Source: an uncultured Alphaproteobacteria bacterium (lineage in GTDB: Bacteria; Pseudomonadota; Alphaproteobacteria; Puniceispirillales; Marisalimonadaceae). From it: 48,826 bases of DNA. Made by a program: the position numbers and the translations under genes. Under the pieces are notes generated by a model that worked only from the letters and a program-made list of their open reading frames with translations, was not told where the DNA came from and did no database searches. Shown here one piece after another: positions 1 through 48,826 of this stretch (position 1 is the first letter of the stretch; every line of letters begins with the position of its first letter). The stretch spans positions 1-48,826 of the forward strand of contig CAKZQZ010000002.1 in NCBI GenBank assembly GCA_937142855.1, written 5' to 3'.

Positions 1-307
1 AAGGTACAATTATTATACCATCTTTTAATCCTACTAAAATATATATTATAAGAGGCCAACTATTTTCAAATAAAAGACAAACTCTATCACCGTTGTTAAA
101 GCCCAAGTGATGAAAGTAATGAGACTGCTCTAAAACAAAATCATGAGTTTGTTGATAAGTAAATTTTTTATCATTATCTGTGACAGCAATATTTTCAGAA
201 TTTTTTTTAGAATTTTTTTTGAAAACATTCCAAAAAGTTTTATCCCTTTTCTGAAAAGTTTTAACTACTCGATTATCAAAATGTAATTCGTGACTAATTT
301 CATCCAT
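1..307 (-). CDS. Acyl-CoA synthetase (AMP-forming), N-terminal fragment
   Basis: An open frame of about 102 codons reads leftward off the window edge, so only the N-terminus is visible. It begins MDEISHELHF and contains FWNVFKKN, FTYQQTHDFV, GDRVCLLFENS and a hydrophobic stretch ending in GLKDGIIIVP. This is the layout of the N-terminal domain of AMP-binding ligases, which activate carboxylic acids to acyl-CoA via acyl-adenylate. The AMP-binding P-loop would lie in the missing part. ATG at 305-307 is the first start after an in-frame stop at 326-328. It is the last gene of the leftward ABC-transporter operon, 34 bases beyond the end of livF. Such pairing is common where the imported ligand is a carboxylic acid that is then CoA-activated. 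The family is fairly sure; the substrate is unknown. Confidence 0.8.
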   Translation of the reverse strand, partial: MDEISHELHFDNRVVKTFQKRDKTFWNVFKKNSKKNSENIAVTDNDKKFTYQQTHDFVLEQSHYFHHLGFNNGDRVCLLFENSWPLIIYILVGLKDGIIIVP

Positions 308-341
308 AGAGTGAGCCGAGTTAATTTAATTAGTATCTTAA

Positions 342-983
342 TTATTTTACATTTTCGCCGCGTTCAATAATAAACTGCTTATCAAAAATATCTTCTGTAT
401 GATTAAGTTCAGATTGACTAAGGATTATAGACATATTTTGCTCTTTAAGACCTTTTATAACCTCTCCTAATCTTTGACTAAGAGCAGGAGCCACTCCTTC
501 AAAAGGTTCGTCAAGAAGAAGTAATTGGGTTCCCAAAACTAATGCTCTTCCTAAAGCAGCCATTTTTTGCTGTCCACCAGAAAGCAACAATGCCTTTCTA
601 TCTGACATTTCTTTCAATTCAGGCATTATTGTATAAACAAGATCAAGTCTCTGTTCACTATCTAATTCTTTAAGTGACCAAGATGGTAATAAAATATTTT
701 CTTCAACTGTCAACTCTGGTATTAATGCTCTGTCTTCTGGCATATAACCAATACCAAGCGCAGCTCTTGCATGACTAGCTGAAGATGCTAAATCTAAATC
801 ATTAAATTTAATAAATCCTTCAGATAATTTATTAACGCCCATAATAGACTTAAGAAGTGTGGTTTTACCTGCACCATTTCTCCCAATAAGAGCTACCATT
901 TCACCTTTTTTAATTTCTAATGTAAAATTTTTTAAGGCTAAAATGGCACCTATTTTTACGCTAACACCATTGACTTCTAACAT
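342..983 (-). CDS. livF: Branched-chain-type ABC transporter ATPase, LivF-like
   Basis: This is a 213-residue cytoplasmic ATPase that would power uptake with the adjacent LivG-like subunit. Visible motifs are Walker A GRNGAGKT (34-41), the ABC signature LSGGQ (134-138) and Walker B LLLLDE (154-159). It is slightly shorter than the usual 230-240 residues because the C-terminal tail is short. It starts two bases after the end of the livG-like gene, which implies translational coupling. As last transporter gene of the operon it precedes a truncated acyl-CoA synthetase. The LivF family serves amino acids, urea, amides and many carboxylic acids, so the liv symbol marks the family and not a proven substrate. 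Confidence 0.88.
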   Translation of the reverse strand: MLEVNGVSVKIGAILALKNFTLEIKKGEMVALIGRNGAGKTTLLKSIMGVNKLSEGFIKFNDLDLASSASHARAALGIGYMPEDRALIPELTVEENILLPSWSLKELDSEQRLDLVYTIMPELKEMSDRKALLLSGGQQKMAALGRALVLGTQLLLLDEPFEGVAPALSQRLGEVIKGLKEQNMSIILSQSELNHTEDIFDKQFIIERGENVK

Positions 984-985
984 AA

Positions 986-1753
986 TTACTTTGCCTTTAC
1001 TTGGGTTTTACCAGTGACGAACTCTTGGACATTTTTATCATTTAAAACATTATCACAATTTCCATCTGCAATAATTTCACCTTGGTAAAATGCGATAACT
1101 CTTTCTGAGTAATTTTGAACAATATCCATGTCATGCTCTACAAATATTACTGTCAAATTTTCAACCGATAGAGCTTTAGCAATTGTATCCATTAGAGGAT
1201 ATTTTTCTTCAGCACCTACCCCACTAGTTGGCTCATCTAATAATAAAATGTCAGGTTTTCTGACTAATGCCATTGCAATGTCTAATAATTTTCTAACACC
1301 CCCAGGTAATTCACTTACCTGTCGATGGGCAAATTCATTTAAGGAGAACCTTGAAAGTATTTCATCAATATAATCTGAGTTTTCTTTAGAACGAGCATTT
1401 CTGAAATATGAATGATTTTTTTTAGAGGTGCCTAAAGCTACTAGAAGATTTTCCCATGCAGACATAGGTTCAAAAATTTGAGGTATTTGAAAAGAGCGAC
1501 TAATCCCTTTTTGAGTAATAATTCTTGGGTTAAGAGGAGTTATATTTTCTCCTTTAAAAAAAATGTTTCCTGTGTCTGGCTTTAGATATCCAGTAACCAT
1601 ATTCATGAAAGTTGTTTTACCAGCCCCATTAGAGCCAATAAGAGATACTCTTTCACCCTTTTGTATATTTATATTAATATCTTTAGCAGCTATAACTGCT
1701 CCAAAAGATTTATTTATTCCTTCAGCTCTTAATAAATTACTTTTGTCAGACAT
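986..1753 (-). CDS. livG: Branched-chain-type ABC transporter ATPase, LivG-like
   Basis: This 255-residue ABC ATPase pairs with the LivF-like subunit. Walker A is GSNGAGKT (40-47) and Walker B is ILLLDE (169-174), followed by PTSGVGAEEK and the switch His in FVEHDMDIV. The signature loop reads LPGGVRK (149-155) instead of LSGGQ, a variant I associate with a LivG subgroup. Both nucleotide-binding halves look intact, so the protein should be active. It starts 16 bases after the LivM-like gene and almost abuts livF. The LivG assignment rests on the typical C-terminal end, FYQGEIIADG and onward, and on the position after LivM. Confidence 0.88.
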   Translation of the reverse strand: MSDKSNLLRAEGINKSFGAVIAAKDININIQKGERVSLIGSNGAGKTTFMNMVTGYLKPDTGNIFFKGENITPLNPRIITQKGISRSFQIPQIFEPMSAWENLLVALGTSKKNHSYFRNARSKENSDYIDEILSRFSLNEFAHRQVSELPGGVRKLLDIAMALVRKPDILLLDEPTSGVGAEEKYPLMDTIAKALSVENLTVIFVEHDMDIVQNYSERVIAFYQGEIIADGNCDNVLNDKNVQEFVTGKTQVKAK

Positions 1754-1769
1754 AAAAAACTCTCAAACT

Positions 1770-2729
1770 TTATTTATTTTTTAATTTATCAAATAATTGT
1801 TTAAAAAATGATCCAATTCCTGAAGGAATAAAGATAATACTTAAAATAAGGAAAACACCTAGAATTAATTGCCAAGTATCAGGGAAATATCTACCTGAAA
1901 AAGATCTAACTAATTCCAAAAGTAATGCTGCCAAAAAAACTGCTGGCACACTTAAATAGCCAGCTAAAATAGAAATAAAAACAAATTCACCTGATGTTGT
2001 CCAATAAGTGAATTCTGGATCAATATGACCTAAAGCTATACCATTTAAGGCCCCTCCCATTCCACCTAAACCTGCGGCTATTGTAAAATTCAACACAGTT
2101 ACATTAAATGCAGATGAACCTAGGTACTCAACGCGGAGTTCATTTTCCCTTACAGCTAAAGCTATTAAGCCTGGGGTTGAGTCATAGTAGTATCTTAACA
2201 AGATTGATACAATTCCCGTCATGATAACGGACACAACATATAAGATATAATCAGCGTATTCCTTAGAGGGCTTGATACCAAAGTATGTAGATTCAGGCAA
2301 AACAAAACCGTCAGAACCACCAATGGCATCAATTTTTATCAAAATTCCGTATAAAACCATTGAAAATGCAAGAGAAAGCATTGCGAAAAATATATCTCTA
2401 TACCTTGCCAACAAGGGGGCAATAATCAAACCTACAAAACCAGTAAAAATAAAGCTAATGAACAACAGGAGAACAGCATCTGTTAGTCCAGCTTGAGTCC
2501 CAAGAAGGCCAGCTGTATATCCTCCAATACCAAAAACAAACCCCTGCCCAAATGAAACTAAACCTCCCCGCATAAGAGTAATAATTCCAAGCCCAACTAA
2601 TCCATAAGCAATAGCTTTTGTAATTACAAAGACTAGCCAATTAGGGATAAAAATACCTACGACAACCAATAATGACATCAAAAAAATGCTTTGAAAGAAA
2701 ACGTTGTTTAATAATTTTAATGGCATCAT
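1770..2729 (-). CDS. livM: Branched-chain-type ABC transporter permease, LivM-like
   Basis: This is a 319-residue inner-membrane permease with about eight to ten hydrophobic segments. It carries typical LivM features: LGIITLMRGGLVSFGQGFVFGIGGYTA near the N-terminus, RYRDIFFAMLSLAFSM in the middle, and the coupling-loop region ALAVRENELRVEYLG that contacts the ATPases. A conserved GGMGGALNG loop follows. The ATG overlaps the stop codon of the LivH-like gene in an ATGA arrangement (2726-2729), so the two permeases are translationally coupled. Together they would form the membrane channel for the ligand delivered by the periplasmic protein encoded at 3735-5036. Confidence 0.87.
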   Translation of the reverse strand: MMPLKLLNNVFFQSIFLMSLLVVVGIFIPNWLVFVITKAIAYGLVGLGIITLMRGGLVSFGQGFVFGIGGYTAGLLGTQAGLTDAVLLLFISFIFTGFVGLIIAPLLARYRDIFFAMLSLAFSMVLYGILIKIDAIGGSDGFVLPESTYFGIKPSKEYADYILYVVSVIMTGIVSILLRYYYDSTPGLIALAVRENELRVEYLGSSAFNVTVLNFTIAAGLGGMGGALNGIALGHIDPEFTYWTTSGEFVFISILAGYLSVPAVFLAALLLELVRSFSGRYFPDTWQLILGVFLILSIIFIPSGIGSFFKQLFDKLKNK

Positions 2730-3625
2730 ATTTTCCTTGCTTGCGCACCCTGAAATAAACCCTTAGGTCTAAAAATCAACATACCTGCCATACAAAAATA
2801 CATTATAAAAATTTCTGCCTCTGGGAGTTTATGGACACAGGCAGCTCTTGCCATACCAATTATCAATGCTCCAATAACAGCTCCAGGGATACTTCCCAAT
2901 CCTCCGATGATAACAACAGCAAAACTCTCAATAACGACAGCAACACTTATTCCAACTTGAACAGAAATTAATGGAGCGGTAAATGATCCAGCTAAGGCAG
3001 CTAAAAAAGCACCAACAAAAAAAGCTGCAAGATAAACTTTATTAATATTTACACCCATGCAACCACTTATCTCTGGATTATGAATAACAGCTAAAACAAT
3101 TTTTCCTGATTTTGTTTTATTTAAAACAAGCCATAAAAAGAGACCACAAAAAATTGCTAATCCTATAAGAGCTAAATCATAGCCAACATAATATAATGAT
3201 CCAAATTCAAGAGCGCCCAATAATTCCCTGGGTTCAGAAACATAGAGTGAATTCATACCCCAAATTATTTTTTGTACGTCTTCCAATACTAAATATATAG
3301 CATAAGTTACTAGTACGATTAGAACTTCATCTTGGCCATAAAACCTTCTTAATATTCCACGCTCCATTATCGGAGTGATAACTATTGCTACAGCAAGTGC
3401 AGATATTAACATAGTTACAATTACTAATTGATCAGGCATTCCTAAAGAATAAAATATAGGGACTAAAGTAGCTGTTGAGTATGCTCCTAAAGCATAAATT
3501 CCTCCATGTGCAATATTCAAGATTTTTAGTACACCAAATACAAATGTTAATCCAAGTGCTACTATGAAAAGCCAAGATGCATAGATAGCACCGTCTAAAA
3601 ATATTGTCAGGAATTCGTCAATCAA
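2726..3625 (-). CDS. livH: Branched-chain-type ABC transporter permease, LivH-like
   Basis: This 299-residue inner-membrane permease has the LivH hallmark GLTFVFGVLKILNIAHG near residue 30, the GGLGSIPGAVIGALIIG motif near residue 240, and several further hydrophobic helices. The start is a UUG at 3623-3625 with a weak GAGAA-type ribosome site; no ATG lies sensibly upstream. Its coding end overlaps livM by four bases. It is separated from the binding-protein gene by a 109-base gap holding a strong hairpin, which probably lowers permease expression relative to the binding protein. Ligand specificity cannot be read from this protein. Confidence 0.86.
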   Translation of the reverse strand: MIDEFLTIFLDGAIYASWLFIVALGLTFVFGVLKILNIAHGGIYALGAYSTATLVPIFYSLGMPDQLVIVTMLISALAVAIVITPIMERGILRRFYGQDEVLIVLVTYAIYLVLEDVQKIIWGMNSLYVSEPRELLGALEFGSLYYVGYDLALIGLAIFCGLFLWLVLNKTKSGKIVLAVIHNPEISGCMGVNINKVYLAAFFVGAFLAALAGSFTAPLISVQVGISVAVVIESFAVVIIGGLGSIPGAVIGALIIGMARAACVHKLPEAEIFIMYFCMAGMLIFRPKGLFQGAQARKI

Positions 3626-3665
3626 TTTATTCTCACATTAAAAGATTTCTAGGGAATTTATAACA

Positions 3666-3701
3666 AAAGCCAAGACAATTTGAAAGAATTGTCTTGGCTT
3701 T
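3666..3701 (-). terminator. Strong hairpin between binding-protein and permease genes
   Basis: A perfect 15-bp inverted repeat (AAAGCCAAGACAATT and its complement) encloses a six-base loop (3681-3686). On the minus strand, the strand of the operon, the right arm runs into TTTTGTTAT. On the plus strand the arm is followed by TATTAATATTTTTTT. It therefore looks like an intrinsic terminator or an mRNA-stabilising 3' stem. It lies 34 bases after the binding-protein stop and before livH, a position typical of attenuators that make the binding protein more abundant than the membrane subunits. Confidence 0.8.
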
Positions 3702-3734
3702 ATTAATATTTTTTTATTCCAAATTCAAACTGAT

Positions 3735-5036
3735 TTAGCAGTCTGCGCCAGGAAAACCAGCATTGATCCAGTCAACAGCTTTAATACCGTTTGGCGGGTT
3801 AACACAGCTAGCTTTATATCTAACAATATCAGTTACGATTATATTACCATCTTTGTCTTTTGCTGTTTTGCCTATTGCATGAGGTTGAATAGCTTGATGA
3901 CCATTACCTAACTTCATCTGAACAAGTCCACCAGGAGCCTCAAATTCTAATCCAGTAAAAGCTTCCGCTATCTCATCTTTATTAGGTTTTTTTCCGCCAT
4001 TCTTATCCATAGCTTTTTCAATAGCCATCTTCAAGCCCATTAAACCTTGAACCATTCTGTAAGGAGGCTGAGCTGGAAAAACACCATACTCATCCATGTA
4101 AGCTTTATAAAACCAATTGTTTAATGGTGTATCAGGAGCCATCATTCCATATTGACCTCTAGCACCCAAGATAACGCCTTCAGGATATTTGTTTCCTAAT
4201 CCAGGCATTACCTGGTCACCTGCTGAAAAAACCACTTGAGTTCTTTTAAAGAAACCTCGTGGCTTTGCCTGAAGTATAAATGACTGTAAATCACCACCCC
4301 ACAAAGAACTATGAACAACTTTAGCTTTAGAGTTTAATAAAGCTGAAATTTCTGTTCCATATTGACCAGAAAATATCTTTGGAAATAGTTCGTTTTTGAT
4401 TTCTGAATTTGGTGACAATTTTTTAATTGAAACACTAAAATCTTTCCAACTATCTTTGCCCCAGGCATAATTTTGATTAATTCCAGCTATAGAGCTGATA
4501 TCGTGACCTTTTTCAATCAAATACTTTGCGATAGCAATGTTATCCATCGCAGCATGGGCCGCAGTTCTAAATACATATTTATAAGAAGCGTCTTCAAAAA
4601 CTCTTGGAGTTCCACAGTCATATAAAACTGTTAATGCTTGAAGTTCGTCTGCAACAGCTGGTATAGCCATGCAATCTCCTGATGAAACGTAACCTAAGAC
4701 TGCATCAACCTTATCTCTTTGAACAAGATTTCTGAACTCTTGCACTTGCTTAGTAGCCCCACCTGATTCATCGATAGGTATTGCAGTAATCTCCATCCCA
4801 CCAAAACCTTTTTTATTATAAGGTGCTGGCACTTTACCTTCATTGAGTAATTTAATTAGTAACTTTCCACCATTCCAAGCTGGAACACCAAAAGGTTCAG
4901 CAGCAGGACCAGACAAAAAGGTTACCACACCAATTTTAAAGCCTTTGTGATCGTCAGCATTAGTTACACCAACAAAACTCATCGTTGAAACTAATATTGA
5001 AGAGGCAAGTATTAGACAATGTCTAAAAAATTTCAT
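3735..5036 (-). CDS. Periplasmic ligand-binding protein of the LivJ-type ABC transporter
   Basis: This 433-residue protein begins with a Sec signal peptide, a basic MKFFRH, a hydrophobic core and a likely cleavage after VTNA (residue 27). The mature part has the type I periplasmic-binding-protein fold motifs: KIGVVTFLSGPAAEPFG at the front, an AVLGYVSSGDCMAIPAVADE ligand-loop region, and GINQNYAWGKDSW in the second lobe. It is longer than classical LivJ (about 370 residues). A short C-terminal extension contains two cysteines (SCVN and GADC) that may pair. The start has a good GGAGGA ribosome site. It is first in the operon, upstream of both permeases. The ligand is probably an amino acid, amide or organic acid; the linked acyl-CoA synthetase favours an acid. 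Confidence 0.88.
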   Translation of the reverse strand: MKFFRHCLILASSILVSTMSFVGVTNADDHKGFKIGVVTFLSGPAAEPFGVPAWNGGKLLIKLLNEGKVPAPYNKKGFGGMEITAIPIDESGGATKQVQEFRNLVQRDKVDAVLGYVSSGDCMAIPAVADELQALTVLYDCGTPRVFEDASYKYVFRTAAHAAMDNIAIAKYLIEKGHDISSIAGINQNYAWGKDSWKDFSVSIKKLSPNSEIKNELFPKIFSGQYGTEISALLNSKAKVVHSSLWGGDLQSFILQAKPRGFFKRTQVVFSAGDQVMPGLGNKYPEGVILGARGQYGMMAPDTPLNNWFYKAYMDEYGVFPAQPPYRMVQGLMGLKMAIEKAMDKNGGKKPNKDEIAEAFTGLEFEAPGGLVQMKLGNGHQAIQPHAIGKTAKDKDGNIIVTDIVRYKASCVNPPNGIKAVDWINAGFPGADC

Positions 5037-5167
5037 TATATTCCTCCAAATTTATAAAATTATGAATTTAACCATAATAATTATTATTTTATTTACAACT
5101 TAAATGATGATTAAAAATTTTAAAATGCCTACTAGATTTACATTCAATAGATTTAATTTTAAAAAAT

Positions 5168-6100
5168 TTATATTCCCGATTGCTTAATTGCTTTTTCTAA
5201 AGCAGTTATTTCTTTAAAACCAAGTTTCATTAGTGGAGGTCGAACTATCGCTTTTTCCATTAAGCCTAGTAAAACAAGTGTCTCTTTCATTCTATTATGC
5301 ATATCAAGAAATGGAGGTGAATAAAATGCTTGAACTAAGGGGTAAATTTTATCATTAATTTTTTGAGCTGTTTTAAGATCATTATTCTTTATTGCTAAAA
5401 ACAAATCTACTTGCAAAGACGCTATTACACTGCCAGCTCCTGACAAAAGCCCTTTTGCTCCCATTACTAAAGATGACATTAACCATGAACTATGTGTTGT
5501 TAAAACATTAACTGGGTTAGACAAATTTTGAAAAGTTTTAATATGTTTTTCATGTAACATTGGATCATTTGACCAATCTTTTATTGCCTTAATAGAAGGA
5601 ATCTTTTCAAACAATTGTAATAATGTCTCAAAAGGATATGTAAGGTTTCCTGAAGAAGGATAATTGAAACATATTAAAGGGAGATCTGATGCGTCTGCGA
5701 TTCTAGAAAAATGCTCAACAGCCATTTCTGGTCTTAAATATCCACCCATAGACATACTCTGAGGTGGAAAACATAATAGTGCTGAGGCACCATTAAGATC
5801 TGACATTTTTGCTATTTTAGCAGCTTCTATACTTCCATCAGCGTAAACTCCGTTGATGACTGGAAGAACGTCTCCTATTTCATCAAGAGAAAAATTTAAA
5901 ATTGTCTTTTGTTCTTCAAAGTTACAAGCATGTATTTCAGAAGAATGACCGTTAACAGTAATAGCTGAAATTCCTTTTGTTAAAGCACATTCTTTTATGT
6001 GTTTTCTGCTAGCATTTTCATTGATCTCAAAATCTTCATCAAATGCTATTAAGGTTGCAGGTATTACACCCTCTAACTTTATTTTTTTTATTTGAGACAA
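5168..6100 (-). CDS. DapA/NanA-family lyase (dihydrodipicolinate synthase-like)
   Basis: This 310-residue TIM-barrel protein belongs to the class I pyruvate-dependent aldolase family. The Schiff-base lysine is K174 in KAIKDWSND, the catalytic tyrosine is Y147 in CFNYPSS, and the substrate-carboxylate loop is VNGHSSEI near residue 50. The family includes DapA, sialate lyase, KDG aldolase and 4-hydroxy-2-oxoglutarate enzymes. The divergent glycine loop argues against true DapA, and no other lysine genes are nearby. The start is UUG at 6098-6100, supported by AAGGAG about seven bases upstream. It is divergent from the MaoC-like gene and follows the ABC operon in the same direction after a 131-base gap. 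The substrate is unknown. Confidence 0.78.
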   Translation of the reverse strand: MSQIKKIKLEGVIPATLIAFDEDFEINENASRKHIKECALTKGISAITVNGHSSEIHACNFEEQKTILNFSLDEIGDVLPVINGVYADGSIEAAKIAKMSDLNGASALLCFPPQSMSMGGYLRPEMAVEHFSRIADASDLPLICFNYPSSGNLTYPFETLLQLFEKIPSIKAIKDWSNDPMLHEKHIKTFQNLSNPVNVLTTHSSWLMSSLVMGAKGLLSGAGSVIASLQVDLFLAIKNNDLKTAQKINDKIYPLVQAFYSPPFLDMHNRMKETLVLLGLMEKAIVRPPLMKLGFKEITALEKAIKQSGI

Positions 6101-6188
6101 TTCAGTCTCCTTAAATTTTATTTTTATTTGATTTAAAATACACTATCATTTATCCAAATTATTCAAATATAAAAAAAGAGATTAAGTA

Positions 6189-6650
6189 ATGGTAATAATT
6201 CAAAATCCTTCAGAAATTAAAAACTATATAAATAAACCATTAACTCCTAGTGAATGGTATCATGTTACTCAAGAGAAAATAAATAAATTTGCTGACGCAA
6301 CATCAGATCATCAATGGATACATGTTGACGAAGAAAGAGCAAAAAAAGAAATGCCTGATGGCAAAACAATTGCCCATGGATATTATATGGTTTCTCTACT
6401 TCCAAAATTAGCTGCTCAAAATGCAGAAATTAAAAATACGTCTAGAACACTTAACTATGGATCAGATAAAGTTCGTTTTATTAACATGGTCAAAGTGGGA
6501 TCATACGTGAGACTAAATAGGACTATTGTTTCTTGTGAAGAAATGAAAAATGGAGGTTTCAGAGTTGTAAATAAGTGTGAATTGGAAATCAAAGATGAGA
6601 GCAAGCCAGCATTTGTCGCAGAAACAATTTCCCTACATTTCCCTAAATAA
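6189..6650 (+). CDS. MaoC-like hot-dog (R)-specific enoyl-CoA hydratase
   Basis: This 153-residue single hot-dog-domain protein has the hydratase-2 motif, with the catalytic pair D40 and H45 in TSDHQWIHVDEERA, then KTIAHGYYMVSLLP. Family members hydrate trans-2-enoyl-CoA to (R)-3-hydroxyacyl-CoA. The C-terminal end is normal for the family. It is followed after 13 bases by an MDR-type oxidoreductase, so the two probably form one transcript. It may serve fatty-acid or branched-acid breakdown; the substrate chain length cannot be told from the sequence. Confidence 0.85.
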   Translation: MVIIQNPSEIKNYINKPLTPSEWYHVTQEKINKFADATSDHQWIHVDEERAKKEMPDGKTIAHGYYMVSLLPKLAAQNAEIKNTSRTLNYGSDKVRFINMVKVGSYVRLNRTIVSCEEMKNGGFRVVNKCELEIKDESKPAFVAETISLHFPK

Positions 6651-6663
6651 TAAAGGAATCAAT

Positions 6664-7635
6664 ATGAAAGCTATAGTATGCAATAACTTTGGTCCAATTA
6701 AAAATATCGAGTACAAAGAAGTTGATGAACCAAGCCTAAACGAAGATAGTATTTTAATTAAAGTTAAGTCTGTGGGTGTAAATTTTCCTGATGGACTACT
6801 TGTACAAGGCAAATATCAACTTAAACCTGAAACTCCATTTATTCCAGGTATGGAAGTTGCTGGTGAAGTAATTGGCCTTGGATCTAAAGACAACACCGAT
6901 CTTGCAGTTGGAGATCGCATTGCTGCACTATCGCAGCTTAATGGATATGCAGAAAAAGCTGTAGTAAAAATTTCTTCTACATTTAAAATTCCCGAAAACA
7001 TGTCATATGACGATGCTTGTGCCTTATTGTGTGCCTATGGAACATCTCATTATGCACTTAAACAAAGAGGACAGTTAAAAAAAGGAGAAACACTTGTAGT
7101 ACTAGGTGCATCAGGCTCAACTGGAATAGCCGCGATCCAAATTGGTAAAATAATGGGTGCAAAAGTAATTGCTGTTGCTTCTAACAGTGAAAAACAAAAA
7201 ATAGCTAAAGAAAACGGAGCTGATATATCGATAGGATATGACAATTTAAAAGAAAAACTAAAAGAAATTTCAGCCGGCAAAGGTGTCGATGTTATTTTTG
7301 ATCCCGTTGGTGGAGATACTTTTGATACAATTGCAAGAACAATGGCAAGAAAAGGAAGATTATTAGTCATTGGATTTGCATCTGGGTCAATACCTAAATT
7401 AGCAGTAAATTTAGCTTTAGTTAAGGAATTCAGTGTGGTTGGTGTTTTTTGGGGTGCATTTACAAGAGCTGAACCAAATGAGTATAAGATAAATATGATT
7501 GAATTATTTAACTGGTACCAAAAAGGTCTACTAAAACCACTAATAGAAGAAAGTCATGCGCTATCTGAAGCTGCTAATGTTTTAGAAAAAATTCTTGCTA
7601 GAGGTGCAAAAGGGAAAATTATTTTAAAACCATGA
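6664..7635 (+). CDS. NADPH:quinone oxidoreductase-like MDR protein
   Basis: This 323-residue zinc-free medium-chain dehydrogenase/reductase has an N-terminal GroES-like domain with PGMEVAGEVI (61-70). The Rossmann motif is GASGSTG (148-154), and GVDVIFDPVGGDTFD follows. Such enzymes reduce quinones or enoyl-type double bonds with NADPH. I chose ATG 6664 because it gives the normal family N-terminus (MKAIVCNNFGPI) and has AAAGGA just upstream. A longer in-frame version from 6577 would lie inside the MaoC-like gene and adds 29 atypical residues. It is probably co-transcribed with the hydratase and converges on znuB. Confidence 0.85.
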   Translation: MKAIVCNNFGPIKNIEYKEVDEPSLNEDSILIKVKSVGVNFPDGLLVQGKYQLKPETPFIPGMEVAGEVIGLGSKDNTDLAVGDRIAALSQLNGYAEKAVVKISSTFKIPENMSYDDACALLCAYGTSHYALKQRGQLKKGETLVVLGASGSTGIAAIQIGKIMGAKVIAVASNSEKQKIAKENGADISIGYDNLKEKLKEISAGKGVDVIFDPVGGDTFDTIARTMARKGRLLVIGFASGSIPKLAVNLALVKEFSVVGVFWGAFTRAEPNEYKINMIELFNWYQKGLLKPLIEESHALSEAANVLEKILARGAKGKIILKP

Positions 7636-7661
7636 AACTTACTTATACAATTTTAATAATT

Positions 7662-8453
7662 TCAATCTTTTTGCATAAGTCCAAATAAATAAGAAAGAAA
7701 AAAAAGTATTGCGCTTATAACAACTATTGACGGTCCAGAAGGTGCATCAAGCTCTACTGAAAGAAATATACCTGAAATAACTGAAATAACCCCTACTAAG
7801 GTTGCAATCAACGCCATTTGCCCGGGCGAGTTAGCTAACCTCCTTGAAGTTGCGGCAGGGATAATCAACATAGCAGTTATAAGAAGTAAGCCTATTATTT
7901 GAAGTGATACTGCTACGACTATTGTTAAAACTATGGTTAATAATAAATTAATATAAATAGGATTTATTCCCTCGGCTCTAGCTAAATCTTCATCAATTGT
8001 TACCAAAAGTAAAGAAGACCAATTAATAAGTATAAGAAGAATTGTGATGCCTACCCCAAGATACATTATCCATAAATCACTCGAGCTTACGGTTAATATG
8101 TCTCCAAACAAAAATGCTTCAATATCAATTTTAATTCTATTTAATGAAATTACTATAATACCAATTGATAGAGCAAGATGTGCTAACACCCCTAGAAGAG
8201 TGTCTGTTGATAAAATTTTACTTTGCTGCAACCATAAAAAAAGAATACCAAATAATAAACAGATAATGATGACACCAAAATTAATTCCAGTTCCCAGTAA
8301 TATACCTAGTCCAACACCTAGCAATGAACTATGAGCTATAGATTCACCATAATATGACATTCTTCTCCAGACAACAAAGCAACCAACCAAACCTGAAATT
8401 AGGGCAACTGCAATCCCAGCTAATAAAGCTCTAATTATAAATGGATCAGCTAT
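7662..8453 (-). CDS. znuB: Zinc ABC transporter permease ZnuB, probable AUA start
   Basis: This inner-membrane permease of the ZnuABC high-affinity zinc importer has about seven hydrophobic segments. It carries the family block CFVVWRRMSYYGESIAHSS, DEDLARAEGIN and ITAMLIIPAATSRRLA. The only conventional start in frame is UUG 8390, which would remove most of the first helix. The frame stays open upstream and encodes DPFIIRALLAGIAVALISG, the expected ZnuB N-terminus. The best-placed start is AUA at 8451-8453, overlapping the znuC stop as TAATA and seven bases after GGAG. That gives 263 residues, the normal ZnuB length. No ATG, GTG or other UUG exists between the upstream stop (8475-8477) and 8390. 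Function is sure; the start codon is unusual. Confidence 0.88.
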   Translation of the reverse strand: MADPFIIRALLAGIAVALISGLVGCFVVWRRMSYYGESIAHSSLLGVGLGILLGTGINFGVIIICLLFGILFLWLQQSKILSTDTLLGVLAHLALSIGIIVISLNRIKIDIEAFLFGDILTVSSSDLWIMYLGVGITILLILINWSSLLLVTIDEDLARAEGINPIYINLLLTIVLTIVVAVSLQIIGLLLITAMLIIPAATSRRLANSPGQMALIATLVGVISVISGIFLSVELDAPSGPSIVVISAILFFLSYLFGLMQKD

Positions 8454-9199
8454 TATTCTTCTCCAACTAAATAACTATGATCATGATTATGATCATGGCT
8501 ATGCTGATAAATAGACATCATATTAGCCATATCTTTTCCAAACATGGAAAGAAATTCTGGATCTTTTGCAATTTGTTGGGGCGCACCTGAACAACAAATA
8601 TGTTTATAAAGACATAGAACTTTCTTTGTAGAAACCATTACCAAATGTAAATCATGAGAAATCATTAAAATACTAATATCTCTCTTAGAATAAATTTCTT
8701 GAATAAGTTTATAAAAATTTAATTGCCCAGAAATATCTAAATTCTGCGCAGGTTCATCTAAAATAAGTAAATCAGGGTTATTTAAAAGACTTCTAGCAAG
8801 CAAGACCCTTTGCATTTCTCCACCTGACAAAACTGATAGTTGCTTATTAACTATTTCGCCTAAATTCACTTCGGTAATTACTTTATGAAGAGAGACGTCA
8901 TCATATTTCTTTTTAACCGTTATAAAACCTTTTACTGTCATTGGCATCGTGTTAATGACATTTATACTTTGCGGCATATAACCTATTTTTAATTTCTCTT
9001 TCCTCTCAATCATACCTGAGGTTGGTTTATAAAACCCCATTAAACATTTTAAGAGCATAGTCTTGCCTGCACCATTGGGTCCAATTATGGTAATAAAGTC
9101 TTTTTTATTAATTTGTATATCAATATTCTCTAATATAGATTTCTGATTTTTTAAAACGCTGACGTTTTTAGCAGAAATCAGAGCATTAGTTAATTTCAT
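8453..9199 (-). CDS. znuC: Zinc ABC transporter ATPase ZnuC
   Basis: This 248-residue ATPase of the ZnuABC importer has Walker A GPNGAGKT (40-47), signature LSGGEMQ (124-130), Walker B LLILDEP (144-150) and the switch His in ISHDLHLVM. A short histidine-rich tail (HSHDHNHDH, 233-241) is typical of zinc-transport proteins and may buffer or sense cytoplasmic zinc. Its ATG overlaps the zur stop codon as ATGA (9196-9199). Its own stop overlaps the proposed znuB start. The order zur-znuC-znuB with divergent znuA is the classical proteobacterial zinc locus. Confidence 0.93.
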   Translation of the reverse strand: MKLTNALISAKNVSVLKNQKSILENIDIQINKKDFITIIGPNGAGKTMLLKCLMGFYKPTSGMIERKEKLKIGYMPQSINVINTMPMTVKGFITVKKKYDDVSLHKVITEVNLGEIVNKQLSVLSGGEMQRVLLARSLLNNPDLLILDEPAQNLDISGQLNFYKLIQEIYSKRDISILMISHDLHLVMVSTKKVLCLYKHICCSGAPQQIAKDPEFLSMFGKDMANMMSIYQHSHDHNHDHSYLVGEE

Positions 9200-9660
9200 T
9201 TTTGACTACAATCCAGACAATGTCCTTCAATTTCTAATGTAGTATTACTTATAACAAATTTATTATGTACAGCTGTTTTAGAAATCCTATCTTTTAAACT
9301 ATCATCGCAGCATTCTTGATAAAGATTACATTTTTTACATATTAGAAAATAACATTCTTCATGAGTTTTGGGATGGAAACATCCTACAAAAGAATTTATA
9401 GAATTCAATTTATGCACAAACCCATTTTCAATTAAAAAATCAATAGCTCTATAAACTGTAGGAGGATGAGAAGGCTTGTTGGTTATATTTCTTATTTCAT
9501 CAAGTATTTCGTAGGCTTTTATAGGTTTATTATTTTTTATAATTATTTCAAATACTTGCCTACGAATATCAGTAAACCCTAGGTTATTAGATCTACAAAT
9601 TTCATCAACTCTACTAATTGAAGCATTTAACTCGGTTATGGACTTTTCTTTTTTTATCAT
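9196..9660 (-). CDS. zur: Fur-family zinc uptake regulator Zur
   Basis: This 154-residue Fur-family repressor has an N-terminal winged helix (about 30-90, with TDIRRQVFEII and HPPTVYRAIDFL) and a C-terminal dimerisation and metal domain. The structural zinc site is formed by C108-x2-C111 and C148-x2-C151, and H/E/C residues in HPKTHEEC supply the sensory site. The pattern, together with linkage to znuC, znuB and divergent znuA, makes Zur the clear choice over Fur or PerR. With zinc bound it should repress both divergent transcripts through the dyads at 9696-9722, which would also make it autoregulated. Confidence 0.92.
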   Translation of the reverse strand: MIKKEKSITELNASISRVDEICRSNNLGFTDIRRQVFEIIIKNNKPIKAYEILDEIRNITNKPSHPPTVYRAIDFLIENGFVHKLNSINSFVGCFHPKTHEECYFLICKKCNLYQECCDDSLKDRISKTAVHNKFVISNTTLEIEGHCLDCSQK

Positions 9661-9682
9661 AATTTAACTTACAATAATAAGG

Positions 9683-9710
9683 TTGACATTGAAACAACAT
9701 AATATATGTT
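9683..9710 (+). promoter_or_regulatory. Probable sigma-70 promoter of znuA
   Basis: TTGACA (9683-9688) and TATGTT (9705-9710) are spaced by 16 bases. The ATG of znuA lies 38 bases beyond the -10 box. The -10 box is one arm of the left Zur-like dyad and abuts the right one, so repressor binding would block polymerase. Confidence 0.6.
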
Positions 9711-9722
9711 ATGTTATAACAT
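9696..9722. promoter_or_regulatory. Candidate double Zur operator
   Basis: Two abutting dyads are seen. The left is AACATA-ATA-TATGTT (9696-9710). The right is the perfect 12-bp palindrome ATGTTATAACAT (9711-9722), flanked by further TG/CA symmetry. ATGTTATAACAT resembles the core of alphaproteobacterial Zur boxes as I know them. They sit exactly between zur and znuA and overlap the promoter elements on both strands. Confidence 0.75.
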
Positions 9723-9727
9723 TGCAA
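9699..9727 (-). promoter_or_regulatory. Probable sigma-70 promoter of zur-znuCB
   Basis: On the minus strand, TTGCAA (9722-9727) and TATTAT (9699-9704) are spaced by exactly 17 bases. The palindrome ATGTTATAACAT occupies the spacer, so the same repressor would silence the leftward operon. Confidence 0.55.
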
Positions 9728-9747
9728 ATATAAATTAAGGATAGATT

Positions 9748-10746
9748 ATGTTAAAACTTTTGACCATTTTTTCTTTCATGATTTGTTTCAGTTTCAATTT
9801 AATTGCTTCTGAAACCAAAGGTGTTGTTACAACTATTCAACCAATAAATTCTTTAGTAAGTGCTGTTATTGGAAATACTGGCAAAACAATTTCATTAATA
9901 CCAGCTGAAGTATCACCCCACGAATATAAATTAAAACCTTCTGATACAAAAAAATTACAAAATGCAAACATCATATTTTTTGTCTCAGATCACCTTGAGT
10001 CAAGTGTAACTAAGGTATTTAAAAACCTTCCTAAAAACATAAAAATAATAAATTTAATGGAAGAGGCTGGAATTAAACATTTAGCAATAAGAGATAGTGA
10101 GGCATGGGAACGTCATGACCACTATCATGGACATGGTGATGACGATGATCACGATGAACATACTAGGAAACATGATGATCACGACCAAGACAAACATTCA
10201 AAAAAACATGATGATCATGATGATCACGAAAAAGAAGATGACGTTCACATTTGGTTAAGTCCAGATAACGCTGTGAAAATTATTAAAAAGATAAATAAAG
10301 AAATGAGTTTATTTTTTCCAGAAAATGCCAAAACATATAATCAAAATGCTAATCAAATGATTAAGAAAATTAATCAATTGAAAGTTGAATTAAAAAAAGA
10401 ACTGTTAGGTATTAAAGATAAACCTTATATAGTATTCCATGATGCATATCAGTATTTTGAAACTAGCTTCAATTTAAATGCTGTTGGCTCTGTTGCCTTA
10501 GAAGGAGATATAGCTTCTTCACCAAAGCAAATATCTTTTATAAAAGATAAAATTGTTAAATTAAAAGCTTCATGTATTTTTCAAGAACCTCAGTTTGATA
10601 GTAGATTAGTACAAATTGTCGTTGAAGGTACTAATGCACAAATAGGTATACTAGACCCTCTTGGTGTAAATATAAAAAGTGGAGAAAATTTTTATTTACA
10701 ATTACTAAAAAACATGGCTAAAAGCCTGAAAGATTGTTTAGGGTAA
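9748..10746 (+). CDS. znuA: Periplasmic zinc-binding protein ZnuA
   Basis: This 332-residue solute-binding protein has a signal peptide (cleavage likely near residue 21, in LIASETKG). The zinc ligands expected in the family are H58 in SPHEY, H167 in DVHIWLS, H231 in FHDAY and D303 in ILDPLG. Between the first two lies a long acidic and histidine-rich loop, about residues 122-165, made of repeated HDDHD-type units; such loops capture periplasmic zinc. It is divergent from zur-znuCB and preceded by the Zur-like dyads. It is followed after nine bases by an extra ABC-type module, an unusual extension of the locus. Confidence 0.93.
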   Translation: MLKLLTIFSFMICFSFNLIASETKGVVTTIQPINSLVSAVIGNTGKTISLIPAEVSPHEYKLKPSDTKKLQNANIIFFVSDHLESSVTKVFKNLPKNIKIINLMEEAGIKHLAIRDSEAWERHDHYHGHGDDDDHDEHTRKHDDHDQDKHSKKHDDHDDHEKEDDVHIWLSPDNAVKIIKKINKEMSLFFPENAKTYNQNANQMIKKINQLKVELKKELLGIKDKPYIVFHDAYQYFETSFNLNAVGSVALEGDIASSPKQISFIKDKIVKLKASCIFQEPQFDSRLVQIVVEGTNAQIGILDPLGVNIKSGENFYLQLLKNMAKSLKDCLG

Positions 10747-10755
10747 TGTTTATAA

Positions 10756-11397
10756 ATGTTTATTTGTGAAGATGTATCATTCGATATTGACGGACAAAAA
10801 TTATTTTCAAATATAAATTTCAATCTTAAACCTCAGAAGGACCTTTTAATAACTGGTCCTTCTGGAATTGGTAAAACAACCTTACTTAGTATTTTATGCG
10901 GTATTCAAAAGCCAACCACTGGTAAAATAACTTATAATAGTATTGACCTTTATAATTTACCTGAAAACAAAATAGATGAATTTAGAGGTAAAAATCTTGG
11001 TGTCGTTTTTCAAAATTTCAATTTAATCAATACATTCACTGTTAAACAAAACTTAGAAATTGCTGTAAGTGCTATCAATACAAGAAAATCAATTCCATTG
11101 TTTAACCTTTTGGATAAAGTTGGACTAGCAAACAAATCGCATATAAAAGTTGCAAATTTAAGCATCGGTGAAAAACAAAGACTTGCGGTGGCGCGTGCAT
11201 TTGTTGGCGATCCCAAATGGGTTTTTTGTGATGAACCAACTTCTTCATTAGACGATAAAAATGCCCATATTATTGCCAATTTAATAAAAGAAGAAAGCTT
11301 ACGTTGTAAAGCTTCACTGGTACTAATAACACATGATAGTCGTATTCAATCTTTAATAAAATTCTCTAAAATTATTAGATTAGGAGAACAGTTATAA
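10756..11397 (+). CDS. LolD/MacB-type ABC ATPase in the zinc operon (ZrgB-like)
   Basis: This 213-residue ATPase has Walker A GPSGIGKT (34-41), signature LSIGEKQR (135-142) and Walker B WVFCDEP (155-161), followed by TSSLDD. The layout is that of LolD/MacB/FtsE-type ATPases, which partner with FtsX-like membrane proteins and drive mechanotransmission instead of classical import. It starts nine bases after znuA. In Vibrio cholerae, as I recall, a Zur-regulated zrg operon pairs such an ATPase with an FtsX-like permease and a DUF3299 protein, the same set as here. A role in zinc acquisition or zinc-starvation physiology is therefore likely, but the mechanism is not established by this sequence. 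Confidence 0.82.
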   Translation: MFICEDVSFDIDGQKLFSNINFNLKPQKDLLITGPSGIGKTTLLSILCGIQKPTTGKITYNSIDLYNLPENKIDEFRGKNLGVVFQNFNLINTFTVKQNLEIAVSAINTRKSIPLFNLLDKVGLANKSHIKVANLSIGEKQRLAVARAFVGDPKWVFCDEPTSSLDDKNAHIIANLIKEESLRCKASLVLITHDSRIQSLIKFSKIIRLGEQL

Positions 11398-12566
11398 ATA
11401 TTTTTTATATATCTATTTTGTATCTAAAATCTAAACCCTTAAACTTTATGCTAAGTGTATTTCTTATGGTTGTAGGAATTACAATTATAACTGTGTCTAT
11501 ACTAGTAAATCAGGTTACCAAAAACACTTTCAGTAAAAATAATCCAGGTTTAGATGCTGTTGTTGGTGCTAAAGGAAGCCCTCTTCAATTGATATTATCT
11601 TCTATTCATCATATTGATATTCCTACAGGGAATATAAGCTACCAAAATGCAAAAAAAATTATTAAACACCCAGCCATTAAAAGTGCAACACCAATATCGT
11701 TGGGTGATAATTTCCAAAATTTTAGAATAGTTGGAACTAACAAAAATTTTTTAAAATTATATAAAGCAAATCTAATATCAGGTACTGCCTGGTCAGAACC
11801 AATGCAAGCTGTAATTGGATATAATGTGTCTAAAATCACAAAATTAAAAATTAACAAGTTTTTTGTTGGCTCACATGGCTTGATTGATACTGGGGATGTT
11901 CATGTAGAGCAACCTTATAAAGTTGTTGGTGTTTTAAAAAAAACTGGAACCATATTAGATAATTTAATTTTAACAAGTTTAGATAGTGTCTGGAACTTAC
12001 ACTCTGATACAAATAAAAATAAATTAGAGATTACTTCATTGTTATTAAAATACAAGAATAAGACTTCATCTTTCTCTTTTCCTCGCTTAATTAACAAAGG
12101 TACAAACATGCAAGCTGCCAGTCCTAGTTTTGAAATTTCAAAACTACTTAAACTTACTGGTAATGCTCATAGAATTGTTGATTACTTCAGTTTACTAATA
12201 ATAATATTATCTTTCTTAGGAATCTTGATCACTTTGTTAAATAATATAAATGAACGGAAATATGACTTAGCAGTTTTAAGAACACTTGGATTTTCAAGAT
12301 GGAAGTTATTTTCTATAATTTTATCAGAAGGAATGATTATTTCTATTTTAGGTAGTACTATTGGTATAATATGTGGATACATAATATATGAAAGTATGTA
12401 CTATTTTTCTATTGTAGGTAGAAGCATAGAATTTGGGGAGTTGAATTTTCTAAATGACTTATTTTTAATTTGGATAATTGTAAACATAATTGCCTTTATA
12501 ACGTGCCTAGTTCCATGCATAAAAGTTTACAAGCAAAATATAAGATCTACTTTATTAAATAGTTAA
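11394..12566 (+). CDS. FtsX/MacB-type permease in the zinc operon, probable AUA start
   Basis: This is a four-helix MacB/FtsX-type permease: one N-terminal helix, an extracytoplasmic domain (about 45-260) and three C-terminal helices separated by NERKYDLAVLRTLGFSR, the family's coupling segment. The in-frame UUG at 11418 would start the protein inside the conserved N-terminus. The frame upstream encodes NIFYISILYLKSKPLN, the expected beginning. AUA at 11394-11396 gives 390 residues, lies six bases after AGGAGA, and overlaps the upstream stop as ATAA, the mirror of a normal ATGA junction. It acts with the preceding ATPase. Function as a transporter or mechanotransmission complex of the Zur regulon is inferred from context. 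Confidence 0.8.
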   Translation: MNIFYISILYLKSKPLNFMLSVFLMVVGITIITVSILVNQVTKNTFSKNNPGLDAVVGAKGSPLQLILSSIHHIDIPTGNISYQNAKKIIKHPAIKSATPISLGDNFQNFRIVGTNKNFLKLYKANLISGTAWSEPMQAVIGYNVSKITKLKINKFFVGSHGLIDTGDVHVEQPYKVVGVLKKTGTILDNLILTSLDSVWNLHSDTNKNKLEITSLLLKYKNKTSSFSFPRLINKGTNMQAASPSFEISKLLKLTGNAHRIVDYFSLLIIILSFLGILITLLNNINERKYDLAVLRTLGFSRWKLFSIILSEGMIISILGSTIGIICGYIIYESMYYFSIVGRSIEFGELNFLNDLFLIWIIVNIIAFITCLVPCIKVYKQNIRSTLLNS

Positions 12567-12579
12567 AATTTATATATTT

Positions 12580-13128
12580 ATGAAGTGGATTTTATTGAAG
12601 GAAAATTTTTTGAATTTGAAGTTTCTATTTATAATTTTTATTACTTTTATTTGTTATAAAGCATTTGGATTTGAAAAATTTAATCTTAATGATATTGACC
12701 CTAATGAAAATATTATTGTCGGAGATATGTTTGAGCCACTGAAAGTTACAGGGGACGCTTTGCCATGGCAATTATTTGGCAAGACAAAGGAAGTGGAAGA
12801 TTGTACTATTGATAAAGATGGTTTTGATTACTGTCTAATCAAACCAATTTATGACGATAAAATTAAAAAATATAATGGGGAAACTGTTACTATAATGGGA
12901 TACATGTTTCCATTAGAAGAATCTGAAAAACAAAGAAAATTTTTAATAGGCCCGTACCCTTTAAGTTGTCCGTTTCACTATCATGTCGGGCCTTCTCAGG
13001 TAATTGAGATAAAATCAAATAATCCAATTAATTTTTCTTTTGATCCAATTACCATCAAGGGCAAACTCAAAATAGAATTTAATGAGGAGACAGGTTCATT
13101 CTTTTACCTTGAAACTATTAAGTCTTAA
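12580..13128 (+). CDS. Exported DUF3299-like protein of the zinc operon
   Basis: This 182-residue protein has an N-terminal membrane or signal segment (about residues 13-31). The rest is extracytoplasmic. It contains VTIMGYMFPLEES followed by FLIGPYPLSCPFHYHVGPSQ, which matches the DUF3299 pattern of a short conserved strand and a Cys/His-containing loop that could bind metal. Two further cysteines (DCTI and DYCL) precede this. It is the last gene of the rightward znuA operon, 13 bases after the FtsX-like gene, and converges on a thiolase-like gene. DUF3299 proteins accompany FtsX-type ABC modules in zinc-regulated operons. The biochemical role is unknown. Confidence 0.68.
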   Translation: MKWILLKENFLNLKFLFIIFITFICYKAFGFEKFNLNDIDPNENIIVGDMFEPLKVTGDALPWQLFGKTKEVEDCTIDKDGFDYCLIKPIYDDKIKKYNGETVTIMGYMFPLEESEKQRKFLIGPYPLSCPFHYHVGPSQVIEIKSNNPINFSFDPITIKGKLKIEFNEETGSFFYLETIKS

Positions 13129-13129
13129 T

Positions 13130-14320
13130 TTATAAAGTATCAGAAACACCCCATATATTCGTTACCTGGCTTGATAAAACACCACCATTCCCATGAGCAA
13201 CAGATAATTTAGCATTATCAATCCATCCTCCATCAAGTCTTTGACCAACATTGTCTCCTGAAGCATTTCTGAGTTGCCTTAAAGCTTCAAGTGTTACAAA
13301 AAGACCGTACATTCCTGGATGCACGCATGATAAACCACCTCCATTTGTATTAACTTTTAAACTTCCACTTGGGCCAATATTATTATTTTTTATAAGTTCA
13401 GCAGCTTCCCCCTTTTTACAAAAACCTAAATCTTCTAAAAATAATAAGGTATTAATAGTAAAGGCATCATAAAGTTGGATCGTATCCATATCTTCTGGGG
13501 TATATCCAGACATTTCGAACGCTCTTATACCACTTTCAATAGCTGAAGTTCTTACTAAATCTGGCATTTCAGAAATCATTCGATGGTGATGTTCCATTGC
13601 CGCACCCAGAAGGTATATAGGATTTTTTTTAGTGTCTTTTGCCCTATCTGATCTAGTCATCACAATAGCAGCACCCCCATCTGTTACTAGACAACAATCT
13701 AATTTTCCAAGAGGATCAACAATGGGCCTGGCCGACAAAACGTCGTTTACGTTTAATGGACCATCATGATGTGTATAAGCCCTAGGATTTAATAAAGCCC
13801 AATCTCTTGCAGCAATCGCTACATTTGCAAGATCCTCCCGTGACGCTCCGAATTCATACATATATCTTTTAGCAGCTAAAGCATAAGCTGAAACTGGCAT
13901 TCTGGGTTGATACTGAGCCTCATAGGGCATGGCTTCTGAAATTGTTTTAAAACCACCAATACTTTTTTGATTTGAACCGTACGCAACAACAGCTACATTT
14001 ATCAAACCTGCATCAAGAGCCATGGCAGCTGTTAGAATATGAGATAAAAAACTTGATCCCCCTATTTGCGACCCATCTGCAAATTTTGGTTTTACGCCCA
14101 AATACTCTGATAATGACATTGCAGCCATAGAATGAAAAGCAGTCGCAGCAAAAACTCCATCAACTTCTTTTAATTTAATTCCTGCGTCGTCTAAAGCATC
14201 ATGTACAGCGGTTGCCATTATTTCCATAGCACTCCAACCTGATGCTAAACCACATCCACTCTCTGCTAAACCTACAACTGCAGTTTTACCTCTTAATTTA
14301 TTTATATCATTTTGATCCAT
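13130..14320 (-). CDS. Thiolase-superfamily protein lacking the nucleophilic Cys (Ltp/SCP2 type)
   Basis: This 396-residue protein has the thiolase fold of the lipid-transfer-protein branch. Conserved parts are GGSSFLSHILTAA (87-99), VTDGGAAIVM (213-221), HPGMYG (334-339) and HGNGG (376-380). The position that carries the nucleophilic cysteine in true thiolases is occupied by serine in GGSSF, as in Ltp-type proteins that act as retro-aldolases. A DUF35 protein is encoded 11 bases upstream. Ltp2 with the DUF35 part of ChsH2 is the known precedent, in steroid side-chain cleavage. It lies in an operon with an NDP-forming acyl-CoA synthetase. It could be a thiolase-like aldolase or ketoacyl-CoA lyase; the substrate is unknown. 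Confidence 0.82.
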   Translation of the reverse strand: MDQNDINKLRGKTAVVGLAESGCGLASGWSAMEIMATAVHDALDDAGIKLKEVDGVFAATAFHSMAAMSLSEYLGVKPKFADGSQIGGSSFLSHILTAAMALDAGLINVAVVAYGSNQKSIGGFKTISEAMPYEAQYQPRMPVSAYALAAKRYMYEFGASREDLANVAIAARDWALLNPRAYTHHDGPLNVNDVLSARPIVDPLGKLDCCLVTDGGAAIVMTRSDRAKDTKKNPIYLLGAAMEHHHRMISEMPDLVRTSAIESGIRAFEMSGYTPEDMDTIQLYDAFTINTLLFLEDLGFCKKGEAAELIKNNNIGPSGSLKVNTNGGGLSCVHPGMYGLFVTLEALRQLRNASGDNVGQRLDGGWIDNAKLSVAHGNGGVLSSQVTNIWGVSDTL

Positions 14321-14331
14321 TAATTTTATCC

Positions 14332-14715
14332 TTATACAATATCAAAAATTACTGCTGGTTCTCCATTTAATGAAGAAATTCTAGCTTTAACTTTTTGACC
14401 AATTTCAACTTTATCTGGATCTACACCCTCAACTCTTGCCATCATCCTTGGACCTTCTTCTAAAGTAATCAATGATAAGTTAAAGTCTCCACCCTTTTCA
14501 GGTAATCGTCTATTACAAGAAGAACTATATACTACTCCATTTCCAGAGGCTTCAACCCACTCTAAATCACGCTCACCACTGCCTGGGAACGCCACACGAG
14601 GATGAAAGAAAAATTGATTAAGACTCTTACATCTTTGGATCATAAATTTTCCATCTGATAAAAAATCCTTAAATTGCTGTTCTGGTCCTACCAAACCTTT
14701 TAAATTTTCTGGCAT
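14332..14715 (-). CDS. DUF35 OB-fold acyl-CoA-associated protein, degenerate zinc ribbon
   Basis: This 127-residue protein is a partner of Ltp-type thiolases. The N-terminal rubredoxin-like zinc ribbon (about 25-50) is followed by an OB fold with DLEWVEASGNGVVYS and a C-terminal strand EPAVIFDIV. Zinc ribbons of this family carry four cysteines as two CxxC knuckles; here only the first remains (QRCKSL), and the second knuckle reads AFPGSG. Zinc binding in the normal way therefore looks lost. The ATG has a GGAG ribosome site three to eight bases upstream. Position between the acyl-CoA synthetase and the thiolase-like gene supports a complex with the latter. Confidence 0.83.
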   Translation of the reverse strand: MPENLKGLVGPEQQFKDFLSDGKFMIQRCKSLNQFFFHPRVAFPGSGERDLEWVEASGNGVVYSSSCNRRLPEKGGDFNLSLITLEEGPRMMARVEGVDPDKVEIGQKVKARISSLNGEPAVIFDIV

Positions 14716-14728
14716 TTTGTCTCCTGTC

Positions 14729-16813
14729 TTATTTTTTTATAATTAATGCATCTAGAGCTATAACTTCTGTCTCACTTACTAAAATTGGATTCATTTCTAC
14801 TTGATCAACTTTATCTGAATTAGCGGCTATAAAGTTAGAAAGATTTACAATTGCATTTAACAATGAATTTATGTTAACAGGCGGCTTTCCCCTTGCACCA
14901 TAAAAAATATCTTTACTTTTTAATGATAAAATCATTTGTTCAGCTTTTTCTTTATTCACAGGTGCTTCTGCAAAAACAATATCTTTCATTACTTCTGCAT
15001 AAATTCCACCAAGGCCAAACATTACAATAGGTCCAAAAACAGGGTCAATTTTTGCACCTAAAATACACTCAAGATCACCCTTTTTCATTGGTGAAATCAT
15101 AATTCCATCTATTTTTGCATTAGGAACAGTATTTTTTACATTTTTAAAAATATTTTGATAAGAGCTTCTTGCCATCTCTAAATTATCTATATTTAAAACC
15201 ACTCCCCCTACGTCAGTCTTATGCTGAATGTCTGATGATACTATTTTCATAACATACTTATTTTTACTCTCTTTAAAATAAGAGGATAATTCATCAATAT
15301 CTTTTATTAGAAAGGGTTTTAATACTGGCAAACCTGAAGATAAAAGTACTTCGCTACAATCAATTTCGTTTAAATTTTTATCAGGAATATTTACTTTATA
15401 TTTTGCAGCATCAAAGCTATTTAGTCTTAGCTTTTCATTAAACTTTTCACCAAAAAACATAAGTGCAGACATCGCGACAACTGCTCTAGTAGGATCTTCA
15501 ATACATAAAAATCCTTCTTTTTCATAGTTTTCATATATTTCTTGAGGTGCAACCATACAGTTTATAAAAAGCTTATCTTTATAGCCCGACATTGCCTGTT
15601 TCAAAGAAGCAAGCAAAGGCTTCGATAGCACTGGAGATCCAGCCACAGATGTCCAAAATCCGATTAAAGCGTCATAACCTCCTCTTGATAACATTAAATC
15701 CGTAAATTTAGGTACAATAGATAAGTCATTAAAAAATTGGGCAGTAACATCTACTGGGTTCATAGGAGAAGCAAAAGGCACTAGCTCCTTTAAAATCTTT
15801 TGCGCATCTTGAGGCATTGGGCCGACAGTTAGGCCTTCATCAGAAGCAGCATCAGCCATTAAAACACCACCGCCACCTGAAATAGTTACTAGTCCTAAAT
15901 TTTTTCCTGCAGGATATATTCTTGGTTTTGTTGCATAGGCAACATCTAACATTTCTTCAGTACTGCGAACTCTATAAGCTCCATGTGCTCTTAATACTTC
16001 ATCATAAACTGCATCTTCTCCAGCCAACGAAGCTGTGTGTGAATTTGCAGCAGCAGCCCCAACTTCAGATCTACCAACTTTCATAAAAATAACAGGTTTT
16101 TTTTCCAATCTAGCAGTGTCCAATGCCTTAGTAAATTGTTCTCCATCTTTAACGCTCTCGGCATATGCCATAATTGTGTGGACATCTGGATCTTCCGCCA
16201 TTAGTTGAATTGTCTCTCCGACTGACAAATCCACTTCATTGCCTGTTGTCATCCAGTATCTAATTCCCAAACCTCTTTGATGAGCAACCATGTAAATATG
16301 ACTACCGTAAGCACCAGATTGACTTGCAATAGATATTCCGCCTGGTTTTGGCGTAGCTCTATCTATGGTAGAAGTAAAAGTAGGATAAAAATTTGTTGCA
16401 GAATTGAAAAGTCCTAAGCAATTGGGACCTATCACTCTTAAACCACTTTCTTGACTTATCTTTTTGATTTGATTTTGGTAAACTTCACCCTGACCTCCAA
16501 TTTCAGAAAATCCCGAAGAAAAAATCAGAGCTGTTTTCGCTTTTTTTTGAACAGCCTGTTCAATTACAGAAACAACAATATTTGATGGGACTGCAACTAA
16601 TATGAAATCAAGATCTTCTTTTACATCAAGCAAACTTGGGTAAGCCTTTATACCTTGCACCGTATCTCTATTGGGATTAATTGGAAAAATACCACCTGAG
16701 AATTTTTGTTCAATCATATGAGCCAAAGGACGACCACCAATCCTACCCTTATTATCAGAGGCACCAACAATAGCTATAGACTTTGGAGACATTATTTCAT
16801 TCAGTGTTGTCAT
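14729..16813 (-). CDS. NDP-forming acyl-CoA synthetase, fused alpha-beta type
   Basis: This 694-residue enzyme joins a CoA-binding domain (SIAIVGASDNKGRIGG, near 12-27), succinyl-CoA-synthetase-like ligase domains (ASQSGAYGSH, 163-172) and a C-terminal ATP-grasp domain (HKTDVGGVVLNI onward). The likely phosphohistidine is H259 in ANSHTASLAGED. These enzymes interconvert acyl-CoA and acid with ADP or ATP. I chose ATG 16813 because AAAGG lies seven bases upstream and the product starts as family members do. An upstream ATG at 16834 would add seven residues. It heads the leftward operon with the DUF35 and thiolase-like genes. A perfect palindrome lies 35 bases upstream and may be its operator. 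Confidence 0.88.
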   Translation of the reverse strand: MTTLNEIMSPKSIAIVGASDNKGRIGGRPLAHMIEQKFSGGIFPINPNRDTVQGIKAYPSLLDVKEDLDFILVAVPSNIVVSVIEQAVQKKAKTALIFSSGFSEIGGQGEVYQNQIKKISQESGLRVIGPNCLGLFNSATNFYPTFTSTIDRATPKPGGISIASQSGAYGSHIYMVAHQRGLGIRYWMTTGNEVDLSVGETIQLMAEDPDVHTIMAYAESVKDGEQFTKALDTARLEKKPVIFMKVGRSEVGAAAANSHTASLAGEDAVYDEVLRAHGAYRVRSTEEMLDVAYATKPRIYPAGKNLGLVTISGGGGVLMADAASDEGLTVGPMPQDAQKILKELVPFASPMNPVDVTAQFFNDLSIVPKFTDLMLSRGGYDALIGFWTSVAGSPVLSKPLLASLKQAMSGYKDKLFINCMVAPQEIYENYEKEGFLCIEDPTRAVVAMSALMFFGEKFNEKLRLNSFDAAKYKVNIPDKNLNEIDCSEVLLSSGLPVLKPFLIKDIDELSSYFKESKNKYVMKIVSSDIQHKTDVGGVVLNIDNLEMARSSYQNIFKNVKNTVPNAKIDGIMISPMKKGDLECILGAKIDPVFGPIVMFGLGGIYAEVMKDIVFAEAPVNKEKAEQMILSLKSKDIFYGARGKPPVNINSLLNAIVNLSNFIAANSDKVDQVEMNPILVSETEVIALDALIIKK

Positions 16814-16847
16814 TATCTGACCTTTATGTGTCATGGTGTTTAAAAAT

Positions 16848-16869
16848 TTATTTAATGTACATTAAATAA
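16848..16869. promoter_or_regulatory. 22-bp perfect palindrome, candidate operator
   Basis: The half-site is TTATTTAATGT, followed directly by its exact complement with central GTAC. It lies in the 103-base divergent gap, 35 bases from the acyl-CoA synthetase start and 48 from the MFS start. Its length and symmetry fit a dimeric or tetrameric TetR/FadR-like repressor. No regulator gene is adjacent. Confidence 0.65.
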
Positions 16870-16916
16870 TAAACTTGTTAAATGAAACATAATATTTAGT
16901 TAAAAATTTGAGATAA

Positions 16917-18137
16917 ATGCCAAGAATTTTAATTCTAACTTGCTTTATACAAACACTTTCCATGATTGGTTTTGCCATTTGGCCAATTTATCTTATTGAT
17001 CTTCAATCACAGTGGAATTTATCTAACAGTGAAGCTGGTTGGATAAGCGGCTCATTTTATATTGGATATGTTATTGCCACCCCCTTTTTGGTCAGCTTAA
17101 CAGATACTTATGATGCTAGAAAATTATATTCTATTTCTTGTATTATAGGATCCATAGGCTTATTACTTTTTTCTCTTTTTGCTTCTAACGCTATAAACGC
17201 ATCAGTTTTTTGGTCATTAGTTGGTGTTGGACTTGCTGGAACTTATATGCCTGGCTTACAAATTCTCAACTCTAGACTTAATAGAAATGCAAGAGAAAAG
17301 TTTGTCGCAGTTTATACTGCTTTTTTTGGGTTTGGTGTTGCACTTTCTTTTTCTTTATTTGGAATTTTAAAAAATTATAATATTAATTGGGAAAACTCTT
17401 TTCTATTAGCTTCTTTTATCCTGTTTGTTAGTGCTTTTCCATTATTATTATTTTCAGGAAAAGAAATAGAAGAGCGTCAGCCAAAACCTTACCAAGGCAT
17501 CATAATAGTGCTTATTTCAGTTATCAAAACTTTTAGAAACAAGAAAGCATCTCCTTTTATTCTTGGGTATGGAGGTCATACCTACGAGTTATTTGGATTT
17601 AGAAGTTGGACTTTTCCCTGCATGATTTTTCTTTCTAGTCACTTTAATGTCTCTGCTAGTGACGCTTTTATCGCCAATAGTATTGGATTAATGGGCTTTA
17701 TAGGAATTTTTACTTCTATATATGGAGCTAAATATTGTATTGGAAAAGATAGAGCTAAAGTGGTTTCAAACATGGGTATGTTATGCTTCTTTGGATCAAT
17801 CCTAACTGCAATTTCTTTTTGGCTGAGTTTCTGGATGGCTCTTTTGATGCTTTTCATTTATAATGCACTAATTACATTAGATTCTGGTTCTTTGACAACA
17901 GGAACAGTTATAAATGGAGATTCTCACGATAGAGGTGTAAGACTAGCACTACACTCTATGGTTGGCTTTTTAGGTGGTGCAATAGGCGGGCCAGTGGTAG
18001 GTTTTGTCTTAGACAATTTTGGAGGACAAACTAGCCATCTTGCATGGTTCATTTCATTTCTATGCTTAGGTTTAGGATCTCTTGTTTCGGCCTTGACATT
18101 TAAATATTACTTTTTCAAATATAAAGAAAATAAATAA
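16917..18137 (+). CDS. MFS transporter
   Basis: This 406-residue membrane protein has about twelve hydrophobic segments in two halves. The motif-A-like loop after helix 2 reads VSLTDTYDARKLYS, a variant of the usual GxLaDrxGrr. The ribosome site is weak (GAGATAA). A phenylalanine- and glycine-rich second half ends in KENK. It is divergent from the acyl-CoA synthetase operon across the palindrome and precedes a CurA-like reductase in the same direction. It could carry an organic acid or export a product of the surrounding CoA pathway. The substrate cannot be inferred. Confidence 0.85.
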   Translation: MPRILILTCFIQTLSMIGFAIWPIYLIDLQSQWNLSNSEAGWISGSFYIGYVIATPFLVSLTDTYDARKLYSISCIIGSIGLLLFSLFASNAINASVFWSLVGVGLAGTYMPGLQILNSRLNRNAREKFVAVYTAFFGFGVALSFSLFGILKNYNINWENSFLLASFILFVSAFPLLLFSGKEIEERQPKPYQGIIIVLISVIKTFRNKKASPFILGYGGHTYELFGFRSWTFPCMIFLSSHFNVSASDAFIANSIGLMGFIGIFTSIYGAKYCIGKDRAKVVSNMGMLCFFGSILTAISFWLSFWMALLMLFIYNALITLDSGSLTTGTVINGDSHDRGVRLALHSMVGFLGGAIGGPVVGFVLDNFGGQTSHLAWFISFLCLGLGSLVSALTFKYYFFKYKENK

Positions 18138-18165
18138 AATTACCTACAACAATGGAGATACTATT

Positions 18166-19191
18166 ATGAATACTAAAATATTGCTTAATGAACGCCCACA
18201 TGGGGAGCCTAATTTAGGTAATTTTAAAACAGTACAAGAAGATATAAGAACACCTAAAGATGGTGAGGTCCTCCTAAAAACAATTTATATGTCATTAGAC
18301 CCGTACATGCGAGGTAGAATGAATGACGCAAAAAGCTACGCAAAGCCAGTTGAAATTGGGGAAGTTATGGAAGCAGGTGCTTTAAGCCAAGTAATCGAAA
18401 GCAAATCAAATCTTTTCAAAGTTGGTGACTTTGTTGAAGGTAGAACTGGTTGGCAAGATAATCCAACTGTAAATGAAAAAGAGTTAAGATTAATTGATCC
18501 TGAAATGGCCCCCCTTTCTACTTCTATTGGTGTTCTAGGTATGCCTGGAACAACAGCATATGTGGGTATGCATAACTTTGCAAAACCCCAAGAAGGAGAA
18601 ACTTTAGTTGTTTCTGCTGCAAGTGGAGCGGTGGGTGCAACGGTTGGTCAAATTGGAAAAATTTATGGATGTAGAGTGATTGGTGTAGCCGGTACAGATG
18701 ATAAATGTGAGTTTACTAAAACTGAACTAGGCTTCGATGATTGTGTCAATTATAAAGACCCTGATTTTAAAGAAAAACTTAAATCTGCTTGTCCTGATGG
18801 TGTTGACATTTATTGGGAAAATGTTGGCGGGGTTACCTTTGACACTGTTATGCCTCTTTTAAACGATTATGCTAGAATTCCAGTTTGTGGATTAATTAGT
18901 TTATACAACGCCACCAGTATTAAAGGTGGTGAAAAAGACAGATTGCCTCTTTTGTTTAGACAAATTCTTACTAAGAGAATGATGATCAAGGGTTTTATAG
19001 TTTTTAATCATTACGATCAAAGAGAAGAATCTATCTTAGCTCTATCAAAATGGATTAGGGAAGGTAAAATTAAATATAAAGAAGATTTCGTTGAGGGTTT
19101 AGAAAATGCTCCAAACGCATTTATAGGACTATTAAATGGTAAAAACTTTGGAAAGTTAGTTGTAAAAGTTAACCCTGACCCTACTTTGTAA
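18166..19191 (+). CDS. NADP-dependent enone reductase, CurA/leukotriene B4 dehydrogenase-like
   Basis: This 341-residue zinc-free MDR protein has the subfamily marker YMSLDPYMRGRM (41-52), the cofactor motif AASGAVG (151-157) and IYWENVGGVTFDTV near residue 215. Relatives reduce the double bond of alpha,beta-unsaturated ketones and aldehydes with NADPH (CurA, prostaglandin reductase). The ATG has GGAG upstream. It sits 28 bases after the MFS gene and converges on the FadB/FadJ-like gene. Involvement in degradation of an unsaturated acyl or aromatic-derived compound is plausible. Confidence 0.87.
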   Translation: MNTKILLNERPHGEPNLGNFKTVQEDIRTPKDGEVLLKTIYMSLDPYMRGRMNDAKSYAKPVEIGEVMEAGALSQVIESKSNLFKVGDFVEGRTGWQDNPTVNEKELRLIDPEMAPLSTSIGVLGMPGTTAYVGMHNFAKPQEGETLVVSAASGAVGATVGQIGKIYGCRVIGVAGTDDKCEFTKTELGFDDCVNYKDPDFKEKLKSACPDGVDIYWENVGGVTFDTVMPLLNDYARIPVCGLISLYNATSIKGGEKDRLPLLFRQILTKRMMIKGFIVFNHYDQREESILALSKWIREGKIKYKEDFVEGLENAPNAFIGLLNGKNFGKLVVKVNPDPTL

Positions 19192-19208
19192 AAATCAGAA
19201 GTTATATT

Positions 19209-21305
19209 TTAATTTAAACTATCAAAATTTTTATTTTGTTTAACCAGATCTTCTAATAATTTCGGAGGAGCCCAAAACCTTGGGTTTTCTTCTGAATATT
19301 TTTGAATATTTTTCAAAATCTTATCTAATCCAATCATATCCGCATATTTCATTGGACCACCCCTCCATTTAGGAAATCCATAGCCATTGGTAAAAACAAC
19401 ATCGATATCTGATGGTTTTAACGCTATTTTTTCGCTTAAAATTTTAGTTCCCTCATACACCATAGCAGCAATATATTTGTCTAATATTTCCGTATCATCA
19501 AATTTTTTAGGGGTTATTCCAACTCTTTCTCTTTCTTGTTCACAAATCATTTCTATTTCTGGATTAGGAGTTAGAAAAGGAACATCTTCACCGTATAAAT
19601 AATATCCTTTTGAGGTTTTTTGACCAAACCAACCTCTTTCGCATACTCTATCAGGAATTTCTACATATCTATCATCCTTATGTCTGAATGGTGCTTTTCT
19701 TTTTCTTGTTGCCCAACCAATATCACCACCAGCCAAATCAATTACCTGGAAAATTCCCATAGCACACCCAAATTCTCTTATTACCTTATCAACATGGAAG
19801 GGGCTTGCTCCATCTTCAACCATGTGATAAGTCCCAATTAAGTATTTTGAAAGAATTCTATTACCTATAAAACCATCACATACTCCTGATCTTACGGGTA
19901 CCTTTTTCATTTTTTTTGCTAAGTTGAATGCAGTAGCGACAGTATCTTTAGATGTTTTTTCTGCTACCACAACTTCTAAAAGTTTCATAATGTTAGCTGG
20001 AGAGAAGAAATGTAAACCAATAACCCTAGTAGGATCGTCTACAACTGAGGCAATCTCATTTACATTTAAGTAGCTAGTATTTGAAGCTAAAATACATTCT
20101 TTACTACAAATCTGATTTAATTTTACAAAGACTTCTTTTTTAACATCCATATTTTCAAATACAGCCTCTATTATTAAGTCTCTATCTTTAAGATCAGAAA
20201 AATCAGTCGTTGCAGAGAAGAGGTCCATAAATTGTTGTTTTTGTTCAGTTGAAATTCTATTCAACTTAACGCTTCTATCGTAAGTGGAATTAATTTTTGC
20301 TTTGGCTTTTTGAATAGCATCATCATTTTGTTCAACCATAATTACATCAAATCCTGCATTCATGGCAGCCATGGAAATCCCAGTCCCCATAGTACCACCA
20401 CCAATTATACCAATTTTTTTAAGTTCAATCGGTGTGCCGTCTTTTAACTCGGGTATTTTTGTATTAGCTCTTTCTGCAAAAAAGGAATGTATTAACCCTT
20501 GCCTTTGTGGGCTTTCAATACATTCTTCGAATAATTTTCTTTCATTTGAAATAGCTTCGGCAAAATCTAGTTTAATGCCCTCTTCTACAGATCTAATAAT
20601 TGCATGTGGTGAAAATAAATTTTTGTATTTTTTTGATGCAATATCTTTAAATTTTAGAATTAGTTCATCTATTTCTTTTTTATCACTAATTTTATTTTGT
20701 AACTGAGAAGCTGGCCTTGGTTTAAAGCCATCTTCAATTAATTTTTTAGCATATTCTATACCATTATCTACAGTATTTTTGTTATCAGCAATCTCATCGA
20801 TAATGCCTGCAGATAAAGCTTCTTTAGCTGGAACATGTTTGCCAGTAAGCATCATATCTAAAGCCATATCAACTCCACATAATCGTGGAAGTCTTTGTGT
20901 TCCACCAGCGCCAGGCAGAATTCCAAGCAACACTTCGGGCAATCCAACTTTGGTGTTTGGAGCTGCAATTCTGTAATGTGCTGACATTGCAACTTCCAAG
21001 CCCCCACCAAGTGGAGTTCCATGTAATGACGCGACAACAATTTTATTAAGACTTTCAATTTTATCGCAAATTTTTCCTAAAATTGGGGCGTCTACTTTTT
21101 TTCCAAATTCTTTTATATCAGCCCCTGCAAGAAAGGTTCTCTCTGGAGCTGTAATCACAATTGCTTTAATTTTTTCATTTGATGACAGTTTTTCTAAAGT
21201 ATCTAAAAGCCCAATTCTAACAGCAGCACTAATGGCATTGACTGGCGGATTAGAAATTTCAATAACTCCTATTTCATCTAAAATTTTATATTTAACTGGT
21301 ATCAT
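19209..21305 (-). CDS. Bifunctional enoyl-CoA hydratase / 3-hydroxyacyl-CoA dehydrogenase (FadB/FadJ type)
   Basis: This 698-residue fused beta-oxidation enzyme starts with a crotonase domain (about 1-190), catalytic glutamates E104 in GGGLEVAM and E124 in GLPEVLLG. A Rossmann domain follows with GGGTMGTG (301-308) and HFFSPANIMKLLEVV (H431, catalytic). The C-terminal dehydrogenase domains end with FTNGYGFPKWRGGPM. It would hydrate enoyl-CoA and oxidise the resulting 3-hydroxyacyl-CoA. It is shorter at the C-terminus than E. coli FadB (729) and close to the peroxisomal-type enzymes common in alphaproteobacteria. It lies ten bases downstream of the nitronate monooxygenase gene, so the two are probably co-transcribed. 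No matching Cys-thiolase is in the window. Confidence 0.92.
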   Translation of the reverse strand: MIPVKYKILDEIGVIEISNPPVNAISAAVRIGLLDTLEKLSSNEKIKAIVITAPERTFLAGADIKEFGKKVDAPILGKICDKIESLNKIVVASLHGTPLGGGLEVAMSAHYRIAAPNTKVGLPEVLLGILPGAGGTQRLPRLCGVDMALDMMLTGKHVPAKEALSAGIIDEIADNKNTVDNGIEYAKKLIEDGFKPRPASQLQNKISDKKEIDELILKFKDIASKKYKNLFSPHAIIRSVEEGIKLDFAEAISNERKLFEECIESPQRQGLIHSFFAERANTKIPELKDGTPIELKKIGIIGGGTMGTGISMAAMNAGFDVIMVEQNDDAIQKAKAKINSTYDRSVKLNRISTEQKQQFMDLFSATTDFSDLKDRDLIIEAVFENMDVKKEVFVKLNQICSKECILASNTSYLNVNEIASVVDDPTRVIGLHFFSPANIMKLLEVVVAEKTSKDTVATAFNLAKKMKKVPVRSGVCDGFIGNRILSKYLIGTYHMVEDGASPFHVDKVIREFGCAMGIFQVIDLAGGDIGWATRKRKAPFRHKDDRYVEIPDRVCERGWFGQKTSKGYYLYGEDVPFLTPNPEIEMICEQERERVGITPKKFDDTEILDKYIAAMVYEGTKILSEKIALKPSDIDVVFTNGYGFPKWRGGPMKYADMIGLDKILKNIQKYSEENPRFWAPPKLLEDLVKQNKNFDSLN

Positions 21306-21315
21306 TATGCCCTCT

Positions 21316-22281
21316 TTATAATAAGTTTTTTTTAGCTTCTAAATATTCATTATTAATTCTTTTAATAAGTTCACTTGCTGGTAAAATACTTTTTACAACA
21401 GAAATACCCTGTCCAGAACCCCATATTTCTTTCCAACTTTTTGGTTTTGATGCTCCAGAACTAAAATTCATTTTACTTGAATCACTGACCTCAAGGTTTT
21501 CAGGATCAAGTCCTTGAGCTTTTATTGACCCTTTTAAATAGTTACCATGAACACCTGTGAATAAATTAGTATATATAATATCATCTGCACTAGATTGAGT
21601 GATCATTTCTTTATATCTTTCGTCAGCATTTGCTTCATTTGTGGCAATAAAAGCAGAACCTATATAAGCTAAATCTGCACCCATTGCTTGTGCTGCTAAA
21701 ACAGCCCCTCCATTGGCTATAGAACCAGATAACAAGAGAGGTCCTTTGAACCATTCTCTAATTTCTTGGATTAAGGCAAATGGAGATAAGGTTCCTGCAT
21801 GACCTCCAGCTCCAGCGGCTACAGCGACCAAACCGTCTGCCCCCTTGTCTATAGCTTTTTTGGCAAAAAAATTATTAATTATATCATGTAAAACTATGCC
21901 TTTTGACTGATGTGCAACTTGATTAACCTCTGGGCGGGCTCCTAAAGATGTTATCCATATTGGAGATTCCCATTTAGCACAAATATCAATATCCTTTTCT
22001 AGTCTAATATTTGACTTATGAACAATATGGTTAACAGCATATGGTGCGGCTGGATTGTCTGGATTTTGTTGATTATATCTGTCTAATTCTTCATTAATTT
22101 TTCTCAACCAAATTTCCAGCATATTCGGTTCACCCTCTTCTTCTCTCGCGTTCAAACAGGGGAAAGAACCAACAACTCCAGCCTTACATTGTGCTATAAC
22201 AAGATCAGGGTTGGAGATTATAAAAAGTGGGGAACCAATTACAGGGATTTTAAGCTTATCTAAAGGTGGAATTAGCGACAA
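21316..22281 (-). CDS. Nitronate monooxygenase (2-nitropropane dioxygenase family)
   Basis: This 321-residue FMN-dependent TIM barrel begins IPVIGSPLFIISNPDLVIAQ, the substrate and FMN region. It contains AVAAGAGGHAGTLSPFALI, in which the family's catalytic His in GGH is kept, and a phosphate-binding LLSGSIANGGAVLAAQAMGAD. Such proteins oxidise nitronates such as propionate-3-nitronate, and many genome copies have unknown substrates. The start is UUG at 22279-22281, with AAGGAG about nine bases upstream. It is first in a leftward pair with the FadB/FadJ-type gene, which suggests CoA or fatty-acid-linked use, possibly detoxification. Confidence 0.87.
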   Translation of the reverse strand: MSLIPPLDKLKIPVIGSPLFIISNPDLVIAQCKAGVVGSFPCLNAREEEGEPNMLEIWLRKINEELDRYNQQNPDNPAAPYAVNHIVHKSNIRLEKDIDICAKWESPIWITSLGARPEVNQVAHQSKGIVLHDIINNFFAKKAIDKGADGLVAVAAGAGGHAGTLSPFALIQEIREWFKGPLLLSGSIANGGAVLAAQAMGADLAYIGSAFIATNEANADERYKEMITQSSADDIIYTNLFTGVHGNYLKGSIKAQGLDPENLEVSDSSKMNFSSGASKPKSWKEIWGSGQGISVVKSILPASELIKRINNEYLEAKKNLL

Positions 22282-22435
22282 AAAAAAATCTCCTTATATT
22301 TTATCAAAAATAAAGTTAAAGTTTTAACACGTTAACAATAGAATCTTCAAATAATAGTTACATTTTTACAATTATTTATTATATTAATCTTTAAAAAGAA
22401 GATTCATTTTTAAGATCTAGTGGGATGGAGTATTT

Positions 22436-23236
22436 ATGTTTTTAAGTGAAGAAGATTTAAATAAATTTGATAAAGACGGGTATTTGTTCTTTCCAGAAAT
22501 GTTTAATCCTGATGAAGCTGCTTTGTTAAAACAAGAAGCTCAGAGAGTTTATTCTGAAGACAGAAAAGAGGTGTGGAAAGAAAGTAGCGGAGTAGCAAGA
22601 ACAGCTTTTGCTGCCCATAAATATAACGAAACTTTTCGAAGGTTAGGAGCACACCCTAGATTAATTGAACCTGTTTCTCAGGTTCTAGATGGTGATATTT
22701 ATATGCACCAATTTAAATTAAATGCTAAGGCTGCTTTTGATGGTGCAGTTTGGCAGTGGCATCAAGATTATGGTACTTGGAAAAGAGATGACGGTATGCC
22801 TGAGCCTAGGGCAATGAATATAGCTGTTTTTCTTGATGATGTTACAGCTGCTAATGGTCCATTATTATTTATACCAGGAAGTCATAAATCAGGAGTTATA
22901 GATGCAGGACATGATTTAGAAACAACAAGTTATCCTCTTTGGACATTAGATAATGACAAAGTTTTAGAACTTGCAGAAAGAGGCGGATGCGTTGCGCCAA
23001 CTGGACCAGCGGGAAGTATGTTGATGTTTTCATCTTTACTTGTTCATGCTAGTCCTCCAAATATTTCTCCTTTTGGAAGAAGTATAGTTTACCTATCATT
23101 GTGTCACGTGGATAATCACATAACAAAATTTAATAGGGATGAGTGGATTGCTCATCGTGATTTCACTCCAATATCTAAATTTAAAGATGATTGTTTAGAA
23201 GAACTAGTTAACCAAAATGTAAATGCCGCTGAATAA
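22436..23236 (+). CDS. Phytanoyl-CoA dioxygenase (PhyH) family Fe(II)/2-oxoglutarate oxygenase
   Basis: This 266-residue cupin-fold oxygenase has the iron triad H109-x-D111 in QWHQDYGTW and H204 in LLVHASPPN. R215 in PFGRSIVYL binds 2-oxoglutarate. FIPGSHKSG is the usual PhyH block. The family hydroxylates small molecules including phytanoyl-CoA, ectoine and aminophosphonates. All catalytic residues are present, so it should be active. The ATG has GGATGGAG upstream. It leads a rightward trio with a CX5R phosphatase-like gene (33 bases on) and a SAF-domain dehydrogenase. No CoA or ectoine genes adjoin it, so its substrate is open; it may be a compound later cleaved and oxidised by the neighbours. 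Confidence 0.87.
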   Translation: MFLSEEDLNKFDKDGYLFFPEMFNPDEAALLKQEAQRVYSEDRKEVWKESSGVARTAFAAHKYNETFRRLGAHPRLIEPVSQVLDGDIYMHQFKLNAKAAFDGAVWQWHQDYGTWKRDDGMPEPRAMNIAVFLDDVTAANGPLLFIPGSHKSGVIDAGHDLETTSYPLWTLDNDKVLELAERGGCVAPTGPAGSMLMFSSLLVHASPPNISPFGRSIVYLSLCHVDNHITKFNRDEWIAHRDFTPISKFKDDCLEELVNQNVNAAE

Positions 23237-23268
23237 ATTTTAGTTCTTCTTTAAAAGGAAAATCTCAA

Positions 23269-24015
23269 TTGTTTTTAATAAACTCGGTTTCAAATTTTAG
23301 AGATGCATCTATAGGCTCTAAAATGAAAAACAACGTTTTATTTAGATGTGCAAAATTAAGTACCCTTAGCAATACAGATATTCAGAAATTAGAAGAAATA
23401 AATCTTCATGCAATTATAGATTTTAGAGATCCTAAAGAAATTAAAAAAGCTCCCGATAATCTCTCATCTAAATTAGAGAAAAAGTATGTAAACCTTCCAA
23501 TCTCAGCCAGCACATTAAGTAGGATGGTAGATCAAAAAAATGTAAAAGGTGATAAGGTAGAAACGTATCAGAATGTAATGGAAGAAAGTTACAAGCTCTA
23601 TATTAATAATCATAAACATGTGTGGAAAGAATTTATAAAAACCTTACTAAGGTCTGGAGGTAAACCTGTAATTTATCATTGTTCTGCAGGTAAGGATAGA
23701 ACCGGAATAGCCAGCTATATTATTCAAAAATTATTCAGTAATTCAATGGATGATATTTTTAAAAACTATCTTTTATCTAATCAATTATTAACAACCAAGG
23801 CTGCAACAGCTGAACAAACAACTTCTTCAAATCAAGATAATATTTTAGTTACAAATATTATGTTAGATACATTGGCAAAAGTTAAAAAATCTTATTTATT
23901 GTCAGCTATCAATGAAATTAAAAATAATTATTCATCTCTAGAAAAATACATTTGTAATGAACTACAATTTGATATCAATGATTTAGAAAAACTAAAAAAA
24001 TTATACTCAATTTAG
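23269..24015 (+). CDS. IphP-type tyrosine/dual-specificity phosphatase-like protein
   Basis: This 248-residue protein has the P-loop HCSAGKDRTG with catalytic C138 and R144, and the general-acid region DFRDPKEIKK near residue 51. The N-terminal NFRDAS and LFRCAKLS belong to the IphP/MptpB-like family that dephosphorylates phosphotyrosine or phosphoinositides. UUG 23269 is the likely start, with AAAAGGAA about eight bases before it. Its place between a PhyH oxygenase and a dehydrogenase makes a metabolic phosphatase conceivable. It is followed ten bases later by the dehydrogenase, so the three are probably co-transcribed. Confidence 0.82.
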   Translation: MFLINSVSNFRDASIGSKMKNNVLFRCAKLSTLSNTDIQKLEEINLHAIIDFRDPKEIKKAPDNLSSKLEKKYVNLPISASTLSRMVDQKNVKGDKVETYQNVMEESYKLYINNHKHVWKEFIKTLLRSGGKPVIYHCSAGKDRTGIASYIIQKLFSNSMDDIFKNYLLSNQLLTTKAATAEQTTSSNQDNILVTNIMLDTLAKVKKSYLLSAINEIKNNYSSLEKYICNELQFDINDLEKLKKLYSI

Positions 24016-24025
24016 AGGCACAACA

Positions 24026-25342
24026 ATGTATCTTCAAAATTTAATATCTGAAAGAATATCTCAAAAAAACCCAGTGAAAGTTGCATTGATTGGAGCTGGG
24101 AAATTTGGATCGATGTTTTTAAGTCAAATTCCAACTACTTCTGGCATTCAAGTTGTTGCGATAGCTGATTTATCTCCAGATAATGCAAAGAAAGCATGTA
24201 AAACTGTTGGTTGGGATGATGAATTGATATCATGCACAAATTTTTTTGAATCTGGAAAAGATGTCATAGAGTTATCTGAAATTGAAGTAGTAATAGAAGC
24301 AACAGGTCATCCTTCAGCTGGCATTGAACATGCGAGGCATTCTTTTAAACACGGGAAACATATTATAATGGTAAATGTTGAGGCTGATGTTTTGGCTGGT
24401 GGGTTACTAGCTAAAGAAGCAAAATCAGCTGGGGTTGTTTATTCTATGGCATATGGCGATCAACCAGCCCTAACAGCAGAAATTATTGATTGGGCTAGAT
24501 CTGCTGGATTTTATGTTTCAAGTGCTGGTAAAGGTACAAAATACCTTCCTGAATATCATAAATCTACGCCAGACACTGTTTGGAACTATTATGGCATTTC
24601 TAATAAAGAAGCTAAACAAGCAGGCATGAATTCCAAAATGTTTAATTCTTTTTTAGATGGTACCAAATCCAGCCTAGAAATGGCCGCAATAGCTAATGCA
24701 TGCGAATTAAGTGTTCCAAAAAATGGATTACTTTTTCCTCCATGTGGAATGGACGACCTTTCTTCAATTTTAAAACCTAAAATATCAGGGGGTATCCTAA
24801 CTGAAAATGGACAAGTAGAAGTTGTCTCCTCACTTGAAAGAGATGGAAGGCCAGTTTTCAAAGACCTTAGATGGGGCGTTTACGCAGTTCTTCAAGCTCC
24901 AAACGATTATGCAGCCTCTTGTTTCAAACAATATGGTATGAATACAGATGAAAGTGGTGAATTTTCTGCTATGTACAAACCATTCCATTTAATAGGAATG
25001 GAACTAAACATATCTGTATTTTCTGCTGCTTTACTTAATCAACCCACAGGACAAACAAAGACTTTCGCAGGAGATGTCGTAGCTACAGCGAAAAGAAACC
25101 TTAAAAAAGGAGAAACACTTGATGGAGAAGGAGGTTCAACAGTTTGGGGGAAATTAATACCATCTAGGACATCTTTATCCATTGGAGCACTACCAATTGG
25201 GTTAGCTCATAATATTAAACTAAATAAAAACATTGAAGAGGATCAATTGATTAGCTGGAATGATGTTGATTATAATTTAGAAGATAAAACCATTAGTTAT
25301 AGAAAATTAATGGAAAAAGAATTTACATTTTTATTGGATTGA
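24026..25342 (+). CDS. Homoserine-dehydrogenase-like NAD(P) oxidoreductase with SAF domain
   Basis: This 438-residue two-part protein has an N-terminal Rossmann domain with GAGKFGSMF (23-31), then EVVIEATGHPSAG near residue 90. A middle domain follows with SSAGKGTKYLPEY. The C-terminal SAF segment (about 345-430) contains DVVATAKRNLKKGETLDGEGG, as in antifreeze-like, UxaA and FlgA proteins. Such proteins are often named oxidoreductase or FlgA-like in sugar and polyol clusters; no reaction is established that I can name. It is last of the PhyH trio. Its 3' end overlaps the convergent MBL gene by 20 bases. Confidence 0.8.
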   Translation: MYLQNLISERISQKNPVKVALIGAGKFGSMFLSQIPTTSGIQVVAIADLSPDNAKKACKTVGWDDELISCTNFFESGKDVIELSEIEVVIEATGHPSAGIEHARHSFKHGKHIIMVNVEADVLAGGLLAKEAKSAGVVYSMAYGDQPALTAEIIDWARSAGFYVSSAGKGTKYLPEYHKSTPDTVWNYYGISNKEAKQAGMNSKMFNSFLDGTKSSLEMAAIANACELSVPKNGLLFPPCGMDDLSSILKPKISGGILTENGQVEVVSSLERDGRPVFKDLRWGVYAVLQAPNDYAASCFKQYGMNTDESGEFSAMYKPFHLIGMELNISVFSAALLNQPTGQTKTFAGDVVATAKRNLKKGETLDGEGGSTVWGKLIPSRTSLSIGALPIGLAHNIKLNKNIEEDQLISWNDVDYNLEDKTISYRKLMEKEFTFLLD

Positions 25343-26138
25343 TTGGCCCCTTATCTAAACGCCATACGAAACCTGAAACACCCTCTTCGGGAAAATAATC
25401 TTTAAGCAATGGATCGTGTCCGGGTATAACAAGTTTAATATCTGAAGCTAAACCTTTAATTATTTTGAAACCATTCAACATATCTTCTAAATCAACTACA
25501 ATTGGAAAAGGTTTTCCAGAAAGAAAATTCTCATAAAAATGAGTGGCGTCTGAGGCAAGACACATATATCCACTATTTGTTTTAACTCTAACTGATTGCA
25601 GACCCCTTGAGTGCCCTCCGATTAAATGAGTGGTTACTCCAGGGCGAATTGCACCAAAACCATTGTAGAATACAACCCTACCAGAATAGAGGTTCTTGAC
25701 CATTTGACACACATGCTCACCAGTAAATGGCATTTTAATTGTTTCATGACACATACAAGGACCTGTGGCATAAGCCATTTCACTTTCTTGCAAATGAAAC
25801 TTAGCGTTTGGGAACTCCTTTAATCCACCTGCATGATCATAATGAAGGTGTGTGATTATAACATCCGTAACTTGATTAGCTTCTATATCTAATGCTTTAA
25901 GAGCTTCAGAAGGTGATCTTTGAATTGGTCTGTTTCTTCTTTTTGCTTCGTCATAATCATAACCAGTATCTACAACAATTACACTTTCATCAGATTTTAA
26001 GACCCATATGAAATAATCAATTGTATGATCTTTATTAGAATGATCGTCAAAAATAAAACTCTCTCCTCGAGTTCTATCCGATCTTTCTGCATATTTTAAT
26101 GCATAAACTTCCCATACTTTATCTAATACCGTATCCAT
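25323..26138 (-). CDS. Metallo-beta-lactamase-fold hydrolase, lactonase-like
   Basis: This 271-residue protein has the dinuclear zinc motif H97-x-H99-x-D101-H102 in ITHLHYDHAGG. It also has GGHSRGLQSV and LASDATHFYENF, supplying the further His and Asp ligands, and VIPGHDP near the end. The organisation is that of AHL-lactonase-like enzymes, which can also open sugar-acid or other lactones. It overlaps the convergent SAF-domain dehydrogenase by 20 bases and is downstream of an aldo/keto reductase. A lactonase role in polyhydroxy-acid breakdown fits the surrounding genes but is inferred. Confidence 0.83.
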   Translation of the reverse strand: MDTVLDKVWEVYALKYAERSDRTRGESFIFDDHSNKDHTIDYFIWVLKSDESVIVVDTGYDYDEAKRRNRPIQRSPSEALKALDIEANQVTDVIITHLHYDHAGGLKEFPNAKFHLQESEMAYATGPCMCHETIKMPFTGEHVCQMVKNLYSGRVVFYNGFGAIRPGVTTHLIGGHSRGLQSVRVKTNSGYMCLASDATHFYENFLSGKPFPIVVDLEDMLNGFKIIKGLASDIKLVIPGHDPLLKDYFPEEGVSGFVWRLDKGPINPIKM

Positions 26139-26157
26139 ATTTATACCTTTTTAGCTA

Positions 26158-27117
26158 TTACAATTCTTCTAGCCTGTCTGTTGCTGGAGGAGGCGTTGGG
26201 CTAATGTTTGAAATTAATTTATAGTTTTCATCGTCTAAAATTATATTAACAGATTCTAAAGAAGGCTTAAGTTGTTTTAAATTTCTTGCGCTAATGATAG
26301 GTGCGGTTATAGCATCATTATGGGATACCCATGCGACAGCTAAAGAAATTGGGTCATAGTTTAATTCCTTAGCTAAGTTTTTTAGAGAAAGAGCAGATTC
26401 AAACATCCATTGCTGACCATATCTTGTTTTATATTTTGCATTATCATGAAGCCTGCCAGAACTATTCTTGTTAACAGGATTATCATCAGAATATTTACCA
26501 GTAAGAAGTCCTCCACCTAATGGACTATAACTTATCACACCTATATTTTCTGATTTTGCCATAGGTAATATCTCAACCTCAGCTTGTCTTTTAACAAGGT
26601 TATACATAGGCTGTAGGATATCTATTGAAGGAAAGTCATATTTTTTAGCTATTAATTCTGCTTTCATAACTTGCCAAGCAGAAAAATTTGATACACCAAG
26701 TTGAAAAAACTTTTTCTCTTCTTTCAACTCTTTAAGAGTTTCAAATGTTTCTTCTAATGGAACATTATCATCCCAGTGGTGTAAGAAAAAAACATCTACA
26801 TAATCTTGTTTTAATCTTTTCAAACTCTCTTCTAACTGTGACCTAATATTTTTACCACTAGATCCACCGACTGAGCCAGCTTTAGTGACTAAAATAATTT
26901 TTTCTCTTTCGTCTTTTATTAAATTTCCAAGAATTAATTCTGATTTTCCCCCAGTGTAAACAAAAGCGGTATCAAAAAAATTAATACCATTGCTTCTACA
27001 AGCTTCATACATTTCCTGGCTATCTCTTTCATCTGCTCCATCTCCAAATTGCATTGTGCCGAAACAAAGTGATGAATTTTCAAGAAAATTAGGACCATAC
27101 TCTCTAATTACTTTCAT
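26158..27117 (-). CDS. Aldo/keto reductase
   Basis: This 319-residue (beta/alpha)8 NADPH-dependent reductase has the catalytic tetrad D49, Y54, K79 and H113 (FFDTAFVYTGG, LVTKAGS, FLHHWDD). The C-terminal cofactor part contains TAPIISARNLKQL. ATG 27117 is chosen since AAAGG stands about ten bases upstream and family members start here; a UUG at 27135 would add six residues. It continues leftward from otnI with about 20 bases between. It may reduce a sugar or aldose-like aldehyde, or oxidise a sugar to a lactone. The substrate is not determinable. Confidence 0.86.
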   Translation of the reverse strand: MKVIREYGPNFLENSSLCFGTMQFGDGADERDSQEMYEACRSNGINFFDTAFVYTGGKSELILGNLIKDEREKIILVTKAGSVGGSSGKNIRSQLEESLKRLKQDYVDVFFLHHWDDNVPLEETFETLKELKEEKKFFQLGVSNFSAWQVMKAELIAKKYDFPSIDILQPMYNLVKRQAEVEILPMAKSENIGVISYSPLGGGLLTGKYSDDNPVNKNSSGRLHDNAKYKTRYGQQWMFESALSLKNLAKELNYDPISLAVAWVSHNDAITAPIISARNLKQLKPSLESVNIILDDENYKLISNISPTPPPATDRLEEL

Positions 27118-27137
27118 GATGTTTTTACCTTTCAATT

Positions 27138-27905
27138 TTATTTAAATTTTTGCATCCATACTAAGCCAGTATCAGTGCTTGTTCTTGGTTTATATTCGGC
27201 CCCTATTATATCTTTATAACCTATTTTAAATATCTCAGGTATAATATAGCTAAAATCTAATTCTCCTTTATCTGGTTCTGCCCTGTCTTGAACAGATGCT
27301 ATTTGAACATGTCCAATATAAGACAAATGATCTTTGAATCTTTTTAGAACGTTTCCCTGATTTATTTGTACATGATAAAAATCAAACATTATTTTTAAGG
27401 AATCTGGTCCTACTAGTTCACATATTTCTTTTGCTTGCTCAACTTTTGTTAAGAAGTAACCTGGGTTATCATTAAGGTTTAATGGTTCAATAACTAAGTT
27501 TATACCACTACCATTAATTAATTCCTTAGCAAATTTTAGATTATCAATAAATGTAACTAATGATTTTGTTGATAAGTCTGTAATACCTGCCATTGCATGA
27601 ATATTTTTAGCTTTGATTATTTTTGCGTATTCAAAAGCCTGAATAATAGCGTCTTTTGCTTGTGAAATTTTAGAGGGCACTGCAAGTAAACCATTATCCC
27701 CTTTTTCAATATTTCCCTTAACAGTATTAATGCCCATTACTGGTAACTGAACTTCATCCAGAGCTTTTTTAATATCTTTTGCATCATGTTCATAAGGAAA
27801 TTGAAATTCGACAGCATCAAATCCATTTTCTTTAGCTTTATAAATTGCTTCAACTTGTGTAAGTTCATTCCAAAGCAAACCTAAATTAGCAGAAAATCTA
27901 TACAT
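27138..27905 (-). CDS. otnI: Hydroxypyruvate isomerase family, probable 2-oxo-tetronate isomerase OtnI
   Basis: This 255-residue TIM barrel of the Hyi family has expected metal ligands E140 in LVIEPLN, D175 in MFDFYH, Q201 in HVQIAS and E237 in GAEYKP. I chose ATG 27905, which gives the normal N-terminus (MYRFSANLGLLW). ATG 27917, inside the upstream gene, would add four residues. It directly follows an OtnC-like gene. Hyi-family members paired with OtnC convert 2-oxo-tetronate to 3-oxo-tetronate in D-erythronate and L-threonate breakdown; the same fold also gives hydroxypyruvate isomerase. The pairing and the presence of DenD- and LtnD-like genes favour OtnI. Confidence 0.8.
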   Translation of the reverse strand: MYRFSANLGLLWNELTQVEAIYKAKENGFDAVEFQFPYEHDAKDIKKALDEVQLPVMGINTVKGNIEKGDNGLLAVPSKISQAKDAIIQAFEYAKIIKAKNIHAMAGITDLSTKSLVTFIDNLKFAKELINGSGINLVIEPLNLNDNPGYFLTKVEQAKEICELVGPDSLKIMFDFYHVQINQGNVLKRFKDHLSYIGHVQIASVQDRAEPDKGELDFSYIIPEIFKIGYKDIIGAEYKPRTSTDTGLVWMQKFK

Positions 27906-27907
27906 TT

Positions 27908-28555
27908 TTAATCCCATTCTAAATTGAATTTATTTACAACTGATAATATTTGATCATTATTTAATTCTTTGGCGTTTGCCCCTTTGAGAATGAGAGCTAA
28001 TTTAGCAGTAGCCTCTAATTCTTCTATAGCATTGACTGATGACTCAAGATCTTTACCAGACACTACTGGTCCATGATTAGCTAAAAGAACTGCAGACCGT
28101 TTGCCAGCTAAACCCTTTATTGCTTGTCCCATTGCTGGGTCTCCAGGAACGAAAAAAGGAAGTAGTTTTACTTTTCCTAATAACATTATTGAATAAGGGG
28201 TGTAAGAGGGCAAAACATTATCCTCATCTGTGCCTGGTAACATTGACAAAGCAACTGAATGTGTGGAGTGCAAATGAACGACAGCTCCTGATTTTAAACC
28301 TCTAGTCTCATAAAAAGCTTTATGAAGTGGTAGTTCTTTTGTTGGTAATAACGAACCGATAGATTGACCGGTTTTAGTTATTTTGACTATTTCATTTGGA
28401 TCTAATCTACCAAAAGAAGACCCTGATGGTGTAACTAAAATCTCATCATCATCTAAACGAACAGATATATTTCCAGTTGATCCATGAGTAATACCTCTAT
28501 CAAATATAGAAGCTGCAAAATGACAGATTTTTTCTCTTATTTTACTCTCTGACAT
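27908..28555 (-). CDS. otnC: Class II aldolase family, 3-oxo-tetronate 4-phosphate decarboxylase OtnC
   Basis: This 215-residue zinc-dependent protein of the fuculose-phosphate aldolase fold has metal ligands H94 and H96 in VVHLHSTHSVALS, H161 in LANHGPVVSG, and the catalytic acid near E74 in PTKELPLHK. THGSTGNISVR and GSSFGRLDPNEI match the OtnC subgroup, which decarboxylates 3-oxo-tetronate 4-phosphate to dihydroxyacetone phosphate. The stop overlaps the possible upstream otnI start. The kinase that makes its substrate (OtnK, DUF1537) is not in the window. A plain sugar-phosphate aldolase is the alternative. Confidence 0.82.
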   Translation of the reverse strand: MSESKIREKICHFAASIFDRGITHGSTGNISVRLDDDEILVTPSGSSFGRLDPNEIVKITKTGQSIGSLLPTKELPLHKAFYETRGLKSGAVVHLHSTHSVALSMLPGTDEDNVLPSYTPYSIMLLGKVKLLPFFVPGDPAMGQAIKGLAGKRSAVLLANHGPVVSGKDLESSVNAIEELEATAKLALILKGANAKELNNDQILSVVNKFNLEWD

Positions 28556-28572
28556 TGAAAATTTTCCTTTAA

Positions 28573-29049
28573 TTAATATCCAAATATTTGAAACAAGAAA
28601 CCTATGGATAAACCAATAACAACATGGCTACCTATTGCTAAGGAGCAAGCCATAGCTGGTGATGGTGTCTTAAACGCTAAAAAACCTTTTCCAAGTACTG
28701 GCATAAAGAAAAACCACGGTATTATGACACTGACTAATCCAAAAACTATCCCATCAATGTAAGATGCATTCAAAACTTGAAAATTGTATAATATAAAAAA
28801 AACTAATGAATATAAAATTGCTACACTGTAATGCACCACCCAACCTATAGCTAACTCGTTTTTGATTGGTGTTTCATTATCTATATTTGGGTTGTATACC
28901 TTACCTTTTGAAATAGACAACACAAACCATCTACCCACAACAGCCCAATCTGAGGGGTTTATTTTGAATAACATTTTTAAAAACCTTTGCCACAAATCCA
29001 TGCAAAAACATGAAATAATTCCAATAAATATAATATGAATTATTTCCAT
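28573..29049 (-). CDS. DUF2938-like membrane protein
   Basis: This 158-residue protein has four hydrophobic segments: residues about 3-20, 68-88, 97-118 and 135-155. The conserved block around MDLWQRFLKMLF and WAVVGRWFVLSISKGKVYNP, with PWFFFMPVLGKGFLA later, is the DUF2938 pattern. Its molecular function is not known to me. It is the first gene of the leftward cluster (this gene, otnC, otnI, aldo/keto reductase, MBL hydrolase), 17 bases before otnC. It is divergent from an SDR gene. Confidence 0.75.
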   Translation of the reverse strand: MEIIHIIFIGIISCFCMDLWQRFLKMLFKINPSDWAVVGRWFVLSISKGKVYNPNIDNETPIKNELAIGWVVHYSVAILYSLVFFILYNFQVLNASYIDGIVFGLVSVIIPWFFFMPVLGKGFLAFKTPSPAMACSLAIGSHVVIGLSIGFLFQIFGY

Positions 29050-29181
29050 AATGTTACTCCGTTTGAATTAGTTTTTTCTAGTAATAATATAATTAACAAT
29101 ATAAAATATAATATATTATATCTATGATTAATTTATTTTAAATAAACCCATAATTATGAACATAACATAGGAGACTGATTC

Positions 29182-29916
29182 ATGGCTAATTTCGACGGAC
29201 AAACAGCAGTTATTACTGGAGGTGCACAAGGAATTGGTTTTGCCACGGCTAAACGACTAATTAATGATGGGTGCGAAGTTATGATTTGGGATATAGACGA
29301 AAAATTAGGATTAGAAACATCTAAAAAGTTGAACTGCCAATTTTTAAAAGTAGACCAAACTGATAACAAAGCGGTTGAAGAAGCCACAGATAAAACAATA
29401 AAGCAAATGGGTAAAATTGATATTTTGGTATGTAGTGCAGGAATAGCGGGTCCAACATATACAACTTGGGATTACCCTGTCGAGGAATGGTCAAAAGTTT
29501 TCAATGTTAATGTAAATGGTGTTTTTTATTGTAATAAGTATGTGGTAAAAACTATGCGAGAAAAAGGTTATGGTAGGATTATTAATATAGCTTCCATTGC
29601 TGGTAAAGAAGGTAATCCAAATGCTCCGGCTTATTCAGCATCAAAAGCGGCAGTTATAGGATTAACCAAATCATTAGGCAAAGAAACAGCCAGTCAGGAC
29701 ATAGCAGTAAATTGTATAACACCTGCCACAGCAAAAACTAGAATTCTAGACCAAGTATCTCAAGAATTTATTGACTACATGATCTCTAAAATACCTAGAA
29801 ATAGATTTGTTACAGTAGAAGAAATTGCTTCGCTCATATCTTTTCTTGCCAGCAAAGAAAATAGCTTCACTACGGCAGGAGTTTTTGATATTTCTGGCGG
29901 AAGAGCAACATATTAA
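29182..29916 (+). CDS. Short-chain dehydrogenase/reductase
   Basis: This 244-residue classical SDR has cofactor motif TGGAQGIG (12-19), an acidic residue at the end of strand 2 (MIWDIDE) favouring NAD, catalytic S138, Y151 and K155, and C-terminal FDISGGRATY. Such enzymes oxidise hydroxyl groups of sugars, sugar acids or hydroxyacyl compounds. The ATG has a good AGGAG site. It stands alone on this strand, divergent from the DUF2938-like gene and followed by two stable hairpins. Surroundings suggest a sugar or sugar-acid dehydrogenase; the substrate is unknown. Confidence 0.85.
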   Translation: MANFDGQTAVITGGAQGIGFATAKRLINDGCEVMIWDIDEKLGLETSKKLNCQFLKVDQTDNKAVEEATDKTIKQMGKIDILVCSAGIAGPTYTTWDYPVEEWSKVFNVNVNGVFYCNKYVVKTMREKGYGRIINIASIAGKEGNPNAPAYSASKAAVIGLTKSLGKETASQDIAVNCITPATAKTRILDQVSQEFIDYMISKIPRNRFVTVEEIASLISFLASKENSFTTAGVFDISGGRATY

Positions 29917-29952
29917 TTGGTGAGGATTTTCAGGAGATCCTCTGCACCTAAT
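29916..29952 (+). other. Stable hairpin at the 3' end of the SDR gene
   Basis: Beginning at the last base of the stop codon, ATTGGTGAGGAT pairs with ATCCT, CACC and AAT downstream, with a CTG bulge and one bulged T. The loop is nine bases (29928-29936). It has no T-run, so it is not itself a terminator; a second hairpin with a T-run follows four bases later. Confidence 0.5.
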
Positions 29953-29955
29953 GGT

Positions 29956-29990
29956 AAAACTAACCTTAGGGAGGTTAAAGCTAGTTTTTT
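29956..29990 (+). terminator. Intrinsic terminator after the SDR gene
   Basis: AAAACTAACCT pairs with AGGT and TAGTTTT, with TAAAGC bulged on the 3' side, and the right arm ends in six T residues. It lies 40 bases after the SDR stop. The next gene is on the other strand. The remaining gap to 30155 shows no ORF; a weak GATTAA-AAA-TTAATC dyad (30139-30153) follows the LysE stop. Confidence 0.65.
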
Positions 29991-30155
29991 AATTTAAGAA
30001 CAAATAAACGGGGGAGTTTTTTGATCTGTTGTTTTTATAGATGATATGTCGATATTTTCTTAAACTAACTTCAGAACTATGATATTAATCGCAAAACCGA
30101 TTATTTTTTATGCACTAAATTTGAATAATTATATAAACGATTAAAAATTAATCAT

Positions 30156-30758
30156 TTATATACCTGAATTAAGTTCCATTATGCCTGACAAAATAACAAC
30201 TGAAAAAAGTGCAAGGCCCATACCTCTATTAACCCATAATTGCTTATTTGAAGCTAGGGACCATTTTTTTAAACTTATGCCTAACCATAACCAAAAAAAG
30301 TGAATGGGTATCCATATCGAATTTACTATAATAAACTTAGTTATAATCTCTAAATCATAAGTGGACATGCCTAAAGATAAAACAATAAATAAATGTCCTT
30401 GAACAACATAAGCTTTAGGATTTATAAATTGTAAGAATATCCCTTCATATAGCCTTGGTGCTTTTAGGCTTTGTTTAAAACCAGTTTTATTATCGGATGT
30501 AGCTATTCGCCAAGATAAAAATGATAAATATGATAATGACAAAATTAAAAAAGTTAACTCAACACCATCTATTTCAAATAAAAATTGTTTAAAACCAAGA
30601 ACAACAAAAAGAGCAACACCATTTGTTCCTAAAAATAATCCAATAAGGTACATAATACCAACTCGCCAGCCAAAGCCAGCTCCAACACCAGCAAGAGACA
30701 AAACACCTGGACCTGGGGTAACCATCATTAAAAAACTTATTATTATGTAAGTTATCAT
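30156..30758 (-). CDS. LysE/RhtB-family amino-acid exporter
   Basis: This 200-residue inner-membrane protein has about six helices and the family signature MMVTPGPGVLSLAGVGAGFGWRVG near the N-terminus. QFINPKAYVV follows near residue 110. LysE/RhtB proteins export amino acids or related small solutes. The helix count and length (about 205) are normal. It reads leftward from an 88-base gap behind the first FAD-linked oxidase gene, so it may share that transcript. The solute is not evident. Confidence 0.85.
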   Translation of the reverse strand: MITYIIISFLMMVTPGPGVLSLAGVGAGFGWRVGIMYLIGLFLGTNGVALFVVLGFKQFLFEIDGVELTFLILSLSYLSFLSWRIATSDNKTGFKQSLKAPRLYEGIFLQFINPKAYVVQGHLFIVLSLGMSTYDLEIITKFIIVNSIWIPIHFFWLWLGISLKKWSLASNKQLWVNRGMGLALFSVVILSGIMELNSGI

Positions 30759-30846
30759 TGAGAACTATAGGAGGTAAGCCTACACCTTTGACTTTTGATT
30801 ATATTAATCAAGTTGTAATTATACTATGGAAAATTAAAAGGCAATA

Positions 30847-32259
30847 TTATAAAAAAAGTTTACCAGGATTCATTATTTTATTTGGATCAAAAGCATTCTT
30901 AACTTGCTTCATAATGTCGACAGCATTACCTAGTTCTTTTAACATATATTTTCTTTTACCCTGACCAACTCCGTGTTCACCAGTACAAGTCCCGTCCATT
31001 CTAATAGCTCGCTCGGATATTCTTGTTAAAAAACTATCTAATTTATCTAATTCATTTTTATTGTTTTTATCTATTAACAAGGCCACATGAAAATTTCCAT
31101 CTCCTGCATGGCTTACTATAGGGCCAATCAGTTCATTTTTTTCCATATCTTCAATAGTTTCAGTTATACAATCAGATAGTTTTGAAATTGGTACACAAAC
31201 GTCAGTAGAATACAATGAGGCTTCGGGCCTAACGGCTCTACATGACCAATAAGCATCATGACGAGCTTTCCAAAGTTTATTTCTTTCTTCATTATTAGAT
31301 GTCCACTCGAAATCAGCGCCTCCAAAATCAGAAGAAATTTCACCAAATAGTTCTGACTGTTCTTTTACAGATGACTCACTTCCATGAAACTCCACTAGCA
31401 ACAATGGCGCTTCTGGTAGGTTTGTTTTTGAATAGTTATTAACTGCTTTGACTTGAGCAAGGTCCATAAACTCTATTCTAGCTACAGGAATACCTGCTTG
31501 AATAGTCATAATCACTGTATCTGTTGCATCTTTTACGGTAGGAAAACTAACTCTTCCACCAGCAATAACTTCAGGAATTCCATATAATTTAAGAGTGATT
31601 TCAGTTGTTATCCCAAGCGTTCCTTCAGAACCAACCATTAACCGGGTTAAATCATAACCCGCTGAACTTTTTCTTGCTTTATTAGCCGTTTTAATTATTT
31701 GACCATCCGGCATCACGACTTCAAGAGCTATTACATTATCTTTCATAGTACCGTATCTAACAGCATTCGTACCAGAGGCTCGTGTAGCTGCCATCCCACC
31801 AATAGACGCATTTGCTCCTGGGTCAATAGGGAAAAATAAACCAGTATCTCTAAGATGCGTATTGAGTTGTTCTCTAGTTACTCCCGGCTGAACAACAACT
31901 AAAAGATCGTCTTGATAAACTTTTAAGATCTTATTCATATTATTCATATCTATTGAAATTCCACCATATGGTGCATTAAGATGCCCTTCAAACGACGAAC
32001 CTATTCCAAAGGGTATTATCGGACACTTATATTTTTTACAAATCTTTACTACCTTTTGAACATCTTCCTTAGATTCTACAAATACAACACCATCAGGCAA
32101 TTCTGACTCATGAATAGTCATTGTATGAGTGTGTTGTTCTAAAATACTTTTGCTATTTGAAAATTGTTGGCCAAATTCTTCTTTTATTTCTTGCACACAT
32201 AATTCTATATTTTTTTTATCATAATCTTCACTTGACCATGATGAAACTATGCCATCCAT
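30847..32259 (-). CDS. FAD-linked oxidase, D-lactate dehydrogenase (DLD)-like, copy 1
   Basis: This 470-residue flavoprotein of the vanillyl-alcohol-oxidase fold has the FAD-binding domain (about 60-240) with PIIPFGIGSSFEGHLN, GLFFPIDPGANASIGGM and SSAGYDLTRLMVGSEGTLG. The substrate domain ends with HAGDGNFHVALL and GTCTGEHGVGQGKRKYM. Relatives are cytochrome-linked D-lactate dehydrogenases and D-2-hydroxyacid (including glycolate) dehydrogenases that pass electrons to the respiratory chain. There is no Fe-S subunit nearby as in GlcDEF. It is a close tandem duplicate of the gene at 32290-33699, 30 bases downstream of it. Confidence 0.88.
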   Translation of the reverse strand: MDGIVSSWSSEDYDKKNIELCVQEIKEEFGQQFSNSKSILEQHTHTMTIHESELPDGVVFVESKEDVQKVVKICKKYKCPIIPFGIGSSFEGHLNAPYGGISIDMNNMNKILKVYQDDLLVVVQPGVTREQLNTHLRDTGLFFPIDPGANASIGGMAATRASGTNAVRYGTMKDNVIALEVVMPDGQIIKTANKARKSSAGYDLTRLMVGSEGTLGITTEITLKLYGIPEVIAGGRVSFPTVKDATDTVIMTIQAGIPVARIEFMDLAQVKAVNNYSKTNLPEAPLLLVEFHGSESSVKEQSELFGEISSDFGGADFEWTSNNEERNKLWKARHDAYWSCRAVRPEASLYSTDVCVPISKLSDCITETIEDMEKNELIGPIVSHAGDGNFHVALLIDKNNKNELDKLDSFLTRISERAIRMDGTCTGEHGVGQGKRKYMLKELGNAVDIMKQVKNAFDPNKIMNPGKLFL

Positions 32260-32289
32260 ATTAACAAACCTTTTCTACATAATTCATAT

Positions 32290-33699
32290 TTATAAAATCT
32301 TACCTGGATTCATTATTCCTTTGGGGTCTAATTCCTGCTTTATTAATTTCATAAAATCAACCGCAGGACCCAACTCATCAATTAAGTATTGTTTCTTACC
32401 TTGCCCTACTCCATGTTCACCAGTACATGTTCCTTCCAAACTTATAGCTCTATGTGCTAACCTTTCTAAAAATGCGTTTGCAGCATCCACTTCCTTTTTT
32501 ATTTTTGGATCAATCATTAATTGCACATGAAAATTACCATCTCCCACATGTCCTACAATTGGTCCATAGAGACCATTTTTTTCCATATCCTCTATTGTTT
32601 CCATAATACATTCTGATAACCTTGAAATAGGAACACATACGTCGGTTGCTATATATTCAGCATCAGGCCTAGTTGCTTTAACAGCATAATAAACATCATG
32701 CCTTGCTTTCCAAAGTCTATTTCTCTCCTCAATACTTGAGCTCCATTCAAAATTATCTCCTCCAAAATCCTTAGAAATTTCATTAAACAATTCGGATTGC
32801 TCTTTTACGGAAGAAGTACTTCCATGAAACTCTAGCAATAACAATGGGGACTCAGGTAAATTTAGATTAGAATAACTATTTACAGCCTTTACTTGTGCAA
32901 TATCAAGAAGTTCTATCCTTGCCACAGGTATTCCTGCTTGAATGGTCATAATAACAGCGTCAGTTGCATTTTTTACAGATGGAAAAGTACATCTTCCAGC
33001 ACCTATTTCTTCTGGAATCCCGTATAATTTAAGAGTGATTTCTGTAATAACTCCTAATGTTCCTTCAGAACCAACCAAGAGCCTAGTTAAGTCATAACCT
33101 GCAGAACTTTTTCTAGCTCTACTAGCTGTTTTAATTATCTCTCCATTTGGCATTACCACCTCCAGAGAAACAACATTGTCTTTCATAGTTCCATATCTAA
33201 CGGCATTAGTTCCAGAGGCGCGTGTAGAGGTCATACCCCCAATTGATGCATTAGCGCCTGGGTCTATTGGAAAAAAGAGACCAGTATCTCTTAGATAAGT
33301 ATTTAATTGTTCTCTTGTAACCCCCGGTTGGACAACTACAGTAGAATCTTCTGGATAAACCTTTATAATATTATTTAAATTGTTCATATCTATAGATATT
33401 CCACCAAAATTTGCATTCAAGTGTCCTTCTAGGGAAGACCCAGCTCCAAAAGGTATTATTGGACAGCCGTGCTCATGACAAATTTTAACAGTTTTCTGGA
33501 CATCTTCTTTATTGTAAGCAAAAACAACACCATCAGGTATTTCTCTTTCATGGACTGTCGTTGTAGTTGTATGTTGTTCTCTGACTGAGTTAGAAGTGGA
33601 GAATTGTTGACCAAATTCTTTTTCTAAAGCACTTATCGCGTTAGATACGTTATACTGAAATTTTTCATAAAAAGAATTATTCACTTCTAAAATAGTCAA
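32290..33699 (-). CDS. FAD-linked oxidase, D-lactate dehydrogenase (DLD)-like, copy 2
   Basis: This 469-residue protein matches copy 1 over its full length, and by eye more than two thirds of aligned residues are the same. The same FAD motifs occur (PFGAGSSLEGHLN, LFFPIDPGANASIGGM, SSAGYDLTRLLVGSEGTLG), as do HVGDGNFHVQLM and GTCTGEHGVGQGKKQYL. Differences cluster in the substrate half (for example YYAVKATRPDAEY against YWSCRAVRPEASLY), which suggests different hydroxyacids. The start is UUG at 33697-33699 with GAGG about eight bases upstream. It is upstream of copy 1 and divergent from kdgK. It could oxidise lactate or tetronate-type acids released by the neighbouring pathways. Confidence 0.88.
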   Translation of the reverse strand: MTILEVNNSFYEKFQYNVSNAISALEKEFGQQFSTSNSVREQHTTTTTVHEREIPDGVVFAYNKEDVQKTVKICHEHGCPIIPFGAGSSLEGHLNANFGGISIDMNNLNNIIKVYPEDSTVVVQPGVTREQLNTYLRDTGLFFPIDPGANASIGGMTSTRASGTNAVRYGTMKDNVVSLEVVMPNGEIIKTASRARKSSAGYDLTRLLVGSEGTLGVITEITLKLYGIPEEIGAGRCTFPSVKNATDAVIMTIQAGIPVARIELLDIAQVKAVNSYSNLNLPESPLLLLEFHGSTSSVKEQSELFNEISKDFGGDNFEWSSSIEERNRLWKARHDVYYAVKATRPDAEYIATDVCVPISRLSECIMETIEDMEKNGLYGPIVGHVGDGNFHVQLMIDPKIKKEVDAANAFLERLAHRAISLEGTCTGEHGVGQGKKQYLIDELGPAVDFMKLIKQELDPKGIMNPGKIL

Positions 33700-33826
33700 T
33701 AGAATTACCTCAAATAAAATACGTAGATTTAATCTATTTATTATATTTCAAAATAAAGATTGAGTAAATTATTAGATTTGAATAAAGAGTATAAAATTAA
33801 TTATTAAAAAAATTTGAATATGAATT

Positions 33827-34750
33827 ATGTATAAAAAAGCTGTTTTTTTCGGTGAATGTATGATTGAACTTAGTGGAGATATTTCTTCTTTAGATAAGTT
33901 TAGTTCAAATATGCAAGTTAACTTTGGAGGTGACGCATATAACTCTTCAGTCTATTTTTCTAGATTAGTCAATAAGGAAGTCTCTACTTTTTTTTCTACT
34001 GCGTTAAGTAAAGATACTTTTTCAAGGAAAATGATAGATAGGTTTAAAAGAGAAAAAATTAAATGTAATTATATCAGAACTGATGGTGAAAACCCACCTG
34101 GTTTATATTCTATCGAAATCAACAAAAGTGGAGAAAGAAGTTTTTCTTATTGGCGTAATGAATCTCCGTCTAAATTTATATTTCAAGGACTGAAAGGCAA
34201 AGAGCTTGCAGAGCAAATCAAAAAATCAAATATTTTTTATTATTCAGGGATTTCTGCAGCAATTCTTGATTCAAAACAAAAGAAACAATTGATTGAAATA
34301 GCTTCTTCAGCAAACATTTCAGGATTTGATTTTAATTATAGACCTCAATTACATTCTAACAAATTTGAAAATCAAGAATTATTAAAAGAAATTAATAAAA
34401 ATATTGATATCCATTTCATCTCTTTTGATGATGCAAGGGATTTGTTTGGCATAAGAAACCCTTTGGAAATTTTCGATATATTGAAAAACGATAACCTATT
34501 ATTAGTTAGATATAAAAGTTCAATTTTTTTAAAAAATGGTTCAAATGAAGTAAAAGTCATTAATGTTCCTCATGGAAAAGTAGTAGATATGACTGCTGCA
34601 GGAGACTCATTTAATGGATCTTTTCTAGCATTGATGCATAACAACAATTTTTCTATTGAAGAAAATATTTTAAGAGCTCACTCTGTAACAAGTGAAGTGA
34701 TAAAACACAAGGGCGCTATTATAGATAAAAAATATATGCCAATGATATAA
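33827..34750 (+). CDS. kdgK: 2-keto-3-deoxygluconate kinase (PfkB family)
   Basis: This 307-residue ribokinase-fold sugar kinase has the anion-hole and catalytic motif AAGDSFNG (257-264, base D260), the substrate-side VNFGGDAYNSSVYFSRL (31-47), YWRNESP (108-114) and GFDFNYRPQL (166-175). The last three are typical of KdgK. It would phosphorylate KDG to KDPG, which Eda (42413-43045) splits to pyruvate and glyceraldehyde 3-phosphate. It is followed 20 bases later by a D-2-hydroxyacid dehydrogenase. Fructokinase is a less likely reading, given YWR and the cluster. Confidence 0.82.
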   Translation: MYKKAVFFGECMIELSGDISSLDKFSSNMQVNFGGDAYNSSVYFSRLVNKEVSTFFSTALSKDTFSRKMIDRFKREKIKCNYIRTDGENPPGLYSIEINKSGERSFSYWRNESPSKFIFQGLKGKELAEQIKKSNIFYYSGISAAILDSKQKKQLIEIASSANISGFDFNYRPQLHSNKFENQELLKEINKNIDIHFISFDDARDLFGIRNPLEIFDILKNDNLLLVRYKSSIFLKNGSNEVKVINVPHGKVVDMTAAGDSFNGSFLALMHNNNFSIEENILRAHSVTSEVIKHKGAIIDKKYMPMI

Positions 34751-34770
34751 ACTTAAAGGAGAACATTAAA

Positions 34771-35706
34771 ATGCAAAAAAATCTATTAATTATGTCTCAT
34801 ATGCCTCAGTATTTTATTGATTTAGCTGATAAAAATTTTAATACCTATAAGTTATGGCTTCAGGATGATGAGGATAAATACTTAATTGATATTAAATTAG
34901 AGATTGATGCTATTGCCGTCATGGGAGGATATAAGATCACTCCAGATTTAATGAAAAGCATGCCAAATTTAAAAATTATTGCTTGTTATGGTGTCGGATA
35001 CGATGCAATTGATATTAGTTATGCTAAAAGCTTGGGCATTAAGGTTACAAACACTCCAGAAGTTCTTAACGATGAAGTTGCAGACACAGCAATTGCACTC
35101 ATGCTTTGCGTTTATAAGCAAATTATTAAGGCTGATACATTTGCTAGAAATAACTCTTGGATAAATGGAGATTTTCCTCTAACAAAAAAATTCACAGGAA
35201 CGAAACTAGGTATAGTGGGAATGGGTAGAATAGGAAAGGCTATTGCTGAGCGAGCAGAGGCTTTCAAATGTGAAATATCTTATCACTCAAGAAGCAAAAA
35301 AGATGTAAAATATAAGTATTTTAATAACTTAAATGAGTTAGCTAAAGAAGTTGACACCTTGTGTGTTATCACACCAGGCGGAAAGGAAACAGAAAAACTT
35401 ATAAATAGTGAAATTCTAGATGCTTTAGGAGAAGACGGAGTTCTTATTAACGTTGCTAGAGGTTCAGTAATAGATCAAGAAGCTTTAATACATTATCTTG
35501 AAAACAAACTTATATTGGCTGCTGGATTAGATGTTTACACCAATGAACCAAATATTCCCAAAAAATTAATGAGTTTAGACAATACAGTTTTACTGCCACA
35601 CATTGCTTCAGGAACTGTTGAAACTAGAAACGCAATGGGACAGCTTGTCTATGATAACATTGAAAACTATTTTGAAGACAAACCATTAATTTCATCTGTC
35701 GTTTAA
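34771..35706 (+). CDS. D-isomer-specific 2-hydroxyacid dehydrogenase (glyoxylate/hydroxypyruvate reductase-like)
   Basis: This 311-residue NAD(P) enzyme has the Rossmann motif GIVGMGRIG (147-155), and the catalytic triad R230 in NVARGS, E259 in TNEPNIP and H277 in LLPHIAS. A conserved GVGYDAIDI is near residue 74. The family reduces glyoxylate, hydroxypyruvate or 2-keto acids. Arg in YHSRSKK after strand 2 hints at NADPH use. It has GGAGA at its start and follows kdgK. It is convergent with the LtnD-like gene. Reduction of hydroxypyruvate or glyoxylate from sugar-acid breakdown fits the cluster. Confidence 0.86.
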   Translation: MQKNLLIMSHMPQYFIDLADKNFNTYKLWLQDDEDKYLIDIKLEIDAIAVMGGYKITPDLMKSMPNLKIIACYGVGYDAIDISYAKSLGIKVTNTPEVLNDEVADTAIALMLCVYKQIIKADTFARNNSWINGDFPLTKKFTGTKLGIVGMGRIGKAIAERAEAFKCEISYHSRSKKDVKYKYFNNLNELAKEVDTLCVITPGGKETEKLINSEILDALGEDGVLINVARGSVIDQEALIHYLENKLILAAGLDVYTNEPNIPKKLMSLDNTVLLPHIASGTVETRNAMGQLVYDNIENYFEDKPLISSVV

Positions 35707-35711
35707 TCAAT

Positions 35712-36605
35712 TTATTCAGGCAAATCTATGCCCGCATTTCTAGCATAAATCTTAGCAACAGCAGCATCATCTTCATTCCCTAACCCACTGCCTGCAGCTG
35801 CAATAAATTGTTGTAAAGCAACTGCTGTAAGCGGTGCAGAAAAACTAGAGTTTTTAGCTATATCTAAAACAATACCCAAATCCTTAGGCCAGATGTTAAT
35901 TGAAGATTTTGGTGTGTAATCATTTTCAATAATATGTGGTGTTCTATTTTCAAGCATCCATGATGTGCCAGCACATTTAGAAATAACTTCTAAAAACTTT
36001 TGTGGTTCTATGCCTTGAGTTATCCCAAAAGTAATAGCTTCAGCCATCGCAGCTATATGAATTCCTGCAAGCATCTGATTAACAGCTTTCATAGCAGAGC
36101 CTGATCCAGTATTTTCTCCAAATTCAAAAATCATTTCAGAGGTGGCACTTAAGATTGGCTTAGCCACATCTAATGCTTTTCTTTTTCCAGAAATCATATA
36201 TGAAAGTTTGCCCTCTGCAGACTTTTTTGATCCTCCAGAGATAGGAGCATCTAGATACAAAAGATTTTCATTGTTACTTAGAACTTCCATCTCTTTAGCA
36301 AAGTTTGGAGATACAGTTGTACAAACCATAATAAGAGAATTAGTTTTCAATTTTTTTGCCAAACCATCTTTGCCAAAAAGGATCTCTCTTGTTTGTTTTT
36401 CATTTAAAACAACAACTATTACAGCTTCCAGATTGTCAAAAAGGATGTTTGTGGCTATACCACCAGAATTTACAAATTGTTGAACTTGATTAGGGTTTTT
36501 ATCTTTTCCATAAACTTTATAACCTGCTCGCAGAAGAGACTGAGCAATTCCCAACCCCATAGACCCAAGGCCAACGACTAGAATTTCCTTTTTTATAGTT
36601 GACAT
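35712..36605 (-). CDS. ltnD: 3-hydroxyisobutyrate dehydrogenase family, L-threonate dehydrogenase-like (LtnD)
   Basis: This 297-residue beta-hydroxyacid dehydrogenase has cofactor motif GLGSMG (12-17), substrate loop DAPISGGSKKSAEG (119-132, Ser/Gly/Gly), catalytic K173 in SAMKAVNQMLAGIHIAAMAEA, and CAGTSWMLENRTPHI near residue 211. The latter two blocks resemble LtnD, which oxidises L-threonate to 2-oxo-tetronate, more than 3-hydroxyisobutyrate or tartronate semialdehyde enzymes. OtnI and OtnC for the next steps lie at 27138-28555. It is immediately downstream of the XylD-like dehydratase. Glyoxylate or tartronate semialdehyde reductase is an alternative. Confidence 0.76.
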   Translation of the reverse strand: MSTIKKEILVVGLGSMGLGIAQSLLRAGYKVYGKDKNPNQVQQFVNSGGIATNILFDNLEAVIVVVLNEKQTREILFGKDGLAKKLKTNSLIMVCTTVSPNFAKEMEVLSNNENLLYLDAPISGGSKKSAEGKLSYMISGKRKALDVAKPILSATSEMIFEFGENTGSGSAMKAVNQMLAGIHIAAMAEAITFGITQGIEPQKFLEVISKCAGTSWMLENRTPHIIENDYTPKSSINIWPKDLGIVLDIAKNSSFSAPLTAVALQQFIAAAGSGLGNEDDAAVAKIYARNAGIDLPE

Positions 36606-36611
36606 TAATTT

Positions 36612-38393
36612 TTAATGATTATCCCTGGGTAAAGAGTTTTTTACTTTCTGGTATTTAACAGCATTTTCAAGAACTCCGCCACCAGATAGCTCTCCCACAT
36701 AGTTTCTTTGAATTTCTTGCCAAGGTGTTTGACTTTTTGGGTATACGGGAACACCATCTTTTTTTCTTTCCTCTATTTCAGAGTCACTGACAATCATGTT
36801 TGCAGTACAATTGTTTAAATCAATTACAACTTTATCCCCTGTTCTTAACCAAGCCAAACCACCTCCTGTAGCACTTTCCGGGGAAGCATTGAGGATTGAA
36901 GGACTTCCTGATGTTCCTGACTGCCTTCCATCTCCAATACATGGCAATTCTGTAATCCCTTGTTTTATTAAGTCATCTGAAGGTTGCATATTTACAACCT
37001 CTGCAGAACCAGGCCAACCCACTGGCCCTGCTCCTCTTATCACTAATATAGAGTTTTCATTCATATTTAGACTTTTATCATTCAAACGGTCATGATAATC
37101 TTCGGAACCCTCAAACACTATAACGTTTCCTTCTAATATTCCTTCTTTACCAGGTCGGCTCAAAAATTTGTCTTTAAAACTTTTAGAAATAACTGAAGTT
37201 TTCATAATAGCAGCATCAAAGAGATTACCCTTCAAAACAACAAAACCTGCTTTTTGCTTCATTGGTTTATTAAATGGTGTAATAACTTTTTCATCTTTAA
37301 TTGTAATACCTTTAAGATTATCAGACATTCTTTTACCAGTTACAGTTAAAACATCACCATGAATTTTGTCATTAGCAAGAAGCTCAGACATAATAGCTGC
37401 TGTCCCACCTGCTCTATGATAACTTTCGCATAAATACTCACCTGCAGGCTGTATATTTGCCATTAATGGAATATCATATCCAACTTGCTGCCATGCGTCC
37501 GTTTCCAACTCAACTCCTACATGTCTTGCTATTGCTGTAATATGAATTTGAGCGTTCGTGGAACCACCAATTGCAGAATTAACAACAATAGCATTTTCAA
37601 ACGCCTTCCTTGTCATGACCTGTGAAGGTGTTAAATCTTCCTTCACTAATTCTACAATTCGCAACCCAGTTTTATAGGCCATTTGTCCTCGTTCTCTGTA
37701 TGGCGCTGGTATATTAGCATTTCCCGTTAAACTCATTCCTAATGCTTCGGCAAGAGAATTCATTGTTGAAGCTGTGCCCATTGTATTGCAATGTCCATCT
37801 GATGGAGCAGAACTGGTTACGATGTCTATAAATTGTTCGTAATCTATCCTTCCTGCAGCTAATTCTACCCTACTATCCCAAACAGCCGTACCAGAACCAG
37901 CTAGTTTTCCGTTATGCCAGCCATCCAACATTGGCCCACCATTGAGAACAATTGCAGGAAGATCAACAGTTGCTGCAGCCATTAAACATGACGGCGTAGT
38001 CTTGTCGCAACCTGTCATTAGAACAACACCATCTAGGGGATATCCGTGTAAAATCTCAACCAAACCCAAATAAGCTAGGTTTCTATCAACAGCTGCAGTT
38101 GGCCTCTTGAGTGTTTCTTGAATAGGATGTACGGGAAACTCAAATGCTATTCCTCCAGCTGCTCTAATCCCTTCTCTAACCCTCTCGGCTAATTTTATAT
38201 GAACTCTGTTACATGGAGAAATATCAGATCCTGTTTGAGCAATTCCTATTATAGGTTTGCCAGACCTTAACTCATCTGGAGTTAATCCAAAGTTCATTGA
38301 TCGTTCAAGATACAATGCTGTCATTCCAGGGTTTGTTGGGTTGTCAAACCATTGTTGACTTCTATATTTAGGATTAAATTTTTTACCTGACAT
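36612..38393 (-). CDS. IlvD/Edd-family sugar-acid dehydratase, D-xylonate dehydratase-like (XylD)
   Basis: This 593-residue iron-sulfur dehydratase has three cysteines for the [2Fe-2S] cluster: C61 in [10 protein letters not shown]129 in [10 protein letters not shown] and C202 in [12 protein letters not shown]. The N-terminal [20 protein letters not shown] and the C-terminal [14 protein letters not shown] closely follow Caulobacter XylD as I remember it, including its length (about 595). The enzyme removes water from an aldonic acid to give a 2-keto-3-deoxy acid. The subgroup also takes L-arabonate and D-gluconate-type acids. It is followed by the LtnD-like gene and is divergent from the UxaA-like gene across a 174-base gap with a dyad. 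Confidence 0.88.
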
Positions 38394-38413
38394 GATTTAG
38401 CTCCAAATTAATT

Positions 38414-38435
38414 ACTCTAAATAGATAATTAGAGT
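38414..38435. promoter_or_regulatory. Candidate operator between the XylD-like and UxaA-like genes
   Basis: A perfect inverted repeat ACTCTAA-(8)-TTAGAGT stands 21 bases upstream of the XylD-like ATG. It lies in a 174-base divergent gap that otherwise shows only AT-rich sequence and the GGGGGAGAG ribosome site of the UxaA-like gene. The length suits a GntR- or LacI-type dimer; the regulator is unknown. Confidence 0.4.
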
Positions 38436-38567
38436 TTATAAAATAAATTAAAAATAGTATGTATATTTAAACATTATATTTATTTAAAATACTGTTCACA
38501 ATGATACTTGATTTAAAAAAAATCAAAAGATAATTTCAGTATTAATTTTATTAGTTGGGGGAGAGAA

Positions 38568-40091
38568 ATGATTAGTGGTGAAAAATTAACAGTTAAGCTT
38601 AATAATAATGATAATGTTGCTACAGCATTGAAAGACATTGAAATTGGAGAAACCACACAAGGTCTAGACAGTATAAATAAAATTCCAAAAGGTCATAAAA
38701 TTGCACTTAAAAAAATATCAAAAGGCGAAAAAATAATTAAATATGACCAACTAATTGGAATTGCTAGCAAAGAAATTTCTGCTGGCGAACATGTTCATGT
38801 TAACAACACTGACTTTCAATCAACAGATCATGATTATGAGTTTTCTACATCTATAAAATTACCTAATATGATTGAGCCAAAAAATAGACCAACCTTCAAA
38901 GGATATAAACGCCCAAATGGAAAAGTTGGAACTCGAAATTATATAGGTATACTTACGTCAGTAAACTGTTCTGCAACCGCAGCAAAAAATATTGCTGAAG
39001 TTTTTACAAAAGAAAAGCTATCAAAATACAAAAACGTAGATGGTGTAGTGTCTTTCACTCATGGTACAGGCTGTGGGATGGCAGACTCTGGAGATGGATT
39101 TGATGCTCTTCAAAGAGTACTTTTAGGATATATACAACACCCTAATCTTGCGGGAATTTTGCTTATTGGTTTAGGTTGTGAAGCTAATCAAATTAAGTTT
39201 CTACTTGATGCTTTTAATTTACATGAAAATCCTTTTTTTAAAACAATGACCTTACAAGATATGGGTGGTTTAAGAAAAACAATTAAAGCAGGAATAGAAT
39301 GCATTGAAGATATGCTTCCTGAAGTAAATTTAATTGAGCGTACTGATCAATCAGTAGAACATCTTAGCGTAGCTTTACAGTGTGGAGGCTCAGATGCTTG
39401 GTCTGGAATAACATCAAATCCTTCATTAGGACATGCCGCTGATTTAATAGTTAAGAATGGTGGCACAGCTATCTTAGCAGAAACTCCAGAAATTTATGGA
39501 GCAGAACATATGTTAACAAGAAGAGCAATAACACCTGAGGTAGGTAAAAAACTAGTAGAAAGAATATTATGGTGGGAAGATTACGTTGAAAGAAATAGAG
39601 GTAGCCTTAATAACAATCCATCTCCGGGGAACAAGGCTGGTGGTTTAACAACAATATTAGAGAAGTCATTAGGTGCTGCTGCTAAGGGAGGTACAACTCC
39701 ATTAAACGATGTGCTTCTGTACGCTCAACAAGCCGAGAAAAAAGGTTTCTTATTCATGGATAGTCCTGGCTATGACCCAGCATCAGTTACTGGTCAAATC
39801 GCAAGTGGTTGTAATGTTGTTACTTTCACTACAGGTAGAGGTTCATGCTTTGGTTGCAAACCTTCTCCATCCATCAAAATTGCAACAAATACTGACATGT
39901 TCGATAAAATGGAAGAAGATATGGATGTTAACGCAGGTAAAGTTATTACTGAAAATAAAACCATTGAGGATGTGGGACAAGAGATTTTCGACTTAATAGT
40001 AAGAGTTGCATCTGGCGAAAAATCTAAATCTGAAATTCAAGGCTTAGGAGACTTAGAGTTTGTACCCTGGCAAATTGGAGCAACAATGTAA
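38568..40091 (+). CDS. UxaA-family altronate/sugar-acid dehydratase
   Basis: This 507-residue fused UxaA/GarD-type enzyme has an N-terminal SAF domain (about 1-75, AGEHVHVNNTDF at its end). The catalytic part follows with GYKRPNGKVGTRNYIGIL near residue 115, HGTGCGMADSGDG, LIGLGCEANQI, QCGGSDAWSGITSNP, and near the C-terminus TFTTGRGSCFGCKPSPSIKI. These hold the metal-binding Cys and His residues. Members dehydrate altronate, galactarate or related acids; bacterial 6-deoxy-acid pathways may use a homologue. The ATG has an excellent GGGGGAGAG site. It overlaps the next SDR gene by one base (TAATG). With the SDR and FAH genes it forms a three-gene operon. Confidence 0.85.
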   Translation: MISGEKLTVKLNNNDNVATALKDIEIGETTQGLDSINKIPKGHKIALKKISKGEKIIKYDQLIGIASKEISAGEHVHVNNTDFQSTDHDYEFSTSIKLPNMIEPKNRPTFKGYKRPNGKVGTRNYIGILTSVNCSATAAKNIAEVFTKEKLSKYKNVDGVVSFTHGTGCGMADSGDGFDALQRVLLGYIQHPNLAGILLIGLGCEANQIKFLLDAFNLHENPFFKTMTLQDMGGLRKTIKAGIECIEDMLPEVNLIERTDQSVEHLSVALQCGGSDAWSGITSNPSLGHAADLIVKNGGTAILAETPEIYGAEHMLTRRAITPEVGKKLVERILWWEDYVERNRGSLNNNPSPGNKAGGLTTILEKSLGAAAKGGTTPLNDVLLYAQQAEKKGFLFMDSPGYDPASVTGQIASGCNVVTFTTGRGSCFGCKPSPSIKIATNTDMFDKMEEDMDVNAGKVITENKTIEDVGQEIFDLIVRVASGEKSKSEIQGLGDLEFVPWQIGATM

Positions 40092-40825
40092 TGATTAATT
40101 TAGAAGGAAAAACTGCCTTATTAACTGCTGCTGGACAGGGTATTGGCAAAGCAACAGCTAGAGCTTTTTCTGAAGCAGGAGCTTATGTTATTGCTACAGA
40201 CATAAACAAAGATAGTTTATTAGAATTAGATAAATTTGTAGATGAAACGCACATTTTAGATGTAACAAAACAAAATGATATTAAAAACCTAATTAGTACA
40301 ATAAAAGTTCCCGATATTTTGTTTAATTGTGCTGGTGTGGTCCATAATGGTACAATATTAGAATCTGAAAATGATGAATGGGATTTTGCGTTTAACTTAA
40401 ATGCTAAGGCCATGTATAATATGATTAAAGAGATTTTACCCAAAATGATAAAAAAAGGTGGTGGATCAATAATCAATATTGCATCTGTTTCATCATCTAC
40501 AAAAGGTATTCCAAATAGATTTATATATACAGCATCTAAAGCGGCTGTTTTAGGTATTACTAAATCTGTAGCTGCTGACTATATTAATGATGGAATAAGG
40601 TGCAATGCCATTTGCCCAGGAACAATACAAAGCCCATCTTTGGAACAACGACTTAAAGATATGGGAGATTATGAAGAAGCCAAAAAGCAATTTGTTGCAA
40701 GACAACCAATGGGACGTTTCGGAGAGGCAGAAGAAGTAGCCAATTTAGCGGTTTATCTAGGAAGCGATGCATCCGCTTTCACCACCGGTCAATTTCATAT
40801 AATCGATGGCGGAATATGCATGTAA
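40091..40825 (+). CDS. SDR of the DHRS6/2-keto-3-deoxy-L-fuconate dehydrogenase group
   Basis: This 244-residue SDR has cofactor motif TAAGQGIG (12-19), acidic D37 in IATDINK (favours NAD), and catalytic S132, Y146 and K150. ICPGTIQSPSLEQRL and HIIDGGICM occur as in human DHRS6 and bacterial 2-keto-3-deoxy-L-fuconate dehydrogenases. The enzyme would oxidise C4 of a 2-keto-3-deoxy acid to a 2,4-diketo acid. Its start overlaps the UxaA-like stop, and an FAH-family hydrolase follows 50 bases later. The dehydratase-SDR-FAH order is that of non-phosphorylating L-fucose and L-rhamnose breakdown. The exact sugar acid is not fixed. Confidence 0.85.
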   Translation: MINLEGKTALLTAAGQGIGKATARAFSEAGAYVIATDINKDSLLELDKFVDETHILDVTKQNDIKNLISTIKVPDILFNCAGVVHNGTILESENDEWDFAFNLNAKAMYNMIKEILPKMIKKGGGSIINIASVSSSTKGIPNRFIYTASKAAVLGITKSVAADYINDGIRCNAICPGTIQSPSLEQRLKDMGDYEEAKKQFVARQPMGRFGEAEEVANLAVYLGSDASAFTTGQFHIIDGGICM

Positions 40826-40875
40826 GGCATTCAGAGAAAATTTTTAATTAAATCTAAATATAGAAAGGGAGTAAA

Positions 40876-41718
40876 ATGAAACTATTACGTTATGGAGAAA
40901 TTGGAAAAGAAAAACCTGGCATCTTAGATCAGGAGGGTAAAATAAGAGATTTATCCAGCCATGTTTCTGATATAAATGGAGACAATATTAATGCAGAAGG
41001 TTTAAAGAAAATTTCATCAATTGATTTGTTATCTTTGCCAATAATCCCAGAAAATACTAGATTAGGAGCGTGTGTTGGTGACATAGGAAAATTTCTATGC
41101 ATTGGACTAAATTATTCTGATCACGCAGCAGAGAGTGGACTACCTGTTCCTAGCGAACCAATCCTCTTTTCAAAAGCCACATCTGCAGTTGTAGGACCTA
41201 ATGACGATATTGAAATACCCAGAAACTCAGTTGAAACTGATTGGGAGGTTGAGCTTGGAATTGTTATAGGAAAGAAGGCAAAATATATTAGTGAAAATGA
41301 AGCAGAAGAACACATAGCTGGATATTGTGTAGTTAACGATGTTTCTGAAAGAGAGTTCCAAATTAAAAGAGAGGGACAATGGACTAAAGGTAAATCATGT
41401 GACACTTTTGGACCTACTGGGCCTTACTTGGTGACTAAAGATGAAATATCTGACGTACAAAACTTAAAAATGTATCTTGATGTGAATGGAAAGAGAATGC
41501 AGAACGGTTCAACTAATACCATGATATTTTCTGCTAATTATATAGTACATTACTTATCTCAATTTATGAGTTTAAATCCTGGCGATGTTATAGCTACAGG
41601 AACACCTCCAGGAGTAGGTTTAGGAATGAAACCACCTGTTTTCTTAAAAGCAGGCGATAAAATGAAATTAGGTATTGAAGGTTTAGGTGAACAAAACCAA
41701 ACATGCTTTCAAGGATAA
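40876..41718 (+). CDS. FAH-family hydrolase, 2,4-diketo-3-deoxy-acid hydrolase-like
   Basis: This 280-residue fumarylacetoacetase-fold enzyme has metal ligands E124 and E126 in DWEVELGIV and D155 in VVNDVSERE. FLCIGLNYSDHAAESG (73-88) precedes them and GDVIATGTPPGVGLGMKPP is near residue 237. It hydrolyses C-C bonds of acyl-pyruvates, here probably a 2,4-diketo-3-deoxy acid to pyruvate and a 2-hydroxyacid (L-lactate in the fuconate case). It is the final gene of the three-gene operon, with GGGAG before its ATG, and converges on the CDO-like gene. Confidence 0.87.
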   Translation: MKLLRYGEIGKEKPGILDQEGKIRDLSSHVSDINGDNINAEGLKKISSIDLLSLPIIPENTRLGACVGDIGKFLCIGLNYSDHAAESGLPVPSEPILFSKATSAVVGPNDDIEIPRNSVETDWEVELGIVIGKKAKYISENEAEEHIAGYCVVNDVSEREFQIKREGQWTKGKSCDTFGPTGPYLVTKDEISDVQNLKMYLDVNGKRMQNGSTNTMIFSANYIVHYLSQFMSLNPGDVIATGTPPGVGLGMKPPVFLKAGDKMKLGIEGLGEQNQTCFQG

Positions 41719-41755
41719 TAAAGCTTTAAAGAAACTGTTGACGATAAATTAATAA

Positions 41756-42316
41756 TTAACCTTGAACTTTAACTATACAGGGAGTTTCTGTTTTTTGACT
41801 AATATCAAAAATAGATCTTCCTGTATGATTAAGATGCATTCCATAAGTATGAAGTGAAAGTGCTGTTTCATTACCATTATTCCAAACACTATGAATATCT
41901 TCAGGTAAACAACAAGAAGCATCACCAGGATATAAAGTCTCTTCATGCGTCTTGATTAAATCTGCATAACCTTCTTTAGATCCATCATCAATTCTTTTAT
42001 AATTAGTCTCATGTTCTTGTCCCTGGATACCAGAAACAACTGCCCATGTCTTATGGTTATGTGGAGCTAAACCTTTATCAGGAGCCCATGCAATCACAAA
42101 AACTGCCAAACTGTGATCTATTTCTTCATGTAATAGATGCAATCCAAAACCTTGTTTCGTATCTACATCAAAATATTCAGATTTAATCCAACTTTTATTT
42201 TTCACTAATTTTTTAGATAACGGTTTAATTCGATCAATTATATTTTTTTCAATTGTTTCTTCTTTAGTTATTAAACGAATATCACTGATATAATTTTGGA
42301 TTGAATACAAAGTCAT
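41756..42316 (-). CDS. Cysteine-dioxygenase-like cupin metalloprotein
   Basis: This 186-residue double-stranded beta-helix protein has likely iron ligands H86 and H88 in GLAPHNHKTW and H142 in LPEDIHSVW, the three-His pattern of thiol dioxygenases. The typical G(X)5HXH spacing is only partly recognisable. Related bacterial proteins act on cysteine, 3-mercaptopropionate or unknown thiols. It is monocistronic, between convergent FAH and upstream eda, with a 96-base AT-rich gap before eda in which I see no clear motif. Why it lies within a sugar-acid cluster is unclear. Confidence 0.72.
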   Translation of the reverse strand: MTLYSIQNYISDIRLITKEETIEKNIIDRIKPLSKKLVKNKSWIKSEYFDVDTKQGFGLHLLHEEIDHSLAVFVIAWAPDKGLAPHNHKTWAVVSGIQGQEHETNYKRIDDGSKEGYADLIKTHEETLYPGDASCCLPEDIHSVWNNGNETALSLHTYGMHLNHTGRSIFDISQKTETPCIVKVQG

Positions 42317-42412
42317 TAAATTACCCCAATTTTCAAAATTCTTTAAAACATCTAATTACAATAGTCCAAAAAAATTAAAAAAAATAAAATTATTTAATCA
42401 AAAATTCATAAT

Positions 42413-43045
42413 CTAGTTTGATAAATTGCTTGCTAACAAAGCCCTTTTCCTAATTTCATTATAATCATTAATTTGAGATGGAACTATCCAACTACCACCT
42501 ACACATATTACATTTTTTTGACTGAGCCATTTATTAGCATTTTCTTGAGTTATACCACCAGTTGGGCAAAACATAATCTCAGGAAATGGCCCACTTAAAG
42601 ACTTAAGATATTCAATGCCACCTGCTGCTTGTGCTGGGAAAAATTTAAAAAATTTGTAGTCTAAATTTATTAAATTCATAATATCACTTGAGTTTGAAAT
42701 ACCTGGTAAAAATGGAATTTTCATTTCAATAGCTTTTTTTCCTAAAGAAAGTGTGGACCCAGGACTGACTGCAAATGTTGCTCCTGCATCTTTTACCGAT
42801 TGCAAATTTTCATTATTTAAGACAGTCCCAGCACCAATTTTAAGAGATGGATATTCTTTTGAAATTTTTTCAATTACTTCTAAGGCACAAGATGTTCTTA
42901 ATGTTATTTCTACTGTTTTAAGACCACCTTCTAGCAATGCATCAAAAAGATACTCAACTTTATCCAATTTATTGATTGTTAAAACGGGCATAACTGGCGA
43001 AAGAGATAGAATTGAATTAATATTATCCATAAATTTTCCAAACAT
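42413..43045 (-). CDS. eda: KDPG aldolase (Eda)
   Basis: This 210-residue class I aldolase has the catalytic E46 in VEITLRT, Schiff-base K134 in YKFFKFFPAQ, GAGTVLN (71-77) for phosphate or substrate, and FCPTGGI (159-165). It splits KDPG (or the related KDPGal) to pyruvate and glyceraldehyde 3-phosphate, and serves as the sink for KdgK (33827-34750). The N-terminal extension MFGKFMD is short; a start at the internal ATG of residue 6 is possible. It is divergent from the DenD-like gene. Confidence 0.9.
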   Translation of the reverse strand: MFGKFMDNINSILSLSPVMPVLTINKLDKVEYLFDALLEGGLKTVEITLRTSCALEVIEKISKEYPSLKIGAGTVLNNENLQSVKDAGATFAVSPGSTLSLGKKAIEMKIPFLPGISNSSDIMNLINLDYKFFKFFPAQAAGGIEYLKSLSGPFPEIMFCPTGGITQENANKWLSQKNVICVGGSWIVPSQINDYNEIRKRALLASNLSN

Positions 43046-43119
43046 AATTTTTTAATTTAACTTTCTCAGTAAATATGTTGTTATTAAATTTTCTTCAATA
43101 AATTTTTAAAGGGGTCTCT

Positions 43120-44097
43120 ATGAAAATTTTAATAATGGGCGGAGCTGGAATGATTGGGCAGAAATTACTCAATTTAATACTTAGCAACCCAAAATTAAGA
43201 AATAAACAAATCACTGAAATCACTTTATTTGATATAATTGATTCTCCTTATCCATCAGATAGTAAAATACCTATCATTGTGAAATCAGGTGATATTTCTA
43301 ATCAACAAACAAGTGTTGACCTAGTATCCTCAAAGCCTGATATAATTTTCCATCTAGCAGCAATAGTTTCAGGACAAGCTGAACAAGAATTTGATTTAGG
43401 TTGGAACATAAACGCTAAAGGGAGTTGGGGGTTATTTGAAGCAATTAGAAATATAGGAGATAATTATTGCCCAAGAGTTGTTTTTACTAGTTCTATAGCT
43501 GTTTTTGGCGCTCCTTTCCCAGAAAAAATAACAGATGATTTTTTTACTACACCACTTACGTCTTATGGTGCGCAAAAAGCAATTTCAGAACTTTTGCTAT
43601 CAGATTATTCTAGAAAAGGTATGATTGATGGTGTGTCAATTAGGTTACCTACTATTTGTGTAAGACCTGGAAAACCCAACCTTGCTGCATCAGGTTTCTT
43701 CTCAGGAATTATTCGTGAACCTTTGAATGGAAAGGAAGCTATACTTCCCGTAAGTACTGAGGTTAGACATTGGCATGCAACTCCTAGATCAGCAGCAGGC
43801 TTTTTAATTCACGCTGCTGAAATTGATACTTCATTGTTAAATCATAGGATAACTCTAAATATGCCAGGACTATCAGTAACAGTGCAAGAACAAATAGATG
43901 CACTTCAAAGAGTTGCTGGTAATAGTGTTGTAAAACTGATCAAACATAAACCTGACCCAGTAATACAAAAAATTGTTTCAGGATGGGCAAGAGATTTTGA
44001 AACAAAGAGATCTATTCAACTTGGTTTCAAAGCTGAAAACAACTTTGATGAAATAATTAAAGTTTATATTGAAGACGATCTAAACCCTAAAAATTAA
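43120..44097 (+). CDS. denD: D-erythronate dehydrogenase DenD (extended SDR)
   Basis: This 325-residue NAD-dependent epimerase/dehydratase-fold enzyme has GGAGMIG (7-13), FHLAAIVSGQAEQEFDLGW (77-95), catalytic S124, Y149 and K153 in TSYGAQKAISELL, and SIRLPTICVRPGKPN near residue 175. These blocks are characteristic of DenD, which oxidises D-erythronate to 2-oxo-tetronate. OtnI and OtnC then continue the route, though both lie about 15 kb away. It is followed 33 bases later by the 5-oxoprolinase-like gene. A generic sugar epimerase is less likely. Confidence 0.85.
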   Translation: MKILIMGGAGMIGQKLLNLILSNPKLRNKQITEITLFDIIDSPYPSDSKIPIIVKSGDISNQQTSVDLVSSKPDIIFHLAAIVSGQAEQEFDLGWNINAKGSWGLFEAIRNIGDNYCPRVVFTSSIAVFGAPFPEKITDDFFTTPLTSYGAQKAISELLLSDYSRKGMIDGVSIRLPTICVRPGKPNLAASGFFSGIIREPLNGKEAILPVSTEVRHWHATPRSAAGFLIHAAEIDTSLLNHRITLNMPGLSVTVQEQIDALQRVAGNSVVKLIKHKPDPVIQKIVSGWARDFETKRSIQLGFKAENNFDEIIKVYIEDDLNPKN

Positions 44098-44130
44098 TTT
44101 TTTTTTGATACAATTTATAGGGTAAATTTC

Positions 44131-47100
44131 ATGTGGCAATTTTGGATAGACAGAGGTGGGACATTTACTGACATAGTAGCGCAAAACCCAAACGGTTCTA
44201 TAGTTATTGATAAATTACTTTCTGAAAACCCCCAAGCCTATAAAGATGCTGCTATTGCCGGAATAAAAAGAATTCTTGGCTTGAATATAACTGATAAAAT
44301 TCCAACTAATGAAATTTCATCAGTAAAAATGGGTACAACAGTAGCAACAAATGCCCTATTAGAACGTAAAGGAGATAGAACTCTTCTTCTAATAACTGAG
44401 GGATTTGGCGATTTATTAAGAATTGGTTATCAAAACAGGCCATTATTATTTGATTTAAATATAAAATTACCAGAGTTGCTATATGAAAGAGTAGTTGAAA
44501 TCCCAGAAAGGTTGGATTCTGATGGTAAAGTATTAAAAACTCTTGATGAATATAAAGCAAGACAAGCTTTAAAAAACGCCAAGTTAGACGGAATTGATAG
44601 TGTGGCCATCGCGTTCATGCATTCTTATGTAAACTCCAATCACGAAAACATAATAGCTAAGATTGCAAAAGAGGAATGTTTTAATCAAATTTCTGTAAGT
44701 CACAAAGTTTCTCCACTAATAAAGTTGGTTGGTAGAGGTGATACTACTGTTGTAGATGCATACCTATCTCCAATTTTAAGAAGGTATGTGAACCAAGTAT
44801 CGGAAGAACTTAAAGGTAGTAAATCTACAAGATTGATGTTTATGCAGTCTAATGGTGGATTAACTGACGCTAATTTATTTCAAGGAAAAGATGCTTTGTT
44901 GTCAGGACCGGCTGGTGGTGTAGTTAGTATGACTGAAACAGGAAAACAAGCAGGTTATAAAAAACTGATAGGTTTTGATATGGGAGGAACCTCCACAGAT
45001 GTTTGTCATTTTGCAGGTGAGTATGAGAGATCATTTGAAACAGAGTTGGCAGGAGTAAGAATTAGAGCGCCCATGATGGATATTAACACCGTTGCTGCTG
45101 GTGGTGGTTCTATACTTTCATTTAAAGATGGTAGATTTCAAGTTGGACCAGAAAGTGCTGGCGCAGTTCCAGGACCAGCCTCATACGGGAGAAATGGTCC
45201 TTTAACAGTTACTGACTGTAATGTTTTACTAGGAAAGCTACACCCAGATCATTTCCCCAAAGTCTTTGGTAAAAATGGTAATGAACCATTGAACATTGAA
45301 ATTGTTAAAGAAAAGTTTTTAGATTTATCTAATTTCATTTCTAAAAAAAACAAACAACCTTTAATGAATATTTTTGAAATGGCTGAAGGTTTTTTAAAAA
45401 TTGCTGTAGAAAATATGGCTAACGCTATAAAAAAAATATCAATTCAAAAGGGTTATGATGTTAGTGATTATACTATGAATTGCTTTGGAGGAGCTGGAGG
45501 ACAACATGCGTGTCAAGTAGCAGATTCTCTTGGCATTGCAAGAGTTTTAATACATCCTTATGCCGGTGTATTATCAGCATATGGAATGGGCCTTGCTGAA
45601 GTAAGAAGTATAAGGGAAAGTCACTTTGAGAAAAATATAGAAAATATCAAAGAGGCACAGACATTAATTGAATTACTATCATCACAAGCAAAAGAGGATT
45701 TAATAAAACAAGGTATAAGTGATACTTCTATTTCTTTTTCAAAAAAAGTTTTTTTACATTATCAAGGGTCTCATCAAAACTTAGAAGTTAATTTTGACTC
45801 AGTAACAAATATGACGAGATCTTTTGAAGAAGAACATAAAAAAAGATTTGGTTTTTTTGTTTCAGGAAGAGAGATTTTCATTGAAATGCTTACAGTTGAA
45901 GCAATAAGTAACAAATCAGAAAGTCATAATTTTACTGACAGATCTGCTCCCAAATACGATGCTAGGCCTGATGCTCATAAACGTATGTTTGTTGAAGGCA
46001 CAGAAATATCTGTACCAATTTATCAAAGACATAAATTAAAGATAAATCAAACAATTCTAGGACCAGCGATTATATCAGAGTCAACAGGAACAAATATCAT
46101 TGAAAAAGGATGGTCAGGAAGCTTGGACAATTTTTATAACTTAATATTGACCAGAGTTGAGAAGAAACAAATAAAGAAAGGACTCGGCACTTCTGTAGAT
46201 GTGGTTATGCTTGAGGTTTTTAATAACCTATTTATGAATATCGCAGAACAAATGGGAGCAACTCTGGCCAATACTGCGTACTCAGTTAACATTAAAGAAA
46301 GACTGGATTTTTCTTGTGCCCTTTTTGATAATTATGGATCTTTAGTTGCTAACGCTCCACATGTGCCTGTTCACTTAGGTTCAATGTCTGAAGCCATTAG
46401 AACAGTTATTAAATTAAATAAAGACAATATTTTTCCTGGTGACGTATTTGTTCTTAATGCCCCTTTTAATGGAGGAACACATCTTCCGGATGTTACAGTA
46501 ATAACTCCAGTCTTTGAAAAAAATGGAGATAATATAATATTTTTTGTAGCATCTCGAGGTCACCATGCAGATATCGGGGGAACGACACCTGGTTCAGGAC
46601 CACCAGATTCAAAACATATAGATGAAGAAGGAGTCCTCATTGATAACTTTAAATTATTTGATAAAGGAGTTTTTAAAGAAGATGAAATGATTAACATTCT
46701 GTCTTCTGGTAAATACCCATGCAGAAATATTGAACATAATATGGCTGATTTAGCAGCTCAAGTTGCTGCTAATAAAACAGGTATAAATGAAATTAATTCA
46801 ATGATTGATCAATTTGGTATAGATACAGTTCACGCCTATATGAAACACGTTCAAGATAACGCAGAAGAATGTATTCGTGATGCCATTTTAAACTTGAATG
46901 ATGGAAATTATGAATATGAGCTTGATAATGGTGAATTTATTAAAGTTAATATTGAAATTGATAAAACCAATCGTGAAGCATTAATTGATTTCACTGGCAC
47001 AGCAAAAAAAAATCCACTAAATTACAATGCACCTATGGCAGTTTGTCATGCAGTTATATTATATGTATTTAGAACATTAGTAGGTAAAAACATCCCATTA

Positions 47101-47724
47101 AACGAAGGTTGCTTTAAACCAATAAAAATAAAAATCCCAGATAATTCTATGATAAACGCAAAGTACCCTTCTGCTGTAATAGCTGGTAACACAGAAGTAA
47201 GCCAGTTAACATGTAATGCATTATTTGGTGCCCTAGGGGTTATAGCTGGTAGCCAAGCAACTATGAATAATTTTATTTGGGGCAATGACAGAATCCAAAA
47301 CTATGAAACTATTTGTGGTGGTACTGGAGCTGGACCCAATTTTAATGGCACTTCAGCAATTCAAACTCATATGACAAACACAAGAAGTACGGATCCTGAA
47401 GTTTTGGAGGCAAGGTTTCCTGTCCGTTTAGAAGAATACTCAATTAGGAGAAATTCTGGAGGTAAAGGAAAGTATTCAGGTGGAGACGGGGTTACTAGAA
47501 AATTAAGATTTCTAGAGCAAATGACTGTGACAACTTTATGTTCTCATAGAAGAGTACCGCCATTTGGCGTTGATGGTGGAGAACCAGGACAATGTGGCAA
47601 AGAATGGTTAGAGACAGCTTCTGGCAAATCAATTAATTTAAAAGGTAATGACAGTTGCAATGTAAATATAAATGATTTGTTTGTAATGCAAACACCAGGT
47701 GGAGGTGGATTTGGTAAAAAATAA
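44131..47724 (+). CDS. Fused hydantoinase/5-oxoprolinase (HyuA-HyuB)
   Basis: This 1197-residue ATP-dependent cyclic-imide hydrolase has an N-terminal HyuA half (about 1-680) with DRGGTFTDIVAQN (8-20), GTTVATNALLERKGDR (69-84) and GFDMGGTSTDVC near residue 283. The C-terminal HyuB half starts near residue 690 (GTSVDVVMLEVFNNL), with VHLGSMSEAI, RGHHADIGGTTPGSGP and a glycine-rich end QTPGGGGFGKK. The full-length fusion equals eukaryotic-type 5-oxoprolinase, which hydrolyses 5-oxoproline to glutamate. The family also splits hydantoins and related cyclic amides. The gene is intact, follows denD in the same direction, and converges on the GntR regulator. Confidence 0.9.
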   Translation: MWQFWIDRGGTFTDIVAQNPNGSIVIDKLLSENPQAYKDAAIAGIKRILGLNITDKIPTNEISSVKMGTTVATNALLERKGDRTLLLITEGFGDLLRIGYQNRPLLFDLNIKLPELLYERVVEIPERLDSDGKVLKTLDEYKARQALKNAKLDGIDSVAIAFMHSYVNSNHENIIAKIAKEECFNQISVSHKVSPLIKLVGRGDTTVVDAYLSPILRRYVNQVSEELKGSKSTRLMFMQSNGGLTDANLFQGKDALLSGPAGGVVSMTETGKQAGYKKLIGFDMGGTSTDVCHFAGEYERSFETELAGVRIRAPMMDINTVAAGGGSILSFKDGRFQVGPESAGAVPGPASYGRNGPLTVTDCNVLLGKLHPDHFPKVFGKNGNEPLNIEIVKEKFLDLSNFISKKNKQPLMNIFEMAEGFLKIAVENMANAIKKISIQKGYDVSDYTMNCFGGAGGQHACQVADSLGIARVLIHPYAGVLSAYGMGLAEVRSIRESHFEKNIENIKEAQTLIELLSSQAKEDLIKQGISDTSISFSKKVFLHYQGSHQNLEVNFDSVTNMTRSFEEEHKKRFGFFVSGREIFIEMLTVEAISNKSESHNFTDRSAPKYDARPDAHKRMFVEGTEISVPIYQRHKLKINQTILGPAIISESTGTNIIEKGWSGSLDNFYNLILTRVEKKQIKKGLGTSVDVVMLEVFNNLFMNIAEQMGATLANTAYSVNIKERLDFSCALFDNYGSLVANAPHVPVHLGSMSEAIRTVIKLNKDNIFPGDVFVLNAPFNGGTHLPDVTVITPVFEKNGDNIIFFVASRGHHADIGGTTPGSGPPDSKHIDEEGVLIDNFKLFDKGVFKEDEMINILSSGKYPCRNIEHNMADLAAQVAANKTGINEINSMIDQFGIDTVHAYMKHVQDNAEECIRDAILNLNDGNYEYELDNGEFIKVNIEIDKTNREALIDFTGTAKKNPLNYNAPMAVCHAVILYVFRTLVGKNIPLNEGCFKPIKIKIPDNSMINAKYPSAVIAGNTEVSQLTCNALFGALGVIAGSQATMNNFIWGNDRIQNYETICGGTGAGPNFNGTSAIQTHMTNTRSTDPEVLEARFPVRLEEYSIRRNSGGKGKYSGGDGVTRKLRFLEQMTVTTLCSHRRVPPFGVDGGEPGQCGKEWLETASGKSINLKGNDSCNVNINDLFVMQTPGGGGFGKK

Positions 47725-47737
47725 CTTTTTCCAGCAG

Positions 47738-48400
47738 CTAATAAGTATCTGAATCTATTACTGTATTATCAAGACCTCTATAAATATGTTCCTCAAGAAC
47801 TTTTTGTGCTTTTAGATAATTTTTTTCAAGTGTGAAATCTAATAATTTCTGATGTTCTAAAATAGAATTTTTGCCCCTAAAGGTAAGTACTAAAAATTGA
47901 TACCTCAAATACTTATCAAAAATTAGTTTATGAAGTTTCACCAAGTTTTCTGAGCGACAATTTTTAACAAGCGTTTGGTGAAATTCACTGTCATTTTCTT
48001 TCCAGTCATTTTTATTATTAAATTTCTCATTTAACATATTATTTTCATAAACTTTTAACTTATAATGAGCTGAAAGAAGTTCTGCCTCCCATTCTGTGTT
48101 CGAGTTTTCAATTGATTTTTTTAGTGCATGACTTTCAATCAAAATTCTTAAGTTTGCAATTTCATATAAGTCAGTTTTAGAAACTGGGCTAACACAAAAG
48201 CCTTTTTGCTCTTGGGATAGCACAAAGCCATCTCCAGCTAATCTACTTAAAATTTCCCTAAGTGTTGATATACTTGCATTGTAAGTTTTCGTTAATTCCT
48301 TAAGTTTTAATTTTTTTAAGGGAGGTAATACTCCAAAAATTATATCTTTTTTAATTTTTTCGTAAGTACTTAACCCAATAGTTTTTACATAATCATCCAT
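47738..48400 (-). CDS. GntR-family transcriptional regulator, FCD subfamily
   Basis: This 220-residue regulator has an N-terminal winged helix (about 15-65, KLKELTKTYNASISTLREILSRL). An all-helical C-terminal FCD-type ligand and metal domain follows, with DLYEIANLRILIESHAL and EFHQTLVKNCRSENL. FCD regulators usually respond to sugar acids or carboxylic acids and repress a divergent catabolic gene. It is divergent from the QuiC-like gene across 70 bases that carry two direct copies of ATCATATATTAT, which are likely operator or promoter sites. It may also control other parts of the island. Confidence 0.86.
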   Translation of the reverse strand: MDDYVKTIGLSTYEKIKKDIIFGVLPPLKKLKLKELTKTYNASISTLREILSRLAGDGFVLSQEQKGFCVSPVSKTDLYEIANLRILIESHALKKSIENSNTEWEAELLSAHYKLKVYENNMLNEKFNNKNDWKENDSEFHQTLVKNCRSENLVKLHKLIFDKYLRYQFLVLTFRGKNSILEHQKLLDFTLEKNYLKAQKVLEEHIYRGLDNTVIDSDTY

Positions 48401-48426
48401 AATTTTAACTTTAAACTTTTTATTTT

Positions 48427-48458
48427 ATCATATATTATACATTAATATCATATATTAT
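48427..48458. repeat. Two direct 12-base repeats, 20 bases apart
   Basis: ATCATATATTAT occurs at 48427-48438 and again at 48447-48458, a spacing of 20 bases, roughly two helical turns. Both are in the 70-base gap between the GntR gene and the QuiC-like gene. On the minus strand each contains TATAAT-like or ATAATA sequence, so a promoter function is also possible. Confidence 0.5.
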
Positions 48459-48470
48459 TAGGCAAGAAAA

Positions 48471-48826
48471 TTGAAAACATCAATAGCTACAGTATCAATT
48501 AATGGTACATTGAAAGAAAAAATATTTGCTATAGCCAAAGCTGGTTTTGATGGTGTTGAAATTTTTGAAAATGACTTTTTAACAAACAATTTATCTCCTA
48601 AAGAAGTAAAAAAAATAGTTCAAGATCAAGGTTTAGAAATAACTTTATTTCAACCATTTAGAGATTTTGAAGGAATGCCAGACAATCACAGAATAAGAGC
48701 TTTTGATCGAGCCAAACGAAAATTTGATATTATGGCTGAATTAGAAACTGATCTAATATTAATTTGCTCTAACACATCTAATATTTCTATTGGAGGAATT
48801 GATAGAGCAGCCGACGATTTTTTTGA
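48471..48826 (+). CDS. quiC: QuiC-like 3-dehydroshikimate dehydratase, N-terminal fragment
   Basis: This open frame of 118 codons runs off the right edge. It starts at UUG 48471, about eight bases after AGG; an in-frame TAG at 48459-48461 excludes a longer form. It encodes KTSIATVSINGTLKEKI, GFDGVEIFENDFL, GLEITLFQPFRDFEGMP, RAFDRAKRKFDIM and TDLILICSN. That is the N-terminus of the sugar-phosphate-isomerase-fold dehydroshikimate dehydratase, often fused to an HPPD-like domain. It would convert 3-dehydroshikimate to protocatechuate. It is divergent from the GntR regulator. The fusion cannot be checked because the gene is cut. Confidence 0.8.
   Translation, partial: MKTSIATVSINGTLKEKIFAIAKAGFDGVEIFENDFLTNNLSPKEVKKIVQDQGLEITLFQPFRDFEGMPDNHRIRAFDRAKRKFDIMAELETDLILICSNTSNISIGGIDRAADDFF

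Follow-up and report, generated by a model that had tools for sequence, protein, structure and literature searches.

Two membrane proteins of a zinc-uptake cluster in a SAR116-cluster alphaproteobacterium, an FtsX-like ABC permease and ZnuB, are probably translated from AUA codons, at positions 11394 and 8453 of the window (the whole stretch of DNA that was analyzed, 48,826 nucleotides). These codons are best read as conserved, inefficient starts of the class found at infC, the gene for initiation factor 3 (IF3), that would limit permease output; we put the probability of this reading at roughly two in three. The cluster, in which zur, znuC, and znuB run leftward and znuA, an ABC ATPase, the permease, and a DUF3299 protein run rightward, comprises the following features.

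7662..8453, minus strand: znuB, read from an AUA start (8453-8451), with a 1-base overlap with the znuC stop (PF00950)
8453..9199, minus strand: znuC, ATG start
8461..8464, minus strand: GGAG Shine-Dalgarno (SD) sequence of znuB, spacer 7
9196..9660, minus strand: zur-like FUR-family regulator (PF01475; NF008646 below cut-off)
9707..9721, plus strand: palindrome TGTTATGTTATAACA, probable Zur site, sole exact match in the window
9748..10746, plus strand: znuA, zinc-binding protein (PF01297; NF007091 below cut-off)
10756..11397, plus strand: ABC ATPase partner of the permease, ATG start (ATG in 25 of 25 loci hit)
11382..11387, plus strand: AGGAGA SD sequence of the permease, within the last ATPase codons (GGAG spacer 7 in 25 of 25 readable loci)
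11394..11396, plus strand: likely AUA start codon of the permease, overlapping the ATPase stop TAA (11395-11397)
11394..12566, plus strand: FtsX-like (MacB_PCD + FtsX) ABC permease, ZrgB-like by operon context (PF02687, PF12704)
11418..11420, plus strand: UUG, alternative start candidate, codon not conserved
12580..13128, plus strand: DUF3299 protein, ZrgE-like by domain (PF11736; excerpt of PMC9817125)

The cluster is predicted to belong to a Zur regulon: the Zur-type palindrome TGTTATGTTATAACA precedes the operon, between znuA and the adjoining zur gene, and its core was found in 12 of the 26 relative loci scanned. As is typical of ZnuA proteins that bind zinc, znuA encodes a long loop rich in His and Asp (positions 10117-10250). 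The permease passes the curated Pfam cut-offs for both MacB_PCD (42.8 bits versus 27) and FtsX (60.2 versus 25.5), and the matches to its sequence are SAR116-cluster or alphaproteobacterial relatives. The palindrome resembles the Vibrio Zur site given in the excerpt of PMC9817125, in which the ATPase zrgC, the permease zrgB, and the DUF3299 gene zrgE of the ZrgABCDE system share one Zur-regulated operon, the same grouping as in the window; the permease is likened to ZrgB by this operon make-up alone. Unlike in Vibrio Zrg, a ZnuA-type binding protein (PF01297) comes first in the window operon, and no separate DUF2796 ZrgA was detected among the window proteins scanned.

Three properties of a conserved non-canonical start come together at position 11394, namely the lack of any upstream canonical start in frame, a suitably spaced SD sequence, and conservation across species. 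Between the in-frame stop TAG at 11376 and the ATA, the permease frame holds five codons (ATT AGG AGA ACA GTT), none of them ATG, GTG, or TTG. The initial annotation, which proposed this start, placed AGGAGA six bases before the AUA and noted an ATAA overlap with the upstream stop; both are present in the sequence (AGGAGA at 11382-11387, ATA at 11394). Among relatives on named contigs (26 loci, of which L017 is cut, leaving 25 readable), ATA occupies the start position in all 25, at a constant distance from GGAG. In the whole-genome set of 27 loci, from which L047 and L056 could not be read by offset, ATA with a GGAG spacer of 7 is likewise found in 25 of 25 readable loci (the genome's own and 24 others); the two sets share organisms, and their counts must not be summed. 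The permeases of the readable relatives show 70 to 95% protein identity. In L056, a distant homologue from a sister-family genome, an ungapped count places ATG at the equivalent position.

The invariance of the AUA codon is, by itself, weak evidence, because the codon is equally fixed at 6 of the 19 other positions of the permease where Ile is invariant. Given that such invariance is only mildly unusual, what carries the case is that AUG is absent, that the SD spacing is fixed, that the neighboring codon varies, and that znuB and fabH show parallels. The codon directly before the ATA is GTT, GCT, GTC, GTA, or ATT. Four of the 25 loci have an ATPase gene that ends one or two codons sooner, yet the permease ATA is unchanged. 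Two nearby codons were rejected as starts, namely GTT 11391, which varies among relatives, and ATT 11400 (codon 3), which is TTT in L014. Taken together, the alignments support AUA 11394 as the likely start codon of the permease. Among the other genes of the cluster, ATG starts were read in relatives for zur in 10 of 11 hits, znuC in 15 of 24, znuA in 9 of 25, and the DUF3299 gene in 16 of 26, counts that are only partly readable, as the remainder aligned poorly or too far inside the gene.

The genome is a draft of 122 contigs, and a sequencing or assembly error, or else a single recent mutation, could in principle have produced the ATA. The initial annotation considered a single systematic read error unlikely, and for the permease, an error is refuted by the recurrence of this codon in all 25 readable relatives, whose contigs are separately named, leaving this explanation a negligible chance. 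A second possibility is that the AUA codons are untranslated and that UUG codons farther downstream serve instead, UUG 11418 for the permease and another for ZnuB. Initiation at UUG is permitted, TTG 11418 is the first canonical in-frame start after the ATA, and the codon at this position is TTG in 21 of 25 readable loci; however, it is TTA in three and CTT in one, no SD sequence precedes it by the motif set used (in agreement with the initial annotation), and initiation there would lose eight N-terminal residues found in relatives. A downstream start for the permease is thus very unlikely, judging from these alignments. For znuB, the first canonical downstream codon lies 63 nucleotides on and also lacks an SD sequence, so that we give the combined UUG reading only a slight chance. 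Finally, the two genes overlap, with the permease in the -1 frame, an arrangement that might allow a frameshift at the end of the ATPase gene to yield an ATPase-permease fusion. Inspection of GGAGAACAGTTATAA revealed no slippery run, though, and the earlier ATPase stop in the four loci described above leaves the permease start unaltered, making a fusion highly improbable.

The second AUA start, that of znuB, is located on the opposite strand, 2.9 kb from the permease start and thus within the 3 kb that the initial annotation indicated; the ATA (8453-8451) overlaps the znuC stop by one base. The aligned codon in 27 genus loci is AUA in 23, AUU in 3, and AUC in 1, and never AUG, whereas all 23 outgroup loci have ATG at the aligned place or within seven codons of it. 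In 18 of the 27 genus loci, no canonical in-frame start occurs upstream within the codons printed. In the other nine, the SD sequence itself creates an in-frame TTG or ATG four codons upstream, which is a possible alternative znuB start in those genomes. In five genomes (G003, G005, G019, G021, and G023; loci L145, L147, L152, L155, and L156), ZnuB is only 74 to 77% identical to that of the window, although four permeases of the same genomes are 89 to 94% identical to the window's; this discrepancy suggests an exchange of the znuB copy in those genomes.

Starts of the same codon class are known at infC itself, which has a non-AUG start subject to autocontrol by IF3 (AUU in Escherichia coli, ATC in Streptomyces, and AUA in Staphylococcus aureus). 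The initial annotation pointed to infC as a place to look, and ATA proved to be at the start in every one of the order's 47 infC loci (L100 plus 46 from relatives). The script picked this codon together with GGAG in 45 of them; in another, the contig ends immediately upstream of the ATA, and the last carries ATT and ATA in tandem. The permease and znuB starts share with infC the codon class and the presence of an SD sequence. Unlike infC, they belong to zinc-cluster membrane proteins rather than a translation factor and overlap an upstream stop, and any IF3 control of them is proposed by analogy.

To gauge how widely such starts are spread, 906 ORFs in 957 kb (41%) of the genome, with the infC locus added on purpose, were surveyed for SD-preceded codons at least 15 nucleotides before the first canonical start. 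This procedure yielded 44 candidates, 9 of which are AUA or AUU; because the remaining 35 are neither, the SD criterion alone is noisy, and the clear cases depend on protein-family fit. Four such cases were found apart from infC: the two window permeases, which are the genes that raised the question, a FabH-like gene starting with AUU (G000:C46:49652-50641, minus strand; L293), and an ArsC-like gene starting with AUA (G000:C29:14935-15306, minus strand; L323). The remaining AUA/AUU candidates include one inside infC and three doubtful ones with TTG or ATG 15 to 18 nucleotides on, namely an ATA of a ribonuclease HII-like gene (C17) and ATT codons on C36 and at 88657 of C29. A TatD-like candidate on C4 was also set aside, a later ATG fitting better.

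The two cases outside the cluster differ in conservation. All 23 fabH loci of the genus have AUU at the aligned codon, preceded directly by ATG in one locus and, at a distance of five codons, by TTG in two; in each of the 7 outgroup loci, an ATG lies near the start. Of the 30 arsC loci, 26 start with ATG or GTG, 2 have AUA, and 2 are unreadable; the arsC AUA is therefore a recent change or a read error, and if genuine, it is an example of an AUA start that arose with no conservation. With four clear cases in 906 ORFs, fabH and arsC lying outside the cluster, the class appears to be rare but recurrent and not confined to zinc genes. The suggestion in the initial annotation that this lineage may accept AUA starts more readily is thus borne out as far as recurrence goes (conserved at fabH, sporadic at arsC) and is tempered by the rarity of these starts.

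A second genome of the genus, G022 (385 ORFs), again yielded the permease, together with three additional candidates that differ in quality (on G022:C5 and G022:C1; L353-L364): AUC/AUU in an SDR-like gene, AUA in a nitrilase-like gene, and a doubtful AUC in a thioredoxin-fold gene. The nitrilase-like gene has ATG in G000, an ATG precedes the likely signal peptide of the thioredoxin-fold protein, and the SDR-like gene had no match in the other genome samples. No AUA, AUU, or AUC candidate far from a canonical start was found in a sister-family genome of similar GC content (G044; 280 kb, 268 ORFs) or in one from another family (G042; 120 kb, 107 ORFs), the latter giving two CTG candidates; by a rough estimate, the difference between the genus and these controls is not significant, and the 268-ORF sample is too small to be decisive.

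These data bear on the main rival of the weak-start reading, relaxed start fidelity: because the genus tolerates AUA, AUU, and AUC, AUG starts would drift nearly neutrally among them, without any role in dosing. The sporadic arsC AUA, the nitrilase-like gene with AUA in G022 and ATG in G000, the absence of far candidates from the sister-family ORFs, and the genus-specific changes in IF3 described below are all consistent with such drift. Conversely, the same genomes keep AUG at the ATPase and AUA at the permease (25 of 25 in each case), znuB shifts among AUA, AUU, and AUC without ever reaching AUG, and starts of this class remain rare. Relaxed fidelity is considered unlikely.

The translation machinery of the genus was also compared with that of its relatives. 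At one site of IF3, all 25 genus sequences have Phe and all 22 outgroup sequences have Tyr; this site aligns to position 107 of 8jsg_A, the best PDB match, which we take to be E. coli IF3. Tyr107 and Lys110 were reportedly required for ribosome binding of IF3 in a 1992 study. Two residues neighboring the Phe site also differ in the genus (Asn at both in most sequences), and two further sites differ as Ile/Val. A common IF3/ribosome control that places the zinc permeases, FabH (the first condensing enzyme of fatty-acid synthesis), and IF3 itself in a small translational regulon of AUA, AUU, and AUC starts, matched by genus-specific IF3 changes such as Tyr to Phe at the site aligned to position 107, may be imagined, but we regard it as quite doubtful.

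The initiator tRNA, the other component named in the initial annotation, was compared as well. The complete genes found in relatives show an A-U pair (29:41 in the numbering used) where three G-C pairs are usual, a stem that is common in alphaproteobacteria; since four sister-family loci share the same A-U pair, the tRNA does not explain the difference of the genus. No complete initiator tRNA gene was recovered from the window's own assembly by tRNA scan, pattern search, or ARAGORN, which gave only 3' halves, in four places (L259-L262). Such 3' halves are multicopy in many genomes of the genus (for example, G022:C1:72483-87322, G003:C2, and G018:C2) and look as if they were attachment sites of mobile elements. 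Reassignment of AUA to Met was rejected, in the one gene examined, as AUA and AUU replace each other in the permease where Ile is invariant.

Under the weak-start reading, the genus would keep third-position near-cognate codons (AUA, AUU, or AUC, the infC class) at the starts of the permease and ZnuB. A good SD sequence and a stop codon overlapping the start would bring the ribosome to the site, where fMet-tRNA would pair imperfectly with AUA and IF3 would reject many of the complexes; imperfect pairing and rejection would thereby hold the permease rate low relative to that of its ATG-started ATPase partner. Initiation with Met, a low yield, sensitivity to IF3, and selection on dosage are what this scheme would entail, the weakness of the start and its IF3 sensitivity being extrapolated from other bacteria. 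That the two starts may serve as a dosing device, as the initial annotation suggested, is in keeping with their conservation. Control by zinc status acting at the start codon is unsupported. Weighing against the scheme are the upstream TTG or ATG in 9 of 27 znuB loci, the unconserved arsC AUA, codon invariance elsewhere in the permease gene, and the noisy SD criterion.

The closest precedents come from S. aureus, where, according to the excerpt of PMC13009471, the AUA starts of ccpN and citZ and the AUU start of cvfC1 give ∼10% of the reporter expression of AUG in poor medium, rising to as much as 30% for ccpN in rich medium; the ccpN and cvfC1 starts are conserved in Staphylococcus, and that of citZ is conserved in one lineage. 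Like those in SAR116, these starts are conserved, have a good SD sequence, and belong to ordinary genes, whereas the genes and the phylum differ, and the staphylococcal starts were measured while the SAR116 ones are deduced from sequence. Another example is the GTC start of sigR in Streptomyces, which, according to PMC5472188, is repressed by IF3 and sets the ratio of operon partners, as is proposed here for the permease; it differs in being GTC rather than AUA, in belonging to a regulator instead of a transporter subunit, and in that the upstream gene carries the weak start. In E. coli, excess IF3 lowers re-initiation, less so when an SD sequence is present (excerpt of PMC2268962).

Conserved AUA and AUU starts are thus a known kind of feature, reported for Staphylococcus (PMC13009471). 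A literature search covering few subscription journals found no report of AUA-type starts in SAR116 or in zinc transporters and none combining "AUA start codon" with initiation factor 3; publications on SAR116 and start codons, judged by title, contained nothing on non-canonical starts, nor did the excerpt of PMC11497404 contain anything bearing on AUA starts.

Collectively, the comparisons suggest that weak starts have been maintained at both membrane proteins of the zinc cluster and speak against a sequencing error. Gene callers limited to ATG, GTG, and TTG would truncate such genes, and both permeases and fabH could be misannotated throughout the genus. If these weak starts are functional, they would amount to a control on the dosage of membrane transport in these marine bacteria and a natural test of the use of IF3 discrimination beyond infC.
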